DNA of 64,000 bases from Acidimicrobiales bacterium (GTDB lineage Bacteria > Actinomycetota > Acidimicrobiia > Acidimicrobiales > SHLQ01), in contig JAHDCX010000014.1 of assembly GCA_020629635.1 (NCBI GenBank), positions 1-64,000 of the forward strand, written 5' to 3'. Position 1 is the stretch's first letter; each line of letters begins with the position of its first letter. The notes below the pieces were generated by a model. That model did no database searches, was not told the origin of the DNA, and saw only the letters and a program-made list of their open reading frames with translations. Shown piece by piece: positions 1 through 64,000 of this stretch. Position numbers and translations under genes: made by a program.

Positions 1-167
1 AGATTGCCGGAGGCCCACGCCCGCAACGACCGGCGGAGCCGGATCGTTGGCTGCTGCTTTCCCGGCGCTGTTGCGCCTCCTGCGAGTTCGCGCCCGTGGG
101 GCGCTCATGCGCAGATTGCCGGAGGCCCACGCCCGCAACGACCGGCGGAGCCGGATCGTTGGCTGCT
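1..167. repeat. 55-bp direct repeat with internal hairpin, two copies 112 bp apart
   Basis: Bases 1-55 and 113-167 are identical. Each copy contains an imperfect inverted repeat, AACGACCGGC pairing with GCCGGATCGTT around a short loop, with one bulged T. The 57 bases between the copies are unrelated and GC-rich. The first copy begins at the window edge, so the array may continue upstream. The repeat lies directly before the DUF192/rsmI genes and has no run of T after the hairpin, so it is not a clear terminator. Confidence 0.8.
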
Positions 168-181
168 TATAGGGTGGGGGG

Positions 182-535
182 ATGGCTTGGTTGGTGCACG
201 AGGGCACCGTGCTTGCGACGCTGGAGCGGGCGGATTCGGTGCGGAGTCGCACCGTCGGGTTGTTGGGTCGTGAGTCCTTCGACGGCGCGCTCTTGCTCGA
301 GAAGACCCGCAGCGTGCACACCGTCGGGATGAAGTTTCCGATCGACGTGGCCTTTCTGGACGACGAGATGCGGGTGCTCAAGATCGTCACGCTGTCCAAG
401 CATCGAATGACGCGGCTCGAGTGGCGGGCCTCGTGTGCGATCGAGACCGAGGCCGGCCGTTTCTCGCACTGGAACGTCCAGCCCGGCGACATGCTCGAGA
501 TTCGCGGCGACCTCGAACCCGCAGACGACACATGA
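182..535 (+). CDS. DUF192 family protein
   Basis: This 117-residue protein belongs by its pattern to the DUF192 family (PF02643), small proteins of unknown function. The typical features are an early LLGR-type turn near residues 27-30, then a core with HTVGMKFPIDVAFLD near residues 46-60, and a C-terminal half ending in a PGDMLEI motif. Many family members carry an N-terminal signal peptide, but this one does not, so it should be cytoplasmic. Its stop codon overlaps the rsmI start in an ATGA arrangement, so the two genes are probably translated together. No function is assigned. Confidence 0.8.
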   Translation: MAWLVHEGTVLATLERADSVRSRTVGLLGRESFDGALLLEKTRSVHTVGMKFPIDVAFLDDEMRVLKIVTLSKHRMTRLEWRASCAIETEAGRFSHWNVQPGDMLEIRGDLEPADDT

Positions 536-1359
536 GCGAATCACCGGGGCTGGTGCTCGTCGGCACGCCGATCGGCAACCTCGGCGACTTGAGTGAGCGA
601 GGCCGAGCGGCCCTCGAAGACGCCGATCTGATTGCGTGTGAGGACACCCGACGGAGCGGCGCGTTGTTGGCCCATCTCGGGATCGGGCGGCGCGAGTTCG
701 TCGTGTGCAACGAACACACCCAGGCACGCGCGGCCGAACGCGTGGTTGAGGCGATCGAGGCTGGACGAAGCGTCGCGCTCGTGAGCGACGCAGGGATGCC
801 TTCGGTCTCGGATCCCGGGGAACACGTTGTCCGGGCGGTGCTGGAGGCCGGGCAGGCGGTGACCGTCGTTCCTGGCCCGACGGCAGCGGTCTCGGCGTTG
901 GTCCTCAGCGGCCTGTCGTCCGGTCGGTGGTGCTTCGAGGGCTTTCTGCCGCGCAAGGGGAGCGCACGGTCGACTCGACTCGCCGAGGTGGCGAACGAGA
1001 CACGGACGACGGTGCTCTATGAGGCCCCTCACCGGCTCGACCGAACGGTTGCCGACCTCGCCTCGACGTGCGGTCCCGACCGCCCGGTGGCCGTCGCTCG
1101 CGAACTCACCAAGAAGTTCGAGGAAGTCTGGCGCGGCACGCTCGGCGAATTCGTTGCGCTCGACCGAGAACCGCGGGGCGAGTACGTGATCGTGCTCGAG
1201 GGTGCTCCACCGGCGGCTGATCTCAGCGATGAGGAGCTGGCGACTCGGTTGTCGACCGAGTTGCAGTCGGGCAAAACGCGACGAGACGCCGTCGCCGCTG
1301 TGGTGGCGGCGACCGGCGTCTCGAAGAAGCGGGTCTATGACCTGGCGTTGTCGCTCTAG
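532..1359 (+). CDS. rsmI: 16S rRNA (cytidine(1402)-2'-O)-methyltransferase
   Basis: RsmI methylates the ribose of C1402 in 16S rRNA near the decoding centre, using S-adenosylmethionine. The 275-residue product starts at the ATG that overlaps the upstream stop; an earlier in-frame start at 421 would run deep into DUF192. The tetrapyrrole-methylase fold is visible: the N-terminal loop TPIGNLGD at residues 12-19, CEDTRRSG near residue 40, the glycine-rich SDAGMPSVSDPG segment, and PGPTAAVSALV near residue 115. Length matches the family. The 3' end overlaps the convergent whiB gene by a few bases. Confidence 0.93.
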   Translation: MSESPGLVLVGTPIGNLGDLSERGRAALEDADLIACEDTRRSGALLAHLGIGRREFVVCNEHTQARAAERVVEAIEAGRSVALVSDAGMPSVSDPGEHVVRAVLEAGQAVTVVPGPTAAVSALVLSGLSSGRWCFEGFLPRKGSARSTRLAEVANETRTTVLYEAPHRLDRTVADLASTCGPDRPVAVARELTKKFEEVWRGTLGEFVALDREPRGEYVIVLEGAPPAADLSDEELATRLSTELQSGKTRRDAVAAVVAATGVSKKRVYDLALSL

Positions 1360-1664
1360 CTGCGGCGGTTCATCTTGCGGCGCTCACGACGGATCTTGCG
1401 GCGCTCGTCCTCGGTGAGGCCACCCCAGATGCCCGCGTCCTGATTGGTCATCAGCGCGTACTCCAGGCACTCCATCTTGACGTCACATTCACTGCACACG
1501 GCCTTCGCATTGGCGATGTGGGTGATCGCCGGACCGGTCTGTCCGACCGGAAAGAACAGGTCGGGGGCAGTGTCCCTGCACGCTGCGGAATTCCGCCAGC
1601 CGGTCCGAATCGCCGTCTCTGGCGACGCGAATGGCTGAACAGGGTTGTGGGTGGTGATCGACAC
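1356..1664 (-). CDS. whiB: WhiB family iron-sulfur transcriptional regulator
   Basis: WhiB proteins are actinobacterial regulators that hold a 4Fe-4S cluster on four cysteines. Counting from the chosen GTG start, the cysteines are C29 (AACRD), C57, C60 and C66, spaced C-x27-C-x2-C-x5-C. The GIWGG turn and a basic tail rich in RRERRK follow, as in the DNA-contacting end of the family. The GTG at 1664 is preferred over the upstream GTG at 1691 because a GGAGG ribosome binding site lies just ahead of it (complement of 1669-1673). The product is 102 residues. It is divergent from the phosphodiesterase gene across 248 bases that must hold both promoters; no clear operator was seen there. Which WhiB subtype it is cannot be decided by eye. 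Confidence 0.92.
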   Translation of the reverse strand: MSITTHNPVQPFASPETAIRTGWRNSAACRDTAPDLFFPVGQTGPAITHIANAKAVCSECDVKMECLEYALMTNQDAGIWGGLTEDERRKIRRERRKMNRRS

Positions 1665-1912
1665 GTTTCCTCCACGCATCTGGACTCGCACACCGTGCCC
1701 GTGCCGCCCAGCACGCCCGGTGAGTCGAGTTGGCTACGCAGAATGTAGTGCTGGCCGCTCAGCGTGACAAGCATTTTCCCACGTTGTGTGTCGATCGACT
1801 CACAACGAGTGACATCGATGTGATTTGCGAGGCGAGAGACACCTCGTGTGGCTGGTGTTGTCACCAACGCCGATCACCTCGCTGCCAGCGTGGTCAATCT
1901 ACGCTGGGGTGC

Positions 1913-2602
1913 ATGCCGCGGGTCATTGCTCACCGGGGGGCCTCCAAGGCCAAGCCCGAAAACACCATCGACGCGTTCACCACTGCTGCCGCCATGGGCG
2001 CGGACTGGGTCGAACTCGACGTTCGAGTCGCCGCATGCGGCACGGTCGTCGTGCATCACGATCACGACTTCGCCGACGGGCGCATTCTCATGCAGACCGA
2101 CTATGCCGACATGCCCGAAGGCGTCCCGACCCTCGATGACGCCATCACCGCCTGCGGCACGATGGGCGTCAACGTCGAGATCAAGAATGAGATCGACGAA
2201 CCCGAGTACGAGGAAGAACCCGAGCGGGTCATGGTGCCGGCAGTCCTCGAAGTCGTTCGGCGCCGACTCGCGCCAGACAAGCGACTGATCACGTCGTTCG
2301 ACATGGCGGTGATCAACGCCGTCCACGATGCGACCGACCGCGTCGCAACGGGGTTCTTGACGATGGACCGGGCGGGCGCCGATGTGGCCGTCGGACGAGC
2401 AGCGGCGCACGGCCACAAAGCCGTCAACCCCTGGGACGACATCGTCACCCAACGATGGGTTGCCGTCGCCCACGAGCGTGAGCTCGAGGTCAATGTGTGG
2501 ACGGTCGATGACCCCGATCGCATCGCGCAGCTCGCCGACTGGGGCGTCGACGGCATCATCACCAACGTCCCCGACGTCGCCATCGAGACCCTCAACAACT
2601 GA
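1913..2602 (+). CDS. Glycerophosphodiester phosphodiesterase family protein
   Basis: Members of this family (GDPD, related to GlpQ and UgpQ) hydrolyse glycerophosphodiesters to glycerol 3-phosphate and an alcohol. The metal and catalytic signature is present: HRGA at residues 7-10, PENT with E16, ELD at 34-36, and the HHDHDF motif near residue 49. The protein is 229 residues with no signal peptide, so it looks cytoplasmic like UgpQ. The ATG at 1913 is chosen because the family always starts right before the HRG motif; in-frame codons further upstream are not protein-like. An insertion rich in Glu (EPEYEEEPERV) sits in the middle. The exact substrate is unknown. Confidence 0.87.
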   Translation: MPRVIAHRGASKAKPENTIDAFTTAAAMGADWVELDVRVAACGTVVVHHDHDFADGRILMQTDYADMPEGVPTLDDAITACGTMGVNVEIKNEIDEPEYEEEPERVMVPAVLEVVRRRLAPDKRLITSFDMAVINAVHDATDRVATGFLTMDRAGADVAVGRAAAHGHKAVNPWDDIVTQRWVAVAHERELEVNVWTVDDPDRIAQLADWGVDGIITNVPDVAIETLNN

Positions 2603-2609
2603 ACCGTCG

Positions 2610-3572
2610 CTACAACGGGTCGGGCGGGCGCGGGACGTGCCGACCATCAGGAACGACGAGTCGGATGACGTCGGGCTCCCAGGCGAGTTCGACCTCGGTG
2701 ACGTTGCCGAGGTGGTCGCCGTCGAGCTGATACGGGAACGGCGTCTGCGAATGCAGGCGAGCCCCACGAACGTTGGGGGTCACCGTGACGCCACGGCCCG
2801 AACGGATTCCACGGTCGCTGCGCAGCGCCTTGAGCCCGAGCGCCGACAGACGTGCCAAGGACATCGAGTGAATCGTCACGATCGAGAGCGGCGTGTCCAG
2901 CCCGGTGTTCGGGGCGACGCTGAGGGGCTGCGTCCCGAGATAGGTGTACGGATCGGTGTTGAGGGCGATCGTGAAGTAGCCGTCGGTCGAGATCGGGTCG
3001 GTTCCGTCGTGGTGGGAGATCTCTGCGGTGAAGGTCGGCTGTTTCCGGTCGTAGTGTCGAGCCCAGGTGTCGACGGCGGAGAAGGCGAAGAGCGCATGGC
3101 CCGCCCAGCGTTTGAGCTGGCCTCGTCGTTCGACCTGTTCGACGACTGCCGCGTCGAAGCCGATGCCCGCGTGAAACAAGAAGTAGCGCTCGTTCGCGCT
3201 GCCGAGACCGATCGACCGGATCGACGCCACGTCGAGTGCCTCGAGCGTCACCGCCGTGGCGTGCACGGGATCTTCGGGGAGACCGAGCGTCTTCGCAAAA
3301 ACGTTGGTCGAACCACCGGGGAGCGGGGCGAGGGCGGTGTCCGTGCCCGCCACCCCGTTGGCTGCTTCGTTGAGCGTGCCGTCACCGCCGAGCACGGCGA
3401 CCACATCCACCCCCGACGCTGCGGCGCCGCGAGCGATTCGGGTCGCGTGGCCGCGCCGGGTGGTCTCGGCCAACGTCACGTCGTGGTCGGCCGCAAGCGC
3501 CTTTTGGATCACGACCCGAGTTCGGGCGGTCACGGAAGACGCCGATGCATTGGCGATGAGGACGATTTTCAT
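2610..3572 (-). CDS. Diacylglycerol kinase family lipid kinase
   Basis: The protein has the diacylglycerol/sphingosine kinase catalytic domain (DAGK_cat), with the nucleotide loop GGDGT at residues 62-66, NEAANG after it, and PGGSTNVFA near residues 84-92. Actinobacterial relatives phosphorylate diacylglycerol or related lipids at the membrane; the substrate here is not known. The C-terminal half is the beta-sandwich typical of YegS/DgkB-type enzymes and ends in a Pro-rich tail. Length is 320 residues. The start at 3572 (MKIVLIAN) is chosen over a GTG nine bases upstream because the family begins with this strand. It is divergent from etfB, and the region between the two holds two GGACGTCC palindromes. 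Confidence 0.87.
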   Translation of the reverse strand: MKIVLIANASASSVTARTRVVIQKALAADHDVTLAETTRRGHATRIARGAAASGVDVVAVLGGDGTLNEAANGVAGTDTALAPLPGGSTNVFAKTLGLPEDPVHATAVTLEALDVASIRSIGLGSANERYFLFHAGIGFDAAVVEQVERRGQLKRWAGHALFAFSAVDTWARHYDRKQPTFTAEISHHDGTDPISTDGYFTIALNTDPYTYLGTQPLSVAPNTGLDTPLSIVTIHSMSLARLSALGLKALRSDRGIRSGRGVTVTPNVRGARLHSQTPFPYQLDGDHLGNVTEVELAWEPDVIRLVVPDGRHVPRPPDPL

Positions 3573-3632
3573 GGCTCGCACCGCAGGTACACCGGTTGAG
3601 GCTCGGGCACGCGCGGTGAAGTGTGTCGGTGA

Positions 3633-3677
3633 GGACGTCCAGCGACGAGGACCGCCGGTAGTCTGTAGGACGTCCTA
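3633..3677. promoter_or_regulatory. Two GGACGTCC palindromes, possible operator
   Basis: In the 172 bases between the divergent lipid-kinase gene and etfB there are two perfect GGACGTCC palindromes at 3633-3640 and 3668-3675. The second is extended to the 12-base palindrome TAGGACGTCCTA at 3666-3677. Their centres are 35 bases apart. Such paired palindromes often bind a dimeric repressor, but no regulator gene is adjacent and binding is inference. Confidence 0.4.
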
Positions 3678-3744
3678 TTGTTCGATGTCATACAAATCCG
3701 ATCGGCTCACTCGCCGGTCGCCTACCAAAGGGCACACTACGCCA

Positions 3745-4524
3745 ATGAACGTTGTTGTCTGTGTGAAACAGATCCCCGATCCGGCCGAACCCGGATCCTT
3801 GGATCCCGAAACCAAGACCCTCGACCGCAGCTCCAAGCTGATTCTCGATGAGTCCGACTCCTATGGCGTCGAGATGGCGCTCCAGCTGGCCGAGGCCGCT
3901 GGCGGCGGCACCGTCTCGCTCGTCTCGATGGCGCCCAACAACGAGGTCTCCGGTCTCCGGACGGCCCTCGCCATGGGTGCCGAGTCGGCCGTGCTCGTCT
4001 CTGACGATGCGCTGGCCGGCTCGGATGCGCTGAGCACGGCCAAGGTGCTCGCTGCAGCGATCGCACGAACCGAGCCGGATCTCGTGTTGGCCGCCACCGA
4101 GTCCTCGGACGGCTACACCGGCACGGTGCCTGAGCAGATCGCTGCAGTGATGGGTCTTCCGTCGGTCACGTTCGCCAAGTCGATCGACGTCGCTGACGGC
4201 GCGGTCAACGTGAAGCGTCAGACCGAAACCGGCTTCGATTCAGTCACCTGCCCGATGCCGTGCGTCGTCTCGGTGACCGCTGGTGTGGTCGAGCCCCGTT
4301 ACCCCTCGTTCAAGGGGATCATGGCCGCCAAGTCCAAGCCGGTCGACGAGGTGACCCTCGCCGATCTCGGCATCGACGCAGACAGCGTTGGCACGGTCGG
4401 CGCCGGCCAGGAGATCGTCGAGATCGTCGCGGCCGAAGAACGTGAAGCAGGCGAGAAGATCGTCGACGAAGGTGACGCCCACGAACGCATCATTGCGTTC
4501 CTCGAAGAACTGAAGGTGCTCTGA
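3745..4524 (+). CDS. etfB: Electron transfer flavoprotein subunit beta
   Basis: EtfB is the AMP-binding beta subunit of the electron transfer flavoprotein. The heterodimer takes electrons from acyl-CoA dehydrogenases and passes them to the quinone pool through ETF-quinone oxidoreductase. The N-terminus MNVVVCVKQIPDP is the family hallmark. The middle segment with ALAMGAESAVLVSDD and the loop ATESSDGYTGTVPEQIA match the usual nucleotide-binding region. The product is 259 residues, a normal length. The ATG at 3745 is chosen because it gives the canonical N-terminus; the open frame upstream is unrelated. etfA follows after only two bases, so the pair is one operon. Confidence 0.95.
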   Translation: MNVVVCVKQIPDPAEPGSLDPETKTLDRSSKLILDESDSYGVEMALQLAEAAGGGTVSLVSMAPNNEVSGLRTALAMGAESAVLVSDDALAGSDALSTAKVLAAAIARTEPDLVLAATESSDGYTGTVPEQIAAVMGLPSVTFAKSIDVADGAVNVKRQTETGFDSVTCPMPCVVSVTAGVVEPRYPSFKGIMAAKSKPVDEVTLADLGIDADSVGTVGAGQEIVEIVAAEEREAGEKIVDEGDAHERIIAFLEELKVL

Positions 4525-4526
4525 TC

Positions 4527-5495
4527 ATGGTTGGATCGATTTGGGTCTATGGAGAGATCGCCGACGGTGCGCTGTCGTCGATGACCACCGAGATGCTCGC
4601 CAAGGCTCGCGAGCTCGCCGGTGATGTTCAGGTCGTGCTCGGTGCCGAGGCAACCGATGCGTTGGCCGCCGAGGCGGGCGCACACGGCGCGACCGGTGTC
4701 CAGGCGACCGGCGACCTCGGTGCGGGTCTGCAAGGCGTACACGTTGCCGCAGCGATTGCCGCAGCGATCGACGCAGGCACCGGTCCCGACGCCGTGCTCG
4801 CCGGTACCACCTACGACGGCCGAGACGTCGCCGCCCGCCTGTCGGTGGCGCTCGACGCTCCGGTCATCACCAACGTCGTCGATCTCGAAGATGACGGTGG
4901 CGACCTCGTCGGCACGGAGCCGGTGTTCGGCGGGACCACCAACGTGCGGACGAAGTTCACCTCCGGCAAGGCGCAGATCGCGCTGGTCCGCCCGAAGTCC
5001 TTCGTGGCCGAGGAGACCGGCGGCGCTGCAGCGGCAGTCACGGCGTTGGACGTCCCCGACGTCGGCGCGGTTGGTGCGGCACAGGTGACCGACACCTTCG
5101 TCGAAGAGTCCGACGGCCCCAAGCTGGACGAAGCCGGCGTGGTCGTGTCGGGTGGCCGCGGTCTCGGCGACCAGGAGAAGTTCGACATGGTCGAGTCGGT
5201 CGCCAAGCTGATGGGTGGCGCTGCAGGCGCCAGCCGAGCCATCGTCGACGCTGGATGGGTGCCCTACAGCTATCAGGTGGGTCAGACCGGCAAGGTCGTG
5301 AAGCCCGACGTCTACCTCGCCTTCGGCATCTCTGGGGCGACCCAGCACCTCGTGGGCATGAAGGGCTCCAAGCACATCATCGCGATCAACAAGGACGAAG
5401 AGGCACCGATCTTCGGCGTCGCCGACCTCGGCATCGTCGGCGATGTGCACGCCGTCGTCCCCAAACTGATCGAGGCCCTCGAGGCCCGTTCGTAG
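4527..5495 (+). CDS. etfA: Electron transfer flavoprotein subunit alpha
   Basis: EtfA is the FAD-binding partner of EtfB. The N-terminal Rossmann-like half is followed by the FAD-binding C-terminal domain, recognised by the block [10 protein letters not shown] near residues 208-217, then [23 protein letters not shown], and the final block with [17 protein letters not shown] and [10 protein letters not shown], which contact FAD. The full length of 322 residues and intact motifs point to a working enzyme. It begins two bases after etfB, and the large palindromic element at 5503-5562 starts eight bases after its stop, where it could also end transcription. Confidence 0.95.
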
Positions 5496-5502
5496 GTCGA
5501 AA

Positions 5503-5562
5503 GGGGGTCAAGTCTTTCCAATCGACAACTCATCAGTTGTCGATTGGAAAGACTTGACCCCC
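5503..5562. repeat. Perfect 28-bp inverted repeat (REP-like palindromic element)
   Basis: The left arm 5503-5530 and right arm 5535-5562 are perfect reverse complements separated by the 4-base loop CATC. The outer part of each arm carries GGGGTCAAGTCTTTCCAA. Related copies occur at 46042-46063 and 50284-50294. It lies between the convergent etfA and SCO1664-like genes, so it may act as a terminator on either strand, although its size and dispersed copies are more typical of a REP/MITE-like element mobilised by a transposase elsewhere. Confidence 0.85.
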
Positions 5563-5586
5563 GAACGACGACCCAAACGAACCGAG

Positions 5587-6336
5587 CTACACCATTGGCC
5601 AGGGCCAGCGCCGGCCGGTGGGGTCATCCGGGAACACGCCGCTCTGTAGGAGCGCGCGTGCCCGGGTGCGGATGGCATCGTTCTCGAATGTGTCGAGGCG
5701 GTCGGCGAGTGCGGGCGTGACGCCCTCGTCGAGGAGCTTCTCGAGCCCGGCAGTCACGTTTGCGGGCAAGAACTCGCCGGCGAAGTCCCAGATGACGGTG
5801 CGTAGCTTGAACTCGGCATGAAAGCTGAGTCCGTTGTCGATCGCATGAATCTCGTCGTCCTCGCCGAGCAGTACGTGTCCGGACTTTCGGTCGGTGTTGT
5901 TGGCGACGAAGTCGAACGCACAGATCTCCCGGAAGGCGTCGTGGCGCCGATCGTCGTCGAGCATCGTGAAGTAGTGCTGCTCGAACATCGCCGGAACAAA
6001 CAGCTGCAGCGAGCCAGTACCGAGCGGGCCATCACGTTCGACCGTCGGCGGGACGTGGCCCCAGCCGAGCTGCTCGGAGAGCTCCCACGCACCGACCTCG
6101 CGGGTCCACAGACGTGGCGGAAAATCCCACAGCGGCTGCTCGCCGCGTTCGGGCTTGTAGATCGCCTGCGCCGGGATGTCATCGCCCACGACGAGATCCA
6201 CGAGAAACGTGGCGTTCGAGCTGTAGGGCATCTGCCCGAGCACGTCGATCTCGCCCTCGGCGAGGATCGTCAGCGCCGTCGGAGTGTCGAGCGGCCCACG
6301 TGAACGAAACGGGCTCTCAGCCTCGTCGTCGGTCAT
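5587..6336 (-). CDS. SCO1664 family protein (kinase-like fold)
   Basis: This 249-residue protein matches the actinobacterial SCO1664 family, distantly related to phosphatidylinositol 3/4-kinases. Kinase-like features are AIYKPERGE at residues 58-66 (K61 as candidate ATP lysine), [11 protein letters not shown] at 141-151 and AIDNGL at 166-171 with D167 as candidate metal ligand. Its biochemical activity is not established to my knowledge. It is the last gene of a minus-strand operon with DUF3090 and a histidine phosphatase. In mycobacteria and Streptomyces the same trio lies close to mshC of mycothiol synthesis, but no msh gene is seen here. Confidence 0.85.
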
Positions 6337-6337
6337 C

Positions 6338-6826
6338 TCAGTTCCAGCAAGGGCAGAAGCCGTTCTCGCCGTGATTGAGCGGCCGACCGCACCAGGCGCA
6401 CGGTGGGCGTCCGGCGTCGATGACTTCGTTGGCTCGCTCCACGAAGGCCAGCGTCTGCGCTCGACCGAGCCGGAAGGTCACGACGGCGCCCTCGACGTCT
6501 TCGTCCTCTTCGAGGGATTCGGCCATCACCACGACGGAGTCGGTGTTCTGGTCGTACGCCGCTCCCATCGCACCGATGCGCCAGAGGGGCTCGACCGGTT
6601 CGACGAGATCGGGGGCGGAGGTCCATTCGCGCGCATTGACCTCGGGCAGATCCGCCAGCATCCGGGAGAGGTGCCCGCTCAGCGCATCGACCTGTTGCTT
6701 CTCGAGGACGAGGCTCACAACCTCACGTCCGGCGCGGGCTTGGAGATAGAACGTTCGTTGGCCTTTCGGGCCGACGGTGCCGGTCGTGAACGAATCGACG
6801 TCGTGGAGCTCGAACGACTCGGCCAT
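6338..6826 (-). CDS. DUF3090 family protein
   Basis: This 162-residue protein fits the DUF3090 family, found almost only in actinobacteria. Family traits are the opening FELHDVDSFTTGTVGPKGQR, the segment FYLQARAG, and a C-terminal zinc-ribbon-like end in which CAWCG is followed by CPC three residues from the terminus. Function is unknown. The start ATG at 6826 shares its A with the stop codon of the upstream phosphatase gene (TGATG), and the stop lies one base before the SCO1664-like start, so the three genes are coupled in translation. The longer open frame to 7183 is inside the phosphatase gene and is not used. Confidence 0.88.
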   Translation of the reverse strand: MAESFELHDVDSFTTGTVGPKGQRTFYLQARAGREVVSLVLEKQQVDALSGHLSRMLADLPEVNAREWTSAPDLVEPVEPLWRIGAMGAAYDQNTDSVVVMAESLEEDEDVEGAVVTFRLGRAQTLAFVERANEVIDAGRPPCAWCGRPLNHGENGFCPCWN

Positions 6827-7467
6827 CAGCTCGGAACCAGCCGGCTGAGGTCGTCTCCGGTCGAGTTCATCGACAACACGATCGGACCACTCGGGCCATA
6901 CATGACCACGCTGATCGAGCACGGGGAAACGACGATCCTCTGGAACAGATCGAGCGGCGTCCCGGCGGCATCGGCGAGCGCGGCCTTGATCGTGTCTGCG
7001 TGTGACACCGCAACGATGGTCTCGCCGGGATGCCTGGCCACCAGGTCGGCCACGGCGCCCGTCATCCTCGTCTGCATCTCCGGGAAGGACTCGCCGCCCG
7101 GAAAGCGGAAGCCGCTCGGATATCGCTGCACCGTCTGCCATTCCGGCTTCTTGCGGAGCGCCGACAGCTTCTTGCCCGTCCAATCGCCGAAGTCGGCTTC
7201 GATGAGGCCCTTGTGGGTTCGGACGCGGAGCCCGCAGGCCCGAGCGACCGGCTTGGCGGTTTCTTGAGTGCGTTCCATCGGCGATGCGTAGACCGCTGCG
7301 ACGGTGCCGAGTTCGCCGATACGTCGGCCGGCTGCTTCGGCCTGTTCGACACCTCGATCAGCCAGGTGAAGCCCAGGGGCCCGACCCGGAAGTGTCGAGC
7401 CTGTGGTGGGCGTCTGGCCGTGCCGAACGAAGAGGACGACAGTGGGTTTGATCTCGCGCTTCGCCAT
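6826..7467 (-). CDS. Histidine phosphatase family protein (MSMEG_4193-like)
   Basis: The protein belongs to the histidine phosphatase (phosphoglycerate mutase-like) superfamily. RHGQT with H16 gives the phosphorylated histidine, ASPMERTQET with R66 supplies the phosphate-binding arginine, and VSHAD with H156 the second catalytic histidine. Length is 213 residues. It is the first gene of the operon with DUF3090 and the SCO1664-like gene, and it is divergent from the uracil-DNA glycosylase gene across 33 bases. The substrate is unknown. The ATG at 7467 is chosen because the RHG motif must be near the N-terminus; the open frame to 7827 runs into the glycosylase gene. Confidence 0.9.
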   Translation of the reverse strand: MAKREIKPTVVLFVRHGQTPTTGSTLPGRAPGLHLADRGVEQAEAAGRRIGELGTVAAVYASPMERTQETAKPVARACGLRVRTHKGLIEADFGDWTGKKLSALRKKPEWQTVQRYPSGFRFPGGESFPEMQTRMTGAVADLVARHPGETIVAVSHADTIKAALADAAGTPLDLFQRIVVSPCSISVVMYGPSGPIVLSMNSTGDDLSRLVPS

Positions 7468-7500
7468 CGCCCGCACGCTACCGCCGCTACGGTCGACCCG

Positions 7501-8202
7501 ATGGATCGCGACCCTTCCTCCAGCGGAGCTGGCGGGCTCGAGCAACTCACCGAACGGATCGTCTCGTGTCGGGCGTGTCCTCGCCTCGTGGAGTGGCGAG
7601 AAGAGGTCGCGCTGACCAAGCGCGCCGCGTACGCCGACGAGACCTACTGGGGGCGGCCGGTGCCTGGCTTCGGCGACCCGGCGGCATCGATCGTGGTGGT
7701 TGGATTGGCGCCGGCCGCACACGGCGCCAATCGAACCGGCCGCATGTTCACCGGCGACCGAAGCGGAGACTGGCTCTTCGGCGCGCTCCACCGGGCCGGG
7801 CTGGCGAATCAGCCCACCGCAACCCACCGCGGCGATGGACTCGAGCTCGACGGCGTTTGGGTGACGTCGCCGGTCAAGTGCGCACCTCCTGCCAATGCGC
7901 CGACGGCGCAGGAACGTGCGGCCTGCGCCCCGTTTCTTCAGAAGGAACTCGCTGCGCTGACCGAACTACGGGTCATCGTCTCCCTCGGCGGCATCGGCAC
8001 GGCCGCCGTGGCCAAGCACTTCGATCTTCGCCCCCGTCCAAAGTTCGGCCACGGGCTGGAGTACGACATCCCCGGGGTCGCAACGCTGGTGACCTGCTAT
8101 CACGTGTCCCAGCTCAACACCTTCACCGGACGTCTGACCGAGTCGATGCTCGATGACGTGTTCGCACGGGCGCGCCAGCTCGCAGCCTCGCCGATAGCCT
8201 GA
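7501..8202 (+). CDS. Uracil-DNA glycosylase, family 5 (UdgB-type)
   Basis: Family 5 uracil-DNA glycosylases are iron-sulfur enzymes that remove uracil and other deaminated bases from DNA. The 233-residue protein has CRAC at residues 23-26 as part of the cluster site, and motif 1 GLAPAAHGANRTGRMFTGD at 68-86. It has Ala-rich residues in place of the catalytic Asp or Asn of other families, as expected for family 5. The closing HVSQLNTFTGRLT contains the conserved His-Val-Ser. Further cysteines at SPVKCAPP and ACAPF are placed to complete the cluster. The ATG at 7501 is the start; the frame upstream overlaps the divergent phosphatase gene. Confidence 0.87.
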   Translation: MDRDPSSSGAGGLEQLTERIVSCRACPRLVEWREEVALTKRAAYADETYWGRPVPGFGDPAASIVVVGLAPAAHGANRTGRMFTGDRSGDWLFGALHRAGLANQPTATHRGDGLELDGVWVTSPVKCAPPANAPTAQERAACAPFLQKELAALTELRVIVSLGGIGTAAVAKHFDLRPRPKFGHGLEYDIPGVATLVTCYHVSQLNTFTGRLTESMLDDVFARARQLAASPIA

Positions 8203-8209
8203 AGCCCCT

Positions 8210-8560
8210 ATGCGCCGCGTGTTCGTCGTACTCGCCTTTGCCCTCACCGCAGCTGCCTGCACCAGCGAAGGCCTCCCGAATTCCTACGCCGACCAGGACG
8301 GTCGGGCGGAGACCCAGTTCGTCGAGGCCTGCCAGAGCGCGCTCGCCGACTCCGACGTCGACGATCCGGTCGAGTACTGCCAGTGTGCGTTCTACACCGT
8401 TGCCGCAGATCTGTCGTTCGAGGAGTTCCTTGCGCTCGACGAACGCCTCCGAGACGATCCGGCAGCGCTGTCGCTCGAAGAGCGGACCTTGCTCGAAGGC
8501 GTGAACCTTCCGTGCGAGTTCACCGCCGCCGACATCAACGCTGCCGTTTCCAGCAGCTGA
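8210..8560 (+). CDS. Small putative lipoprotein
   Basis: This 116-residue protein begins with a short signal peptide that ends in the lipobox AAAC at residues 15-18, so the mature protein should be lipid-anchored outside the membrane. The mature part is acidic, about 98 residues, with three further cysteines (EACQSA, EYCQCAF) and one near the end (LPCEF). No domain is recognised. It starts seven bases after the glycosylase stop and may share its transcript. Its 3' end is two bases from the convergent coiled-coil gene. Confidence 0.7.
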   Translation: MRRVFVVLAFALTAAACTSEGLPNSYADQDGRAETQFVEACQSALADSDVDDPVEYCQCAFYTVAADLSFEEFLALDERLRDDPAALSLEERTLLEGVNLPCEFTAADINAAVSSS

Positions 8561-8562
8561 TC

Positions 8563-10944
8563 TCAGCCGTTCGCCGAGCCGATCTCGGGGAACTCCGCGA
8601 GCGCCTCCGGAGACAACGCGTTGATGACCGCACGGGCCTGCTCCCGATGTTGGCCAACGAGCGCCCACATCTCCGCAATCCTGGCTCGCTCTTCTTCGAG
8701 CGATCGCTCTTCGGCGGCGAGGCGCTTGCGGATCTCGTCGAGGTGAATGCGCTCGGCATCGAGACGCTTCTTCTCTTCTGAGTTGTCCTTGCGAATCGCA
8801 TCGAGACGCCCGTTGTCCGCCGCGAGCTCGGTTTCGTAGCGGTCGAAGTCGAGCTGCTGGGCGTTGAGGGTCTCGCGTCGCTCGGCGACGATTGCCGACA
8901 GCTTTCGCAGTTCGGCCTCTTCGCCCTTGAGGCCCTCACGTCGAGTGTTCAGGTCGGCCTGGAACTCCGACAGCTGTGCGGCCTCCGCCTCCGCCTGGCT
9001 CTCGGCACGCTCGACTTCGGTTTGTTGCATCGCCAGCGATTCGAGTTTGTCGTCGAGCACGGCCCGATCTCGTTCGTGCTGGCGAGCGCGATCGTCGAGA
9101 ATGTCGCTCTCCTCGTCGAGCTGGCGCCGACGTTCCACGAGCTGGGATTGCTGACGGTTGATGAACTCGCTCTGCTCATTCAGCTGCTTGCGCTGCTCGG
9201 CGAGCGCCTCGCGAGAGTTGTCGAGCGCCGACTTCTCGGCTTCGAGGTGGTCTCGTTGCTCTGCGACCATGCTGCGCTGATCGTCGAGCGCCGTCGCCTC
9301 TCCGGCCAGCTGGGCTCGCTCATGCTCGATTTGAGCCCGTTGGCGTGAGAGCAGCGCTGCGTCCTGATCGAGCTGTGCGCGCTCGGCATCGAGCGTCTGC
9401 ATTCGAGCGGTGACCTCCGCCACCTCTGCAGCGGCGCTCTCGATATCGGCCTGGGACGCGTCGAGCTGCGTGCGACGACCATCGAGGTCGGTCGCTCGAG
9501 AATCGAGGGCGGCGGCGTCGTCATCGAGCTTGGCACGGCGAGCACCGAGCTCGGCTTCTCGACCGTCCAGATCGGCCATCGTGGTGTCGAGTTGGCCCCG
9601 ACGTTCATCGAGCGCTGCGGTCTCGCTGGTCAGCTCGGCAGCTCGCTCGTCGAGGGAGACTCTGCGCTCCTCGATCTCCACGAGGCGAGCATCGAGCTCA
9701 GCGGCGGTTGCTTCGGCAGCGTCGATCTCGGCTCGGCGCTCTTCGTTGCGGGCAAGGATGCGGTCCCGTTCGAACTCGAAGTCCGCCTCGAGCGCAGCGA
9801 GTGCTCGCTTGTGGGCGTCGGCGATCTGGCGCTCTTTGCTCTGGAACTCGGTTTGCTGTTCCGCAAGCCGGTCTGCGGTCTCCGAGATCGACTTCTGGAG
9901 GCCCTCGAGTTCGCCCTGACGCTGCTTGAGATCGGCTTCTGCCGATGCGAGCCGCGCCTGCGTCGCAGCCGCCTTGGACGAGCGCTCGGCATCATCGGCG
10001 GCCTGATCGAGCGCGTCGACCTCACTCTGCATGGCGATCCGAGCCTCTTCGAGGTCGGCCTTGGCTGCGTCGATCGAGTCTCGGAGAGCTTGGACCTCGG
10101 CTTCTTCTGCCTGCAGCCTCGATCGTTCCGCGGCCAGATTGGCCTGAGACTCTCGGATGCGGTCGAGCTCAGCCCGTTCGGTTTCGAGCTCGGTACCGAG
10201 GGCCGCCAACTGTTCGCGTTCGGCGTCGAGCTCGACTCGCTGTGCGGCGAGCTGGTCCTTTTGCGCCTGGATCTCGGTCCGGAGTTCGGACGTCTCGGCG
10301 TCCGCCGACGACTCGAGCTCCGATGCGGCGCTGTCGACGGAGCGGCGACGCGCCGCCAGCTCGAGCTCGAGGGCTTCGATGTCGGCGGCGTCCTTCGCGA
10401 GGGTCTCCGCACGGCGTTCGAGCTCGTCGCGGTCGCGATCCAACCCCGCGCGTGCAGTCTCGAGGGCGGCGTACCCAGCGTCGACCTCGGCTTGATGACG
10501 GATGAGGTCTCGCTTCGCTCGCTCGGCTGCTTCGATCTCTTCCATCGACGGAGCGCCGGCCGCAGAGGCCACGGCGCCGGATGATTCCTGATCCAACTGC
10601 GCCTTGCGCATGTCGAGCGACTCCCGCTCGAGCGAGCGACGCCGCTCGGTCATCTCGGTCTCGGCCGCGGCGAGCTTCGTCCGGTGGTCCTCGACCTCCT
10701 TGCGACGACGCTCGATGTCCGAAGCCAGCTGGTTCAGGTGTCCGCGGGCCTCCTCGATACGCGCCAGTTCGGCGCGCTGGTCGGCCTGCGTACGTTCGAT
10801 CTGCTCGCGGAGCTTGGTGAGTTGCTGCTGTCGTGCGAGGAGCAGCTCTTCTTCGTTGTCGAGCGACGTGTTGGCGCGCTCGACGCGCATGCGTCGTAGG
10901 CGCTCGCTCGCGTCGTCGTCGGCACTCGTGATGTCGTCAGCCAT
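8563..10944 (-). CDS. Large coiled-coil protein (paralogue of the next gene)
   Basis: The 793-residue protein is almost wholly coiled coil, with long runs rich in Glu, Arg, Leu, Gln and Ala and repeated units such as AELDERRA and LDERRGQLD. The Asp/Glu-rich start MADDITSADDDASERLRR leads straight into heptads, with no signal peptide or membrane helix. Only the last 40 residues leave the pattern: ERARIAEMWALVGQHREQ and a short tail. The same end motif (ER-x-R-x3-W-A-x-V-x2-H-R) closes the neighbouring 1015-residue protein, so the two are tandem paralogues. A filament- or scaffold-forming role is likely by analogy with bacterial coiled-coil cytoskeletal proteins, but unproven. The ATG at 10944 is preferred; an earlier in-frame start at 10980 adds 12 residues. 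Confidence 0.82.
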   Translation of the reverse strand: MADDITSADDDASERLRRMRVERANTSLDNEEELLLARQQQLTKLREQIERTQADQRAELARIEEARGHLNQLASDIERRRKEVEDHRTKLAAAETEMTERRRSLERESLDMRKAQLDQESSGAVASAAGAPSMEEIEAAERAKRDLIRHQAEVDAGYAALETARAGLDRDRDELERRAETLAKDAADIEALELELAARRRSVDSAASELESSADAETSELRTEIQAQKDQLAAQRVELDAEREQLAALGTELETERAELDRIRESQANLAAERSRLQAEEAEVQALRDSIDAAKADLEEARIAMQSEVDALDQAADDAERSSKAAATQARLASAEADLKQRQGELEGLQKSISETADRLAEQQTEFQSKERQIADAHKRALAALEADFEFERDRILARNEERRAEIDAAEATAAELDARLVEIEERRVSLDERAAELTSETAALDERRGQLDTTMADLDGREAELGARRAKLDDDAAALDSRATDLDGRRTQLDASQADIESAAAEVAEVTARMQTLDAERAQLDQDAALLSRQRAQIEHERAQLAGEATALDDQRSMVAEQRDHLEAEKSALDNSREALAEQRKQLNEQSEFINRQQSQLVERRRQLDEESDILDDRARQHERDRAVLDDKLESLAMQQTEVERAESQAEAEAAQLSEFQADLNTRREGLKGEEAELRKLSAIVAERRETLNAQQLDFDRYETELAADNGRLDAIRKDNSEEKKRLDAERIHLDEIRKRLAAEERSLEEERARIAEMWALVGQHREQARAVINALSPEALAEFPEIGSANG

Positions 10945-11028
10945 CGGCGGGGTCTCCAGCAATCGTTCGACCGAAAGCATAGGTCGTGAACGGCTTCACC
11001 CCGATAGTCGGCGCCTCTCGACGAACGC

Positions 11029-14000
11029 TCAGCGATCGAGGATCGAGCGGGGCGGCTCGGTCAGGTCGATCACGGGCTCCGCTTCGTCACCGTCGGACTG
11101 GCCAACGGAGGACACGAAGCCGGCCGTTTTGCGACGATGATCCTCGACCATCGCCCACAGCTCGTCGAGCCGCTGACGCTCGCGTTCGATTGCGGCCGAG
11201 CGCTCTTCGAGGGCCTTGCGGCGAACCTCGAGCTCGCGGTCGTCGGACTCCAGCGTCTCGCGGGTCACTGAGTTCGCCTGCTGGCGGTCTTCGAGGAGCT
11301 GCTCATCCCGACGCAGCTCCGCGGTGCGAGCCTCGATGGACTCGCCGTCGGCCTCGACATCGGCCCACCGTCGTCGCAGGTACTCGGCGCGATCCGCAAG
11401 CTGTTGGACGTTCTCGTCGAGCGCACGACGACGATTTCGAGTCTCGATCTGTTCGGTTCCGAGCGATGCGGCGTCCTCGTCCTGCACGCTGCGCTCCGCA
11501 TCGATCACGGATCGCTGGCTGTCGAGCCGCATGACGGCGTCTTCGACGCTCGCCCGCTCGGCGGCAAGGAGCGCCCGGCGCTTCTTGATGAGGTCGGCGT
11601 CGTCGTCGAGGGCGCGGTTTTCGGCGTCGACCTGACGCTGGCGCTCCTGGATGGACCGCTCGGACAGCGCAACGCGTTCGCGTTGCTCGGCCAAGGCAGC
11701 CCGTTCGGCGGTGACCGAGTCGCGCTCTTCACGAAGGACGCGGTGTTCTTCGTCGATCCGGTCGGCCTGCACCCGGAGATCCTCGGACTGTCCGGCCAAC
11801 GCTGCACGCTCGTGCTCGATCGATTCGCGCTGGCGGGCGAGCAGCAGCAGTTCGTGCTCGACGTCGTCGCGTTCATTCTCGAGACGGGCGATGAGGCGCT
11901 CCGCCTTCTCGAGTCGTTCGTGGTCAGAATCGAGTGCACGAAGCTGCTCGTCGAGCTCAGCACGAGCCTGCACGAGGGCGTGATCCCGCTCGGCGACGTC
12001 TCGTTCCTGCGCCGCGAGAGCGTCGACACGTTCGTTCAACCGGTGGGCGGTCGAGCGGATCTCTTGATCAAGCGCGTCGAGCTCGGCGACGTGGCCCTGC
12101 TGTTCTGCCCGCCGCTGGTCCAGAGCCAACTCGAGTGCATCGAGATCCCGCGACGATGCATCGAGTCGCGCCGCCCGATCGTCGAGCTGGCGTTGCTCTT
12201 CGTCGAGAGCTCGAAGTCGCTCGGAGAGGTCTCGCTGCCGATCATCGAGCGCCGATCCGAGTTCGTCGAGCTCCGCGCTTCGGCCGGTCAATCCCTCGCG
12301 CCGCTGGTCGAGCGACGCTTCGAGTTTGCGGACTTCTTCGGCGTCGATGTCGAGTGCCGCCCGCTCGCCGTCGAGCTCGACGCGTCGCACGGCCAGGTCC
12401 GCCCGGACCGACTCGAGCTCGGCATTCTCTTCGGCGATCGCCGCTGCGGCGGTCTCGAGCTCGTGCTGTCGTCGTTCGAGGGCGATCTCCCGGTCGTCGA
12501 GTTCGGTGACTCGCCGCTCGAGCTCGTGGGTCTCCTCGGTCCGCGACTGCAGAACCTCGTGGCGACCTTCGATCTTCGCCATGCGTTCGGCGATCTCTCG
12601 CTCGAGCTCGTCGAGTTCGGCCGAGCGAGCGGCCATCTCCGCAGCACGTTCGTTGAGCGCGTCGACGTCGACGCGGCGAGCGGCCACGTCGGCCTCGAGG
12701 CGGTCGATCTCGTCGGACTGCTGCCCGAGGATCCGGCGCTCTGCCTCGATGTCGGAGCGTTCGACCTCGAGCTCCTCACGGGCGCCGGCGAGTTGGTCCG
12801 CCTCCGCACCGAGCGCAAGTCGTTGCCTTTCGAGCTTCTCCGCAAGTGCGTCGAGTTCGGACTCTTCGTTGCGGAGCGATTCGGAGCGCGCGCCGATCGA
12901 CGACTCGAGGCGCAGCAACTCGGTCTCTGCCTCGTCGGCTGCCGCCGCGCTCAGTTGGGCGTGCCGGGACTCCATCTCGGCGCGTTGTTTGTCGAGGTCG
13001 TCGTGCTGCTTTTGGAGTACCGCACGTTCGTCGGCGATCGCTGCACGTTTCGCATCGAGTTCGTGTCGCTCGCCCTCAATCGTCGACCGAAGCGATTCGA
13101 GCTCCGTTGCCTGGTCGGCCAACTCGCTCGACCGGCTCGCCAATCGAGCGCCATCACGGTCGAGGTCTGCTTGGAGTTTCTCGATCCGGAGCTGTTCGGC
13201 GATGGCGGCCTCGCTGGCCGTCGCGACCATCTCGCGCCGGGCATCGAGCTCCTGGGTGCGCGCCGCGATGAACGCCTCCTGCTGGGCGAGCTCGCCGTTG
13301 AGGTCCTCGAGCGCAACGGCGCGGTCGTGAGCCTGATCGACTCGTTCGTCGAGTGACAGTTCCTCTTCTTCGAGTCCGCGAGCCCGGAACTCGAGCTCGT
13401 CCTTCTCCTTGTCGAGGCGCTCACGAACTTCGATCAGCTTCTCCTCGAGCTCGTGCAGCTCTTCCTGTTCGTTCCGGATCCGGGCCCGTTCGGAGCTGAG
13501 CGACTCGAATTCGGTCATCGTCTCCGATCGCCGCCGCTCCGTGCCTTCGAGCATCGCCTCGAACTCGGCCTCTTCTGCGAGGTGGGCGGCTCGGCGCTCT
13601 TCGAGGGTGGTGCGGGCTTCGTCGAGCGTTTCGCGCTGGGTGTGAAGTTCGTTGACGTCGGCGACGATCTGCTTGGCTTCGGCGTCGGTCGCCTGCCGAA
13701 GGCGGTTGACGTCGCGAATCCGCTCTTCGAGTGCCGCTTCTTCGGTCAGGAGATCGGCGCGGACATCTTCGAGTTCGGATTGTTGTCCGGCGAGCATGGA
13801 CCGGACGGAGTCGAGATCGCGACGCTGGTCGTCGAGCTGGGCCCGCTCGGCGGCGAGCTCGTTGTGTCGAATCACGAGCTCGGTCGCTTCGGCGTCTGCA
13901 CGGTCGAACTCGTCGTCGAGACCGGGGACGGGGGGTGGCAACGGGCGCTCTTCGAGGCCGCCACGGCCCCAACGGTCGGCCGACGGGGCGCCGAGGGTGT

Positions 14001-14076
14001 GGTCCTCCGGTCGACGCCACGGGTCGTCATGCGACGTCGTGCCGGTGTCGTCGCTCGGCTGATCGGTCGGTGGCAT
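11029..14076 (-). CDS. Very large coiled-coil protein
   Basis: The 1015-residue protein has a Pro/Asp-rich, probably disordered N-terminus of about 70 residues (through LPPPVPGLDDEFD), then about 880 residues of nearly unbroken coiled coil, then ERQRLDELWAMVEDHRRK and a short acidic tail. It resembles the downstream 793-residue paralogue in composition and in the Trp-containing end motif. The frame is open to 14247, but the longer form would overlap the tRNA-Arg gene, so the ATG at 14076 (MPPTDQPS) is chosen. It is transcribed away from argS. A structural role in cell shape, division or polarity is inferred from composition only. Confidence 0.82.
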   Translation of the reverse strand: MPPTDQPSDDTGTTSHDDPWRRPEDHTLGAPSADRWGRGGLEERPLPPPVPGLDDEFDRADAEATELVIRHNELAAERAQLDDQRRDLDSVRSMLAGQQSELEDVRADLLTEEAALEERIRDVNRLRQATDAEAKQIVADVNELHTQRETLDEARTTLEERRAAHLAEEAEFEAMLEGTERRRSETMTEFESLSSERARIRNEQEELHELEEKLIEVRERLDKEKDELEFRARGLEEEELSLDERVDQAHDRAVALEDLNGELAQQEAFIAARTQELDARREMVATASEAAIAEQLRIEKLQADLDRDGARLASRSSELADQATELESLRSTIEGERHELDAKRAAIADERAVLQKQHDDLDKQRAEMESRHAQLSAAAADEAETELLRLESSIGARSESLRNEESELDALAEKLERQRLALGAEADQLAGAREELEVERSDIEAERRILGQQSDEIDRLEADVAARRVDVDALNERAAEMAARSAELDELEREIAERMAKIEGRHEVLQSRTEETHELERRVTELDDREIALERRQHELETAAAAIAEENAELESVRADLAVRRVELDGERAALDIDAEEVRKLEASLDQRREGLTGRSAELDELGSALDDRQRDLSERLRALDEEQRQLDDRAARLDASSRDLDALELALDQRRAEQQGHVAELDALDQEIRSTAHRLNERVDALAAQERDVAERDHALVQARAELDEQLRALDSDHERLEKAERLIARLENERDDVEHELLLLARQRESIEHERAALAGQSEDLRVQADRIDEEHRVLREERDSVTAERAALAEQRERVALSERSIQERQRQVDAENRALDDDADLIKKRRALLAAERASVEDAVMRLDSQRSVIDAERSVQDEDAASLGTEQIETRNRRRALDENVQQLADRAEYLRRRWADVEADGESIEARTAELRRDEQLLEDRQQANSVTRETLESDDRELEVRRKALEERSAAIERERQRLDELWAMVEDHRRKTAGFVSSVGQSDGDEAEPVIDLTEPPRSILDR

Positions 14077-14186
14077 CCCTACTCCGTGGTCGGTGGGGCT
14101 CGGTGAAACGGCTGTTTCGGGTGCGCCCCTGCCCGAGAGTAGAGAAGACCGCCCCCGAATCCAAAAGCGGCGGGACTGCGTCGCGG

Positions 14187-14261
14187 TGGCGCCCTCGGCA
14201 GGATTCGAACCTGCGCTCACGGCTCCGGAGGCCGATGCTCTATCCACTGAGCTACGAGGGC
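14187..14261 (-). tRNA. tRNA-Arg (anticodon CCG)
   Basis: On the minus strand a full cloverleaf can be drawn: acceptor GCCCTCG with CGAGGGC, D arm GCTC-AGTGGATA-GAGC, anticodon loop CTCCGGA (anticodon CCG, reading CGG arginine codons), and T arm GCAGG-TTCGAAT-CCTGC. A discriminator G and an encoded CCA end at 14187. The outermost anticodon-stem pair is a T-T mismatch. It lies between the coiled-coil gene and argS, whose enzyme charges it. Confidence 0.93.
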
Positions 14262-14354
14262 TGGGCGTCGATCCGAGCGGGGCTCGACGACGCGCCCACC
14301 CTAGCGGCGAACCGTTACGCTTGGCGCCTCATCGCGGCGATCTGGGAGGGCCTC

Positions 14355-15983
14355 GTGATCCAGGAAACGCTTCGGGCAGCGCTCGCTGACGCCGGAGTCG
14401 CCGAGGGCCTCGACGTGCCCGCCGAAATCGGTCTCGAACGCCCCGCCAACCCCGACCACGGCGACTGGTCGTCCAACCTGGCGATGGTGTGTTCGAAGCA
14501 GGTCGACGGACCGCCTCGAGACCTCGCAGCGCGGCTGGTCGAACGGCTCGGGGCGGCGAGCATCGGGCACGTGCGTGGCGTCGAGATCGCCGGGCCGGGC
14601 TTCATCAACTTCCGCCTCGACGACGGATGGCTCCACGACGTGCTCGTTTCGGTCCACGAGGCGGGCGTCGACGGGTACGGGCGGTCGGCGGTCGGAGCGG
14701 GCCGGTCGATCAACGTCGAATACGTCTCCGCCAACCCGACGGGTCCGCTCCACGCCGGCCACGGCCGGGGAGCCATCTATGGGGACGCCGTGGCGTCGTT
14801 GCTCGAGGCGACTGGGTGGGACGTGACCCGGGAGACGTACATCAACGACCGCGGCACGCAGATGCAGACCTATGCGGACTCGCTGACGGCGCGTGCGGCT
14901 GGCGAGGAGCCGCCAGAGGGCGGCTACATGGGTCAGTACATCGCGGACTGGGCGGCCGAGATGCCGGCCGACGCCGACGCCCTCGAGTGGGGCTACGCAC
15001 GGGCCCTCCAAGACCAGCGTGAGGTGCTCGACGCGCTCGGCATCACCTTCGACGTCTGGTTCAGCGAGCGGTCGCTCGTCGGCGACGGCGCGATCGAGGA
15101 TGCGCTCGAGCGGCTCAGAGCCCGAGAGATGGTCTATGAGGCCGACGGTGCCGTGTGGCTGCGCAGTACCGAGTTCGGGGATGACAAAGACCGAGTTCTC
15201 GTCCGGAGCAACGGCGAGTTCACGTACCTGACGCCCGACATCGCCTACCACGCCCAGAAGTTCTCCCGCTCCGACGAGTTGATCAATGTGTGGGGTGCCG
15301 ATCACCACGGCTACATCGCCCGAATGAAAGCGGCGATGGCTGCCCTCGGTCAGAACCCCGACGCGCTCGACGTGCGCGTCACCCAGATGGTCAAGCTGAT
15401 GCGCGACGGCGAGGAGGTGAAGTTGTCCAAGCGGACGGGTGACATCGTCGAACTTCGAGACGTCGTCGACGAGGTCGGTGCGGACGCGACCCGATTCACC
15501 TATCTGCTCCAGTCGGTCGACAGCCAGCAGACGTTCGACCTTGCGCATGCGGCCTCCAAGCAGATGGACAACCCCGTGTTCGGGACCCAGTACGCGCACG
15601 CCCGTCTGCGTCGGATCGCGGATGTACGTGCCGCAGAGGTCGGGGTCACGCGTGGCCCGATCGAAGACGCGGACCTGTCGCTGCTCACCCAGGCCCGTGA
15701 GCTCGAGATCCTCCGGGTGCTCTTCGACGGACCCGGCATGGTCGAGCTCGCCGCGGCCGAACGTGCGCCACACCGGCTCGTGCAGTGGGTCCGGGATCTC
15801 GCGTCGGCGGTCAACAGCTGGTATCAGGACGACGAATGCCGGGTCATCTCCGAGGGCAACTCGGCCGCGCTGACCCAGGCGCGGCTGCAACTGGTCGAAG
15901 CCGCCCGGATCGGTCTCGCGGCCGGCCTCGGCATCCTCGGCGTGGGCGCACCCGAGTCGATGTGGATGGACGAGGCCGAGTGA
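14355..15983 (+). CDS. argS: Arginine-tRNA ligase
   Basis: ArgS attaches arginine to tRNA-Arg. The 542-residue protein has the class I HIGH motif as HAGH at residues 133-136 inside SANPTGPLHAGHGRG, the KMSK loop as KLSKRTG near residue 360, and a C-terminal anticodon-binding helical domain ending in PESMWMDE. The N-terminal additional domain of ArgS is present. A GTG at 14355 is chosen: it is preceded by GGGAGGG at 14344-14350 and gives the normal N-terminus, while the open frame back to 13731 crosses the tRNA gene and the antisense of the coiled-coil gene. The stop overlaps lysA as GTGA. Confidence 0.95.
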   Translation: MIQETLRAALADAGVAEGLDVPAEIGLERPANPDHGDWSSNLAMVCSKQVDGPPRDLAARLVERLGAASIGHVRGVEIAGPGFINFRLDDGWLHDVLVSVHEAGVDGYGRSAVGAGRSINVEYVSANPTGPLHAGHGRGAIYGDAVASLLEATGWDVTRETYINDRGTQMQTYADSLTARAAGEEPPEGGYMGQYIADWAAEMPADADALEWGYARALQDQREVLDALGITFDVWFSERSLVGDGAIEDALERLRAREMVYEADGAVWLRSTEFGDDKDRVLVRSNGEFTYLTPDIAYHAQKFSRSDELINVWGADHHGYIARMKAAMAALGQNPDALDVRVTQMVKLMRDGEEVKLSKRTGDIVELRDVVDEVGADATRFTYLLQSVDSQQTFDLAHAASKQMDNPVFGTQYAHARLRRIADVRAAEVGVTRGPIEDADLSLLTQARELEILRVLFDGPGMVELAAAERAPHRLVQWVRDLASAVNSWYQDDECRVISEGNSAALTQARLQLVEAARIGLAAGLGILGVGAPESMWMDEAE

Positions 15984-17266
15984 GCCCCGACCCCACACAA
16001 CCGATTCCGCGACACCTGCTGCCCGATTCGGCAGAGATCGTCGACGGACGCCTGCGCATCGGCGGTTGTGATGTCGGCGAACTCGCCCGGGAGTACGGGA
16101 CGCCGATCTTCATCTACGACGAGGACCACCTGCGCGCTCGCGCCCGCGAGGCCGTCGAGGCTTTCGGCCCGGGCGTGGCGTACGCCTCCAAGGCGTTCTT
16201 GTGCACGGCGATGGCCCGCCTCGTTCACGAAGAGGGCATGGACATCGACGTGTCGACCGCGGGGGAGTTCCACGTGGCGCGAGCCGCCGACGTGCCCGCC
16301 GCCGCAATGGTCTTTCACGGCAACAACAAGAATCGGACCGAACTCGCGCTCGCGATGACCGAAGGCGTCGGCCGAGTCGTCGTCGACTCCTTCGACGAGA
16401 TGGACCGCATCGAAGCGCTCCACGCCGAGGGGCTGGCGGCAATCGACGTGTTGTTGCGCATCACGCCCGGCGTCGAAGCCCACACGCACGAATACATCTC
16501 CACCGGTCGCGACGATTCGAAGTTCGGCTTCACCGTGTCCACCGGGCTCGCGGAGCGGGCGATCGCCCGGGCCAAGCAGTCGCCGGCGATGCGGTTGCGA
16601 GGCATTCACGCGCACATCGGTTCGCAGGTTTTTCGGGTCGACTCGTTTGCCCGAGCTGCGGAGGTGATCGCCAGCGTCGGTGCACCCCACGACCTCGAAG
16701 AGGTCTCGGTCGGCGGTGGACTCGGTGTGCCCTACGTGTTGGGCGAAGAGGGCGCCTCGATCACGTCATGGGCAGGTGTCGTACACGATGCGCTCGGCGC
16801 CGCCGGGGTGAGTGCCCGAGTCCTCGCCGAACCCGGCAGGTCGATCGCCGCGGCAGCGGCGATCACGGTCTACGAGGTCGGCACAGTCAAGCCGCTCGAG
16901 GGGATCCGGACTTACGTCGCTGTCGACGGTGGCATGTCGGACAACCCTCGGCCAGTGCTGTACGGGAGCGGTTACGAGTCGTTTCTCGTCGAACGAGCCG
17001 ACGCGCCCCGGGATCTCGAGGTGCGCGTCGTGGGCAAACACTGCGAGTCCGGTGATGTCCTCGTCCGAGAAGGGCACGTGCCGAGCGACATCGCGGTCGG
17101 GGACCTCTTGGCGACACCGGTGACTGGCGCCTATGGCCATTCGATGGGTTCGAACTACAACGCCATCACCCGGCCGCCCGTCGTGTTTGCGTCACGCGGC
17201 GACGCCCGCCTCGTTGTACGACGAGAAACGCTGGACGATCTGCTCCGTCGAGACGTCATCGACTGA
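15980..17266 (+). CDS. lysA: Diaminopimelate decarboxylase
   Basis: LysA makes lysine from meso-diaminopimelate, using PLP. The fold-type III signature is complete: PLP lysine K71 in YASKAF, HIGSQ near residue 213, the phosphate-binding GGGLGVPY, EPGR, and the catalytic cysteine in CESGDVL near residue 356. The 428-residue length is normal. The GTG start overlaps the argS stop (GTGA), and argS-lysA is a well-known actinobacterial pair. In many actinobacteria hom follows directly; here three unrelated genes lie between. Confidence 0.95.
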   Translation: MSPDPTQPIPRHLLPDSAEIVDGRLRIGGCDVGELAREYGTPIFIYDEDHLRARAREAVEAFGPGVAYASKAFLCTAMARLVHEEGMDIDVSTAGEFHVARAADVPAAAMVFHGNNKNRTELALAMTEGVGRVVVDSFDEMDRIEALHAEGLAAIDVLLRITPGVEAHTHEYISTGRDDSKFGFTVSTGLAERAIARAKQSPAMRLRGIHAHIGSQVFRVDSFARAAEVIASVGAPHDLEEVSVGGGLGVPYVLGEEGASITSWAGVVHDALGAAGVSARVLAEPGRSIAAAAAITVYEVGTVKPLEGIRTYVAVDGGMSDNPRPVLYGSGYESFLVERADAPRDLEVRVVGKHCESGDVLVREGHVPSDIAVGDLLATPVTGAYGHSMGSNYNAITRPPVVFASRGDARLVVRRETLDDLLRRDVID

Positions 17267-17306
17267 CACCGCTCGTCCACGCGGCGGTCGTGGGAGACTG
17301 GTCGCC

Positions 17307-17591
17307 ATGGAAGCCGTGGAGGAAACGCAACCATGGCGGCGTCGTCCGAGTGTCGAACGTCGACTCGTGGGCGCACGACGGCTCGTTCAACCGCTCGCAT
17401 CTGAGGTCGCCGTCGTCCTCGCTGGCTCCGCGCCGTTCATCTGGGACGCGCTCGCTGCTGGACCATGTACGACCACGGAGCTGATCGACGCTGCGGCCGG
17501 CCACTACGACGACGACCGCGAGGCGCTTGCGGTCGGAGTTCATGGCGCGCTCGAGCTTCTTCGCGCCCAGCGCCTGATCGAGTCGGCGTGA
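17307..17591 (+). CDS. PqqD-like small protein
   Basis: The 94-residue protein fits the PqqD-like family of small helical adaptor proteins. Marks are the winged-helix-like core SAPFIWDALAAG-x5-ELIDAAAGHY and the closing ALELLRAQRLIE. True PqqD and its relatives bind leader peptides of ribosomally made natural products, but many actinobacterial homologues have no nearby peptide and their role is unknown. No precursor peptide or radical-SAM gene is seen here. The stop overlaps the next gene as GTGA, which suggests a functional pair with the nucleotidyltransferase. Confidence 0.65.
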   Translation: MEAVEETQPWRRRPSVERRLVGARRLVQPLASEVAVVLAGSAPFIWDALAAGPCTTTELIDAAAGHYDDDREALAVGVHGALELLRAQRLIESA

Positions 17592-18634
17592 GAGACGTCG
17601 GCCTCGACGATGCGGTTCGGGCGATTGCGCGGTGGGAGCTTCCGGGCGTCGAGGCCGATCAGATCGTCCACGTCGAACCTCACCACGTGGCCGCCTTCGT
17701 GAGCGCGCTTGCCGCCGAACGGGTGGTCGGCGTCGCAGCGGCAGCGGCCGACTCTGGCGACCTCGTCGGCCCGGCCGTGGAGGCGGTCGTTGCTCGTCAT
17801 GACGAGACGATGGCGTCGACCCTGCGCGTCGAACGCACCGGTATTCGGGTGAGCACGCTCCTCGGCGAACGGGGCATCGATCACCGTCTCCTGAAGGGAA
17901 CGGCGCTTGCTCACACTGTGGTCGCGGACCCCAGTCAACGCGAGTTCCGCGATGTCGACGTGCTGGTTCGGAGTCGGGACATCGATCAGACGGTTGCCGC
18001 GCTCACTGGCGCCGGAGCCGCCCGTCGCCGACCGGAGCTGCGACCCGGATTCGATCGACGGTTCGCCAAATCGGTGACGATGCGACTCGACGGGGTGGAG
18101 GTCGACGTGCATCGGACGCTGGCGCCTGGCCCGTTCGGGCTGTTGGCCAAACCCGATGATGTGTTTCTCCATCCCGATCACGTGTCGGTCGGCGGTGTTC
18201 TGCTCCCGACCCTCGATCGCACCGACCACCTCGTGCACGCGCTGTACCACGTCGCGCTCGGCGGACGGCGACCCGTGATGACCAACCTTCGAGATGTCGT
18301 TCTGCTCGCCGATGGACCGATCGATCGTGATCGTCTGGATGAAACGGTGCGTCGTTGGGAGGGCGGAGCGGTCATCGACCGGGCGTTGAACCTGCTCGAC
18401 GAAGTGGTCGACATCGTCCCGCCGGCGCTGGCAGCGCTCCGACAGACGCTCGATCTCGGCCGGGCCGAGCTCATCGATTGCTACACGGTGGAGACGGACC
18501 GATTCCGTGCGATGGCGCGTGCCTCGTTCGGTGTTCTGCCCATCTCGGACCGGGCCGCGTTTGCCCGCGCCGTCGGGCTCCCGGACGATTCGTCGCCCAC
18601 GCAGGCGCTCAGAAAATTCATCCGTCGGCGGTGA
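17588..18634 (+). CDS. Nucleotidyltransferase family protein (NTP_transf_5-like)
   Basis: This 348-residue protein looks like the NTP_transf_5 family of uncharacterised nucleotidyltransferases. The key part is LLKGTALAH followed by REFRDVDVLVR, where the D-x-D pair is the probable metal-binding site, and a third acidic position in GVEVDVHRTL. A long helical C-terminal half follows. It starts at a GTG that overlaps the PqqD-like stop. The same pairing of a PqqD-like protein with this enzyme is known in other bacteria, often near polysaccharide genes, but the substrate is not known. The 3' end overlaps the convergent kinase gene by 17 bases. Confidence 0.72.
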   Translation: MRDVGLDDAVRAIARWELPGVEADQIVHVEPHHVAAFVSALAAERVVGVAAAAADSGDLVGPAVEAVVARHDETMASTLRVERTGIRVSTLLGERGIDHRLLKGTALAHTVVADPSQREFRDVDVLVRSRDIDQTVAALTGAGAARRRPELRPGFDRRFAKSVTMRLDGVEVDVHRTLAPGPFGLLAKPDDVFLHPDHVSVGGVLLPTLDRTDHLVHALYHVALGGRRPVMTNLRDVVLLADGPIDRDRLDETVRRWEGGAVIDRALNLLDEVVDIVPPALAALRQTLDLGRAELIDCYTVETDRFRAMARASFGVLPISDRAAFARAVGLPDDSSPTQALRKFIRRR

Positions 18635-19886
18635 GCTGCTCGCCGAGAGGGTGGAGGTCCGGAGCGGCACAACCGGCGAGATCGACCTCGATGCGGAGGA
18701 CGCCGCTTCTGCCCAGCGGTCGTCCGGTCGTGGTGTTGCCGGGCTCCCAATCTGCAAAGGCGAACCACTCACCCGAGCCAGGCGACCAGACGCCGGGCGT
18801 GACGGTTCCGTCACAGTTCCAGTCGCCCACCGCGACGACGTCACCGCGTTCGGCCAGAAGAAACTGTTCGCCCGAGCCGAGCACGGTCACCACGCCGGAT
18901 TCGGCGTCGAAGTCGACGCCATGTGCCTCGAGGGTGTCGGTGGGCGTGTGGAGCGTGGCGGGGGAGTCTTCAGCGCGGTCGTGCGCCGACGTTGCGCGGT
19001 TCGTTTCGATCAAGGCACCGACGAGCGCAAGGGCGCCGATGACCACGGCTGCGACACCGGCTCGGGGGATGCGACGGTGCTCGCGGTCGACGACGTGGGT
19101 GGGACGACCCGGACCGAAGTCGCGTGTGGGACCCCACGAACCGGGCCTACCGGGCGGGCTTCCGCCGGTCGTCGGCCCGGTTGATCCAGTCGTTGGTCCC
19201 GCGACGAGGATTGGCGACCGGGGCACGTCGACGAACACGTTGGCGACATCAGAAAGTGACGCGTCGACGCCGCTGTCGATCCTTGCGAGGACGTCGTCCA
19301 ACTCGTTTCGGAGGTCGCCTCGTCGATCATGTCTCGGGGTCTCGCCGAGGAAATACGACGCCAGAGCGGCGACGGCGCGAACGTCGACCTGGTGCGTCGC
19401 CGTGACCAACGACCCGACGGCGGCGCTCGTCCCGCCAGCCAGTGCGGCCCCGTCGGCGGGGACCGCAGCGCCGAAATCCATGAGTGCGATCGATCCATCG
19501 CTTCGGAGGCCGACATTCGACGGCGACACATCGCCGTGGATCCACCCGGCTTCGTGGATGGGGGCGAGCGCAGCGGAGAGCTGGTCGATGACGGTCGCCA
19601 CGACCGCGACCGGCATCGGTGCGTCGGCGTGGTGAGCAAGCGTGGAATCGAGTCGCTCGAGCACGAAGCTCCCGTCGCGCATCGACGACGCGATGCGCAC
19701 GACATGGGGGTGGGCGAATCGTCGCAGCAGCGCGGCTTCACGACGGCCGTCCTCGCTGCGGTGCGGTCGCTTGATCGCCACCTCCACCAGACCATCTGGG
19801 CTCGCGATCGTGGCCGACACCACGGTTCCGTCCCGACCGGATCCAATGACCGCGTCGAGCGTTGGAGACGAAACAGTTCGTTGCAT
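18618..19886 (-). CDS. Membrane-anchored Ser/Thr protein kinase-like protein
   Basis: The 422-residue protein has an N-terminal eukaryotic-type kinase domain: glycine loop GSGRDGTVVSA (residues 15-25), ATP lysine K39, catalytic loop HGDVSPSN with D119, and DFG at 137-139. The loop reads HGD, not HRD, as in small-molecule kinases and some bacterial protein kinases, so its target could be unusual. A Gly/Pro-rich linker, one membrane helix near residues 280-296 (GVAAVVIGALALVGALIE) and an outside domain of about 120 residues follow. That domain includes GDWNCDG and SPGSGEWFAF, resembling FG-GAP-like repeats. The start at 19886 is chosen because it lies just before the kinase domain. Confidence 0.8.
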   Translation of the reverse strand: MQRTVSSPTLDAVIGSGRDGTVVSATIASPDGLVEVAIKRPHRSEDGRREAALLRRFAHPHVVRIASSMRDGSFVLERLDSTLAHHADAPMPVAVVATVIDQLSAALAPIHEAGWIHGDVSPSNVGLRSDGSIALMDFGAAVPADGAALAGGTSAAVGSLVTATHQVDVRAVAALASYFLGETPRHDRRGDLRNELDDVLARIDSGVDASLSDVANVFVDVPRSPILVAGPTTGSTGPTTGGSPPGRPGSWGPTRDFGPGRPTHVVDREHRRIPRAGVAAVVIGALALVGALIETNRATSAHDRAEDSPATLHTPTDTLEAHGVDFDAESGVVTVLGSGEQFLLAERGDVVAVGDWNCDGTVTPGVWSPGSGEWFAFADWEPGNTTTGRPLGRSGVLRIEVDLAGCAAPDLHPLGEQLTADG

Positions 19887-20038
19887 GCCCTGAACATACA
19901 GGGAAGCATGAAATATATTCAAATGACGTAAGCGATGCTCGCTCGTGTCCGAAGGTGCTCGGAGGGAAATGCCGACGGGGTTGGACGGGCTCCAAGACGT
20001 GGGCCAGTAGCGTGAGCACATGATCAGGAGCGGCCGCC

Positions 20039-21334
20039 ATGAGCCATGACCTCAATCCCACGACCATTGGAATCGGCCTCCTCGGTTGCGGCACCGTCGG
20101 TGGATCACTCGTCGAGCTGCTCGACGCTCGCCATGACGAGATCCAACGTCGGACGGGCATCGACCTGCGGATCGTCCGCGTGGCCGTTCGTGACACCAGC
20201 ACGCCACGGCCGGGCGTCGCGTCCGAACTCCTCGTCGACGACCCCCGCGCGGCGATCGATCACGTTGACGTCGATCTCGTGGTGGAGACGATGGGCGGCA
20301 TCGACGGCACGCTCGAGCTCGTCGATGCGGCACTCGGTGCGGGCAAACCGGTCGTGACCGCCAACAAGGCGCTTCTCGCCGCGCACGGACCCCGCCTTCA
20401 CGAGGCCGCCGCACGCGGAGGCGTCGACCTGGCGCTCGAGGCCAGCGTGGCTGCCGGCATCCCCCTCATCCGACCGTTGCGAGAATCGCTCGTCGGCGAA
20501 GACATCAGCCGGGTGATGGGAATCCTCAACGGCACGACCAACTACATCCTCTCGCAGATGACCGAGCACGGGGCTGGCTATGCCGATGCCCTCGCCGATG
20601 CCCAGGCCCTCGGCTACGCCGAAGCCGACCCGACCGCCGACGTTGGCGGTCACGACGCCGCCGCAAAGGCGGCCATCATCGCCACGCTCGCGTTCGGCGC
20701 CTCGGTGACCTCCAGTGACGTCCACACCGAAGGCATCACGACGATCACCTCCGAGGACATCGCGCTTGCAGGTCGGCTCGGCTACGCCATCAAGTTGCTC
20801 GGCATCGTCGAACGGGGAGCCGACGGTCGAGTCGCCGCTCGCGTCCACCCTGCGATGGTCCCAGAAACACATCCGTTGGCGACCGTGCGCGACTCGTTCA
20901 ACGCCGTCTTTGTCGAGGGCGCCGGGGTCGACCAGCTGATGTTCTACGGTCGCGGCGCCGGTGGCCATCCGACCGCCGCAATGGTGCTCGGTGACGTCAT
21001 CGACGCGGCGATCAACCTCCGTTCGGGTACAGCCCGATCGGTCGGTCCACTGCCTCCGGCCGACATCCGCCCGATCGACGAGTTGTCCTCCGCTTACTAC
21101 GTGTCACTCGATGCGCGAGACGAACCCGGAGTCCTGGCCGCCATCGCGCAGGTCTTCGGTGAGCGCGGTGTGTCGATCCGATCGATGGAGCAGGAGGGGC
21201 TGGGCGATCAAGCGCGCCTCGTCTTCATCACGCACCAGGCAACCGAGTCGGATCTCCAGGCCACCCTCGAGGACCTTCGGGGTCTCGACGCCGTCAAGAA
21301 CATCGGTCAGATGCTTCGCGTCATCGAAGCCTGA
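20039..21334 (+). CDS. hom: Homoserine dehydrogenase
   Basis: Hom reduces aspartate semialdehyde to homoserine, the branch point to threonine and methionine. The 431-residue protein has the NAD(P) loop GLLGCGTVGGS at residues 13-23, NKALLA near residue 110, and the catalytic region with GILNGTTNYIL and the conserved ALGYAEADPTADV. A C-terminal ACT domain from about residue 350 (DEPGVLAAIAQVFGERGVSIRSMEQ) indicates feedback control, usually by threonine. thrC follows after 21 bases. The upstream kinase gene is divergent. Confidence 0.95.
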   Translation: MSHDLNPTTIGIGLLGCGTVGGSLVELLDARHDEIQRRTGIDLRIVRVAVRDTSTPRPGVASELLVDDPRAAIDHVDVDLVVETMGGIDGTLELVDAALGAGKPVVTANKALLAAHGPRLHEAAARGGVDLALEASVAAGIPLIRPLRESLVGEDISRVMGILNGTTNYILSQMTEHGAGYADALADAQALGYAEADPTADVGGHDAAAKAAIIATLAFGASVTSSDVHTEGITTITSEDIALAGRLGYAIKLLGIVERGADGRVAARVHPAMVPETHPLATVRDSFNAVFVEGAGVDQLMFYGRGAGGHPTAAMVLGDVIDAAINLRSGTARSVGPLPPADIRPIDELSSAYYVSLDARDEPGVLAAIAQVFGERGVSIRSMEQEGLGDQARLVFITHQATESDLQATLEDLRGLDAVKNIGQMLRVIEA

Positions 21335-21355
21335 TCTCGACGTCGGACTCCAACG

Positions 21356-22738
21356 ATGCACTACGTCAGTACGAGGGGAGCGGCTCCGGCACTCGATTTC
21401 GGGTCGGTGCTGCTCACGGGGCTCGCCCCCGACGGCGGTTTGTACGTTCCGGAGCGTTGGCCAGAAAGAACCTCCGTCGACACGACGCAGTCCTATGCGG
21501 ACGTGGCGGCCGCATGCATGGCGCCGTTCACTGCAGGTTCATACGACCTCGACGAGCTTCGGGCGATGACCAGCGATGCGTACGCGACCTTCGATCACCC
21601 CGACGTCATTCCGATTGTCGATCTCGGCGGCGACCTGTCCCTCGTCGAGCTGTTCCATGGGCCGACGCTCGCCTTCAAGGACGTCGCGATGCAGATGCTC
21701 GGACGGCTCTTCGACGCGGAGCTGGCCCGACGCAACACGACGGTCACGATCGTGGGTGCGACGTCGGGAGACACCGGATCTGCTGCGATCGAAGCGTTTC
21801 GAGATCGCGAGAACGTTCGCATCGTGATCCTGCACCCGCACGAGAGAACGAGTGCGGTGCAGCGTCGCCAGATGACCACGGTCGACTCGCCCAACGTGCG
21901 CAACGTCGCGATCGGGGGCACGTTCGATGACTGCCAGGATCTCGTGAAGGCGATGTTCGCGGATGTGGCTTTCCGTGACGAGGTTCGACTCGGTGCGGTC
22001 AACTCGATCAATTGGGCGCGGATCATGGCACAGGTCGTCTACTACCGCTGGGCGGCCGATCGGGTCGGCGGCGGAGAGTCCGTGTCGGTCACCGTGCCAA
22101 CCGGGAATTTCGGCAACGTCTTCGCGGGGCGGGTGGCCCAGAGACTCGGCGCTCCGATCGCCGACTTCGTGGTTGCGAGCAACCGCAACCGGATCCTGAC
22201 GCAGTTCTTCAGCGAGGGAGCCATGACCACCAACCCGGTCGAGCCGAGCCTGTCGCCGAGCATGGACATCCAGGTGAGCTCCAACCTCGAGCGACTGATC
22301 TTCGAGCTCGTGGACGGCGACGGGGCGGCAGTGGCCGAGCTCATGAAGACGTTCCGAGCCACGGGTCAACTGGATCTCCCGGAACATGCCAGAGCGCGTG
22401 CGACCGAGTCGTGGGTCGGCGAGTCGGTCACCGACGACGAGACGCTCGAGCTGATGCGTCGGAGGTACGAGACGAACGGTCTGGTCCTCGATCCGCACAC
22501 TGCCGTGGGAGTGGAGGCTGCGCAGCGCCGCCGCAGCGACCTGAAGTCGGTGGTCATGGCGACGGCGCATCCGGCCAAGTTCCCCGCTGCGGTCGAGCAG
22601 GCGACGGGCATCGTGCCCGAGTTGCCCCCGAGACTGTCCGACCTCTTCGAAAGAACCGAGCGTTTCGCCGTGCTGCCACCGGACCTCGCGACCGTCGAAG
22701 CCTTTGTCCGGATGTGGCCGGACGCCAAGACCCGCTGA
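21356..22738 (+). CDS. thrC: Threonine synthase
   Basis: ThrC converts O-phosphohomoserine to threonine with PLP. The product is 460 residues. The N-terminal YVSTRG and APDGGLYVPE are typical of the longer E. coli/yeast-type class. The PLP lysine is K108 in AFKDVA, and the phosphate-binding loop is in VGATSGDTGSAAIE. Later family blocks such as NSINWARIMAQ and VPTGNFGNVFAG are intact. It forms an operon with hom. The partner gene thrB, which makes its substrate, is not found next to it; rho follows after 187 bases. Confidence 0.95.
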   Translation: MHYVSTRGAAPALDFGSVLLTGLAPDGGLYVPERWPERTSVDTTQSYADVAAACMAPFTAGSYDLDELRAMTSDAYATFDHPDVIPIVDLGGDLSLVELFHGPTLAFKDVAMQMLGRLFDAELARRNTTVTIVGATSGDTGSAAIEAFRDRENVRIVILHPHERTSAVQRRQMTTVDSPNVRNVAIGGTFDDCQDLVKAMFADVAFRDEVRLGAVNSINWARIMAQVVYYRWAADRVGGGESVSVTVPTGNFGNVFAGRVAQRLGAPIADFVVASNRNRILTQFFSEGAMTTNPVEPSLSPSMDIQVSSNLERLIFELVDGDGAAVAELMKTFRATGQLDLPEHARARATESWVGESVTDDETLELMRRRYETNGLVLDPHTAVGVEAAQRRRSDLKSVVMATAHPAKFPAAVEQATGIVPELPPRLSDLFERTERFAVLPPDLATVEAFVRMWPDAKTR

Positions 22739-22925
22739 GGTCGCAGGCGCACCACTCGGTTGCGTGGCTCCGGTCGCGCCCGTAGGGTTTGGGTCGACCA
22801 CGGTCCCGTTCGGGGCTGGCGCCCGCTCGATCCGAGCGCCGTGCACGGTCAACAGAGCACACTCACCCCGTGGGGCAGCGGCACCGACGCCCGTCGGTAT
22901 TTCGCTGGGTGCGAAAGGAAGTCCT

Positions 22926-24587
22926 GTGGACAACAACGAACTTCGCCGGTCGACACTCGAGCGCAAGGACCGCGACGAACTGGTCACGATCGCGACGGCA
23001 CTCGGTCAGAAACCGCCCTCTCGAGCCCGCAAGGCCGAGATCGTCGATCTCATCATCGCGACGGCGACCTCGTCGGCGACCGACGACGATGGCTCCGCCG
23101 AGGGCGAGGCTCCGGTCGAAGAAGCGGCGGGCGACTCCTCGTCGGACAACGCGGACGCCAAAGACGGCAACGACGACGCTCAGCCCATGACCTACCACGC
23201 CGGCGACGACGAGGAGTTCGACTTCGGGCAGGTCTCGACGAAGCCGAGCAAGGGCCGCAATCGCAACCGCAAGGACCGCAATCGGGATCGTGGCGAAAAG
23301 AACGGCAATCGCAAGGACACCAAGGATCGCAGCGACGACGAGATCGACGCCGACGCCCAGGGCAGCGGAGACCCGGTCGAGGACGACCGCGGCAGCCGTC
23401 GACAGCGACGTCGCCGCGGCCGCGACCGCGACAACGACACCTTCGAGGGAGAACCCGTCCCGGTCGAGGGCGTCCTCGACCTCCGTGACGACGGCTACGG
23501 ATTCCTTCGTGTCGACGGGGTCCTCCCGTCGAAAGCCGATGCGTACGTGTCGGTCAAGCAGGTGCGCCAGTTCGGGCTCCGGCGAGGCGACGTGCTCACC
23601 GGCACGTCTCGCCCGGCGGTTCGCAACGAGAAGAACCCGGCGATGCTCTCGATCGACACGGTCAACGGCGAAACGCCAGACGAGGCCAAGGACCGCCCGG
23701 TCTTCGAGTCGCTGACGCCCGTGTTCCCGAACGAGAAGCTCTTGCTCGAGCGTCGTGCGGACGAGGGCAACATGACGGCGCGGATCATCGATCTGCTCGC
23801 ACCGATCGGCAAGGGCCAACGCGGCATGATCGTGGCGCCGCCCAAGGCCGGCAAGACGACGATCATGAAGTCGATCGCCGCCTCGATCGAGGAGAACGAC
23901 CCCGATGTTGAGCTGATCGTGTTGCTCGTGGACGAGCGGCCCGAAGAAGTCACCGACATGGCCCGCTCGCTGAAGAAGGGCACCGTCGCGGCGTCGACGT
24001 TCGATCGCCCCGCCGACGAGCACATCGCCGTCGCCGAGATGACCGTCGAGCGAGCCAAGCGCATGGTCGAGATCGGCCGCGACGTCGTCATCATCCTCGA
24101 CGGCATCACCCGCTTGGCGCGCGCCTACAACCAGGCGGCTCCGGCGAACGGTCGGATCATGTCCGGCGGGCTCGACGCGTCGGCGATCTATCCGCCCAAG
24201 CGCCTCTTCGGTGCGGCTCGCAACGTCGAGGGCGGCGGCTCGCTCACAATCCTCGCGACCGCGCTGGTGGACACGGGTTCGAAGATGGACGAAGTGATCT
24301 TCGAAGAGTTCAAAGGCACCGGCAACATGGAGCTTCGGCTCGACCGCCGAGCCGCCGAGCGCCGCATCTATCCGGCCATCGACGTCGACGCCTCGTCGAC
24401 CCGCCACGAAGAACTGCTCTTCGAGCGGCATCAGCTCAACCAGGTGTGGGCGCTGCGAAAGGTGCTCTCGGGCATGGCGGCGGAGAGCGACAACGGACCT
24501 GCGGCGGGCCTCGAGTTGCTGATCGACCGCTTGAAGACGTTCAAGACCAATGCCGAGTTCCTCAAAGAGGTCGGCAAACAGGTTTGA
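22926..24587 (+). CDS. rho: Transcription termination factor Rho
   Basis: Rho is the hexameric RNA helicase that ends transcription of untranslated RNA. The 553-residue protein has an N-terminal Rho_N-type domain, then an inserted, low-complexity region of about 100 residues rich in Asp, Arg, Asn and Lys (typical of high-GC actinobacteria and thought to bind RNA). An RNA-binding cold-shock-like domain follows ([18 protein letters not shown]), then the RecA-like motor with Walker A PPKAGKTT and Walker [14 protein letters not shown]. The GTG start at 22926 has the ribosome site GAAAGGAAG just ahead. The frame is open upstream but not protein-like. Confidence 0.95.
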
Positions 24588-24620
24588 TTTGCCGGCCGTC
24601 CCAGCGAGACTGAGAGCCCT

Positions 24621-24917
24621 ATGAAGCCCGACATTCATCCCAACTACCGCCCGGTCGTGTTCCAGGACCAGTCGTCGGGCGACAACATCATCGTTGGCTC
24701 CACGATCGAGACGAGCGAGACCATCACCGTTGACGGCGTCGAGTACCCGCTCGCCAAGGTCGAACTGACCTCGCGGAGCCACCCGTTCTTCACCGGTCAG
24801 ATGAAGATCGTCGACACTGCCGGTCGTGTCGAGCGCTTCGAGCGTCGCTACGGATCTCGCCGCAAGAAGCAGGCGGCTCCCGAGGCCGAGGCGGAGACCA
24901 CCGCCGACGAGAGCTGA
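24621..24917 (+). CDS. rpmE2: Ribosomal protein bL31, type B
   Basis: The 98-residue protein begins MKPDIHPNYRPVVFQDQSSG, the pattern of type B bL31, which lacks the zinc-binding CxxC of type A. The central SRSHPFFTGQ and the end RVERFERRYG are also typical. A Glu/Ala-rich tail of about 15 residues follows. Type B copies usually replace the zinc form under zinc starvation and sit with other zinc-free ribosomal genes. Here the type B gene holds the rho-rpmE-prfA position where the gene is often type A, so it may be the housekeeping copy. Confidence 0.92.
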   Translation: MKPDIHPNYRPVVFQDQSSGDNIIVGSTIETSETITVDGVEYPLAKVELTSRSHPFFTGQMKIVDTAGRVERFERRYGSRRKKQAAPEAEAETTADES

Positions 24918-25909
24918 CTCCCGAACAGATCGCCGCACTGTCGGCGGTCAAGCTTCGAGCGCTCGTCGCAGACCATCTCGGACGCGATACAGACGACCTC
25001 CCCGAACCGGATCGGTTCGGGTCACTGTCGACGGTGCACGTAGGCGACACGTTGTGGGCCTATGCCCACGACGCGCCCCGCGGCGCCATCGGAACGGCTG
25101 TCGGTCTGGCGCAACGAGCCAAAGCCGCCCACGTCGGCGTTGTGGTCGACGAGGCGCAGCCGGCGCTCGGTGCTGCGGCGGGAGAGTTTTCGACCCCGGA
25201 CGTGGCTGTCTGGGTCGCCGACGGTCGTGCGTTGCGTCGTGTGGAGCCCGCCGCGATCGAGATTCCGGCCCCTCCGCCTCCCGACGAGCTGACGGCGCTG
25301 ATCGTTGATGCCGGCCTCGACCTCGTGGCCGATCACCACGTTTGGTTGGGGGAGTGGAACGGCCTCGAGCTTGCTCGTGTCGGCGTTCGCGACGGCGACC
25401 CCGCCGGTCACACGTCGATCGACATCGGTGTCGGCGCGTACGACCAGTTCGCCTCAGCGGCCTTGACCGCCGACCGCAACGACGCCGCAGCGTTGGCACG
25501 GGTGATCGAGCTGGTCCGACCACATCGGGTCGATGGCGCTGAGCCACATCCGATGGGCCGTCTGGTGCGCTCTCGATGGCTCCGGGCGAGCGCGTGTCGA
25601 GCACCCGGGGCCGTGGGTGCGGACTGGCTCGAGCCGGTCCCGCTTCCGTACCCGAGGCCGGGGATGATGGAATCACAGCCGGCCGCCGCATTCGGCAAGG
25701 ACGGGCAGGGATCGGTGCTCGTGGTCTTCGGGGTTGGTCCGGATCTTGGCATCGTCGAAGAGATCGGCGCGCTGGCATCGGTGCACCGGCCAAGTCGGGC
25801 GGTTCTGGCGATGCCCGGCCGAGATCTCCACCCCCGGATCACCGATTCGCTCGACGCGCTCGCCGTCCCGACGACCACGTGTGCGATCGAAGGCGACTGG
25901 TCCGGGTGA
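24914..25909 (+). CDS. Unrecognised protein between rpmE and prfA, probable CTG start
   Basis: No family is recognised. The first ATG/GTG in the frame is the GTG at 25034, giving 291 residues, but the 40 codons before it read as normal protein (LTPEQIAALSAVKLRALVAD and onward) and contain no ATG, GTG or TTG. The natural beginning is a CTG at 24914 that overlaps the rpmE stop as CTGA, the same geometry as the ATGA/GTGA overlaps elsewhere in this window. The 331-residue protein is soluble, Ala/Asp/Val-rich, with alternating strands and helices and no signal peptide. Its position between rpmE and prfA suggests a link to translation, which is only context. Confidence 0.6.
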   Translation: MTPEQIAALSAVKLRALVADHLGRDTDDLPEPDRFGSLSTVHVGDTLWAYAHDAPRGAIGTAVGLAQRAKAAHVGVVVDEAQPALGAAAGEFSTPDVAVWVADGRALRRVEPAAIEIPAPPPPDELTALIVDAGLDLVADHHVWLGEWNGLELARVGVRDGDPAGHTSIDIGVGAYDQFASAALTADRNDAAALARVIELVRPHRVDGAEPHPMGRLVRSRWLRASACRAPGAVGADWLEPVPLPYPRPGMMESQPAAAFGKDGQGSVLVVFGVGPDLGIVEEIGALASVHRPSRAVLAMPGRDLHPRITDSLDALAVPTTTCAIEGDWSG

Positions 25910-25955
25910 TCACGCCGCCACTCGCGCCACCGGCCGATCGGTAGGATCGCAAGTC

Positions 25956-27020
25956 GTGCTCGACCGACTTGAAGCCCTCGAACGAGAACTCGCCGACGTC
26001 GAGGCGCGCCTCGGTGACCCCGATCTCATCGCTGACCGAACCCGGTTCCAGGAGACGGCGAGACGTCACAAGTCACTCGAATCGGTCGTGGGTGAGGGGC
26101 GACGACTCCGCTCCGCAACCGAGGACCTCGCCGCAGCCAGCGAGATGCTCGCCGAGGCGACACCGGAAGAACGCGAGCTGCTTCGAGACGAGGTGAGCGC
26201 CCTCGAGGCGACCGTCGAAGACGCAACCGAGGCCTTCCGGATTGCGCTGTTGCCGAAGGATCCGAACGACGACCGCAACGTCATCGTGGAGATCCGCGGT
26301 GCCGAGGGCGGCGAAGAGGCAAACCTCTTCGCCCGCGACCTGTTCGACATGTATCGCTCGTTCAGCGGGCGGGCCGGATGGCGCCACGAGATGCTCGAAG
26401 CGTCCGATTCGGACATGGGCGGATTCACGGCCGTCACCTTCAGCCTGGCTGGCGACGACGTGTGGAGCCGGATGAAGTTCGAGGCCGGCGTGCACCGGGT
26501 GCAGCGGGTCCCCGTCACCGAGTCGCAGGGACGAGTGCACACGTCATCGGCGACCGTGTCGGTGCTGCCCGAGGCCGAGGAGGTCGACGTCCGGATCGAC
26601 GACAACGACCTCCAGATCGACGTCTATCGAGCGTCCGGACCCGGCGGCCAGTCGGTCAACACGACGGACTCGGCGGTGCGCATCACCCACAAGCCGACGG
26701 GTCTCGTCGTGTCGATGCAGGACGAGAAGAGCCAACTCCAGAACAAGGACAAGGCCATGCGGGTGTTGCGGAGTCGGCTGTTGCAGGCCGAGCAGGATCG
26801 GCAGGCCGCCGAAGCGTCCGAACAACGCAAGAGCCAGATGGGCGGCGGCGGCCGGTCGGAAAAGATTCGCACCTACAACTTCAAGGAGAATCGGGTTTCC
26901 GATCACCGGATCAACCTGACCATCCACAAGCTCGACAAGGTGCTGGCCGGCGAACTGGGCGAGGTGTCGGACGCGCTGCTCCACGACGAGCAACAGCAGC
27001 GTCTGGCCGGCCTCGAGTGA
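25956..27020 (+). CDS. prfA: Peptide chain release factor 1
   Basis: RF1 reads UAA and UAG and triggers release of the finished peptide. The 354-residue protein has the GGQ motif in SGPGGQSVNTTDSAVR near residue 230, the methylation target of PrmC, and an acidic N-terminal helical domain. The domain with GAEGGEEANLFA is class-typical. A GTG at 25956 is the start; it gives the normal N-terminus LDRLEALERELADVEARL. The stop overlaps prmC as GTGA, so the factor and its modifying enzyme are co-translated. Confidence 0.95.
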   Translation: MLDRLEALERELADVEARLGDPDLIADRTRFQETARRHKSLESVVGEGRRLRSATEDLAAASEMLAEATPEERELLRDEVSALEATVEDATEAFRIALLPKDPNDDRNVIVEIRGAEGGEEANLFARDLFDMYRSFSGRAGWRHEMLEASDSDMGGFTAVTFSLAGDDVWSRMKFEAGVHRVQRVPVTESQGRVHTSSATVSVLPEAEEVDVRIDDNDLQIDVYRASGPGGQSVNTTDSAVRITHKPTGLVVSMQDEKSQLQNKDKAMRVLRSRLLQAEQDRQAAEASEQRKSQMGGGGRSEKIRTYNFKENRVSDHRINLTIHKLDKVLAGELGEVSDALLHDEQQQRLAGLE

Positions 27021-27895
27021 GCGACGAGTCGACCGACGGCACGGTCACGTGGCGCGAGTTGATGGACGAGACCGCGGGACGGCTTCGGCGAAGCGGTCTG
27101 GTGGAGCGGCCCGAGGTCGAGGCGCGTTGGATCGTGGAGCAGGCGACGGGGACAACGTCGGCCGAGCTGTCGGGAGTGCTGCCCGAGCGGGCAACCGTGC
27201 GCGGCGTCGCGGCGCTCGACTCGATGGTCGACCGGCGGGTCGGGGGTGAGCCAATCCAATACGTGTTGGGCAACTGGCCGTTCCGGTCCTTGGACCTGTT
27301 GGTCGACGGGCGAGCACTGATCCCTCGCCCGGAGACCGAGCTCGTCGCTGGGGCGGCGATCGAGACGATCGAGGATCGTGCGGGGCCGATCGTCGTCGAT
27401 CTTGGCTGTGGGTCGGGAGCGATCGGACTCTCGGTCGCGGCCGAGCGTCCCGACGCGTTCGTGCACCTGACCGACGCATCGGCCGATGCGCTGCAGTTGG
27501 CACGCGCCAACCTGGCCGGTCTCGGGGTCCGGGGCGGGCGGGTTTCGGTGCATCACGGCGACTGGTTCGACGCACTTCCCAGCGGCCTCGAGGGGATGGT
27601 CGACTGCATCGTCTCGAACCCGCCGTACGTGGCGACGGCGGACGAGCTCCCAGAATCGGTGCTTCGGTGGGAACCGAGTTCGGCGCTGTACGCAGGCGCC
27701 GACGGCCTTGACGACCTTCAAGCGATCGTCGCGGGATCGCACGACTGGTTGCGTCCGGACGGGTTGTTGGTGCTCGAGCTCGACCCGAGGCAGGTGGAGG
27801 CAGTGTCTTCGGCGATGGCGAACGCCGGCTTCGCCATTTCGGTCGGGGCCGACCTCGCCGGTCACGATCGGTGGCTCGTGGGGCGTCTCGACTGA
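27017..27895 (+). CDS. prmC: Release factor glutamine methyltransferase
   Basis: PrmC methylates the glutamine of the GGQ motif of release factors. The 292-residue protein has the N-terminal helical substrate domain, IPRPETELV, the SAM-binding loop VVDLGCGSGAIGLS near residues 124-137, and the catalytic NPPY with the preceding VDCIVS. The GTG start overlaps the prfA stop. The normal actinobacterial order would continue with a Sua5-type gene (tsaC); here the next gene is rfbF, which marks the border to the accessory region. Confidence 0.94.
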   Translation: MSDESTDGTVTWRELMDETAGRLRRSGLVERPEVEARWIVEQATGTTSAELSGVLPERATVRGVAALDSMVDRRVGGEPIQYVLGNWPFRSLDLLVDGRALIPRPETELVAGAAIETIEDRAGPIVVDLGCGSGAIGLSVAAERPDAFVHLTDASADALQLARANLAGLGVRGGRVSVHHGDWFDALPSGLEGMVDCIVSNPPYVATADELPESVLRWEPSSALYAGADGLDDLQAIVAGSHDWLRPDGLLVLELDPRQVEAVSSAMANAGFAISVGADLAGHDRWLVGRLD

Positions 27896-28031
27896 CGAGG
27901 CTGAGCGACGTGGCGAAGTTTGGCGCGTCGGTCATGCAAACATTGGACGTGGTGTCTTGAGTTGGCCGAGAGACGGCCGATACAGACACTGATCGTACCG
28001 TCCGGGCGGGCGGACTTCCGAAAGGCGAACG

Positions 28032-28832
28032 ATGAGCAACATCGATCCTGCTGACATTCCTGTGGTGATCCTTGCCGGGGGCAAGGGCACGCGTATCCGG
28101 GAGGCGTCAGAGTCGCTGCCGAAGCCGATGATCGACGTGGGCGGCAAGCCCATCGTCTGGCACATCATGAAGACGTACGCCGCGCACGGCCACAAGCGAT
28201 TCGTGCTCCTGCTCGGCTTCAAATCGTGGACGATCAAGGAGTACTTCCTTGCGTACCGCGAGAAGACGTCGGACTTCACCGTGGATCTCTCCAACTCCGA
28301 GACGACTTATCACGGCGAATACGGCAGCGAGGACTTCGAGATCACCATGGCCTACACCGGCCTCGACACGTTGACCGGTGGTCGCTTGTCTCGTGCCCGC
28401 CCGTATCTGGAGGGTGCACCGGCGTTCATGCTCACGTATGGCGACGGGCTCGCCGACATCGACATCACGGCGCTCCGTGAGTACCACTGGGCCGAGGGCC
28501 GGATGGGCACCGTCACCGCGGTGCATCCGACGTCTCGTTTCGGCGAGCTCGAGGTGTCGGGCCGTCAGGTCACGGACTTCGCCGAGAAGCCGGACCTCAA
28601 CACCGGTGTCGTCAACGGCGGCTATTTCATGTTCGACGCCGACTTCCTCGAGTACACGACCGACGACGACGGCGACATGCTCGAATCCGACGCCTTGCAG
28701 CGGCTGACCAAGGACGGACAGCTCAGCTACTACCTCCACAAGGGGTTCTGGCGGGGTATGGACACCTACCGCGAGTACGTCGAGCTCAACCGTCTCTGGG
28801 ACAGCGGCGAAGCCCCCTGGCGAGTCTGGTAG
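28032..28832 (+). CDS. rfbF: Glucose-1-phosphate cytidylyltransferase
   Basis: RfbF makes CDP-glucose from CTP and glucose 1-phosphate, the first step to CDP-linked deoxysugars. The 266-residue protein starts with the nucleotidyl loop LAGGKGTRIRE at residues 14-24 and the lysine K31 in LPKPM. Family-specific blocks such as FVLLLGFKSWTIKEYF, MLTYGDGLADID and the end FWRGMDTYREYVELN are all clear. An AGG-type ribosome site lies ahead. Its pathway partner rfbG is 19 kb away at 47.8-48.9 kb, on the opposite strand, beyond the IS-rich region. Confidence 0.94.
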   Translation: MSNIDPADIPVVILAGGKGTRIREASESLPKPMIDVGGKPIVWHIMKTYAAHGHKRFVLLLGFKSWTIKEYFLAYREKTSDFTVDLSNSETTYHGEYGSEDFEITMAYTGLDTLTGGRLSRARPYLEGAPAFMLTYGDGLADIDITALREYHWAEGRMGTVTAVHPTSRFGELEVSGRQVTDFAEKPDLNTGVVNGGYFMFDADFLEYTTDDDGDMLESDALQRLTKDGQLSYYLHKGFWRGMDTYREYVELNRLWDSGEAPWRVW

Positions 28833-28868
28833 AGCCTCCTCGGGGGACGCAGTCTCGAGCGACAGGCG

Positions 28869-29285
28869 TCACTGCGTGAATGGGTCGTAGGCGTCGACGC
28901 CGGTCAGTTCCACGTCCTTCAGGTTTCTCGTGACAAGAACGAGGTCGTGGTGGATTGCTGTCGAGGCAATCAGGCCATCGACGACGGGGATCGGACGGGG
29001 CGACGCAACCTCGGCCCAGACCTTTGCGACGGCAGTGTCGACTGGGAGAATTCGCTCGCCGAACTCGGACTGCAGCTGCATGGCCCATCGTTCGAGTGCG
29101 GCACCTTGGTCGGGATCACGCTGGCTGATGCGGTGAATTCCAATCCAGATCTCGCCGATGACGAGGCTTGAGACCCACAGAGTCGTGTGGCGGGCCTCGT
29201 CGAACCATCGTCGCACGCCGTCGTTGGCGCGGTCAGATTTTCGGAGCTCGGACAGCACGTTCGTGTCAATCAGTTGGCCCTTCAC
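28869..29285 (-). CDS. vapC: PIN-domain ribonuclease toxin (VapC family)
   Basis: VapC toxins are PIN-domain RNases that cleave tRNA or rRNA when not held by the antitoxin. The 138-residue protein has the PIN acidic residues: D8 in LIDTNVLSELR, the Glu in SSLVIGEIWIG near residue 45, and D103 in VVDGLIASTA, with a further Asp in VTRNLKDVE. This matches the FitB/VapC group. The GTG start overlaps the antitoxin stop (GTGA), the usual tight coupling of such pairs. Confidence 0.9.
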   Translation of the reverse strand: MKGQLIDTNVLSELRKSDRANDGVRRWFDEARHTTLWVSSLVIGEIWIGIHRISQRDPDQGAALERWAMQLQSEFGERILPVDTAVAKVWAEVASPRPIPVVDGLIASTAIHHDLVLVTRNLKDVELTGVDAYDPFTQ

Positions 29286-29509
29286 AAATCGATGGTCCGC
29301 CCGGTGTCCGCTGATCGGTCGAAGTCGGAGTCGTCGCCCACCTCGGGTATCGATGCGAGAAATGAGGCGAAGTCGCTGGACTCGGGCGCCAATGCGGCTC
29401 GCAGGAGCAGTCGGTGCTCCTCCTCGGTCGAGCGGTTGTTCTCTCGAGCGCGCGCCTTCAGTCGGCGGACGAGGTCTTCCTCGAGGTTTCGCACGATGAG
29501 TTGGGCCAT
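29282..29509 (-). CDS. FitA/StbC-type antitoxin (VapB-like)
   Basis: The 75-residue protein has the N-terminal ribbon-helix-helix pattern of FitA-like antitoxins: MAQLIVRNLEEDLVRRLKAR with the signature ENNRSTEEEHRLLLR. It should bind the promoter as a dimer, while the acidic C-terminus (PEVGDDSDFDRSAD) wraps the toxin. The start ATG at 29509 is directly after the promoter-proximal sequence GATATCATCGATATC at about 29526-29540 (near-palindrome), a possible operator. The longer open frame to 29788 overlaps the GGDEF-EAL gene and is not used. Confidence 0.87.
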   Translation of the reverse strand: MAQLIVRNLEEDLVRRLKARARENNRSTEEEHRLLLRAALAPESSDFASFLASIPEVGDDSDFDRSADTGRTIDL

Positions 29510-29552
29510 TACGTCTCCTGCGTTTGATATCGATGATATCAGACGCCTTGCT

Positions 29553-32534
29553 TCAGGCGGCTCGGAGGGAGAGGATCGACTGCTGGTGGAGCGTCTCGGG
29601 GATGTGCTCGACCTCGATCGGATGATGGAAGAGATAGCCCTGAACCCGGTCGCAGCCGAGCGATTGGAGGATCTCGAATTCGTCGAACCCCTCGATGCCT
29701 TCGGCGACGGTTTTGGCGCCCAGGCCACGGGCCAGCGAGATGATCGAGCGGACGATCTCGCGCTCCTTGACACGTTCGGGGTCGGCAAGCGGGACGACGA
29801 ACGCTCGGTCGATCTTCAGCAGATCGAACTCGTAGCGCTGGAGATAGGACAGCGACGAATAGCCGGTGCCGAAGTCGTCGATTGCGAGCGCGATGCCGAG
29901 CTCGCGGAGTCGACGGATGCGCTCTGCGATGAAGTCGGTCTCGTCGATGAGCACGGACTCGGTGATCTCGATGATCATCCGTTCGGGATCGACACCGGTT
30001 TCCTCCAAGATCGCTGCGACGCGGTGGATGATGTCGGGCTGGCGAAGCTGATGGCCCGACATGTTCACCGAGACCGTAAAGCCGGTGTAGCCCTGCCGCT
30101 CCCAGTTCTGGACCTGCCGACATCCGGTTCGTAGCGCCCATTCGCCCAGCGTGAGAATCGCTTCGGACTCTTCGGCGATCGGGATGAACACGCCGGGAGC
30201 GACTTCGCCGCGGGTGTCGTGATGCCAGCGGGCGAGCGCCTCCATCGAGACGATCTCGCCGCTCATCGCATCGACGATTGGCTGGTAGGCGAGTCGTAGC
30301 TCGTCGTTGGCGAGCGCGGCGTCGAGGCTGTTCCGGAGGTCGAGTCGTTCGAAGAGGATGGCGGCCATCGCTTCTTCGAACATCAGCGCACCGCCACTCC
30401 GGGACTGTTTGGCCGTGGTCAGGGCCGTGTCGGCGTTGCGGAGAAACTGCGATGCGGTAAGCCCGCCTCGTTCGTCGGATGCCAACCCGGCAGTGGCGCC
30501 CAGCTTGATCGGCGTGCCGTCGATCGCGAATGGCAGGCGTAGCTCGGCGAGGACCCGCTCGACCGCAGCGAGCGCTTCGATGTCGCTGTACCCCGACGTG
30601 AACAGGATGCCGAACTCGTCGCCGCTGAGGCGGGCCACGACATCGGTGATTCGGAGCGCTCGCCGGATCCGTTGGGCGGTCTCGACGAGGGCTCGGTCTG
30701 CTCGTTCGGGGCCGAGTGCGTCGTTGATCGTCTTGAAGTCGTCGAGATCCACGATGGCGACGACGGTTCGCAGGGCGGTGACCGAAGCCCGCCGCTGGGC
30801 AACGCCGATCTCGTCGATGAATGCCTTGCGGTTGAGTTGCAGGGTGAGCGGGTCGACGGTCTCTGCATCGCGGAGGTCTCGTTCGAGTCGTCGGCGAGCC
30901 GTGACGTCGGAGACGTTGAGGACGACGCCTTCGACTTCGGCGACGTCGCGCATGTCGGTCATGATCGACTCGAAGAGTCGGATCGATCCATCACGGTGAT
31001 ACGCCCGGAACTCGTGAGCCTCCTGCATGCGGCTGCCCGAGAGGACCGAAGAGAAGAGCGCAGAGGCTGCCTCGAGGTCGTTGGGGTGGACCGCCCAATC
31101 GAGCGATCGGCCGATGAAGTCATCGGGGTGGTAATCGAGCGCCTGTGAGACCGGATCAGAGATGTACTCGACCGTGCCGTTGGGGTTCAGGACGATCACG
31201 ATGTCCGAGGAATGTTGGACGAGCGCCCTGAATCGCCGTTCGCTGATCTCCAAGAGCCGAGCCGCGTCAGCCTGTGAAACGAGTTCTGCGGTGATGCGCT
31301 GTGTTTCGATGGCTCCCGCGATGGCGGATCCCTCCCGTCCGAGGGCTTCGATTGCCGCTCGCTCAGCAGGGAGTAGATGCCCGGAGCTGTAGCGAAGTTT
31401 GAAGAGCTCCTCATTGCCGTCGTCGACTACGAGAATGGTCTTGCGGGGGTTGGGAGCGAGATCGCGGTCATCGAAGGTTTGCATTCGAACCGGAATACTG
31501 AGGCGGTCAATCGAGCTGAGGAGTTCCCTACGGATCGCCGCTTTGTCATGGCCGATATTGCGGGCGAGCCGCGCGATCTCGCGTGCGGTTCCGCGCTCCA
31601 GCGACCGGAGTGTCTGTTCATTGCGTACCAGTAGCGAGAGCCGGGCGACCACAATGATCGCTTGCCCGATGGCGAGGCTTCCGGAGACCAGCAACATGCC
31701 AGGTCCGTAGTCGTCAAGGCGAAGGAAGAGAAACGACAACGGTGCAAGGACCGTCATTGTGGCGACGGCGACTCGTCCGACGCCGAGCACAGTTTCCGTT
31801 TCGCGGTGTGCTTCGAGTAGTCGACCCGCACTCTGATGTCGACTTGCTGCGACGACGAAGGCGAAACTGAGTGGCGACAAGGCGATGCTGACGAAGACTC
31901 CACCGTCGCCAGCCAAGGCGTAGGTACCTGCGAGATCAGCGATGACGAAGAACCCGGCCGCCGCCCCCAGAAGGAAGTAGCTTCTCGGTCTCTTTCCTGG
32001 CGTGGCCGATACACGGAGCAACAACGCGAACCCAGATATGGCGAGCCCGTTGTAGAGCAGGTTGAGCGATCTGGTGACGATCGGCTGAGTTGAATCGAAT
32101 GCGAACTCCCCGAGACCGAGTACCCACAAGACGATCAGTAGTGCGCCACTGATCGCGAGTGAGTCGAGCCAGGCGGCGACATCGCGTCTCTGAGCTCTCG
32201 CCCTCAGCACGCGTAGCAAGGCGAGATTGAACGCGATGTACGTCGGAACGTGGATGATGTCCGCAGGTGAGGGAATCGGTTGGGCGACGCCAACCAGCGA
32301 GCCGTGGATTCCACGAATGAGAATGCCGGTTCCCATCGCAAGCCCGACGAGCCCTAGGTGCCGCCACAGCTTCGCACTCCCGCCTGTGCGCTTCCCGGCC
32401 AGCAGAATCGCCACAGAGCAGACGAAAGCCCAGAGGACGATCAATATGCCGCTCGAGGTTTCTGGAAGGCCGAGAGCGAGTCCGGCGACGAGCACGCCAA
32501 GGCAGATGACGACGGAGGGGCCATGCTCGCTCAC
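29553..32534 (-). CDS. Membrane PAS-GGDEF-EAL cyclic-di-GMP protein
   Basis: The 993-residue protein has an N-terminal membrane part of about 300 residues with eight or nine hydrophobic helices, a linker, a PAS domain (FRALVQHSSDIVIVLNPNG), then GGDEF and EAL domains. The cyclase motif reads SGDEF and has an inhibitory site RITD five residues ahead. The EAL domain keeps EALARW, NMSGHQL, EITES, DDFGTGYSSLSYL and KIDRAFV, so the phosphodiesterase should be active; SGDEF is compatible with cyclase activity. It would make and/or break down cyclic di-GMP in response to a membrane or PAS signal. It follows the convergently placed VapBC pair, and the LuxI-like gene lies just upstream on the same strand. 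Confidence 0.9.
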   Translation of the reverse strand: MSEHGPSVVICLGVLVAGLALGLPETSSGILIVLWAFVCSVAILLAGKRTGGSAKLWRHLGLVGLAMGTGILIRGIHGSLVGVAQPIPSPADIIHVPTYIAFNLALLRVLRARAQRRDVAAWLDSLAISGALLIVLWVLGLGEFAFDSTQPIVTRSLNLLYNGLAISGFALLLRVSATPGKRPRSYFLLGAAAGFFVIADLAGTYALAGDGGVFVSIALSPLSFAFVVAASRHQSAGRLLEAHRETETVLGVGRVAVATMTVLAPLSFLFLRLDDYGPGMLLVSGSLAIGQAIIVVARLSLLVRNEQTLRSLERGTAREIARLARNIGHDKAAIRRELLSSIDRLSIPVRMQTFDDRDLAPNPRKTILVVDDGNEELFKLRYSSGHLLPAERAAIEALGREGSAIAGAIETQRITAELVSQADAARLLEISERRFRALVQHSSDIVIVLNPNGTVEYISDPVSQALDYHPDDFIGRSLDWAVHPNDLEAASALFSSVLSGSRMQEAHEFRAYHRDGSIRLFESIMTDMRDVAEVEGVVLNVSDVTARRRLERDLRDAETVDPLTLQLNRKAFIDEIGVAQRRASVTALRTVVAIVDLDDFKTINDALGPERADRALVETAQRIRRALRITDVVARLSGDEFGILFTSGYSDIEALAAVERVLAELRLPFAIDGTPIKLGATAGLASDERGGLTASQFLRNADTALTTAKQSRSGGALMFEEAMAAILFERLDLRNSLDAALANDELRLAYQPIVDAMSGEIVSMEALARWHHDTRGEVAPGVFIPIAEESEAILTLGEWALRTGCRQVQNWERQGYTGFTVSVNMSGHQLRQPDIIHRVAAILEETGVDPERMIIEITESVLIDETDFIAERIRRLRELGIALAIDDFGTGYSSLSYLQRYEFDLLKIDRAFVVPLADPERVKEREIVRSIISLARGLGAKTVAEGIEGFDEFEILQSLGCDRVQGYLFHHPIEVEHIPETLHQQSILSLRAA

Positions 32535-32588
32535 CTTGTGCAGATCGGCACGAAGCCACGTGCGCTTAGCGAACTCCGCCTGGAGGAG

Positions 32589-33524
32589 TCAATGTCTCAG
32601 GCTGAACATCGAGTCGCACGCAGATGATGCTTGCAGTGCGGCGAACCCGCCCCTGAAGGTCCCGGTTGGGCGCCCTTTGTTCGTTTCGATGTATTCCCGC
32701 GCATCGGACGACGAGTGGTAGATCGCCTGTGAGAGTTCGGGGTCACCTTCGATGTATTCGATCGGCGGCAAGCCATACAGCTCAGACCAACGCAGGCCGA
32801 GACCTCCAGTCAGCATGCCGAAGACGTTCAGCTGGACCATGGAGACCCAATGTGACGCATTCAGGATGCTTCCAGCCCGCCAGATCCCGGCAAAGAGGGC
32901 TGCGCTCAGGTAGATCTGCCTCCTGCCTCGGAACTGATCGGCGACGACGATCGAGGCACAATCAATGATCACTTCGCCAGGTCGCATGTTGTGGTGGTTC
33001 TCGAGTGAGGCTCGCGAGAGCCACTTGGTTCTGCGCCCTGCTCCTCCGAGCACGCCCAGTTCGATGTCGATGCCATCTGGTCGACCAGCGCGAAGATCGA
33101 TGGTATTCGGCTCTTCGAAGCGTCCGGCTGCGGAAAGATGTACGACGTCCCTCATCGTCTTGACCATCGGGCCGAAGCCAGCGGTTCCGGTAATGATTCG
33201 TGCGGCGCCGGCGACCCTTTGAAGTTCGAGATCGAAGGCCAGCAGAAAGATGCTGCGGTCCTCGTAGCCGCCGTACTCGACTTCCATGACCTCGACGGGG
33301 TGGTCTCCGAGGTCAGCGTCAAAAATCTCTTGCTCGAGCTGTCGGCCGAGGTCCGCCGTAGGTAGGCGCCCATCGACAGCCAGGACGACGAGATCATGCC
33401 CGTCTTGCTGGGCGCGATCTATTGCGGCTCGATGTGTCCAGGTCAGTTCATCTTCAAGCGCGTGCGCGTCACTCTCGGAGAGCTTGTAGCGGCCCGCATG
33501 CTGCAATACAGCCGGGTTTACCAT
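32589..33524 (-). CDS. Unrecognised protein, possible LuxI-like acyltransferase
   Basis: The function is not recognised with certainty. The 311-residue protein has no signal peptide. Residues around 85-135 (SIFLLAFDLELQRVAGAARI, followed by a region with RDVVHLSAAGRF) have the look of a GNAT-type acyltransferase core as in autoinducer synthases: an acidic aromatic strand, then V-x-G-x-A-R. Later parts with EVIIDCASIVVADQFRGRR and IWRAGSILNASHWVSMVQLN could be the acyl-CoA/acyl-ACP binding half. It lies 54 bases upstream of the GGDEF-EAL gene, on the same strand. Base composition is lower in GC than its neighbours, which suggests transfer. Confidence 0.45.
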   Translation of the reverse strand: MVNPAVLQHAGRYKLSESDAHALEDELTWTHRAAIDRAQQDGHDLVVLAVDGRLPTADLGRQLEQEIFDADLGDHPVEVMEVEYGGYEDRSIFLLAFDLELQRVAGAARIITGTAGFGPMVKTMRDVVHLSAAGRFEEPNTIDLRAGRPDGIDIELGVLGGAGRRTKWLSRASLENHHNMRPGEVIIDCASIVVADQFRGRRQIYLSAALFAGIWRAGSILNASHWVSMVQLNVFGMLTGGLGLRWSELYGLPPIEYIEGDPELSQAIYHSSSDAREYIETNKGRPTGTFRGGFAALQASSACDSMFSLRH

Positions 33525-33669
33525 CAGTCCTCGATCAACTACTCAGTGTGACCGCCGAGAGTGGAAGTATGTCCGATAGTGAAGCGCTGAGCAATATTGC
33601 TCAGCATCCGCGGCCTGCGTTCAGGCCCACTTACGTCTCATTCCGTCGTGGGCGAACCAGAGTGGAAGA

Positions 33670-34197
33670 TCACGCAAAATCGGGCCAGGCGGCGTCTTTC
33701 TCGCTGACGTGTTCGACCGGACGTGGCCACCGGACCCCGATCGTTGGATCGTCGTGGCGGATGCCTCGTTCGTTGCCGGGTGCGAACGCTCGGCTCACGT
33801 TGTAGAGGAGCGTTGTATCGGGCTCGAGGATCAAGAATCCGTTTGCGAAATGTTCGGGGATGTAGAGCATTCGAAGGTTGTCGGCCGAGAGCTCCACCCC
33901 GAACCACTGCTGGTAGGTGGGGGACGTTGGCCGCATGTCGATGATGCAGTTCCAGACGGCGCCAGAGATGCAGCGGACGGTCTTTGCTTCGCCGAACGGC
34001 GGGTCCTGCCAGTGGAAGCCCCGGAAGGTGCCTGGTCGGCTCGTGCGGCTCATGTTGGTCTGGGCGATCGTCGGGTCGAGGCCGCGGTCGACGAACTCGT
34101 CGTGGGCCCACGCGCGAGCGAAGAATCCTCGGTCATCGGTGATGGGCACGAGATCGATCACCCACGCGCCAGTGAGCGGTGTCTCGGTGAACCCCAT
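33670..34197 (-). CDS. dTDP-4-dehydrorhamnose 3,5-epimerase-like (RmlC/RfbC family)
   Basis: RmlC-type cupins epimerise 4-keto-6-deoxy sugars. The 175-residue protein has DDRGFFARAW, the catalytic-His block RGFHWQ, the barrel SPTYQQWFGVELSADN and IPEHFANGF. The usual motif is FAHGF; here the His is Asn, while the first His (in GFHW) and the Tyr in LLYNVS are kept, so the reaction may be a 3-epimerisation only or differ in substrate. The ATG at 34197 is chosen because it gives the normal N-terminus (MGFTETPLTGAWVIDL). The gene probably serves the same sugar pathway as rfbF/rfbG. Confidence 0.82.
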   Translation of the reverse strand: MGFTETPLTGAWVIDLVPITDDRGFFARAWAHDEFVDRGLDPTIAQTNMSRTSRPGTFRGFHWQDPPFGEAKTVRCISGAVWNCIIDMRPTSPTYQQWFGVELSADNLRMLYIPEHFANGFLILEPDTTLLYNVSRAFAPGNERGIRHDDPTIGVRWPRPVEHVSEKDAAWPDFA

Positions 34198-34345
34198 CCG
34201 GTCGATGCTACGCGGCGATCGATGTCCGCGAGACTCGAGGTGCAGTTCGTGCAAGAAATCGGGAACCGAATGCGGAGCTCCGGAGTCTCACGAATGAAGA
34301 TGCAGTTGCGCCGCCACATCGGTGGCCGGCGGAAAGGGCAGGAAA

Positions 34346-35626
34346 ATGGTGGCGAAGCAGACGGTTCGAATTCTTCTGATCGCAGTCCTGGCGCTGTTTG
34401 CCAGCGCCTGCGCGTCGAGTGCGGACACCGCTGACGATGTCGAGACCGACGCCGCGATGGCAGATTCGGACGACGCAGCCGAATCGGCTGACGCCGACTC
34501 GAGTGACGAGTCGGGCTCCGACGACAGCGAGTCGGACTCCGATGAGGAGCCGTCCGGTGAGGTCGAGGGTGAGTCGATCTGGGAGACCTACACGTCACCC
34601 ATCCAAGAATTTCTCGGCGTCGACTACTCCAACTTCGACTCCGACGAGGCCCAGGCCGAGTTCGCCCAACAGGACCGCGAGGCCGAAGAAGCCGTCGCGG
34701 TGTGCATGCGCGAGCTCGGTTGGGAGTACACCCCGGTTGACAACAGTCAGTTCTTCGGCGGCTTCGACCCCTTCGGCGAGGACGGCCTCGAATACGGCAG
34801 CGATGCCTGGGTCGAGAAGTACGGCTTCGGCATCACGACGCAGGCGTTCGGCCAGTCCCAGGTGGGGCCGGATCTCATCGGCTACGACGACAGCCAGATG
34901 ATGGACTTCGAAGAGCAGGAGCAGAACGACCCCAACTTCGAGTACGTCGAATCGTTGTCGCCCGCCGAGCAGGAGGCGTACTACAGCGACCTGTACGGCC
35001 AGCAGCCGGAGTTCGATGAGACGCTCACCGAAGAAGAACAAGAAGCGTTCTGGCAGGACTACGAGCCGACGGGTTGCCAGGCAGAAGCCTGGGACGACAT
35101 CGGCTTCGGAGGCGCCGAGCAAGAGTTCTACGAGGAGTTCGGCGACCAGCTCGACGACCTGTATGAGCGAGTCAATGCGGATCCGCGGGTCATCGCCGTG
35201 CAGACCGAGCTCACCGACTGCATGGCAGATGCCGGCCACAACCTCGATCCCTCCATGGACCTCTGGCAGCAGGCTTACGAAATGTTCGAAGACGAGATGC
35301 AGCCGCTCTACGACATTGCGTACACCGATCCGTTCGAGGGGGTCGACTTCGAATCGTTGAGCGACGAAGAGATCGACGAGCTGTTGAGCTCGATGCCGGC
35401 AACCGGTCCCGAACTCGACGATGCGGCCAAGGCGACACTGGCCGAACTCCAGACCCAGGAGATCGACATGGCGAAGGATGTGCTCGGTTGCTCGCCTGGG
35501 TTCTTCACCGGGGTTGGCGTCGACGCCGAAGTCTTCTTCGAGGTGCTGACGGAGCTGGAGCAACAGTTCCTCGATGACAACGCCGACGCCATCGCCAGCT
35601 ACGCCGGTTCTGGCGCATCTTCCTGA
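34346..35626 (+). CDS. Acidic lipoprotein, first gene of an exporter operon
   Basis: The 426-residue protein has a signal peptide with lipobox SAC (lipid anchor at about residue 22), then an Asp/Ser/Glu-rich linker, and a very acidic mature part. Four short blocks with a single Cys each (VCMRELGWEY, TGCQAEAW, TDCMADAGH, LGCSPGF) are of the C-M-x2-G type seen in many actinobacterial surface lipoproteins. No enzyme domain is recognised. It is followed after 13 bases by the adaptor gene, so it may be a substrate-binding or stabilising part of the exporter. The start at 34346 gives the standard signal peptide. Confidence 0.75.
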   Translation: MVAKQTVRILLIAVLALFASACASSADTADDVETDAAMADSDDAAESADADSSDESGSDDSESDSDEEPSGEVEGESIWETYTSPIQEFLGVDYSNFDSDEAQAEFAQQDREAEEAVAVCMRELGWEYTPVDNSQFFGGFDPFGEDGLEYGSDAWVEKYGFGITTQAFGQSQVGPDLIGYDDSQMMDFEEQEQNDPNFEYVESLSPAEQEAYYSDLYGQQPEFDETLTEEEQEAFWQDYEPTGCQAEAWDDIGFGGAEQEFYEEFGDQLDDLYERVNADPRVIAVQTELTDCMADAGHNLDPSMDLWQQAYEMFEDEMQPLYDIAYTDPFEGVDFESLSDEEIDELLSSMPATGPELDDAAKATLAELQTQEIDMAKDVLGCSPGFFTGVGVDAEVFFEVLTELEQQFLDDNADAIASYAGSGASS

Positions 35627-35639
35627 GCCCAACCTCAAC

Positions 35640-37397
35640 GTGTCCCGTCGTCTGGTTCTTCTCGTCGTCGCGCTGGCCGCCGTCGCGGCCGGCGTTGGCG
35701 GCTGGCTGCTCGGTCGTCAGATCGAATCGCCCGCAGAGGCTGCGTCGCGAGTTGCAGCACCGCCAGCTTCGCTGATCTCGGTCCCCGTCGAACTCCGCGA
35801 GCTGTCGTCGGCCGTGGTCACGAGAGGCACGATCGAGTTCGACCAGACGACGGGAATCGATGTCGTCGGGTCCGAGACTGGCTCGTCGATCATCACCCGC
35901 CTCACCAAGGACGAAGGCGACGATCTCGTCGAGGGTGACGTGGTCATCGAGGTCGCCGGCCGTCCGCTGTTCGTGCTGGAGGGCGAGCTCCCGGTGTTCC
36001 GGACGTTGTCGCCCGGTCTGGAGGGGCCTGATGTGCTCCAACTCGAAGAGGCGCTGCTTCGTCTCGGTCTTGACCCGGGCCCGGTCGACGGCATCTACGG
36101 GGCTCGGACTGAGGGGGCCGTCGAGGAGCTGTACCGCAACGCCGGATATCGCCCACCCGCAGTCGATGTCGGTGAGGAGCAGACGCTCGAGGCGGCACGC
36201 GACCGCGTCGAGCTCGCCGAAGACTCGCTCGACTCGGCCCGTGAGCAGGCGAACGACGCGGGGCTGCCGCGCTCGCAACGACTCGAGCTCGACCGAATCG
36301 TCGCCTCCGCTCAGCGCAACCTCGACGACCTCCGTTCGGCAAGAGACGCGGATCTCGCCGATCTCACCACTGCGCGAGACCAGGCCAATCAGGCCGCTGC
36401 AGATGCGCAGGAGACGTTCCTGGTGGCGGACGCGCGCTTCGACGAGGCGGTGGCCGGCACGCACCCCGATACCGGAGCCGTCCCGACGCAGGCCGAAGTC
36501 GACGAGTTCCAGTCGATACGCCGTACGGCTCGTCGGACCCGAGACGCGCTCCGGGACCAGGCCGCAGAGCTGAACGAGGCGCACGCCACCGCATCGGAGG
36601 GCTGGAACGATCAGATCTCCGACGCCACGATCGACGTGCAGATCGCCTCGGCCCAACGCAGCGAGACCATCTCACAGGCCAACTCCTCGGGAGCGGCCGA
36701 TCTGGTTGACCAAGCCACGAGCGAGCTGGCCGACGCACGGGAAGACCTCGAGCTCCTCGAACGCGAGATCGGCACCCGGTTCCCCGCCTCTGAGCTCGTG
36801 TTTCTCCCGGCACTGCCCCGGCTCGTGCAGCGGGTGTCGGTCGACGTCGGCGACTTCCCGCAGGGCTCGGTCATGGACGTCTCGGGCAACGAGCTCGCGG
36901 TGGTGTCTGGCGTTTCGGCGGCAGACCGGGCGCTGCTCGAAGTGGGGATCGAAGGGGCGCTCGACGACCCCAACCTCGGGCTCACGGTGCCGGTCGTGAT
37001 CGACTTCATCGCCGACAGCCCTGGTGGCCCCGACCTTTCGAGCGATCGCTACCGGATCCGGCTTGTTCCGACCGGCGAGGTGCCCGAAGAGGCCTACAAC
37101 CAGAACCTGCGCCTCCGGATCCCGATCTCGTCGACCGGGGGAGAGGTGCTCGCCGTCCCGCTTGCGGCGCTGTCTGCTGCTGCGGACGGCACCTCACGGG
37201 TCGAGAAGTTGATCGACGACGACACCACCGAGCTGATCGATGTGCGCGTCGGCTTGTCGTCGGCGGGATTCGTCGAGATCGTACCGTCGAGCGGCGGCCT
37301 CGACGCCGGCGACCGAGTGGTCGTGGGCCGTGACCAGCCCGACGAGGTCGAGGTGGTCGACGAGGCCGAGCAGGACGCCGAAGACGACGAGGGTTGA
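35640..37397 (+). CDS. Peptidoglycan-binding, HlyD/MacA-type adaptor protein
   Basis: The 585-residue protein begins with one membrane helix (residues 5-24), then an N-terminal barrel part, a peptidoglycan-binding domain 1 near residues 130-170 (PGLEGPDVLQLEEALLRLGL, DGIYGARTEGAV), and a long helical hairpin. It ends in the barrel domains (GGEVLAVPLAALSAAADG) typical of periplasmic adaptor proteins of MacAB/RND systems. In monoderm actinobacteria such adaptors link an ABC permease to the cell wall. The GTG at 35640 is chosen; an ATG at 35574 would overlap the lipoprotein gene by 53 bases. The ATPase and permease genes follow directly. Confidence 0.85.
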   Translation: MSRRLVLLVVALAAVAAGVGGWLLGRQIESPAEAASRVAAPPASLISVPVELRELSSAVVTRGTIEFDQTTGIDVVGSETGSSIITRLTKDEGDDLVEGDVVIEVAGRPLFVLEGELPVFRTLSPGLEGPDVLQLEEALLRLGLDPGPVDGIYGARTEGAVEELYRNAGYRPPAVDVGEEQTLEAARDRVELAEDSLDSAREQANDAGLPRSQRLELDRIVASAQRNLDDLRSARDADLADLTTARDQANQAAADAQETFLVADARFDEAVAGTHPDTGAVPTQAEVDEFQSIRRTARRTRDALRDQAAELNEAHATASEGWNDQISDATIDVQIASAQRSETISQANSSGAADLVDQATSELADAREDLELLEREIGTRFPASELVFLPALPRLVQRVSVDVGDFPQGSVMDVSGNELAVVSGVSAADRALLEVGIEGALDDPNLGLTVPVVIDFIADSPGGPDLSSDRYRIRLVPTGEVPEEAYNQNLRLRIPISSTGGEVLAVPLAALSAAADGTSRVEKLIDDDTTELIDVRVGLSSAGFVEIVPSSGGLDAGDRVVVGRDQPDEVEVVDEAEQDAEDDEG

Positions 37398-37399
37398 CC

Positions 37400-38098
37400 A
37401 TGGCGCCCGTCGTCCACCTCGACCGCATCGAACGCACCTTCCCCGGGACCCCGCCGGTTCACGCGCTTCGTGAGTCGAACCTGACCATCGAGAAGAACGA
37501 CTACATCGCCATCGTTGGCCCGTCGGGTTCGGGCAAGTCAACGCTGTTGCACCTGCTCGGCCTGCTCGACCGCCCGACCGGCGGGACGTACTGGCTCGAC
37601 GGAGTCGACACCGCATCGCTCGACGACACGGCGCGGGCCGGCATGCGAGCCGAACGCATCGGCTTCGTGTTCCAGGCGTTCCACCTGCTCGGGCATCGCA
37701 CGGCGGTGGAGAACGTCATGTTGGCCGAGATCCACCGGCGCGGCGGCTCCAAGCAGCGTCGTGAGCGTGCGGAGGCGGCGCTTCGCCGTGTTGGCCTCGG
37801 ACACCGGATCGATGCCTTTCCGACGACCCTCTCGGGAGGGGAGCGGCAACGAGTTGCCGTCGCGCGTGCGTTGATCGGCGGGCCGTCTCTGCTGTTGGCC
37901 GACGAGCCGACCGGCAACCTGGACTCAAAGACGTCCGAGTCGATCCTGCAGCTCTTCGACGATCTTCATGCGGCTGGGCTGACGTTGGCGGTCATCACCC
38001 ACGACGACGACGTGTCCGAGCGGGCGCAGCGGCGAATCCGGATCCACGACGGCGTGCTCACCCCGTTGACCGAGCTGGTCGACCGAGGTGCCCGATGA
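37400..38098 (+). CDS. ABC transporter ATP-binding protein (MacB/LolD type)
   Basis: The 232-residue ATPase has Walker A GPSGSGKST, the signature LSGGERQR, Walker B LLLADEP and the switch His in ITHDDD. The helical part GFVFQAFHLLGHRTAVENV is typical of the MacB/LolD/FtsE group that works with FtsX-like permeases in mechanotransmission rather than transport through the membrane. The ATG at 37400 is used; a TTG six bases earlier overlaps the adaptor stop. The stop overlaps the permease start as ATGA. Confidence 0.92.
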   Translation: MAPVVHLDRIERTFPGTPPVHALRESNLTIEKNDYIAIVGPSGSGKSTLLHLLGLLDRPTGGTYWLDGVDTASLDDTARAGMRAERIGFVFQAFHLLGHRTAVENVMLAEIHRRGGSKQRRERAEAALRRVGLGHRIDAFPTTLSGGERQRVAVARALIGGPSLLLADEPTGNLDSKTSESILQLFDDLHAAGLTLAVITHDDDVSERAQRRIRIHDGVLTPLTELVDRGAR

Positions 38099-39372
38099 CG
38101 ACGACGGCTCCCGCACCGCCACAACGTCCGGGACCGCAGCCTCGGACCGAGCGTCCTCGGCCGGTCTTTGGATTCCGGGACATGCTTGCCGAAGCGACGG
38201 CCGCGCTCACCGCTCGCCCGGCCAGGACCCTCCTCACCGCACTCGGAACCGTGCTCGGAGTGGCCGCGCTCGTCGCCACACTCGGGCTGGCGAAGACGGC
38301 TGGCGGCCAGATCGTCGGCCGGTTCGACGAGCTCGAGGCGACGCGAGTCGAGGTGAGCCTCGACAACGGTGGCTTCTTCGGACAGCAGGACAATCGCCCC
38401 AACCCGTTGCCGTTCGACGCCGAGGATCGGCTGACCCGACTCAACGGCGTCGCCTTCGCCGGAACCAAGACCTCCATCGATCTCGAGGGCGCGTTCGCCC
38501 GGTCGGTCCCGGTGGTCGACCCACTCGGACAGACCGAGTTCCAGGTCCCGATGTTCTCGGCGAGCCCCGGCCTGTTCGACGCGGTCCGGGGCCAGCTCGA
38601 AACCGGGCGATGGTACGACCACGGCCACAACGACCGCGGCGATGCGGTTGCGATTCTCGGCCCGGCCGCGGCAGAACGACTCAACATCAACCGGGTCGAC
38701 GCCTCGCCTGCGATCTTCGTCGGCGAGCACACCCTCGCCGTCGTGGGGATCATTCGCGCCGTCGAACGAGAACCCGACCTGCTCTCAGCCATAATCGTTC
38801 CGGACGGATGGGCCCGAACGACGTTCGGCATCGTCGCGCCCGAAGAGGTGCACATCGATGTCGAGGTCGGGGCGGCACAGTTGATCGGCTCGCAAGCGGC
38901 GATCGCGCTCGCGCCAAACGACCCCGATCTGCTTCGGGTGGCAGTACCGCCATCGCCCGGTCAGGTCCGCCGCGACGTCGAGGGTGATGTCAACGCACTG
39001 TTCTTGGTCTTGGGCGGGATCTCTCTGCTGGTGGGCGCGATCGGAATCGCCAACGTCACGCTCGTCTCCGTGCTCGAACGCACCGGCGAGATCGGTCTAC
39101 GACGGGCGCTTGGAGCCACCCGCCGCCACATCGCAACCCAGTTCATGTTCGAGTCCGCCGTCCTCGGCGCGCTCGCCGGACTCATCGGGGCCAGCCTCGG
39201 CGTGCTTGTCGTGGTGGGCGTGTCGGCAAACCGGGAGTGGACGCCGATCCTCGACGAGTGGATCCCGCTCGCCGCCCCGCCCGCCGGCGCCATCGTGGGT
39301 CTCGTCGCCGGCCTGTATCCGGCCCTCAAAGCCGCCTCGATCGAACCCATCTCCGCCCTCCGCTCAGGCTGA
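38095..39372 (+). CDS. ABC transporter permease (MacB/FtsX family)
   Basis: The 425-residue protein has the FtsX/MacB layout: a cytoplasmic N-terminus rich in Pro, one membrane helix near residues 46-65 (TALGTVLGVAALVATLGLA), a large extracellular MacB_PCD-type domain, and three helices near the C-terminus. The segment RTGEIGLRRALGATRRHIATQF before the third helix is the family hallmark and contacts the ATPase. Together with the adaptor and ATPase it forms a MacAB-like system that probably exports or releases a peptide, lipid or signal from the membrane. Confidence 0.9.
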   Translation: MTTTAPAPPQRPGPQPRTERPRPVFGFRDMLAEATAALTARPARTLLTALGTVLGVAALVATLGLAKTAGGQIVGRFDELEATRVEVSLDNGGFFGQQDNRPNPLPFDAEDRLTRLNGVAFAGTKTSIDLEGAFARSVPVVDPLGQTEFQVPMFSASPGLFDAVRGQLETGRWYDHGHNDRGDAVAILGPAAAERLNINRVDASPAIFVGEHTLAVVGIIRAVEREPDLLSAIIVPDGWARTTFGIVAPEEVHIDVEVGAAQLIGSQAAIALAPNDPDLLRVAVPPSPGQVRRDVEGDVNALFLVLGGISLLVGAIGIANVTLVSVLERTGEIGLRRALGATRRHIATQFMFESAVLGALAGLIGASLGVLVVVGVSANREWTPILDEWIPLAAPPAGAIVGLVAGLYPALKAASIEPISALRSG

Positions 39373-39443
39373 GCAGGTGACCCGTTGTGGCCTCAGATTG
39401 GACATGGAATCAACTTTCGTTGCCGTGAGACCTTCTGGACGAA

Positions 39444-39650
39444 ATGCGCCTTCTAGGTCTGCTTTCTCTCTTGGTGATCGCAGGGCTGATGGCGTTCGTC
39501 GCCATTGGCCCTGCGGCAGAGCGAGAGCCGATTGGCAACGGCGACCAGACTCTTTCTGTGGCCGTCGTTGCCGGGAAGGGTGTTGATTCGACGAAGCTCC
39601 AGGATCAGGTAGACATTGCCGTTTCAATCTGGGAGACGAACTGTCTCTAA
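39444..39650 (+). pseudogene. Truncated gene start with signal peptide
   Basis: A 68-residue open frame starts with MRLLGLLSLLVIAGLMAFVA, a clear signal peptide or membrane anchor, then a mature part of about 40 residues that ends at IWETNCL. The next bases continue with a protein-like reading in the next frame (TLVTGEPTDLDGAS) up to the left end of the ISL3 element at 39683. This fits a gene broken by a frameshift and by the IS. No family is recognised. Its missing end could be the fragment at 44554-44900, but that is not shown. Confidence 0.45.
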
Positions 39651-39682
39651 CACTCGTGACTGGTGAACCGACTGATCTTGAT

Positions 39683-41109
39683 GGTGCTTCGGATTTCAGT
39701 GGGGTTTTGGGGTGATGGTGTCGAGGAGGGACCAGTCGGGTCGGCCGGTGTAGAGGAGTGACCGTATGCGGTAGTGGTCGAATCGGGTGAACACGAACGC
39801 GACACCTTTCACGCGTTTGATCAGATTGTTGACGCCCTCGATCGGACCGTTCGACGCCCTCGATCGGTGCCAGTTGCAGATCTGGCGGTGCCAACGGGTC
39901 AGGGTCCGGCCGAGCCGGTTGACCTCGACCGGGAACGCCTCGTCCTGGAGATCCCCAGCGAGCTCGGCCAGATACTTCTCGGCATGCGCGGCGTTGGGGA
40001 TGTCGTAGAAGAACCGGACCGCTTCCTTCGCATGCCACGCGTAGGCGACCTCACCTTTGGGGTCGCCTGCCCGCAACAGGCCCTGAACCTTGGCCCGTCC
40101 GTCGATGGTGACGCGTTCTTCTGCTTTCACCAACAGCTTCCGGCAACGGAACAACGGGTCGTCCTTGCGGCCACGATGGCCGAGCGTCTCGTGTTGCACC
40201 CGACGACGGCACTCATCAACACAACCGTTCGCCAACTTGACCACATGGAACGGGTCTGCGACTTGGCCGGCATCGGGCAACGCCGTGTCGAACACCGCCT
40301 TGTAGGGGCCCGACATGTCCATCACTGCCCACCCGACCCGATCCCGCCACGACTGCGGCCGGTCCATGAACCAGCGTGTTGGTTCGACACTGTCACGGCC
40401 CGCCACGATGTCGAGTAGTTGCCCGCTGCGGGCGTCAACGATCTGGGTCGACCACTCTTGGCTCCGATACTCGCCGCGGCGCACGACCAGCGTTTCGTCC
40501 AACGACACCGCGTGCACGACCCCGACCCGATCCACGTCCGCCTCCAGCAACGCCCACCCGTACGCGATCACGGCGTCGTTGATCGTGTGCCAATCGCACC
40601 CCAACTCCGCCGCGACCTCCGCAACAGAGCGCCCCGACCGGCCAACCTGACAGGTCGCCCACCGCCCGGCACGCGCCGTCAACCGATGACCCGCTGGTGC
40701 GATGTCGGGCTGCTCGATCGTCCACGACCCCACTGGGCATCGAACCCGCGGGCACGACCACCGGGTTCTCAACACTCGCAGCGTGACGGTCTGACCGAAC
40801 GTCGGGAGATCCACCAGGTCGGCCTCGCGACGATCCTTCACCCACGCCATCGTCCCGCACCGTCCACACGGCGGCCGTGACTGACGGGGCTCGATCATGA
40901 CCACCAGCACGCCCGGCTCGATCTCCTTGACACCAACAACGTCGACATCAGGCAACCCGACCAGCAACTCGCACATACGAATAGTGATCTGACTCCACAG
41001 GGACTCCCCAGACTCGATTGGCTTCGACACCATCGATTCTTGGAGTCCCTGTCTCGTCCCCGACGGATACCCCCCGGCTAACTCACACCCCACTCAAATC
41101 CGAAGAGCC
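39683..41109 (-). mobile_element. ISL3-family insertion sequence
   Basis: The element carries a single transposase on the minus strand. Imperfect terminal repeats can be seen: the left end GGTGCTTCGGATTTCAGTGG and the right end, read inward, GGCTCTTCGGATTTGAGTGG, which differ at three of 20 positions. The GGCTCTTC start is usual for ISL3. No 8-base target duplication flanks it (ATCTTGAT on the left, CCGAAACC on the right), so one side has been rearranged. The right end abuts the remnant of an IS630 transposase. Confidence 0.7.
39696..41033 (-). CDS. ISL3 family transposase
   Basis: The 445-residue protein matches ISL3 transposases. It has an N-terminal zinc-finger-type block (CGRCG then CPRVRCPVG), a helix-turn-helix region and the DDE catalytic core. 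The core shows VSLDETLVVRRGEY, MDMSGPYKAVFDTALP with ADPFHVVKLAN, and the C-terminal ASNGPIEGVNNLIKRVKG carrying the last acidic residue. The frame is intact. The ATG at 41033 (MVSKPIES) is chosen because the frame further upstream runs towards the terminal repeat; a later start at 40976 is also possible. Confidence 0.9.
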   Translation of the reverse strand: MVSKPIESGESLWSQITIRMCELLVGLPDVDVVGVKEIEPGVLVVMIEPRQSRPPCGRCGTMAWVKDRREADLVDLPTFGQTVTLRVLRTRWSCPRVRCPVGSWTIEQPDIAPAGHRLTARAGRWATCQVGRSGRSVAEVAAELGCDWHTINDAVIAYGWALLEADVDRVGVVHAVSLDETLVVRRGEYRSQEWSTQIVDARSGQLLDIVAGRDSVEPTRWFMDRPQSWRDRVGWAVMDMSGPYKAVFDTALPDAGQVADPFHVVKLANGCVDECRRRVQHETLGHRGRKDDPLFRCRKLLVKAEERVTIDGRAKVQGLLRAGDPKGEVAYAWHAKEAVRFFYDIPNAAHAEKYLAELAGDLQDEAFPVEVNRLGRTLTRWHRQICNWHRSRASNGPIEGVNNLIKRVKGVAFVFTRFDHYRIRSLLYTGRPDWSLLDTITPKPH

Positions 41110-41208
41110 CCGAAACCGTTCGTGTGGAAGAAAACCGCTGACGAGATCATCGAGAAAGTCCGGCGAGGCCGAGCCCTCTCAACGCCCAGACCAAATCCGC
41201 GACGCGCC
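41110..41208 (+). pseudogene. 3' remnant of an IS630-type transposase
   Basis: About 100 bases match the 3' end of the IS630-type transposase at 44453-44552 almost base for base (GTTCGTGTGGAAGAA at 41118-41132, GACCAAATCCGCGACGC at 41190-41206), with scattered substitutions. Only the last 30 or so codons are left. The homology begins right at the ISL3 right end, so ISL3 inserted into, or deleted up to, this copy. Confidence 0.75.
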
Positions 41209-41209
41209 T

Positions 41210-41629
41210 TTAGCCGGTTACGAGATAGGTAGTCGGGCAGTCGGCTGCAGGCTTGACGGCCCAATCGACTCCCGATGTTGTCTGGCCTCCTGCGAGACCG
41301 ATCTCATCGCCGACCGAAGCGACGAACGGGTCACGGTCGAACGGGTAGTCGATTCGTACTGTCTGCGTCTCAGCGTCCCAGGTCGTGCGGCCCTCGGGCC
41401 ACACGATGGTGAGCAGACCATCGGCATCTTCGTCGAGGGCAAGGCAGCTGCCTGCCATGACGAGTGTGCCGGTGTTGGCGATGTCGTCTACCACAAAGTC
41501 GTCACCGAGTTGTCGGAGGACCACTGGATCGTTCGTTGTCACGACAGGCGCCGAATTACCGCACCCCGAGAGCAGCAGCAACAACAGCGCCAGGCTCGAT
41601 GTTCGCTTAGCTCGTTCGGAGCCGGACAC
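41210..41629 (-). CDS. Putative lipoprotein in the IS-flanked region
   Basis: The 139-residue protein has a basic start, a leucine-rich signal peptide and the lipobox LSGC at about residues 20-23 (LLLLLLSGCGNS), so it should be lipid-anchored. The mature part is of mixed beta type with two cysteines (AGSCLALDED, AADCPTTY). No family is recognised. The GTG start lies inside the last 23 bases of the protease gene, so the two are co-translated. It could be a partner or inhibitor of the protease, which is inference from the overlap only. Confidence 0.65.
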   Translation of the reverse strand: MSGSERAKRTSSLALLLLLLSGCGNSAPVVTTNDPVVLRQLGDDFVVDDIANTGTLVMAGSCLALDEDADGLLTIVWPEGRTTWDAETQTVRIDYPFDRDPFVASVGDEIGLAGGQTTSGVDWAVKPAADCPTTYLVTG

Positions 41630-42860
41630 CCATGTTCCCGTCTACTATGGAGACTGCGCTAAAGGAGTTGTCAAGGTTGCTGTCGAAGGTACCCTTGTGG
41701 ATTCCCCAGGCTGTGCCACCGACGTACCACGGGCCTCCGCTATCTCCGCTATCACTGCCCGACGGATGTGTGCGAATTAGTGAGCTATACGTGCCGTTGT
41801 TCGAGGTCGCCGACACAAACAGCTGTTTGATTGTTTTGCATCCTGAGCCGTTGCCTGTCACACGGCCGTACCGGCAGACGAGGTCTCCGACGTCCATGTA
41901 TAGGTGGTTTTTCAAGCTGGTGACGGTCCTGCGACAACAGTTCGTGTAGTAGAACTGGTTGTATTCATTGTGAGTGGTCGTGTACCAAGCGGCGTCGCCG
42001 AGGCTCTTTAGGGCGGAGCCTTGATGGTAGATGTGGTAGCTGCCGTTGTACTTCGTTAGCGGGTTTGAGACGCAGTGCTCGGCTGTGAGCACGCCGTCCA
42101 CTCCGTTACTGATTCGCTCAACAACAAAGGCACTCGTACACCTATTTATTGCGCCTTCAGTTAGTTGGGCCCCACCGTAGGAATGGGTATCGGTAAACAC
42201 CGGCCCTCTGACGATCTGCGTCGTCCCGAGGGCTTGGGCTGGCAGTTCCAGTGAAGCCACTACCTCGTCAGCTGTCTTGCGCACCCGCTCAAGGTCAGCG
42301 TCGGACAGCTCGATTTCGATTGTCCCGGAACGGTTGTTGGCCCCCGTAGAGAAGTCCGTGAGTCCGGCCTGTCGCAAACCGTCCGTAGCACGATTCGACA
42401 TGTCTTCCATGTCCCGAAGCGAGAACACCGAGGCTTTGATCTCAACACTCGGTTCGGGCACGTCCAGAACCTGATGCCCGGCCGGCCCTGAGCCGTCGCG
42501 AATCGTCAGGGTCTCTTGAGCGACGAGCGCTCGAGCTTCCTTCGAGACGTCGCCTTTCACGTAGATGATCGTGGAGATTTCGGGCAGCGGCGCATGGACT
42601 GCACCGCCGTATGCCTCTGGGTTCAGATCGTGGATTTTCTCTTGCAGCACATCCATGCGTTCCTGATGATCCAGGGCCGCTCGTGCATGCGCGACCGAGA
42701 TGCCTTCGGTTTTCGCAATGAGCTCAGCGTCAACCTGCAACGCCTCCTCCGGCCCGAGTGCGGGGGGAGCACCTTGCTCACCACGCTCCAGTTCACCATC
42801 AGATGCCGAAACCACTGCCGTGGACAGCAGTGTCAGCACTCCCAGCACAATTAGAATCAC
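41607..42860 (-). CDS. Secreted trypsin-like (S1 family) serine protease
   Basis: The 417-residue protein has a signal peptide (MILIVLGVLTLLSTAVVSA), a pro-region of about 200 residues with a repeated-helix look, and an S1-type catalytic domain. The catalytic His is in GVLTAEHC, a likely Asp follows, and the Ser lies in SGDSGGPWYV. Disulfide-forming Cys pairs (RCTSAF with EHC; NCC; VCRYG with GCKT) are as in alpha-lytic-type enzymes. The long pro-region suggests self-processing. The GTG start at 42860 has no basic residue before the hydrophobic core, which is unusual, but no better start is seen. GC content is below its surroundings, a sign of transfer. Confidence 0.85.
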   Translation of the reverse strand: MILIVLGVLTLLSTAVVSASDGELERGEQGAPPALGPEEALQVDAELIAKTEGISVAHARAALDHQERMDVLQEKIHDLNPEAYGGAVHAPLPEISTIIYVKGDVSKEARALVAQETLTIRDGSGPAGHQVLDVPEPSVEIKASVFSLRDMEDMSNRATDGLRQAGLTDFSTGANNRSGTIEIELSDADLERVRKTADEVVASLELPAQALGTTQIVRGPVFTDTHSYGGAQLTEGAINRCTSAFVVERISNGVDGVLTAEHCVSNPLTKYNGSYHIYHQGSALKSLGDAAWYTTTHNEYNQFYYTNCCRRTVTSLKNHLYMDVGDLVCRYGRVTGNGSGCKTIKQLFVSATSNNGTYSSLIRTHPSGSDSGDSGGPWYVGGTAWGIHKGTFDSNLDNSFSAVSIVDGNMGVRLRTS

Positions 42861-43029
42861 AGGAGTTTCATCGCCATCGTTGTCGCCTTTCGCCTGAGCC
42901 TGTGGATTGCCGCTCGCTCGTACCGGTGACCCTAGTCACACGATCGTCATGTGTCCAGAGCGCAGCTGCAGAGATAGTGACGTGGACCCCGGTTTTGTTG
43001 ACGGGTTCAGGTCGCTGAATTGTTGATTG

Positions 43030-44052
43030 TTTCTGCCCAGGTCGGCCAGTTCTAGTGGTCAGTGCACGGTGAGGGCATTGTAGAGGGCTGCGGGTGAGTG
43101 GCCGCCGAGGTTTCGGCGTCGTTGCCCGTTGATGATCCCGGCGGCATGGTCGACCTCGGCTGGTGTTGCTTTGGAGAGATCGGTGCCGCGTGGGAACCAC
43201 CAGCGCCAGGCCCGGTTCTGGTTCTCGATCTGACCGCGTTGCCACGGCGAGTGCGGGTCACAGAACCACACATCGATCCCGTACGTGTCGGCGAGCTGAG
43301 CCCACTCGGCCCATTCAGACCCCTGGTCGAACGTGGCCGAGCGGAGCAGATGCGAAGGGATCTGTTCGCATGCCTCGACGAGCCCGGCCAGCACTGGTTC
43401 GGCTGCGTAGCCTTCGGGCATGGTGGCGCCGATCCCGTAGCGGGTGATGCGTTCGGTGAGCCACAACATCGCGGACCGGTTATGGGCGCCGATGATCAGG
43501 TCGGCTTCCCAATGCCCGACCTCGCGCCGGTTGTCGATGATGTCGGGGCGGTCGGTGATGTTCGCTAAACCCGCTCCACGCTTGTTGCAGCAACGGTTTT
43601 GGCGGTGTCGTCGTCGTGGCCGCCGGGTCCGGAGACACTCGGTGGGTTTCAGGCCGAGGCGCTGGTCGTAGATCGCTTGGTAGATCGTTTCGACACACGG
43701 CACGTTTTCATGGCCTTGGGCGATCAGGTCAGCGCGGATCGCCCAAGGTGACCGGCCGAGTCTCGGTTCGGCGGTGATCCGGTCTCGGTGTGGGTCACCG
43801 GGATCGAGTTGGCGCGGGCGGGGTCGTCGGCGTTGCTGGTCGCAGCGCTGTTGAGCCTTGGTGGGGCGGTACGCAGTGCGGCCGCCGTTGCGGGCGACTT
43901 CTCGGGCGATCGTTGTTGGGTGCCGGTCGAGGTTCCGTCCGATCTCCGCCCACGACACCCGTGGGTTCTCGACGAGCAACGTGTGGATGACTTCGCGTTC
44001 GGACGCGGTGAGCGCGTCTGCCATGATTGGAACTGGCCCACGCCGGCACTCC
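43030..44052 (-). mobile_element. IS30-family insertion sequence
   Basis: One transposase fills the element. Candidate ends share GGCCAGTTC at 43044-43052 and, inverted, at 44030-44038, with TGCC seven bases outside each; the exact outer ends are not certain. On the right it adjoins a truncated IS630 transposase, so it probably inserted into that element. About 170 bases on the left (42861-43030) up to the protease gene hold no recognisable gene. Confidence 0.6.
43059..44024 (-). CDS. IS30 family transposase
   Basis: The 321-residue protein starts with a helix-turn-helix region (SWAEIGRNLDRHPTTIAREVARNGG), typical of IS30, and has the DDE core: EVGHWEADLIIG for the first Asp, SATFDQGSEWAEW for the second, and the end SPWQRGQIENQNRAWR with the Glu. 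The frame is intact, so the element may be active. The ATG at 44024 (MADALTASEREVIHTLL) is chosen; the open frame to 44171 crosses into the IS630 remnant. The antisense frame over the 5' part is also open but is a shadow. Confidence 0.92.
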   Translation of the reverse strand: MADALTASEREVIHTLLVENPRVSWAEIGRNLDRHPTTIAREVARNGGRTAYRPTKAQQRCDQQRRRPRPRQLDPGDPHRDRITAEPRLGRSPWAIRADLIAQGHENVPCVETIYQAIYDQRLGLKPTECLRTRRPRRRHRQNRCCNKRGAGLANITDRPDIIDNRREVGHWEADLIIGAHNRSAMLWLTERITRYGIGATMPEGYAAEPVLAGLVEACEQIPSHLLRSATFDQGSEWAEWAQLADTYGIDVWFCDPHSPWQRGQIENQNRAWRWWFPRGTDLSKATPAEVDHAAGIINGQRRRNLGGHSPAALYNALTVH

Positions 44053-44553
44053 GGCGGGGTATTTCGATGGACGACCATCGACTTGTTCTCTGCGCTCAAC
44101 GTCGGGACTGGCGAGGTGTTGACCGATACGCGCACGTCGCACAAGGCCACCGATGTGTTGGCGTTCTTCAAGTGGATCGATCTTCACGTCGACCCAGACC
44201 TCGACATTCATGTCGTGTTGGACAACCTGTCTGCGCACAAAGCCCCCGAAGTTCGCAAATGGCTGGCGAAGCCCCGTCAGAAAGACCGATGGCATTTGCA
44301 CTTCATCCCGACGAGTAGCTCGTGGCTGAACCTGGTCGAGGGCTGGTTCAAGTTGTTGACCGAACGGCGGCTACGCCGTGGCACGTTCACCAGTGTCGAT
44401 CACCTCATCGATGCCATCGAAGAATGGGCCTCACACTGGAACGACGACCCGAAACCCTTCGTGTGGAAGAAGCCCGCAGACGAGATCATCGCCAAGGTCC
44501 GCCGAGGCCGAGCCGCTCTGACCGCCCAGACCAAATCCGCGACGCACCACTAG
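44053..44553 (+). pseudogene. IS630 family transposase, 5'-truncated
   Basis: The C-terminal half (about 160 residues) of an IS630 transposase is present, from TTIDLFSALNVGTGEVL through VVLDNLSAHKAPEVRKWL and FIPTSSSWLNLVEGWFKLL (the latter two carry the final Asp and Glu of the DDE site), to the stop at 44551-44553. The N-terminal half is missing: the IS30 element begins where it should be. A second, shorter remnant of the same type lies at 41110-41208. Confidence 0.85.
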
Positions 44554-44900
44554 AACGCAACTACACGCTTTTCGAGATTAGCGAAGTGTTGGATGATCTT
44601 GTAGCAAATGACAGCGAGTATCGAATCGCTCAACGCGAGCTCGAACGGTGCCTTTCAGAAGGTGGCTTCGACGGTCTCGTTTCAGCTTTTGACTTGGCCT
44701 ACCGAGATTTGGAGGACGAGCTTGAGAGGAGTGGAAAGGACCCAACGCCGAACGACCTTGTTGTTGCTCGCGACGCAGAGATACGCGTCAATAGTCTTAG
44801 AGGCGAATGCGAGGCTGAGGTAGGTATGGAAGGCTTAAGCCAGAAACTGGGCGAGCGCTACTTCGGTGAGGCTATGGCAGCCGTCTCAGCCGGAAACTGA
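44554..44900 (+). pseudogene. C-terminal gene fragment after the IS630 remnant
   Basis: About 115 codons continue in frame with an antisense-free reading (NYTLFEISEVLDDLVAND to the stop at 44900). The sequence is acidic, with two cysteine blocks of the type ERCLSEGGF and RGECEAEVG that resemble the surface-lipoprotein style of 34346-35626. It has no start of its own, is AT-richer than the neighbours and begins at the right end of the IS630 remnant. It looks like the tail of a gene cut by the IS; no family is recognised. Confidence 0.5.
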
Positions 44901-45066
44901 GTAGGCATGAGGACCGTGGCCAACATCGAAGCGGCGCGAGATCGTTCAAGGTCTGACCAGGTACCGAGGTCTGCAGCTGGGCGATGGGCGTGGCCTGAGA
45001 CGCCGCCTTGAAAGCATCGCTTCAGCGATCGCGTGCACTGCCAATGCGCTCAAACCGAGCTTCTTT

Positions 45067-45438
45067 TCAACCTCGGCAACGTTCGGGATGTGAACCTCGG
45101 CGACGCAGGCCTGATGCCGAGAGCGTCGAGCCGCTCCCCGAAGTCGACGGCGAGTTCGAGTGGGTTGATCGAAGCTCAGGTGGGAGACCTGCGACGAACT
45201 CTGGTCCGTAGCGACAAAGGAGAAGCGCCGAGCGGACGTGTGCCTCGGTCGCCTCCGGATTCTGGAGCCGGATTCCTGCAATCGCCGCTTCGGTCACCAG
45301 GGCGCACATCTCGTCGAGCAGGTCACCTCTCTCGGCGACAGTCATCGATGCGAATCGTCCCGCTTGCAGCCCGGCGATCTCCGCAGAGGTGTCAGAGGGG
45401 GCCATGTCGTCAGCGAAGACATGGGCCGACGCGTTCAC
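45067..45438 (-). pseudogene. Decayed small gene with remnant of a following gene
   Basis: The GTG start overlaps the mazF stop (GTGA). About 90 residues read as a normal helical protein (ASMTVAERGDLLDEMCALV, AIAGIRLQNPEATEAHVRS, LLLCRYGPEFVAGLPPELR), similar to small partner proteins of nucleotidyltransferase-like genes. After that the frame becomes Ser/Arg-rich and unnatural. At the same point another frame opens with INPLELAVDFGERLDALGIR (near 45150-45210), which looks like the N-terminus of a following nucleotidyltransferase-like gene that is otherwise gone. The 166 bases from 44901 hold nothing else recognisable. Confidence 0.45.
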
Positions 45439-45743
45439 CGAAGCCCGAGGACCGTGGCCAACGCCTCGTCGATGCCCCAGAGCTCTACTGCCGTCACGTG
45501 GCCGACACGCTCGCCTAGCCGTTGAGCGTCGACGGCCCCTACCTGCTCAACCAGCACACGTGTTCGCTGGCCGTCGAGCTCGACTTCGGGTCGAAAGCTT
45601 GCTGTTTTCGCTGAGGTCGAGGTGGGAGCGACGAGCACGACCGATCGAGGCAACAGCTCGTTTGCCTGGACGACGACGCCGTATCGGTTGCCGCGTTGCT
45701 CGTGCGCGGACGCAGATCGAATCGACAGCGTGAAGATGTCACC
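45435..45743 (-). pseudogene. MazF-type toxin lacking an in-frame start
   Basis: About 100 codons encode a MazF-like endoribonuclease: GDIFTLSIRSASAHEQRGNR, then VVVQANELLPRSVVLVAPTS and SFRPEVELDGQRTRVLVEQ, ending at LATVLGLR. The frame has no ATG, GTG or TTG before 45653, which is in the middle of the domain. A GTG that overlaps the antitoxin stop (45742) is in the wrong frame. So the 5' end carries a frameshift, or translation starts at a rare codon. The upstream antitoxin gene is intact. Confidence 0.65.
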
Positions 45744-45978
45744 CCAGAGCTCGCAGCGCGTCCATTGTCGAGGCGACCTCTGCCATCTCCGCGAGGTCTT
45801 CGTCGTCTTCTTCGAGAGCCTTGACTTCGGCGGCCAGGGCGTCGCGGCGCCGGATCCGATCTGCAGACTCGATCAACGACCGTCGAATGGCGTCGGACCG
45901 GCTCAGCCCTGTCGACTCGAGCAAACGAAGCGCCCGACTGGCATCGTCGTCAAGGCGAACGGAGATCGCGCCACTCAT
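45739..45978 (-). CDS. Ribbon-helix-helix antitoxin of a MazEF-like pair
   Basis: The 79-residue protein has the ribbon-helix-helix pattern ISVRLDDDASRALRLL and GLSRSDAIRRSLIESADR, then an acidic C-terminus (ALEEDDEDLAEMAEV) that would bind the toxin. This type of antitoxin is common with actinobacterial MazF. Its TGA stop overlaps a GTG as GTGA, the usual coupling, but that GTG is out of frame with the mazF reading. It may therefore be an orphaned antitoxin. Confidence 0.75.
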   Translation of the reverse strand: MSGAISVRLDDDASRALRLLESTGLSRSDAIRRSLIESADRIRRRDALAAEVKALEEDDEDLAEMAEVASTMDALRALG

Positions 45979-46041
45979 CCAGCCAGTGTGTCACGAAACC
46001 TGATACGGCTTCCCGGGCGCATCGCCAGCTGGCAAGAGTTG

Positions 46042-46063
46042 CTAATTGGAAAGACCTGACCCC
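46042..46063. repeat. Half copy of the palindromic element, inside a gene end
   Basis: Bases 46045-46063 read ATTGGAAAGACCTGACCCC and differ from 5543-5561 only by C for T at one position. Only one arm is present. It lies in the last codons of the SAF-type dehydrogenase gene and contains its stop codon (TAG on the minus strand). Confidence 0.75.
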
Positions 46064-47325
46064 AGGGCTGCGCCGTGTAGGGCGGTCCATTCGCGGACGA
46101 CGGTGTTGTCGGCGAGGGTGACGGCGTCGAGCGGGATGGGCTGATCGATCGCCACATCGGCCGTGGCCGTCGCGTATTCGACGAGGCCCACCGGCAGCAT
46201 GCCGGCCGCTCCCGCTGCGGTGTCGATGTGGCCGTAGGCGCAGAAGCCGCCGATGCCGTCGAGTCGCTCGCCGGCGGACAGGTCCTTCTTCGCGATGGCG
46301 ACGACTTCGGCCACGTGCGGTGCGTCGACGGTGGCGAGCGGTTCGCGGTCGAGCAGGAGCTCGGCGATCGTCAACGGGATCTCGAGATGGACGAGGTGAT
46401 ATGGCCGGAAGAAGAAGTAGTCCGGTCCGTCGCCCATCTTGTAGAACCGCATCGCCTTCTCGTGGAGCGGGCCATCGGGATGGCGGGCGACCACGCCCAC
46501 TCCGGCGCCGAAGTCGCCCGCCAGGGTGAAGTCGACCCGGCCCGGTGCGCTTAGCGCAGCAGGGATGTCGATGTGTGCGTCGGCCACCGTCGACTCGATG
46601 CCGTGCATGCCCCGCACGTCGGGGATGAAGCCGGTCGCGTTGGCCACGACCGCCTGCTCGACCTGCATCTTCGTGCCGTCACCGAACGCCGTCGTCATGT
46701 GCGCCGATGTCGTGTCGCGCGCCGCGTAGCCGGCCCCGGATTCGGGGTTCTGATGCACGTTGAGGTGGCGCTTGCAGTTGAGTGCCGCCGTCACCTCGAA
46801 TCCCATCGCCTCGACCTGTTGCATCAGGCGGAATTCGACGCCGGGCTGGTCGCCGTCTGCGATCGTGTACACGACACCATTGGCCCGGGCGACCTGATGG
46901 AATCGCCAGGCGAGCAGCGCGTCGCACTCGGCATTGAACGACACGACATGTCGACCCGACTGCAACGCCGCCAGGATCGTCTCGGTGCCGTAGTCGAGCG
47001 CGCCAGTGGCTTCGACCACGATGTCGATCGGAAGATCGGCGATCACCGACGCATGCGGAGCGACCGCGGGCGTGCCCGAACGGATCGCCGAGCGGAGCGT
47101 CTCGAGATCGTCCGAGACGACGATGTCGGCCTCAGCCACGCCCATCGACGTCAGCGCCTCGATTGCCCGGGTGGTGTTGCGATTCACGACGAGCGAGGGT
47201 CGCATCGCCGGCGACTGCGCGATGGCGTGCACGCAGCCTGTGCCCACGTAGCCGGCACCCACGACGGCCACCGACGCGTCGCCTTTCGACTCCGCATGGC
47301 GGCGTAGTCGATCCCAGATTCCCAT
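46042..47325 (-). CDS. NAD(P)-dependent oxidoreductase with C-terminal SAF domain
   Basis: The 427-residue protein has an N-terminal Rossmann fold with VAVVGAGYVGTG near residues 18-29, a middle like homoserine dehydrogenase (VVEATGALDYG, VVSFNAECDALL) and a C-terminal SAF domain (KKDLSAGERLDGIGGFCAYG). Similar proteins occur in polysaccharide clusters with CDP- or dTDP-sugar genes, where they may oxidise or reduce a sugar or a branched-chain unit; the reaction is not established. The ATG at 47325 shares its A with the stop of the cupin gene (TGATG). The last six residues and the stop are supplied by a palindromic-element half copy. Confidence 0.8.
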   Translation of the reverse strand: MGIWDRLRRHAESKGDASVAVVGAGYVGTGCVHAIAQSPAMRPSLVVNRNTTRAIEALTSMGVAEADIVVSDDLETLRSAIRSGTPAVAPHASVIADLPIDIVVEATGALDYGTETILAALQSGRHVVSFNAECDALLAWRFHQVARANGVVYTIADGDQPGVEFRLMQQVEAMGFEVTAALNCKRHLNVHQNPESGAGYAARDTTSAHMTTAFGDGTKMQVEQAVVANATGFIPDVRGMHGIESTVADAHIDIPAALSAPGRVDFTLAGDFGAGVGVVARHPDGPLHEKAMRFYKMGDGPDYFFFRPYHLVHLEIPLTIAELLLDREPLATVDAPHVAEVVAIAKKDLSAGERLDGIGGFCAYGHIDTAAGAAGMLPVGLVEYATATADVAIDQPIPLDAVTLADNTVVREWTALHGAALGSGLSN

Positions 47326-47753
47326 CACCAGCTCCAGTCGAAGTCGTCGATGTCTCGTGCGCGGCCCTCGCCGGGGTCGTGGAGGCGGTCGGCGAGGTTG
47401 CAGACCATGCCGCCGTCGGCGCCGCCCTGGAACCCGTACCAGGTGCCCGGCTCGATCGTGAGTCGCCCGTAGTCGTGATCCGGGCCGAGGTCGTACACCG
47501 AGAACGTGGCGTCGGCGGGGTCGCCGTGTTCGTCGACGCCGTCGGCCACGACGACGCGCATGTGGCCCACCGGCACGACCATGTTGACCGTCATTTCGGT
47601 GTGCAGCTTCCAGGCCCGAACCGAGCCAGGGTTGACCTTCGAGAAGTACGCCTCGCCGAGACCGGTGAATCCCGGCTCGTCCGAACGAAGCGCTTTCAGC
47701 ACCTCGCCGCCACCGGTCTGGATTCGGGCGAGGGGAGTGAATGTCGCCGGCAT
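47325..47753 (-). CDS. Cupin, dTDP-4-dehydrorhamnose 3,5-epimerase-like
   Basis: The 142-residue protein has the RmlC-like cupin fold: SVRAWKLHTEMTVNMVVPVG, then YGRLTIEPGTWYGFQGG and a final LADRLHDP. This sub-group is shorter than RmlC and is common beside CDP-glucose 4,6-dehydratase genes, where it may epimerise or isomerise the 4-keto sugar. It starts eight bases after the rfbG stop and overlaps the dehydrogenase gene, so the three form one operon on the minus strand. Confidence 0.8.
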   Translation of the reverse strand: MPATFTPLARIQTGGGEVLKALRSDEPGFTGLGEAYFSKVNPGSVRAWKLHTEMTVNMVVPVGHMRVVVADGVDEHGDPADATFSVYDLGPDHDYGRLTIEPGTWYGFQGGADGGMVCNLADRLHDPGEGRARDIDDFDWSW

Positions 47754-47761
47754 CGACGGCG

Positions 47762-48865
47762 TCAGTTCTTGGCCCAGACGAGGCCCCGCTCGGCGGCGAG
47801 GCTCGTGTACTGGGCGAGTTGACCTTCGGTGTAGGCGCGGATGCCGTCGGGCCCGTCGTTGTAGTAGCGGGCGAACCATTCGGCAGACATCTGCATCGTC
47901 TCGTCGAAGTCGAGGACCGGCGTCCACGACAGATGGCTGAGCGCCTTGTCGCAGCAGAGCTTGAGGAGGCCGGCCTCGTGGAAGTGGGCCTGGCTCTCGT
48001 CGATCGTGAGGTCGAGGCCCGGCAGGTGATGCTTCAACGCGACCACGACGTCGCGGACCGGGTTGACGGCCTCGGCGGGTGGACCGAAGTTGAAGGCCTC
48101 ACCATGAAGCTCGGGCCGCTGCGCAAGCTCGGCGCCAAGATGCAGGTAGCCAGAGATCGGCTCGAGCACGTGCTGCCAGGGGCGCGTGGCCTGGGGGCGA
48201 CGGATCGTCACGTTCTCGCCCTGCGACCAGGCACGAGCGACGTCGGGCACGAGACGGTCGGCCGCCCAATCGCCGCCGCCAACCACGTTGCCGGCACGGG
48301 TCACCCCGATGCGCACGTTGCGGTCGGCGTCGTCGCCGCCGAAGAACGAACGGGTGTGGCTCGACACGATCAACTCCGCGGCGGCCTTGGACGCCGAATA
48401 CGGATCGGCGCCACCCAGACGGTCGTCCTCGCGATAGCCGTAGTACGTCTCGACGTTCTCGTAGCACTTGTCTGACGTGATCATGATCGCCGTGCACTGA
48501 TTGTCGAGACGGCGCAGTCCTTCCATCACGTTGGCCGACCCGATCGCGTTCACCGAGTACGTGCCGACCGGGTCGTCGTAACTCGCCTTCACGAGCGCTT
48601 GAGCGGCCATGTGAAACACGAAGTCGGGCTTCTCGTCCGCGACGGCTGCCGGGACGGCGTCGGTGTCTCGAATGTCGAGCCAGTGGGTCGTCATCGACTC
48701 TCCCAAACCAGCGGCCTCGAAGTGGCTCGGCTCGGTCGGAACCTTGTCGGAGATGCCGACCACCGTGGCGCCCATCTGCTGCAGCCACAGCGTCATCCAC
48801 GTGCCCTTGAACCCGGTGTGGCCGGTCACCAGCACCTTCTTCTGATCGAACGCGTTGTTGAACAT
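47762..48865 (-). CDS. rfbG: CDP-glucose 4,6-dehydratase
   Basis: RfbG turns CDP-glucose into CDP-4-keto-6-deoxyglucose, the step after RfbF. It is an extended short-chain dehydrogenase of 367 residues: NAD loop [10 protein letters not shown] near residues 14-23, HMAAQALV, active-site TSDKCYEN and the YSASK motif with Tyr and Lys. The block [20 protein letters not shown] is typical for this enzyme. The ATG at 48865 is preferred; another ATG three codons upstream is possible. It heads the operon with the cupin and SAF-type genes and is divergent from glyA across 174 bases. Confidence 0.93.
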
Positions 48866-49039
48866 CGCTGTCATCGTCGCCTCTCGTCATCGGAGCCCGC
48901 GCGGAGCACCCCATCCTTGCAAAACAATCGGTCATCGGCGGACCAACCTGAGCGGAGTCGCCCAATCCGGGCGACTCCGCGAGATCGAGGTCCAGATGAG
49001 TCGCGGGACCTCCCAGTGTCGGCGGTACTCTGCTCGCCT

Positions 49040-50281
49040 ATGCCATGGCCATCTGATCGCGACAACGACGTCTTCGACCTGATCGAACAGGAGAGGACGA
49101 GACTCAACACCGGGCTGCAGCTCATCGCGTCGGAGAACTTCACGTCTCCGGCGGTGATGGAAGCGACCGGATCGGTGCTGACCAACAAGTACTCCGAGGG
49201 GTACCCCGGCAAGCGGTACTACGGCGGCAACCAGGTCATCGACCCGATCGAAGATCTGGCCCGCGAGCGCATCAAGGAGCTGTTCGGCGCCGACCACGCC
49301 AATGTGCAGCCGCACTCGGGTGCCAACGCCAACATGGCCGTCTTCCTCGGGCTGCTCGAGCCTGGCGACACGGTCATGGGCATGAGCCTCGATCACGGCG
49401 GTCACCTCACGCACGGGTCGCCGGTCAACTTCTCCGGCCGCCTCTACAACTTCGTGTCCTACGAGGTGACCGAAAGCGACGAGCGCATCGACATGGACCA
49501 GCTCCGAGAGCGGGCCCTCGAGCACAAGCCGAAGATGATCATCGCTGGCGCCACCGCCTACCCGCGCATCATCGACCCAGCACCGTTCCGCGAGATCGCC
49601 GACGAGGTCGGCGCCTACCTCATGTTCGACGCCGCCCACATCGCCGGCCTGATCGCCGGTGGCGTGCATCCCAACCCGATGCCCTACGTCGACGTGATGA
49701 CCTTCACGACGCACAAGACCCTGCGTGGCCCACGGGGCGGGTGCATCCTTTCCACCGCCGAACACGCCGCCACGGTCGACAAGGCGATCTTCCCCGGCCT
49801 GCAGGGCGGCCCGCTCGAGAACCACATCGGAGCAAAGGCGGTCGCGTTCCGCGAAGCCCTGATGCCCGAGTTCAAGGACTACGCCGCGCAGATCGTGAAG
49901 AACGGCGCCGCACTCGCCGAGGCGCTCGCAACCCGTGGGTTCCGGCTCGTGTCGGGCGGCACCGACAATCACCTCCTGCTGGTCGACCTCCGGCCCTTCG
50001 ACGAAGAGCTCACGGGCAAAGAGGCCCAGGCCGTTCTCGACGAAGCCGGGATCACGCTCAACAAGAACACGATCCCCAACGATCCTCGCTCGCCGTTCGT
50101 CACCTCGGGCGTGCGGATCGGTACCCCGGCGGTCACCACCCAGGGCATGACCGAAGCCGAGATGGATCGCATCGCTGATCTGATCGAGCGGACACTCCGG
50201 AACCGTGCAGATGCTGCGGCCGTCGCCGCCGTCCGCGACGAAGTGGCAGCGCTCTGCGGAGAGTTCACCCCCTACCCCTGA
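49040..50281 (+). CDS. glyA: Serine hydroxymethyltransferase
   Basis: GlyA interconverts serine and glycine and loads one-carbon units on tetrahydrofolate. The 413-residue PLP enzyme shows [32 protein letters not shown], the pocket [22 protein letters not shown], and the PLP lysine in [12 protein letters not shown]. The end with [14 protein letters not shown] is complete. The ATG at 49040 gives the usual N-terminus. The stop is two bases before a short remnant of the palindromic element. No glycine riboswitch was recognised in the 174 bases upstream. Confidence 0.95.
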
Positions 50282-50283
50282 AT

Positions 50284-50294
50284 GGGGTCAAGTC
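50284..50294. repeat. Short remnant of the palindromic element
   Basis: GGGGTCAAGTC at 50284-50294 matches the outer arm at 5504-5514 exactly, then diverges (CCAACAAGTAACC). It lies right after the glyA stop and before the convergent SanA-like gene. It is short, so chance is possible, but place and sequence fit the other two copies. Confidence 0.5.
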
Positions 50295-50317
50295 CCAACA
50301 AGTAACCGGTTGCTCCC

Positions 50318-50941
50318 TCACCAGAACGGGATCAGCAGTTCGGCGAAGGCCTTCACTTCGGCCGCGCGCTCACGAAGAATCCGCCGCGGCTTGCGGGCCA
50401 GCCGCTCGTGCGGATGTGGCGTCGCCACGACGGTCACCTCGATCCCTGCCATCTTGCACAACGCTCCTGTCCGCAGCTGGTGGCGGGGCTGGGTCACCAC
50501 GATCGCCCGTCGAACACCGCTCGCGTACGCGTTCTGGCACGTCTCCGTGGTCGACAACCCTTCCGGGTCACTCGTTACCGGATGGTCCGACAGCAGGGCA
50601 GCGATCACCGGTGCCTCGTCGGGAGCGCCAGAGGCGAACGCGCCGTACGCCAATCCGGTGTCGAGAACCGCAGCTGCTCCCTCGATCCGTGCGCCGAGGG
50701 CGCCACTGGGCTGGCCGCTGGCGAACACCCTGGCGCCGGGCACGATGACCGCCTGGACGGGTTGTGCATCGAATTCGTCGAGCTCGTCGAGGGCCAGCAC
50801 GTCGACGTCGGCGGCGTAGGCCCGCAGCGCGAGATGCGGAGTCGCGGCGAGCATCAGGACGACCAGGACCCGAAGCCAGGGTCTGCGGCGAGGGGTCGAC
50901 GATCGAGACACGTGGTCAGTCTCGGCCGGCGATCGCCACAT
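50318..50941 (-). CDS. SanA/YdcF-like DUF218 protein
   Basis: The 207-residue protein has a basic N-terminus, one membrane helix (LRVLVVLMLAATPHLALRA) and an outside DUF218 domain with VIVPGARV, GARIEGAA, TSDPEGLSTTETCQNA and the closing VVTQPRHQLRTGALCKMAG. SanA-type proteins affect cell envelope permeability in enterobacteria; their activity is not settled. The ATG at 50941 is a guess; a GTG at 50911 would also give a good membrane helix. It is divergent from the WecA-like gene. Confidence 0.75.
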   Translation of the reverse strand: MWRSPAETDHVSRSSTPRRRPWLRVLVVLMLAATPHLALRAYAADVDVLALDELDEFDAQPVQAVIVPGARVFASGQPSGALGARIEGAAAVLDTGLAYGAFASGAPDEAPVIAALLSDHPVTSDPEGLSTTETCQNAYASGVRRAIVVTQPRHQLRTGALCKMAGIEVTVVATPHPHERLARKPRRILRERAAEVKAFAELLIPFW

Positions 50942-51008
50942 TGCCGCCGGGTGAACTCCCCAAGCCCGAAACGCAGGTTTGACGCCGTTTCGGCCGATAC
51001 TGGAGCGC

Positions 51009-52148
51009 ATGGCGTCCATGGGCCAGTTTCTGATCGTCGGCGGAGTAACCGCCCTCGTGACGTTCTTGCTCACCCCGCTCACCCGCATCCTCGCCTTCCG
51101 CGTCGGAGCAGTCGCCCACCCGGGAGAGCGGATGGTGCACGCCGAACCCACGCCGACGCTCGGCGGACTCGCCATGCTCGGCGGTGTCGGCGCCGGCCTG
51201 CTCACCGCATGGACGCTCGGATCGTTCGATGCGGTCTTCCGCTCCGCGACCGACGTCGCGGGCATCGTGCTCGCCGCGCTCATCATCTGCTCCGTCGGTA
51301 TCGCCGACGACATCCGAGACGTCTCCGCGCCCGCAAAGGTGGCCGGCATTGTGCTCGCCGGCGTCACGTTGGCGCTAGCCGGTGTCTCGGTGCTGTGGTT
51401 CAAAGTTCCGTTCGGTGGGTTCGTGCAGCTTTCCATCGACCTGTCGGTCGTCGTCACGGTCGTCTGGTTGCTCGTCATGGCAAACGCCATCAACCTGATC
51501 GACGGGCTCGATGGGTTGGCCGGCGGGATTGTCGCCATCGCCGCCGGGTCCTTCTTCCTCTATTCGATGCAGCTCTCCGAGGATGGGGTCCTCTTCGAAT
51601 CGAATCCGGGCGTCCTGCTCGCCATCATCACCGCTGCGGTCTGCGTCGGCTTCCTGCCGTTCAACGTCCATCCCGCCCGAACGTTCATGGGCGATGGGGG
51701 AGCACTCCTGCTCGGCCTCATGCTCGCCGCCTCGACCGTGTCGGTCGGGGGTCGTGTCGACCAGGCCGTCTCCGGCCAGGTGTTTTTCTTCTTCGCTCCG
51801 CTCGTCATCCCGCTTCTGCTGCTCGGCGTTCCGCTCGCCGACCTCATCCTCGCAGTCGTCCGCCGCGCTTCCCGCCGAGGGGTCGGCATCGCCGAAGCCG
51901 ACAAAGAACACCTGCACCATCGCCTGATGAGGCTCGGCCATGGGCATCGCCGCACCGTGTTGATTCTCTGGCTCTGGACCAGCCTGCTCTGTGGAGCGGT
52001 GCTCTATTCGACCCGCTCGGGCACGGGCGATGCCGCCTTGCCGTTTGCCTTCGGGGCATTCGCGCTCGTGCTGTTCACGGTGTTCCATCCCGGCGTCGGG
52101 AGCGCGACACAACCCAACGCCGAGGCCGGGCAGACGACGTCGTCGTGA
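51009..52148 (+). CDS. Undecaprenyl-phosphate sugar-1-phosphate transferase (WecA/MraY family)
   Basis: Enzymes of this family (GT4) transfer a sugar 1-phosphate, usually GlcNAc-1-P, from a UDP-sugar to undecaprenyl phosphate at the membrane. The 379-residue protein has about ten membrane helices and the key sites PTPTLGGLAM, the DD pair in GIADDIRD, NLIDGLDGLAGG and the loop EADKEHLHHRLMRLGHGHR with the His-rich motif. The HLHHRL loop is closer to WecA/TagO than to MraY. It should start wall polymer or arabinogalactan-like linker synthesis. The ATG at 51009 is chosen over one 30 bases upstream. Confidence 0.9.
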   Translation: MASMGQFLIVGGVTALVTFLLTPLTRILAFRVGAVAHPGERMVHAEPTPTLGGLAMLGGVGAGLLTAWTLGSFDAVFRSATDVAGIVLAALIICSVGIADDIRDVSAPAKVAGIVLAGVTLALAGVSVLWFKVPFGGFVQLSIDLSVVVTVVWLLVMANAINLIDGLDGLAGGIVAIAAGSFFLYSMQLSEDGVLFESNPGVLLAIITAAVCVGFLPFNVHPARTFMGDGGALLLGLMLAASTVSVGGRVDQAVSGQVFFFFAPLVIPLLLLGVPLADLILAVVRRASRRGVGIAEADKEHLHHRLMRLGHGHRRTVLILWLWTSLLCGAVLYSTRSGTGDAALPFAFGAFALVLFTVFHPGVGSATQPNAEAGQTTSS

Positions 52149-52215
52149 GCGCTGGCGAGTCCGGGATCGGCCCCGCACGAATACTCGGCTGATCCGCAGC
52201 GCCTACTGTCGGCCC

Positions 52216-53457
52216 ATGCTGTCCGACATCCGAGTGGTCGAGATCGCCAACTGGGCCGCTGCCCCCGCCGCCGGAGCGCTGCTCGCCGAGCAGGGCGCAG
52301 ACGTCATCAAGATCGAACCCCTCGGTGGGGACAGCATGCGCAACATGATGCAGGTCGCACGAGTCGAACACGGCGCCGAGATCGACCATGCGTATCAGTT
52401 CTCCAATCGCGGCAAGCGGTCGTTGGCCCTTGCGCTCGACACCGACGAAGGCGCCGAACTCGCTCGACGGCTCGTCGACACCGCCGACGTCTGCATCACC
52501 AATTTGTTGCCCGCCCGGCGGCAACGGTTCGGTCTCGACGTGCCCGACATCCGGCGCCGGAATCCTCGTTGCATCGTGGCAGTACTCACGGGTTACGGCA
52601 CCCAGGGTCCCGATTGCGACCGCCCCGGTTATGACATCACCGCGTTCTTTGCCGCGTCGGGGCTGTCGGCGTCGATCCTCGGGGCCGATGGCCTCGCTCC
52701 TCGCTGGCGGGCTGCCCAGGGCGACAACGTCGGCGGTCTTGCCCTGTATGCCGGAATCGTCACCGCGCTCCTGGAGCGCGAGACGACGGGGGAGGGAGCC
52801 GTCGTCGAGACGTCGCTTCTCCAGGCTGCCGCGTGGAGCAACGGCTTCGACCTGACCCGAGCCGCTGCCGATGGTCGAGCCGCGACCGCACGTGACCGAT
52901 CGGGCGCGGTGAACCCGACGGCGGAGGCCTACCGATGTCGAGACGGTCGTATGGTGCAGCTCGCGCTGACCGAGCCGAACGCGGGTTGGGCCATTCTCTG
53001 CGACGTGCTCCCGCTCGACCATCTCGAGTCCGATGAGCGATTCGCCGATGTCGTCGGGCGCTTCCGGCACATGGACGAACTCATCGGCGCGCTGAGCGCC
53101 GTGATTGCGACCGTCGACTCCGCCTGGCTGCTCGCCGAGGTCGAGCGTCGCGGCGGAGCGGCAGCCCTCGTCGCCACAACCGCTGAGGCCGTTGTCTCCG
53201 AGCAGTTTGCGGCAGCGGGGCTTCTCCGACCCGTCGAGCATCCGGAGCACGACGACTTCGACGTCATCGCCGCTGCCTTCCACGTGGATGGCGAGCTGCC
53301 TGCCGACCAGCGGTTGCGACCTCAACCGATGTCGGCGTTTGGACGTCCGGGCGCCGACTCGGCAGACGTTCTGGAGGCGGCGCTCGGCCTCGATCCCCAG
53401 GAGATCGAGGCGCTCCGGGCACGCGGAGTCGTCGGCGTCGCGACCGATCCTGACTGA
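52216..53457 (+). CDS. CaiB/BaiF-type CoA transferase
   Basis: The 413-residue protein is a class III CoA transferase, which moves CoA between acids through an aspartyl intermediate. Typical parts are the N-terminal RVVEIANWAAAPAAGALLAEQGADVIKIEP, the SLALALDTDEG turn, the block TGYGTQGPDCDRPGYDITAF with the catalytic Asp in GYD, and the C-terminal RPQPMSAFGRPGADS. The substrate is unknown; such genes are frequent in fatty-acid- and steroid-degrading actinobacteria. The ATG at 52216 is used; the open frame upstream overlaps the WecA-like gene. Confidence 0.9.
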   Translation: MLSDIRVVEIANWAAAPAAGALLAEQGADVIKIEPLGGDSMRNMMQVARVEHGAEIDHAYQFSNRGKRSLALALDTDEGAELARRLVDTADVCITNLLPARRQRFGLDVPDIRRRNPRCIVAVLTGYGTQGPDCDRPGYDITAFFAASGLSASILGADGLAPRWRAAQGDNVGGLALYAGIVTALLERETTGEGAVVETSLLQAAAWSNGFDLTRAAADGRAATARDRSGAVNPTAEAYRCRDGRMVQLALTEPNAGWAILCDVLPLDHLESDERFADVVGRFRHMDELIGALSAVIATVDSAWLLAEVERRGGAAALVATTAEAVVSEQFAAAGLLRPVEHPEHDDFDVIAAAFHVDGELPADQRLRPQPMSAFGRPGADSADVLEAALGLDPQEIEALRARGVVGVATDPD

Positions 53458-53612
53458 ACCGTTTGGATTTTCCGCAGAACAACCGCGCGTCGGGTGTGAC
53501 AGGCGCTATACATTCTCCCGGTGCGCGTGTTGGCGTTTGGCGTCGATCCGCGTACTTTGAGAAACAATTCACAAGCTCGTTCGACGAGGAACGGGCTGGA
53601 CGGACATCTTTC

Positions 53613-53942
53613 GTGAGTAGACCCACCGACACCGAGCTGAACACCGGCGTCCGCGACGCCATGTGGCGTGGCCACGGCGGATGGGAGATGACGCTCATGC
53701 CGGTGTTGTTCGGATTCTTCGGCTGGGTCATCGACGGCTGGCTCGGCACCACGCCGATCTTCACCGTCGCCCTCGTGATCGTCGGCTTCGCCGGATCGGT
53801 CGCCAACCAGTACTACCAATTCAAGTACCGCATGGCGCAGGCCACCGAGGAGCGTCTCGCAAACCGGGCCGCGCACGAAGCCCCCACGCTGCTCGCCACG
53901 AAGAAGACCTTCGCCGCCGACGGTTTCGAGGCTCGGTCATGA
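53613..53942 (+). CDS. AtpZ/AtpI-like accessory membrane protein of the ATP synthase
   Basis: The 109-residue protein has two hydrophobic helices (MPVLFGFFGWVIDGWLG and FTVALVIVGFAGSVANQYY) with a short turn, the build of AtpZ-type proteins at the head of atp operons, which help assembly or ion supply. GTG at 53613 is the start; the frame upstream is not protein-like. The stop overlaps the atpI-like start by the ATGA pattern. Confidence 0.75.
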   Translation: MSRPTDTELNTGVRDAMWRGHGGWEMTLMPVLFGFFGWVIDGWLGTTPIFTVALVIVGFAGSVANQYYQFKYRMAQATEERLANRAAHEAPTLLATKKTFAADGFEARS

Positions 53943-54439
53943 CGGCCGACAACCCGCTCACCCAGCGCCTCGAGGGGCCGGCCCCCGTCATGGAGGTCGC
54001 CAAGGACCTCGTTCGACGGACCGCGCTACTTGCGCCGGTGGCCATCGCCGTCGGCGCACTGATCTGGCAGACCCCCGGCGCCGCCTCGGTCGCCTATGGC
54101 ATCGCCATCGTCATGGCCAACTTCATGCTCGCCGCTGCCATGCTCGCTTGGGCTGGACGCATTTCGTTCGCCGCGATGGGTGCCGCCGCCATGTTCGGCT
54201 TCTTGATCCGACTCGGCCTCATCTTCCTCGCTGTCCTCATCGTCAAGGACCAGCCCTGGATCGAGATGCTGCCCCTGGGCCTCACCCTGATCATCTCGCA
54301 TCTCGGGATCCTCTTCTGGGAGATGCGCTACATCTCCGCAACGCTCGCACACCCAGGGCTCAAGCCGAGCCCGAAGCTTCCCATTCACCAGTCCGCGTCC
54401 GACTCGCCCGTCGAGAACGAACCACAAGGAGCAGCCTGA
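53939..54439 (+). CDS. atpI: ATP synthase protein I-like (AtpI)
   Basis: The 166-residue protein has four hydrophobic helices after a short soluble N-terminus and a Pro/Ser/His tail. AtpI helps the c-ring assemble in other bacteria. The position directly before atpB and the membrane pattern support the call; sequence conservation in this family is low. The stop is two bases before the atpB start. Confidence 0.78.
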   Translation: MTADNPLTQRLEGPAPVMEVAKDLVRRTALLAPVAIAVGALIWQTPGAASVAYGIAIVMANFMLAAAMLAWAGRISFAAMGAAAMFGFLIRLGLIFLAVLIVKDQPWIEMLPLGLTLIISHLGILFWEMRYISATLAHPGLKPSPKLPIHQSASDSPVENEPQGAA

Positions 54440-54441
54440 CC

Positions 54442-55218
54442 ATGCTCGTCATCGCCGCAGAAGAAAGCAGTGGGGGACTTCCGTTCCCCTCGCTCTCCAA
54501 CCTGATCGAGTGGCCGAATCTGATCGACTCGATCGGACTCAACAAGATCGGCATCATCCACCTGCTGTCGGTCATCATCCCGGCCATCGTCTTCTTCCTC
54601 GCCGGTCAGCAGAAGGGCCTCGTCCCAACGGGTATCCGGACGGTCGCTGAGGGCGTCATCGAGTTCGTCGAGAAGCAGATCATCCTTCCGGCGATCGGTC
54701 CCGACGGCCTCAAATACCTGCCGTTGCTGCTGTCGTTCTTCCTCTTCGTGTTCTTCGGCAACATCACCGAGGTCATTCCGTTCTTCCAGATGCCCGCCAA
54801 CGCCCGCATGGCCGGCCCGCTCGTGATCGCCCTCGTCGCATGGGGCATGTTCATCGCCGTCGGCGTCAAGCACCAGGGCATCGGCTACTTCAAAGAGGTC
54901 GCCTTCCCCCCCGGCGTTCCGAAGGCACTCCTGCCGCTCGTGGCCTTCATCGAGCTGCTCTCGACCTTCATTCTCCGGCCCTTCAGCCACGCCGTCCGTC
55001 TGTTTGCCAACATGCTGGCTGGGCACATCCTTCTCGTGACCTTCGCCGTGCTCTGCATCGGCGTTGCCAGCGGGATTCTCTACATCCTCGAGCTCGTGAC
55101 CTTCCCCGGTCTCGTGCTCTTCACCGCCTTCGAGATGTTCGTCTCGGTCATCCAGGCGTTCGTGTTCACCATTCTCGCCGCCGTGTACATCGGTGGTGCA
55201 CTGCACCCCTCGCACTGA
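54442..55218 (+). CDS. atpB: ATP synthase Fo subunit a
   Basis: Subunit a forms the two proton half-channels beside the c-ring. The 258-residue protein has five to six membrane helices. The essential arginine is in the block STFILRPFSHAVRLFANMLAGH (second Arg, in HAVRLFANM). The Glu/Gln pattern of the last helix (FEMFVSVIQAFVFTILAAVYI) is typical. A ribosome site AAGGAG at 54426-54431 precedes the ATG. Confidence 0.95.
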   Translation: MLVIAAEESSGGLPFPSLSNLIEWPNLIDSIGLNKIGIIHLLSVIIPAIVFFLAGQQKGLVPTGIRTVAEGVIEFVEKQIILPAIGPDGLKYLPLLLSFFLFVFFGNITEVIPFFQMPANARMAGPLVIALVAWGMFIAVGVKHQGIGYFKEVAFPPGVPKALLPLVAFIELLSTFILRPFSHAVRLFANMLAGHILLVTFAVLCIGVASGILYILELVTFPGLVLFTAFEMFVSVIQAFVFTILAAVYIGGALHPSH

Positions 55219-55557
<339 letters not shown>

Positions 55558-55602
55558 TCTCCCTCTCCAAAGAGAGAGATCGTCGAAACGAAGGAGGACG
55601 AC

Positions 55603-56187
55603 GTGACGATTGCGATCACCGTCGACGGTGAAGAGATTCTGATCCTCGCCGCCGACGAAGAATCAACCGAATCGGGCGAGGCCGCGGAAGAGGAAGTTCC
55701 GAATCCCGTCATCCCCGAGCCTGCCGAGGTCGTGTGGGCAGCCATCTCATTCTTCGCCCTGTGGGCGTTGATGAAGTTCGTGCTGCTCCCCCCGATCCTC
55801 GCCAAGCGAACCGAGCGCGAGGAAAAAGTTCTCGCCGACCGTGAGGCCGCCGACCGTGCGACTGCGGCACTCGGTGAGGTCCAAGGCGAATACGACGCAG
55901 CGCTCGCCGCCGCTCGTACCGAAGCCGACGGCATCATCGAAGCCGCCCGCAACGAAGCCGGCGACCATCGCAGCGGGGTCATGGCTGACGCCAACACCGA
56001 GATCGCCGGCATGCGTGCCGACGCCGCCTCGGGACTCGATGCATCTCGGACCGAAGCGATCGATTCGATGCGGGGCGACGTCGGCGACATCGCCGTCGCC
56101 GCAGCGTCGGCCGTGCTCGGTAAGAACCTCGATCGTGGTGCGCAACAGGGCGCCATCGACGATGCACTCTCTGGAGGTGACAGCTGA
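55603..56187 (+). CDS. atpF: ATP synthase Fo subunit b (first of two)
   Basis: Subunit b is the peripheral stalk. The 194-residue protein has an unusually acidic N-terminal extension of about 42 residues (DEESTESGEAAEEE) before the membrane helix VWAAISFFALWALMKFVLLPPILA, then the long stalk helix with REEKVLADREAADRATAALG. The GTG start follows AAGGAGG at 55591-55597. It overlaps the second b gene by one base (TGATG). Confidence 0.9.
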   Translation: MTIAITVDGEEILILAADEESTESGEAAEEEVPNPVIPEPAEVVWAAISFFALWALMKFVLLPPILAKRTEREEKVLADREAADRATAALGEVQGEYDAALAAARTEADGIIEAARNEAGDHRSGVMADANTEIAGMRADAASGLDASRTEAIDSMRGDVGDIAVAAASAVLGKNLDRGAQQGAIDDALSGGDS

Positions 56188-56708
56188 TGCACTTCATCGC
56201 TGCAGAGGGACCAAACGGCGTTTGGCTCCCATCCGACATCAAGGAATTCTGGTGGAGCACCTCGGCCTTCCTGGTTGTCGTTGCGCTCCTCGCCTGGAAG
56301 GTCCTGCCGTTGGTCAAAGACGCCATGGCTGCCCGATCCGATCGGATTCGTGACGAGCTCGATGGCGCCGCCAAGGCCAAGACCGACGCCGAAGCCGAGC
56401 TCGCGGCGCTGAAGTCGAAGCTCGGCGATGCCGACGCCGAGTCCGCACGGATCATCAGCGACGCCAAGTCACAGGCCGAGACGGTGAAGTCCGACCTCAT
56501 GGCCCGCGCCGACGCCGATGCGGTGGACGCCAAGGACAAGGCGGGTGTCGAAATCGCTGCCTCCAAGGGGCAGGCGACCGCAGACATCCAAGCCGCTGTC
56601 GCCAGCCAGGCATCGGTCGCCGCCGAAGCGGTTGTCAACGCCAACCTCGACGACGCCACCCACGCCGATCTCATCGATCGCTACATCGAGCAGGTGAACG
56701 CCTCATGA
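56187..56708 (+). CDS. ATP synthase Fo subunit b (second, b'-like)
   Basis: The 173-residue protein has a short N-terminus, the membrane helix FWWSTSAFLVVVALLAWKVLPLVK and a stalk helix rich in Ala, Asp and Lys. It differs from the first b, so the stalk is likely a heterodimer as in photosynthetic bacteria. Its stop overlaps atpH as ATGA. In mycobacteria one of the two b-type genes is fused to delta, so this layout resembles the unfused form. Confidence 0.88.
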   Translation: MHFIAAEGPNGVWLPSDIKEFWWSTSAFLVVVALLAWKVLPLVKDAMAARSDRIRDELDGAAKAKTDAEAELAALKSKLGDADAESARIISDAKSQAETVKSDLMARADADAVDAKDKAGVEIAASKGQATADIQAAVASQASVAAEAVVNANLDDATHADLIDRYIEQVNAS

Positions 56709-57229
56709 GCCGTGCACAGAGCTACGCAGAAGCCGTTCTGGCGATTGGCCGAGCCGAAGGAGATGTGGGTTCGGTCGAATCCGACGTGCACGCCTTCGCC
56801 AACGCGGTCTCCGGCAACACGTCGTTGCAGGACACGCTCAACGATTCGGCCATTCCCGCCGCCAACCGCATGCAGGTCGTCGAAGACCTCCTGGCCGGCA
56901 AGGCCGGCAAGGCCTCGACCGCGGCGATCTCAATGATCGTCGGCGCTGGTCGAGCGGGCGACCTCCCCGAGATCGCTCGTTCGCTGTCGGGCATGATCGC
57001 CGGCGAACGTGGCGCCTCGTACGCCGAAGTGCGTTCGGCCGTGCCGCTCAGCGACGACCAGATCAGCCGCCTCGAAGCGGCACTCACCAAGAAGACCGGG
57101 CGTGATGTCTCGGTGCGGGTGACCGTCGACGAAAGCGTCGTCGGTGGCCTCGTCACCCAGATCGACGACACCGTCATCGACGGATCCGTCCGTCGCCGCC
57201 TCAGCCAGATGCGCGAAACCCTCGCCTGA
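56705..57229 (+). CDS. atpH: ATP synthase F1 subunit delta
   Basis: Delta joins the peripheral stalk to the top of F1. The 174-residue protein has the N-terminal helical domain (SRAQSYAEAVLAIGRAEGDV) and the C-terminal part ending in VDESVVGGLVTQIDDTVIDGSVRRRLSQM, the most conserved block of the family. The start overlaps the second b gene by four bases. Confidence 0.93.
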   Translation: MSRAQSYAEAVLAIGRAEGDVGSVESDVHAFANAVSGNTSLQDTLNDSAIPAANRMQVVEDLLAGKAGKASTAAISMIVGAGRAGDLPEIARSLSGMIAGERGASYAEVRSAVPLSDDQISRLEAALTKKTGRDVSVRVTVDESVVGGLVTQIDDTVIDGSVRRRLSQMRETLA

Positions 57230-57244
57230 TCCCAAGGAAGACCA

Positions 57245-58867
57245 ATGACTGATCTTTCCATCAACACCGCAGACATCGCCGCCGCGCTGAAGGCCAACAT
57301 CGAGGACTTCTCCGTCGACGTGTCAGCCACCCAGGTCGGCCGCGTGCTCGAGGTCGGCGACGGTATTGCCCGTGTGTCGGGCCTCCCCGAAGCCGCCGTG
57401 AACGAGATGCTCGAGTTCGAGAACGGGGCCATCGGCCTCGCGCTCAACCTCGACGAAGACTCGATCGGCGCCGTGATCCTCGGTACGACCGACGGCATCG
57501 AAGAGGGCCAGCCGGTCCGTTCGACCGGCGACATCTTGTCCGTGCCGGTCGGTGACGGCGTGCTCGGCCGTGTCGTCAACTCGCTCGGTCAGCCCATCGA
57601 CGGCAAGGGTCCCCTCACCGGCACCCAGCCCCGCCGCATGGAGATCCAGGCGCCGGGCATCATCGGCCGTCAGCCGGTGGATACCCCGATGCAGACCGGC
57701 ATCAAGTCGATCGACTCGCTGATCCCGATCGGCCGTGGCCAGCGAGAGCTGATCATCGGCGACCGCAAGACCGGCAAGACCACGATCGGCATCGACACCA
57801 TCCTGAACCAGAAGGGTCTCGGGGTGCAGTGCATCTACGTGGCGGTCGGCCAGAAGGCCTCGACCGTCGCCCAGATCGTCGCCGAGCTCGAAGCGCAGGG
57901 CGCGATGGACTACACCGTCGTCGTCGTTGCGCCGGCATCGGATCCGGCGCCGTTCAAGTACATCGCCCCCTATGCCGGGTGCGCGATGGGCCAGCACTGG
58001 ATGGACAACGGCCAGCACGCCCTCGTGGTGTACGACGACCTGTCCAAGCAGGCCGAGGCGTACCGCCAGATGTCGCTGCTGCTTCGCCGCCCGCCGGGCC
58101 GTGAGGCGTACCCCGGTGACGTGTTCTACCTGCATAGCCGCCTGCTCGAGCGTTCGGCCTACCTGTCCGAGGACATGGGTGGCGGTTCGCTGACCGCACT
58201 GCCGGTCATCGAGACCAAGGCCGGTGACGTGTCGGCGTACATCCCAACCAACGTGATCTCGATCACCGACGGCCAGATCTTCCTCCAGGACGATCTGTTC
58301 AAGTCCGGCACGCGTCCAGCTGTCGACGTGGGCATCTCGGTGTCCCGAGTCGGTTCGGCCGCACAGATCAAGGCGATGAAGACCGCCGTCGGCACGCTCA
58401 AGTCCGACCTGCAGCAGTTCCGTGAGCTCGAGGCGTTCGCCTCGTTCGGCTCGGACCTCGACGCCGTGTCGCAGGCCCAGCTCGATCGTGGCTACCGGCT
58501 CACCGAGCTGCTCAAGCAGGGCATCAGCTCGCCGATGCCCGTGCAGGAGCAGGTCGTCGTGCTGATGGCCGGTACCCGCGGCTACCTCGACAACGTTCCG
58601 GTCACCGACGTGGCCCGGTTCGAGTCGGAGTTGCTCGACCACTTCCGCACCCGCCACTCGGCCGTGCTCGACGACATCGTGTCGACGGGCAAGCTCGCCG
58701 ACGAAGAGGGCTTCGAGAAGATGATCGCCGACTTCGCCGCCGGTTTCGAAACGACCGACGGTTCTGGACCGGCCCCCGACGCGGGCGACCCGGGTGACGC
58801 CAGCTCCACCATGGTGGACGCCGACAACACCCTTCCCGAAGAGGAGATCACGGCCGACGAGGCCTGA
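57245..58867 (+). CDS. atpA: ATP synthase F1 subunit alpha
   Basis: Alpha is the regulatory nucleotide-binding subunit of F1. The 540-residue protein has Walker [10 protein letters not shown] near residues 175-183, the conserved [15 protein letters not shown], the [20 protein letters not shown] block and the DELSD-equivalent region. After the normal end (IADFAAGF) it has about 39 extra, acidic residues (tail with [10 protein letters not shown] and [11 protein letters not shown]). Mycobacterial AtpA also has a C-terminal extension that limits ATP hydrolysis; here the tail is acidic, so the effect is uncertain. Confidence 0.95.
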
Positions 58868-58897
58868 TCGCCCGAGTACCGAGGAATCGGGAGAGAG

Positions 58898-61304
<2,407 letters not shown>

Positions 61305-61305
<1 letters not shown>

Positions 61306-61700
61306 TGCAGGTCGAACTCGTCTCGCCGGAACGCATCACCTTCTCTGGTGAGGCCGACAAGGTGCTCGTCCGCACTGTCGGCGGCGGTGACATCGAGTTC
61401 CTCGCCGGGCACGTGCCCTTCATTGGCGTGCTCCAGGTGAGCGCCGCCAAGGTCGTCAACGGCGACTCCGCCGAGGTTTTCGCGATCCATCAGGGATTCG
61501 TGCAGATGTCGGGCGACAAGGTGACGATCCTCTCCGACGTGTCGGAGAACAAGGACGACATCGACGTCGCTCGGGCCACAACGGCCAAGTCGAACGCCGA
61601 AGCCGCCGTGGCGGCCGACGGCGAAGACGCCGAGGCCAAAGCCGCGCTGCGACGTGCCGAGATCCGTCTCGGCGTCGCCAGCGGCGACCTCCCCGCCTGA
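61305..61700 (+). CDS. atpC: ATP synthase F1 subunit epsilon
   Basis: Epsilon couples the shaft and c-ring and can block ATP hydrolysis. The 131-residue protein has the N-terminal beta-sandwich (MQVELVSPERITFSGEADKV, GGDIEFLAGHVPFIGVL) and a short C-terminal helix pair rich in Ala and Glu. It is the last gene of the operon; a hairpin follows. Confidence 0.92.
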
Positions 61701-61706
61701 TTCTGG

Positions 61707-61755
61707 CTTCTGTGGACCGCTCGCCCCGCAAAGCGGGGCTGAGCGTCCACAGAAG
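61707..61755. terminator. Hairpin between convergent atpC and DUF1707 genes
   Basis: CTTCTGTGGAC at 61707-61717 pairs with GTCCACAGAAG at 61745-61755, and GCCCCGC at 61723-61729 pairs with GCGGGGC at 61733-61739, closing an AAA loop; the part between has small bulges. It lies seven bases after the atpC stop and before the stop of the convergent gene, so it can end transcription from both sides. Confidence 0.75.
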
Positions 61756-61761
61756 ACGTTT

Positions 61762-62364
61762 CTAGGTGTCGAGCGAGCGTTGGCGCTTGCGACGTTCACG
61801 GCGCTTCGCGTGGCGGACCTCGATGCCGCCCATCGCTCCGTAGCCGCGGATACGGATATGCGGCTCGCCCGATCCGGGTGTCGTGGAATCATCAGCGCCG
61901 CCCATCAACATGAACCCGTTGAAGTCGATGGTCGCGCCCTCGGGAACGATGATCTCGGTACCACCCATGACGGTCCATGCGAGTACGTCGATGGCGCGAA
62001 CCTCGAGATCTCGACAATCGATTGTCTGGCCGCCCATGAGGGTCAGTGAGATCGTTCGGTCGCCGGGCTGCCAGCCACCGCTGACGGTGCCGCCGCTCAT
62101 CATCTGGAACAGCCAACGCCTCTGCTTCCGTACTGGCTCGGCCCGCATGGTCTCGACCGACCGCACCGAGGCGGAGGGGCGCGACACGGGAAGATCCGCC
62201 GTCAGCTCGGCGAGCTCCGACGGGAACTTTGCGACGAGCGCGAGCTCCGTGCGTTCCTCGAACTCGTCGAGGGTGATCCGACCCTCCCCGGATGCGGTCC
62301 GCAATCGTTCGACAACGGCATCGCGGTCAGCGTCGGAGACCCGGTGTTCGAATGCGTCGGCCAT
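61762..62364 (-). CDS. DUF1707 domain protein with LiaF-like C-terminus
   Basis: The 200-residue protein has an N-terminal DUF1707 (SHOCT-like) domain, RVSDADRDAVVERLRTASGEGRITLDEFEERTELAL, and a C-terminal beta-helix part with MGGQTIDCR, VMGGTEIIVPEG and LMGGADD, as in LiaF/DUF2154 domains. The end is basic (KRRERRKRQR). Family members are thought to sense or respond to envelope stress; the function is not settled. The start at 62364 gives the typical MADAFEHRVSDADR; the frame open to 63507 is antisense to the PLP enzyme. Confidence 0.83.
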   Translation of the reverse strand: MADAFEHRVSDADRDAVVERLRTASGEGRITLDEFEERTELALVAKFPSELAELTADLPVSRPSASVRSVETMRAEPVRKQRRWLFQMMSGGTVSGGWQPGDRTISLTLMGGQTIDCRDLEVRAIDVLAWTVMGGTEIIVPEGATIDFNGFMLMGGADDSTTPGSGEPHIRIRGYGAMGGIEVRHAKRRERRKRQRSLDT

Positions 62365-62409
62365 TGCAAACAACGTACCGCGTGCGGCCGGTGGTGTTGA
62401 CTGGTTGCC

Positions 62410-63774
62410 ATGCCCTCGACGTCCGAGTCCGAAGAAGCACTTCTCGCCGATGCTGCAGCCCGTGCTCTGCGGTACCGGCGCCGGCTGAGCGAACGAGCGG
62501 TGATGCCCGGACCGGCCGAACTCGATGCGGTCCGCGGCTTTGTCGAACGGCTCCCTGATGCCTCGTCGGACCCGATGGAGACGCTGGAACGTCTCGATGA
62601 GCTCGGCAGCCCGGGCACGGTGGCATCGACGGGCGGCCGGTACTTCGGCTTCGTGACCGGTTCGAGTTTTCCGGTGGCGACGGCTGCGTCGTGGCTCGGT
62701 TCTACGTGGGATCAGAACGCCGCGCTTGGCGTGATGTCGCCTGTGGCGTCGGTTCTCGATGCGGTTGTCGGCGCCTGGCTCGGCGATCTGCTCGGTCTGG
62801 GTGGCGCCCAGCACACCTTTGTGAGCGGGACGTCGGTGGCCAATGCGGTAGGTCTTTCTGCTGGACGGGATCGGCTGCTGGCCGACAGCGGCTGGAATTC
62901 GGTCGAGGACGGGTTGTTCGGGGCCCCTGAGCTGCGGGTCGTGGTCAGCGACGCTGCGCATGCAAGCGTCACGAAGGCGTTGGGCTTCGTGGGTCTGGGT
63001 CGTCGTCGCGCCACGCAGGTCGCCTCCGACCGTCAGGGCCGGCTTGATCCATCGCAGCTCCCGATCGCAGGCGAACCCACGCTTGTCGTCCTGCAGGCCG
63101 GCAACGTCAACTCGGGCTCGTTCGATCCCTTCGACGAGGTTGCCGATCACTTTGCGGGAACCCCTCATTGGATACACGTCGACGGCGCTTTCGGCCTCTG
63201 GGCCGCGGCGAATCCTGCGACGGCAAACCTGACCGCCGGCATGGAGCGCGCCCACTCGTGGGCGACCGACATGCACAAGTGGCTGAACGTGCCGTACGAC
63301 TCGGCGGCGGCCTTTGTTCGAGATGGCGAAGACCTTGCCCGCACCTTCATGCTGGGGGCCTCGTACCTGGGGGATTCGACTCGGCTCGAGCCGATGCATC
63401 GGGGACCACAGATGTCCCAGCGTGCCCGGGCCATCGAGACGTGGGCGGTATTGCGCACCCTCGGTCGGGAGGGGGTCGCAGCATTGGTCGAGGGCAGTTG
63501 CAGGCACGCACGGGCCATCGCATCGGCGCTCGAGGGTGCTGGCCTGACGATCTGCAACGAGGTGGTGTTGAATCAGGTTCTCGTCGCGGACACCGATGAC
63601 GCAGCCACGGAGGCGTTGATTCGGAACGTGGCTTCGCAGGGGACTGTCTGGGCTGGTGGATCGACCTGGCGAGGTCGAGCGGTGATGCGTGTGTCGGTCT
63701 CGTCGTATGCGACGACAGACGAGGACGCGCAGGCCTTCGTGGACGCCGTGGTCCGCGCTCGTTCAGATCACTGA
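62410..63774 (+). CDS. PLP-dependent group II decarboxylase family protein
   Basis: The 454-residue protein belongs to the group II decarboxylase/aromatic amino acid decarboxylase family. Seen are the opening helices, GGRYFGFVTGSSFP, the PLP loop FVSGTSVANAVGL, the ring-stacking His in SDAAHASVTKAL, the Asp in HVDGAFGLW and the PLP lysine in DMHKWLNVPYD. A C-terminal small domain follows (RVSVSSYATTDED). Substrate cannot be named; related actinobacterial proteins act on aromatic amino acids, glutamate or cysteine sulfinate. It is divergent from the DUF1707 gene across 45 bases. Confidence 0.85.
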   Translation: MPSTSESEEALLADAAARALRYRRRLSERAVMPGPAELDAVRGFVERLPDASSDPMETLERLDELGSPGTVASTGGRYFGFVTGSSFPVATAASWLGSTWDQNAALGVMSPVASVLDAVVGAWLGDLLGLGGAQHTFVSGTSVANAVGLSAGRDRLLADSGWNSVEDGLFGAPELRVVVSDAAHASVTKALGFVGLGRRRATQVASDRQGRLDPSQLPIAGEPTLVVLQAGNVNSGSFDPFDEVADHFAGTPHWIHVDGAFGLWAAANPATANLTAGMERAHSWATDMHKWLNVPYDSAAAFVRDGEDLARTFMLGASYLGDSTRLEPMHRGPQMSQRARAIETWAVLRTLGREGVAALVEGSCRHARAIASALEGAGLTICNEVVLNQVLVADTDDAATEALIRNVASQGTVWAGGSTWRGRAVMRVSVSSYATTDEDAQAFVDAVVRARSDH

Positions 63775-63861
63775 ACAAGTCCGGAACACGGCCGTCGGTT
63801 GGCATGGAGGCGGTTGGGCTGGGGATTTCCTTTCGTACCTACCCAATCGAAAGGACCCCCA

Positions 63862-64000
63862 ATGAACACTCGACTGCTCCGCCTCCTGGCGACGTTCTTT
63901 GCCCTCGGACTCGTTGCTGCCGCGTGCGGCAGCGACACCGACGTGGACTCGACCGAGACGCCTGACGCTCCTGCGGTCGTCGAAGACGATGCCATGGAGG
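63862..64000 (+). CDS. Start of a lipoprotein, cut by the window end
   Basis: The 46 codons present show a signal peptide MNTRLLRLLATFFALGLVA with lipobox AAAC at about residues 19-22, then a Asp/Thr/Glu-rich linker (GSDTDVDSTETPDAP). GAAAGGA lies 8-10 bases ahead of the ATG. The rest is outside the window, so no function can be given. Confidence 0.65.
   Translation, partial: MNTRLLRLLATFFALGLVAAACGSDTDVDSTETPDAPAVVEDDAME

Follow-up and report, generated by a model that had tools for sequence, protein, structure and literature searches.

Two adjacent genes in the window, the 64,000-nucleotide stretch of an Acidimicrobiales contig analysed here, encode predicted coiled-coil proteins, CC1 and CC2, which by sequence comparison are paralogues with a similarity beyond chance, and which the substitution pattern indicates are held side by side under purifying selection. 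We put at about even the chance that they are soluble, segmented rods, probably encoded on one transcript, which assemble into an intracellular scaffold of the intermediate filament-like (IF-like) kind. Our best reading is that such scaffold proteins work like FilP/Scy or crescentin but stand outside those families, and we claim no kinship to known filament proteins. Coiled-coil scaffolds resist classification, since they match one another through composition alone. This lineage-restricted pair, with its paralogy set against shuffles and controls and its likely birth at a known locus, represents a fairly clean case and provides a defined, testable candidate scaffold in the Acidimicrobiales, an uncultured group of which forms the host genus.

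The CC1-CC2 gene pair and its neighbours

The two genes are encoded on the minus strand, with CC2 located 84 nt upstream of CC1, and were delineated by ORF calls, coiled-coil prediction and alignment of relatives:

8563..10944, minus strand: CC1, coiled-coil rod protein of 793 aa
11029..14076, minus strand: CC2, coiled-coil rod protein of 1015 aa
14187..14261, minus strand: tRNA-Arg(CCG), preceding CC2 in the same orientation; regarded as a neighbour rather than a component

The ATG at 10944 is the better match to the starts of the CC1 relatives, while an alternative ATG at 10980 is possible. An argS gene, whose product carries arginyl-tRNA synthetase domains by Pfam, is divergently encoded on the plus strand (ORF end 15983). 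The ORFs, the tRNA and argS were thus all found as in an earlier note on this DNA, which described adjacent genes for 793- and 1015-residue proteins beside tRNA-Arg and argS. A promoter search of positions 8300-14500 gave no match, and the proposal of a shared CC1/CC2 transcript therefore rests on strand and spacing. Long antisense frames are also present in the region.

CC1 and CC2 are adjacent in 10/10 genomes. In nine of these ten, a tRNA-Arg(CCG) gene lies close to CC1 and CC2 and the contig also carries argS, as would be expected if the scaffold were tied to arginyl-tRNA synthesis or translation through this neighbourhood. That link is nevertheless very improbable: the pair is intact in G006, where argS is on another contig and the stretch yielded no tRNA, while argS and tRNA-Arg(CCG) share one stretch without the pair in 11/12 other genomes scanned. 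Both are probably mere neighbours of the pair.

The similarity between CC1 and CC2 lies 5.4-14.6 sd above register-keeping shuffles in the ten genomes, compared with -0.8 to 2.4 sd for four control coiled coils in the same test, these few controls being presumed unrelated and three of them (L043, L045 and L048) coming from one genus and maybe from one family. The similarity thus exceeds both shuffles and control coiled coils, which bears out the earlier suggestion of duplicates that diverged in length. The ungapped diagonal that aligns the end-motif tryptophans (W-to-W), scored without the motif, ranks first of all ungapped offsets in 7/10 genomes, and third in two; in L034 it comes 47th of 451. 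Measured against the remaining in-register offsets it attains a z of only 0.9-3.3, and no single 49-residue window outside the motif exceeds z 1.7. Paralogy is better supported by the shuffle test.

In three species pairs, dN/dS ranges from 0.032 to 0.089 for CC1 and from 0.033 to 0.113 for CC2. The third of these pairs (CC1: 0.089; CC2: 0.113) shows that the two genes evolve faster than their phosphatase neighbour (0.014). The earlier note had named a lack of expression among the things that would refute its idea; purifying selection argues against this, but is no proof of expression. The antisense frames, and the readiness of coiled coils to cross-match many unrelated models, could be taken to favour an artefact, either a spurious frame in GC-rich DNA or a similarity produced by coiled-coil composition alone. 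We find this scarcely credible given the sense-frame dN/dS of 0.03-0.11, the paralogy test with its control coiled coils, and the invariant W and H of the end motif.

Rod architecture and the terminal segment

Coiled coil is predicted for 88.7% of CC1 residues and 86.1% of CC2 residues by a COILS-style predictor (our own script), in agreement with the earlier description of both proteins as almost all coiled coil. The coiled-coil fraction is 0.84-0.90 across ten CC1 proteins and 0.75-0.88 across ten CC2 proteins. Hydrophobic periodicity peaks at 3.49 in both window proteins, corresponding to the heptad, and across the 20 proteins the peak lies at 3.48-3.52, with power at period 3.5 being 5.0-14.5 fold that at 3.667 in each. 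AlphaFold monomer models predict segmented rods with short breaks (CC1: residues 12-123, 134-315 and 319-777; CC2: 60-592, 602-737 and 754-991). These models have a pTM of 0.23-0.25 and do not predict assembly. Their low-confidence points (CC1: 523-525; CC2: 741-757) fall at the start of a terminal segment common to both proteins. The following features were delineated, all on the minus strand:

8614..9357: CC1 fixed-length terminal rod segment, residues 530-777 (aligns ungapped with CC2 744-991)
11104..11847: CC2 fixed-length terminal rod segment, residues 744-991 (aligns ungapped with CC1 530-777)
8644..8691: CC1 end motif ER-x-R-x4-W-x5-HR, residues 752-767 (tail alignment)
11134..11181: CC2 end motif ER-x-R-x4-W-x5-HR, residues 966-981 (tail alignment)
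10639..10899: CC1 conserved N-terminal rod block, residues 16-102 (dense invariant columns in the alignment)
12694..12855: CC2 conserved interior block, residues 408-461 (paired by hhalign with CC1 ~138-193)
11062..11073: CC2 short C-terminal peptide VIDL, within the non-helical tail

Whole-protein lengths vary widely among relatives, with CC1 ranging from 657 to 917 aa. The distance from the anchor to the motif Trp is 230 residues in 19/20 proteins (10/10 CC1 and 9/10 CC2; 195 in the L034 CC2), the ten genomes sampled including two pairs of close relatives. This length constraint points to a part of the rod that may matter. The CC1 terminal segment shows zero gaps in the alignment of relatives and, together with the N-terminal block, is the most conserved part of the protein. 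Conservation of the CC2 terminal segment (0.40-0.64 per 25 residues) is no better than that of other CC2 parts, the best conserved 25 residues being 426-450, inside the interior block.

The end motif occurs once per protein in 20/20 proteins, reading ER-x-R-x4-W-A-[LM]-V-x2-HR in the two window proteins, and E, R, R, W, H and R are its invariant positions among 16 tails. The common Trp-containing end motif noticed earlier is therefore real and present in both proteins, although its spacing is x4 rather than x3; a search for it in relatives, as had been proposed, found it conserved within the genus but not in the other Acidimicrobiia sampled. A second short element, VIDL, VVDL or FIDL, is found in the last 70 residues of 10/10 CC2 proteins.

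Distinct gap runs divisible by seven account for 6/21 runs in CC1 and 10/22 in CC2, where about one in seven is expected, these counts being dependent on the aligner. The spacing between the two conserved blocks of CC2 is 329 or 371 residues (47 or 53 heptads) in 9/10 genomes and 254 in L034. Other spans do not fit a strict heptad rule: the span from the CC1 N-terminal block to the anchor differs from that of the window protein by a non-multiple of seven in 9/9 relatives, as does the N-terminal CC2 span, also in 9/9.

Known coiled-coil families and candidate functions

Pfam searches with ten CC1 and ten CC2 proteins returned no enzymatic or anchoring domain, in line with the earlier remark on the lack of membrane anchors, and the few matches were to coiled-coil-type models. 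Neither CC1 nor CC2 scored above a curated cut-off in Pfam or NCBIfam. FBF1 (3/10 CC1; 19.9 bits for the CC1 of the window against a cut-off of 45), TPR_MLP1_2 (2/10 CC1), OVT1 (2/10 CC1) and RNase_Y_N (one CC1 and one CC2) were treated as coiled-coil cross-matches, while the NCBIfam matches to SMC, HmpF, ASRP, Rad50, FlbB and others were all below cut-off, the top match being SMC for CC1 and HmpF for CC2. A search of solved structures, made with the CC1 profile only, gave seven weak matches (best e-value: 1.5e-5), four of them to SMC proteins. Membership of SMC or Rad50, which calls for an ATPase head at either end of the rod, was rejected: Pfam shows no ATPase domain at E 0.01, and the NCBIfam model SMC_prok_B, whose cut-off is 567 bits, scores 79 and 64.

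These matches bear on a possible but doubtful alternative, in which dimeric rods serve as a long tether or ruler holding two structures (pole, nucleoid, envelope or organelle) apart or together, in the manner of SMC arms or golgins minus their end domains. The rods would measure roughly 115-140 nm, from the model segment lengths and the helix rise we assume. The conserved ends of CC1, the terminal segment with its constant length and the SMC proteins heading the CC1 matches, all of them weak or below cut-off, are consistent with such a role. Against it, Pfam identifies neither an ATPase head nor a domain for DNA binding or membrane attachment, the length range of CC1 is unexpected for a whole-rod ruler, and HmpF rather than SMC is the top NCBIfam match of CC2.

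PMC9858780 describes a DivIVA-like superfamily (DivIVA, GpsB, FilP and Scy) in which a GY[DN]xx[QE]V[DN] motif precedes a dimeric heptad coiled coil, reports hendecads in the Scy and FilP rods, and presents Scy as a FilP paralogue of about four times its size that is encoded close by. CC1 and CC2 resemble the Streptomyces pair as actinobacterial, paralogous coiled coils of unequal length with nearby genes, and four DivIVA matches over cut-off occur in the window's genome. A DivIVA-bound polar scaffold, acting as a functional stand-in for Scy-FilP, is nevertheless unlikely. The N-terminal motif, down to its GY[DN] core, is absent from 23/23 proteins (ten CC1, ten CC2 and three from the sister genus g4), and Pfam DivIVA is unmatched at E 0.01 by the ten CC1 and ten CC2. 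Nothing in the window's genome matched the Scy model NF041483 (growth_prot_Scy) at E 0.01, a result that lacks a positive control because the control genomes did not exceed its cut-off either, and the model does not appear among the CC1/CC2 NCBIfam matches up to E 0.1. Furthermore, all 20 proteins have a heptad rather than a hendecad period and carry their own C-terminal end motif, and the gene neighbours differ. The window's genome also contains MreB matches (two strong and one weaker), and since both MreB and DivIVA matches are present, the pair fills no obvious gap.

We return to the IF-like scaffold. In PMC2680258, IF-like candidates were selected as proteins that lack a recognised functional domain and have a coiled coil of over 80 residues, either continuous or interrupted only briefly, and three actinobacterial candidates tested formed filaments; CC1 and CC2 both fit this description. 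As in crescentin and bacterial IF-like rods, the coiled coil is segmented and has short non-helical ends, but none of the ten CC1 or ten CC2 proteins matched the crescentin rod model PF19220 at E 0.01. Both are also longer than crescentin. In the proposed mechanism, one transcript would yield soluble, dimerising CC1 and CC2, whose rods would assemble into a filament, bundle or mesh inside the cell. The terminal segment and Trp motif may form an assembly or docking end, with the variable remainder of the rod as a spacer and the CC2 tail peptide as a putative docking site, and the scaffold could play a role in cell shape or polarity.

Eukaryotic type I/II intermediate filaments likewise combine paralogous rods with a fixed-length segment and a conserved helix-end motif. 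The comparison is an analogy only, with no homology claimed, the fixed segment here spanning about 250 residues and pairing being putative. A stronger version, to which we assign a low probability, would make CC1 and CC2 obligate partners of a two-component, keratin-like filament: one coiled-coil gene would have arisen at the locus in one Acidimicrobiales family, its duplication would predate the radiation of the genus, and the equal 230-residue terminal segments would be kept for in-register assembly, the rest being freer in length. Charge pairing between g and e' positions, evaluated in register in nine genomes (L034 left out), shows no consistent preference for CC1-CC1, CC2-CC2 or CC1-CC2; L041 favours CC2-CC2, which L035 and L036 disfavour. 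Along the terminal segment, the heptad registers predicted for the two proteins coincide over just 35-61% of its length.

Distribution and origin at the locus

Both genes and the motif are present in 10/11 genomes of the genus, the eleventh also being without argS. No full match was found beyond the genus in the sampled genomes of the family, order and phylum, so that the earlier view of the proteins as peculiar to this lineage holds as far as sampled. A literature search on coiled coils and the cytoskeleton in Acidimicrobiia and on coiled coils in Acidimicrobiales showed no such protein, apart from the mention of acidimicrobial DivIVA in PMC9858780. A single coiled-coil gene (751-807 aa) is located between the tRNA-Arg and UDG/phosphatase genes in 3/4 genomes of g4, the locus of the fourth being cut by a contig end, while 12 other stretches of judgeable length harbor no coiled-coil gene at the locus. 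The likely history is as such one of a pair born at a known locus, with absent, single and double states in successively closer genomes.

Compared with CC1 and CC2, the g4 gene exceeds shuffles by 4.6-7.2 sd and gives hhalign probabilities of 97.4-97.6; it is likely homologous to them, although the tail profile does not pick it up. When used as a query against 148 genomes of the order (six candidates scored per genome), it matched g4 only. It resembles CC1 and CC2 in its coiled coil and its place, but is single and diverged; its protein is without the W/HR motif and has a different N-terminus with a proline-rich stretch, and an FrhB/FdhB-like gene comes next at the g4 locus.

The gene pair and its common origin

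Two adjacent genes of the window, separated by 84 nt, encode coiled-coil proteins of unequal length, CC1 and CC2; argS is divergent from the pair.

11029-14076, minus strand: CC2, 1015 aa, first gene of the pair
8563-10944, minus strand: CC1, 793 aa, second gene of the pair
14187-14261, minus strand: tRNA-Arg(CCG), upstream of CC2

The start codons of both genes agree with the starts of their relatives, and a COILS-style script assigns 86% of CC2 and 89% of CC1 residues to coiled coil, with a heptad period of 3.49 in both. An earlier note had described apparent tandem duplicates sharing a Trp-containing end motif. The motif is indeed present near both C-termini; its proposed x3 spacing was one residue too short, as the alignment of the invariant positions reads ER-x-R-x4-W-x5-HR. 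A tail peptide (VIDL, VVDL or FIDL) is furthermore found in all ten CC2 proteins.

As coiled coils look alike by composition, the proteins were compared against shuffles preserving the predicted heptad position of each residue. The window's CC1 and CC2 score 12.4 sd over 200 shuffles and the pairs of the other nine genomes 5.4-14.6 sd over 60 shuffles, compared to -0.8 to 2.4 sd for four control coiled-coil proteins (two comparisons apiece). Profile comparison gave a probability of 99.9 over 574 columns, with an E-value (5e-33) inflated by composition. The final 257 aligned residues pair without gaps. In a tree of the terminal segment (CC1 530-777; CC2 744-991), where the CC2 proteins of locus L034 and the window form long branches, ten CC1 and ten CC2 sequences are fully split with 100/100 support, and the duplication therefore most likely predates the radiation of the genus. 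CC1 and CC2 are two conserved, selected, paralogous rods sharing a terminal segment.

Constraint and distribution

The distance from the anchor of the terminal segment to the Trp of the end motif is 230 residues in 10/10 CC1 and 9/10 CC2 proteins, counts which are not 20 independent ones, given that G006/G008 and G007/G010 are close relatives; the L034 CC2 has 195 residues, five heptads less. The CC1 segment is gap-free in every genome aligned, while whole CC1 proteins range from 657 to 917 aa. Conservation per 25 residues in CC1 is 0.77-0.88 at residues 526-775, 0.80-0.82 at 26-75 and 0.37-0.65 at 101-525. In CC2 it peaks at 426-450 (0.86), 726-750 (0.74) and 401-425 (0.73), and the fixed-length segment (0.40-0.64) does not exceed the rest of the protein. 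Across three species pairs, with dS >1 in the last, a Nei-Gojobori script returned dN/dS values of 0.036, 0.032 and 0.089 for CC1 and 0.033, 0.041 and 0.113 for CC2, as against 0.032 and 0.013 for the neighbouring etfA and 0.008, 0.031 and 0.014 for the phosphatase. By these ratios, purifying selection on both genes is clear, and in the most distant pair it is looser than on the etfA/phosphatase neighbours compared.

With full CC1 as query, 14/40 genomes match: ten strongly (E 2e-111 or better), all from the window's genus, and four weakly, namely three of the sister genus g4 and G038 of another family. A tail profile matches 10/19 family genomes, twice in each, all belonging to the window's genus (10/11 of its genomes). 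The eleventh, G002, whose assembly is given as 85% complete, has no tail-profile match and no argS match either, and the locus is therefore probably missing from this assembly. At order level 15/397 genomes match, nine of the window's genus and six others weakly and partially (E 0.001-0.009), while among 396 genomes of the phylum the window's own is the sole match at E 0.001; both searches scored no more than 17 first-look candidates in each genome, so that remote relatives could escape. Two peptide patterns located nine loci in the genome_contigs collection (84,980 species), all in uncultured Acidimicrobiales.

The locus across the order

In the window and nine relatives fetched, the pair is accompanied by a short gene without a Pfam match, judged by inspection to encode a lipoprotein, and by genes for a uracil-DNA-glycosylase-superfamily protein and a histidine phosphatase, followed by DUF3090 and etfA genes (Pfam identification on the window's copies). 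In 3/4 genomes of sister genus g4, a single diverged coiled-coil gene (751-807 aa) has tRNA-Arg on one side and an FrhB/FdhB-like gene on the other, with other frames separating it from the tRNA in L044; in the fourth genome, G016, the contig ends ~2 kb from argS. Twenty further stretches upstream of argS, G016's included, comprised eight cut short by contig ends and 12 usable ones. No long coiled-coil gene occurs in these 12, four of which (L082, L089, L092, L094) extend to the gene block beyond the locus; L082 has one 82-aa frame scoring 0.34. The series of no, one and two coiled-coil genes fits birth in the family followed by duplication.

The FrhB/FdhB-like (F420 hydrogenase/dehydrogenase beta) gene belongs to the argS locus at L044:8391-9599 (+), L046:10031-11239 (+) and L047:5440-6609 (-) in g4, and also at L094:9392-10561 (-); the window's genome keeps one elsewhere (G000:C15:371688-372845). 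tRNA-Arg(CCG) is found upstream of argS, ~0.1 to 8 kb off, within 11/12 fetched stretches scanned (L077, L080-L082, L087, L089, L090, L092-L095; exception L086). The tRNA-Arg(CCG)/argS neighbourhood is independent of the coiled-coil genes.

Predicted structure, likeness to known systems and other genes

AlphaFold monomers (ten sequences each; mean pLDDT 77 and 67, pTM 0.25 and 0.23 for CC1 and CC2) consist of helices spanning 12-123, 134-315 and 319-777 in CC1 and 60-592, 602-737 and 754-991 in CC2, with short breaks in between. A low-confidence joint falls where the shared segment starts (CC1 523-525; CC2 741-757), and the end motif falls within the final 25 residues of the last helix in these monomers, from which the assembly state is not readable. 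The rods would dimerise and build a cytoplasmic scaffold, with the terminal segment and its Trp motif as a putative assembly or docking end, and the CC2 tail peptide may be a partner-binding site. The equal segment length could reflect a requirement of in-register co-assembly, for which a charge test gave no consistent support; common descent would also explain it.

Among known pairs, Scy and FilP of Streptomyces come closest: PMC9858780 describes them as coiled-coil paralogues that differ in length and are encoded near each other. CC1 and CC2 fall outside that group on three points, lacking the defining motif, a Scy model match and the hendecad period. The Pfam crescentin rod is matched by 0/10 CC1 and 0/10 CC2 proteins. 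In predicted structure, both would qualify as IF-like candidates as defined in PMC2680258. CC1 and CC2 are a real lineage-specific pair that merits a bench test; likeness, rather than demonstrated descent, would place it in a known functional kind.

A further open reading frame of the window encodes a protein kinase domain.

18618-20021, minus strand: ORF with protein kinase domain (Pfam Pkinase, 50.3 bits vs 31.7)

Its long C-terminal part has no Pfam match at E 1e-5. The window's genome contains four DivIVA matches over the cut-off, one of which (G000:C33:156271-156441; L107) lies within an open frame of 736 residues, which is long for a DivIVA protein. In g4, another large coiled-coil protein is encoded away from the argS locus, at L045:5093-7903 (-), L043:6683-8989 (+) and L048:6256-8946 (+), the first two of which were scanned against Pfam. 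The L045 protein, with a hydrophobic stretch at its start (by eye), exceeds the crescentin-rod gathering score (107.5 vs 100), while that of L043 scores 91 and adjoins an OmpA/BON-domain protein.
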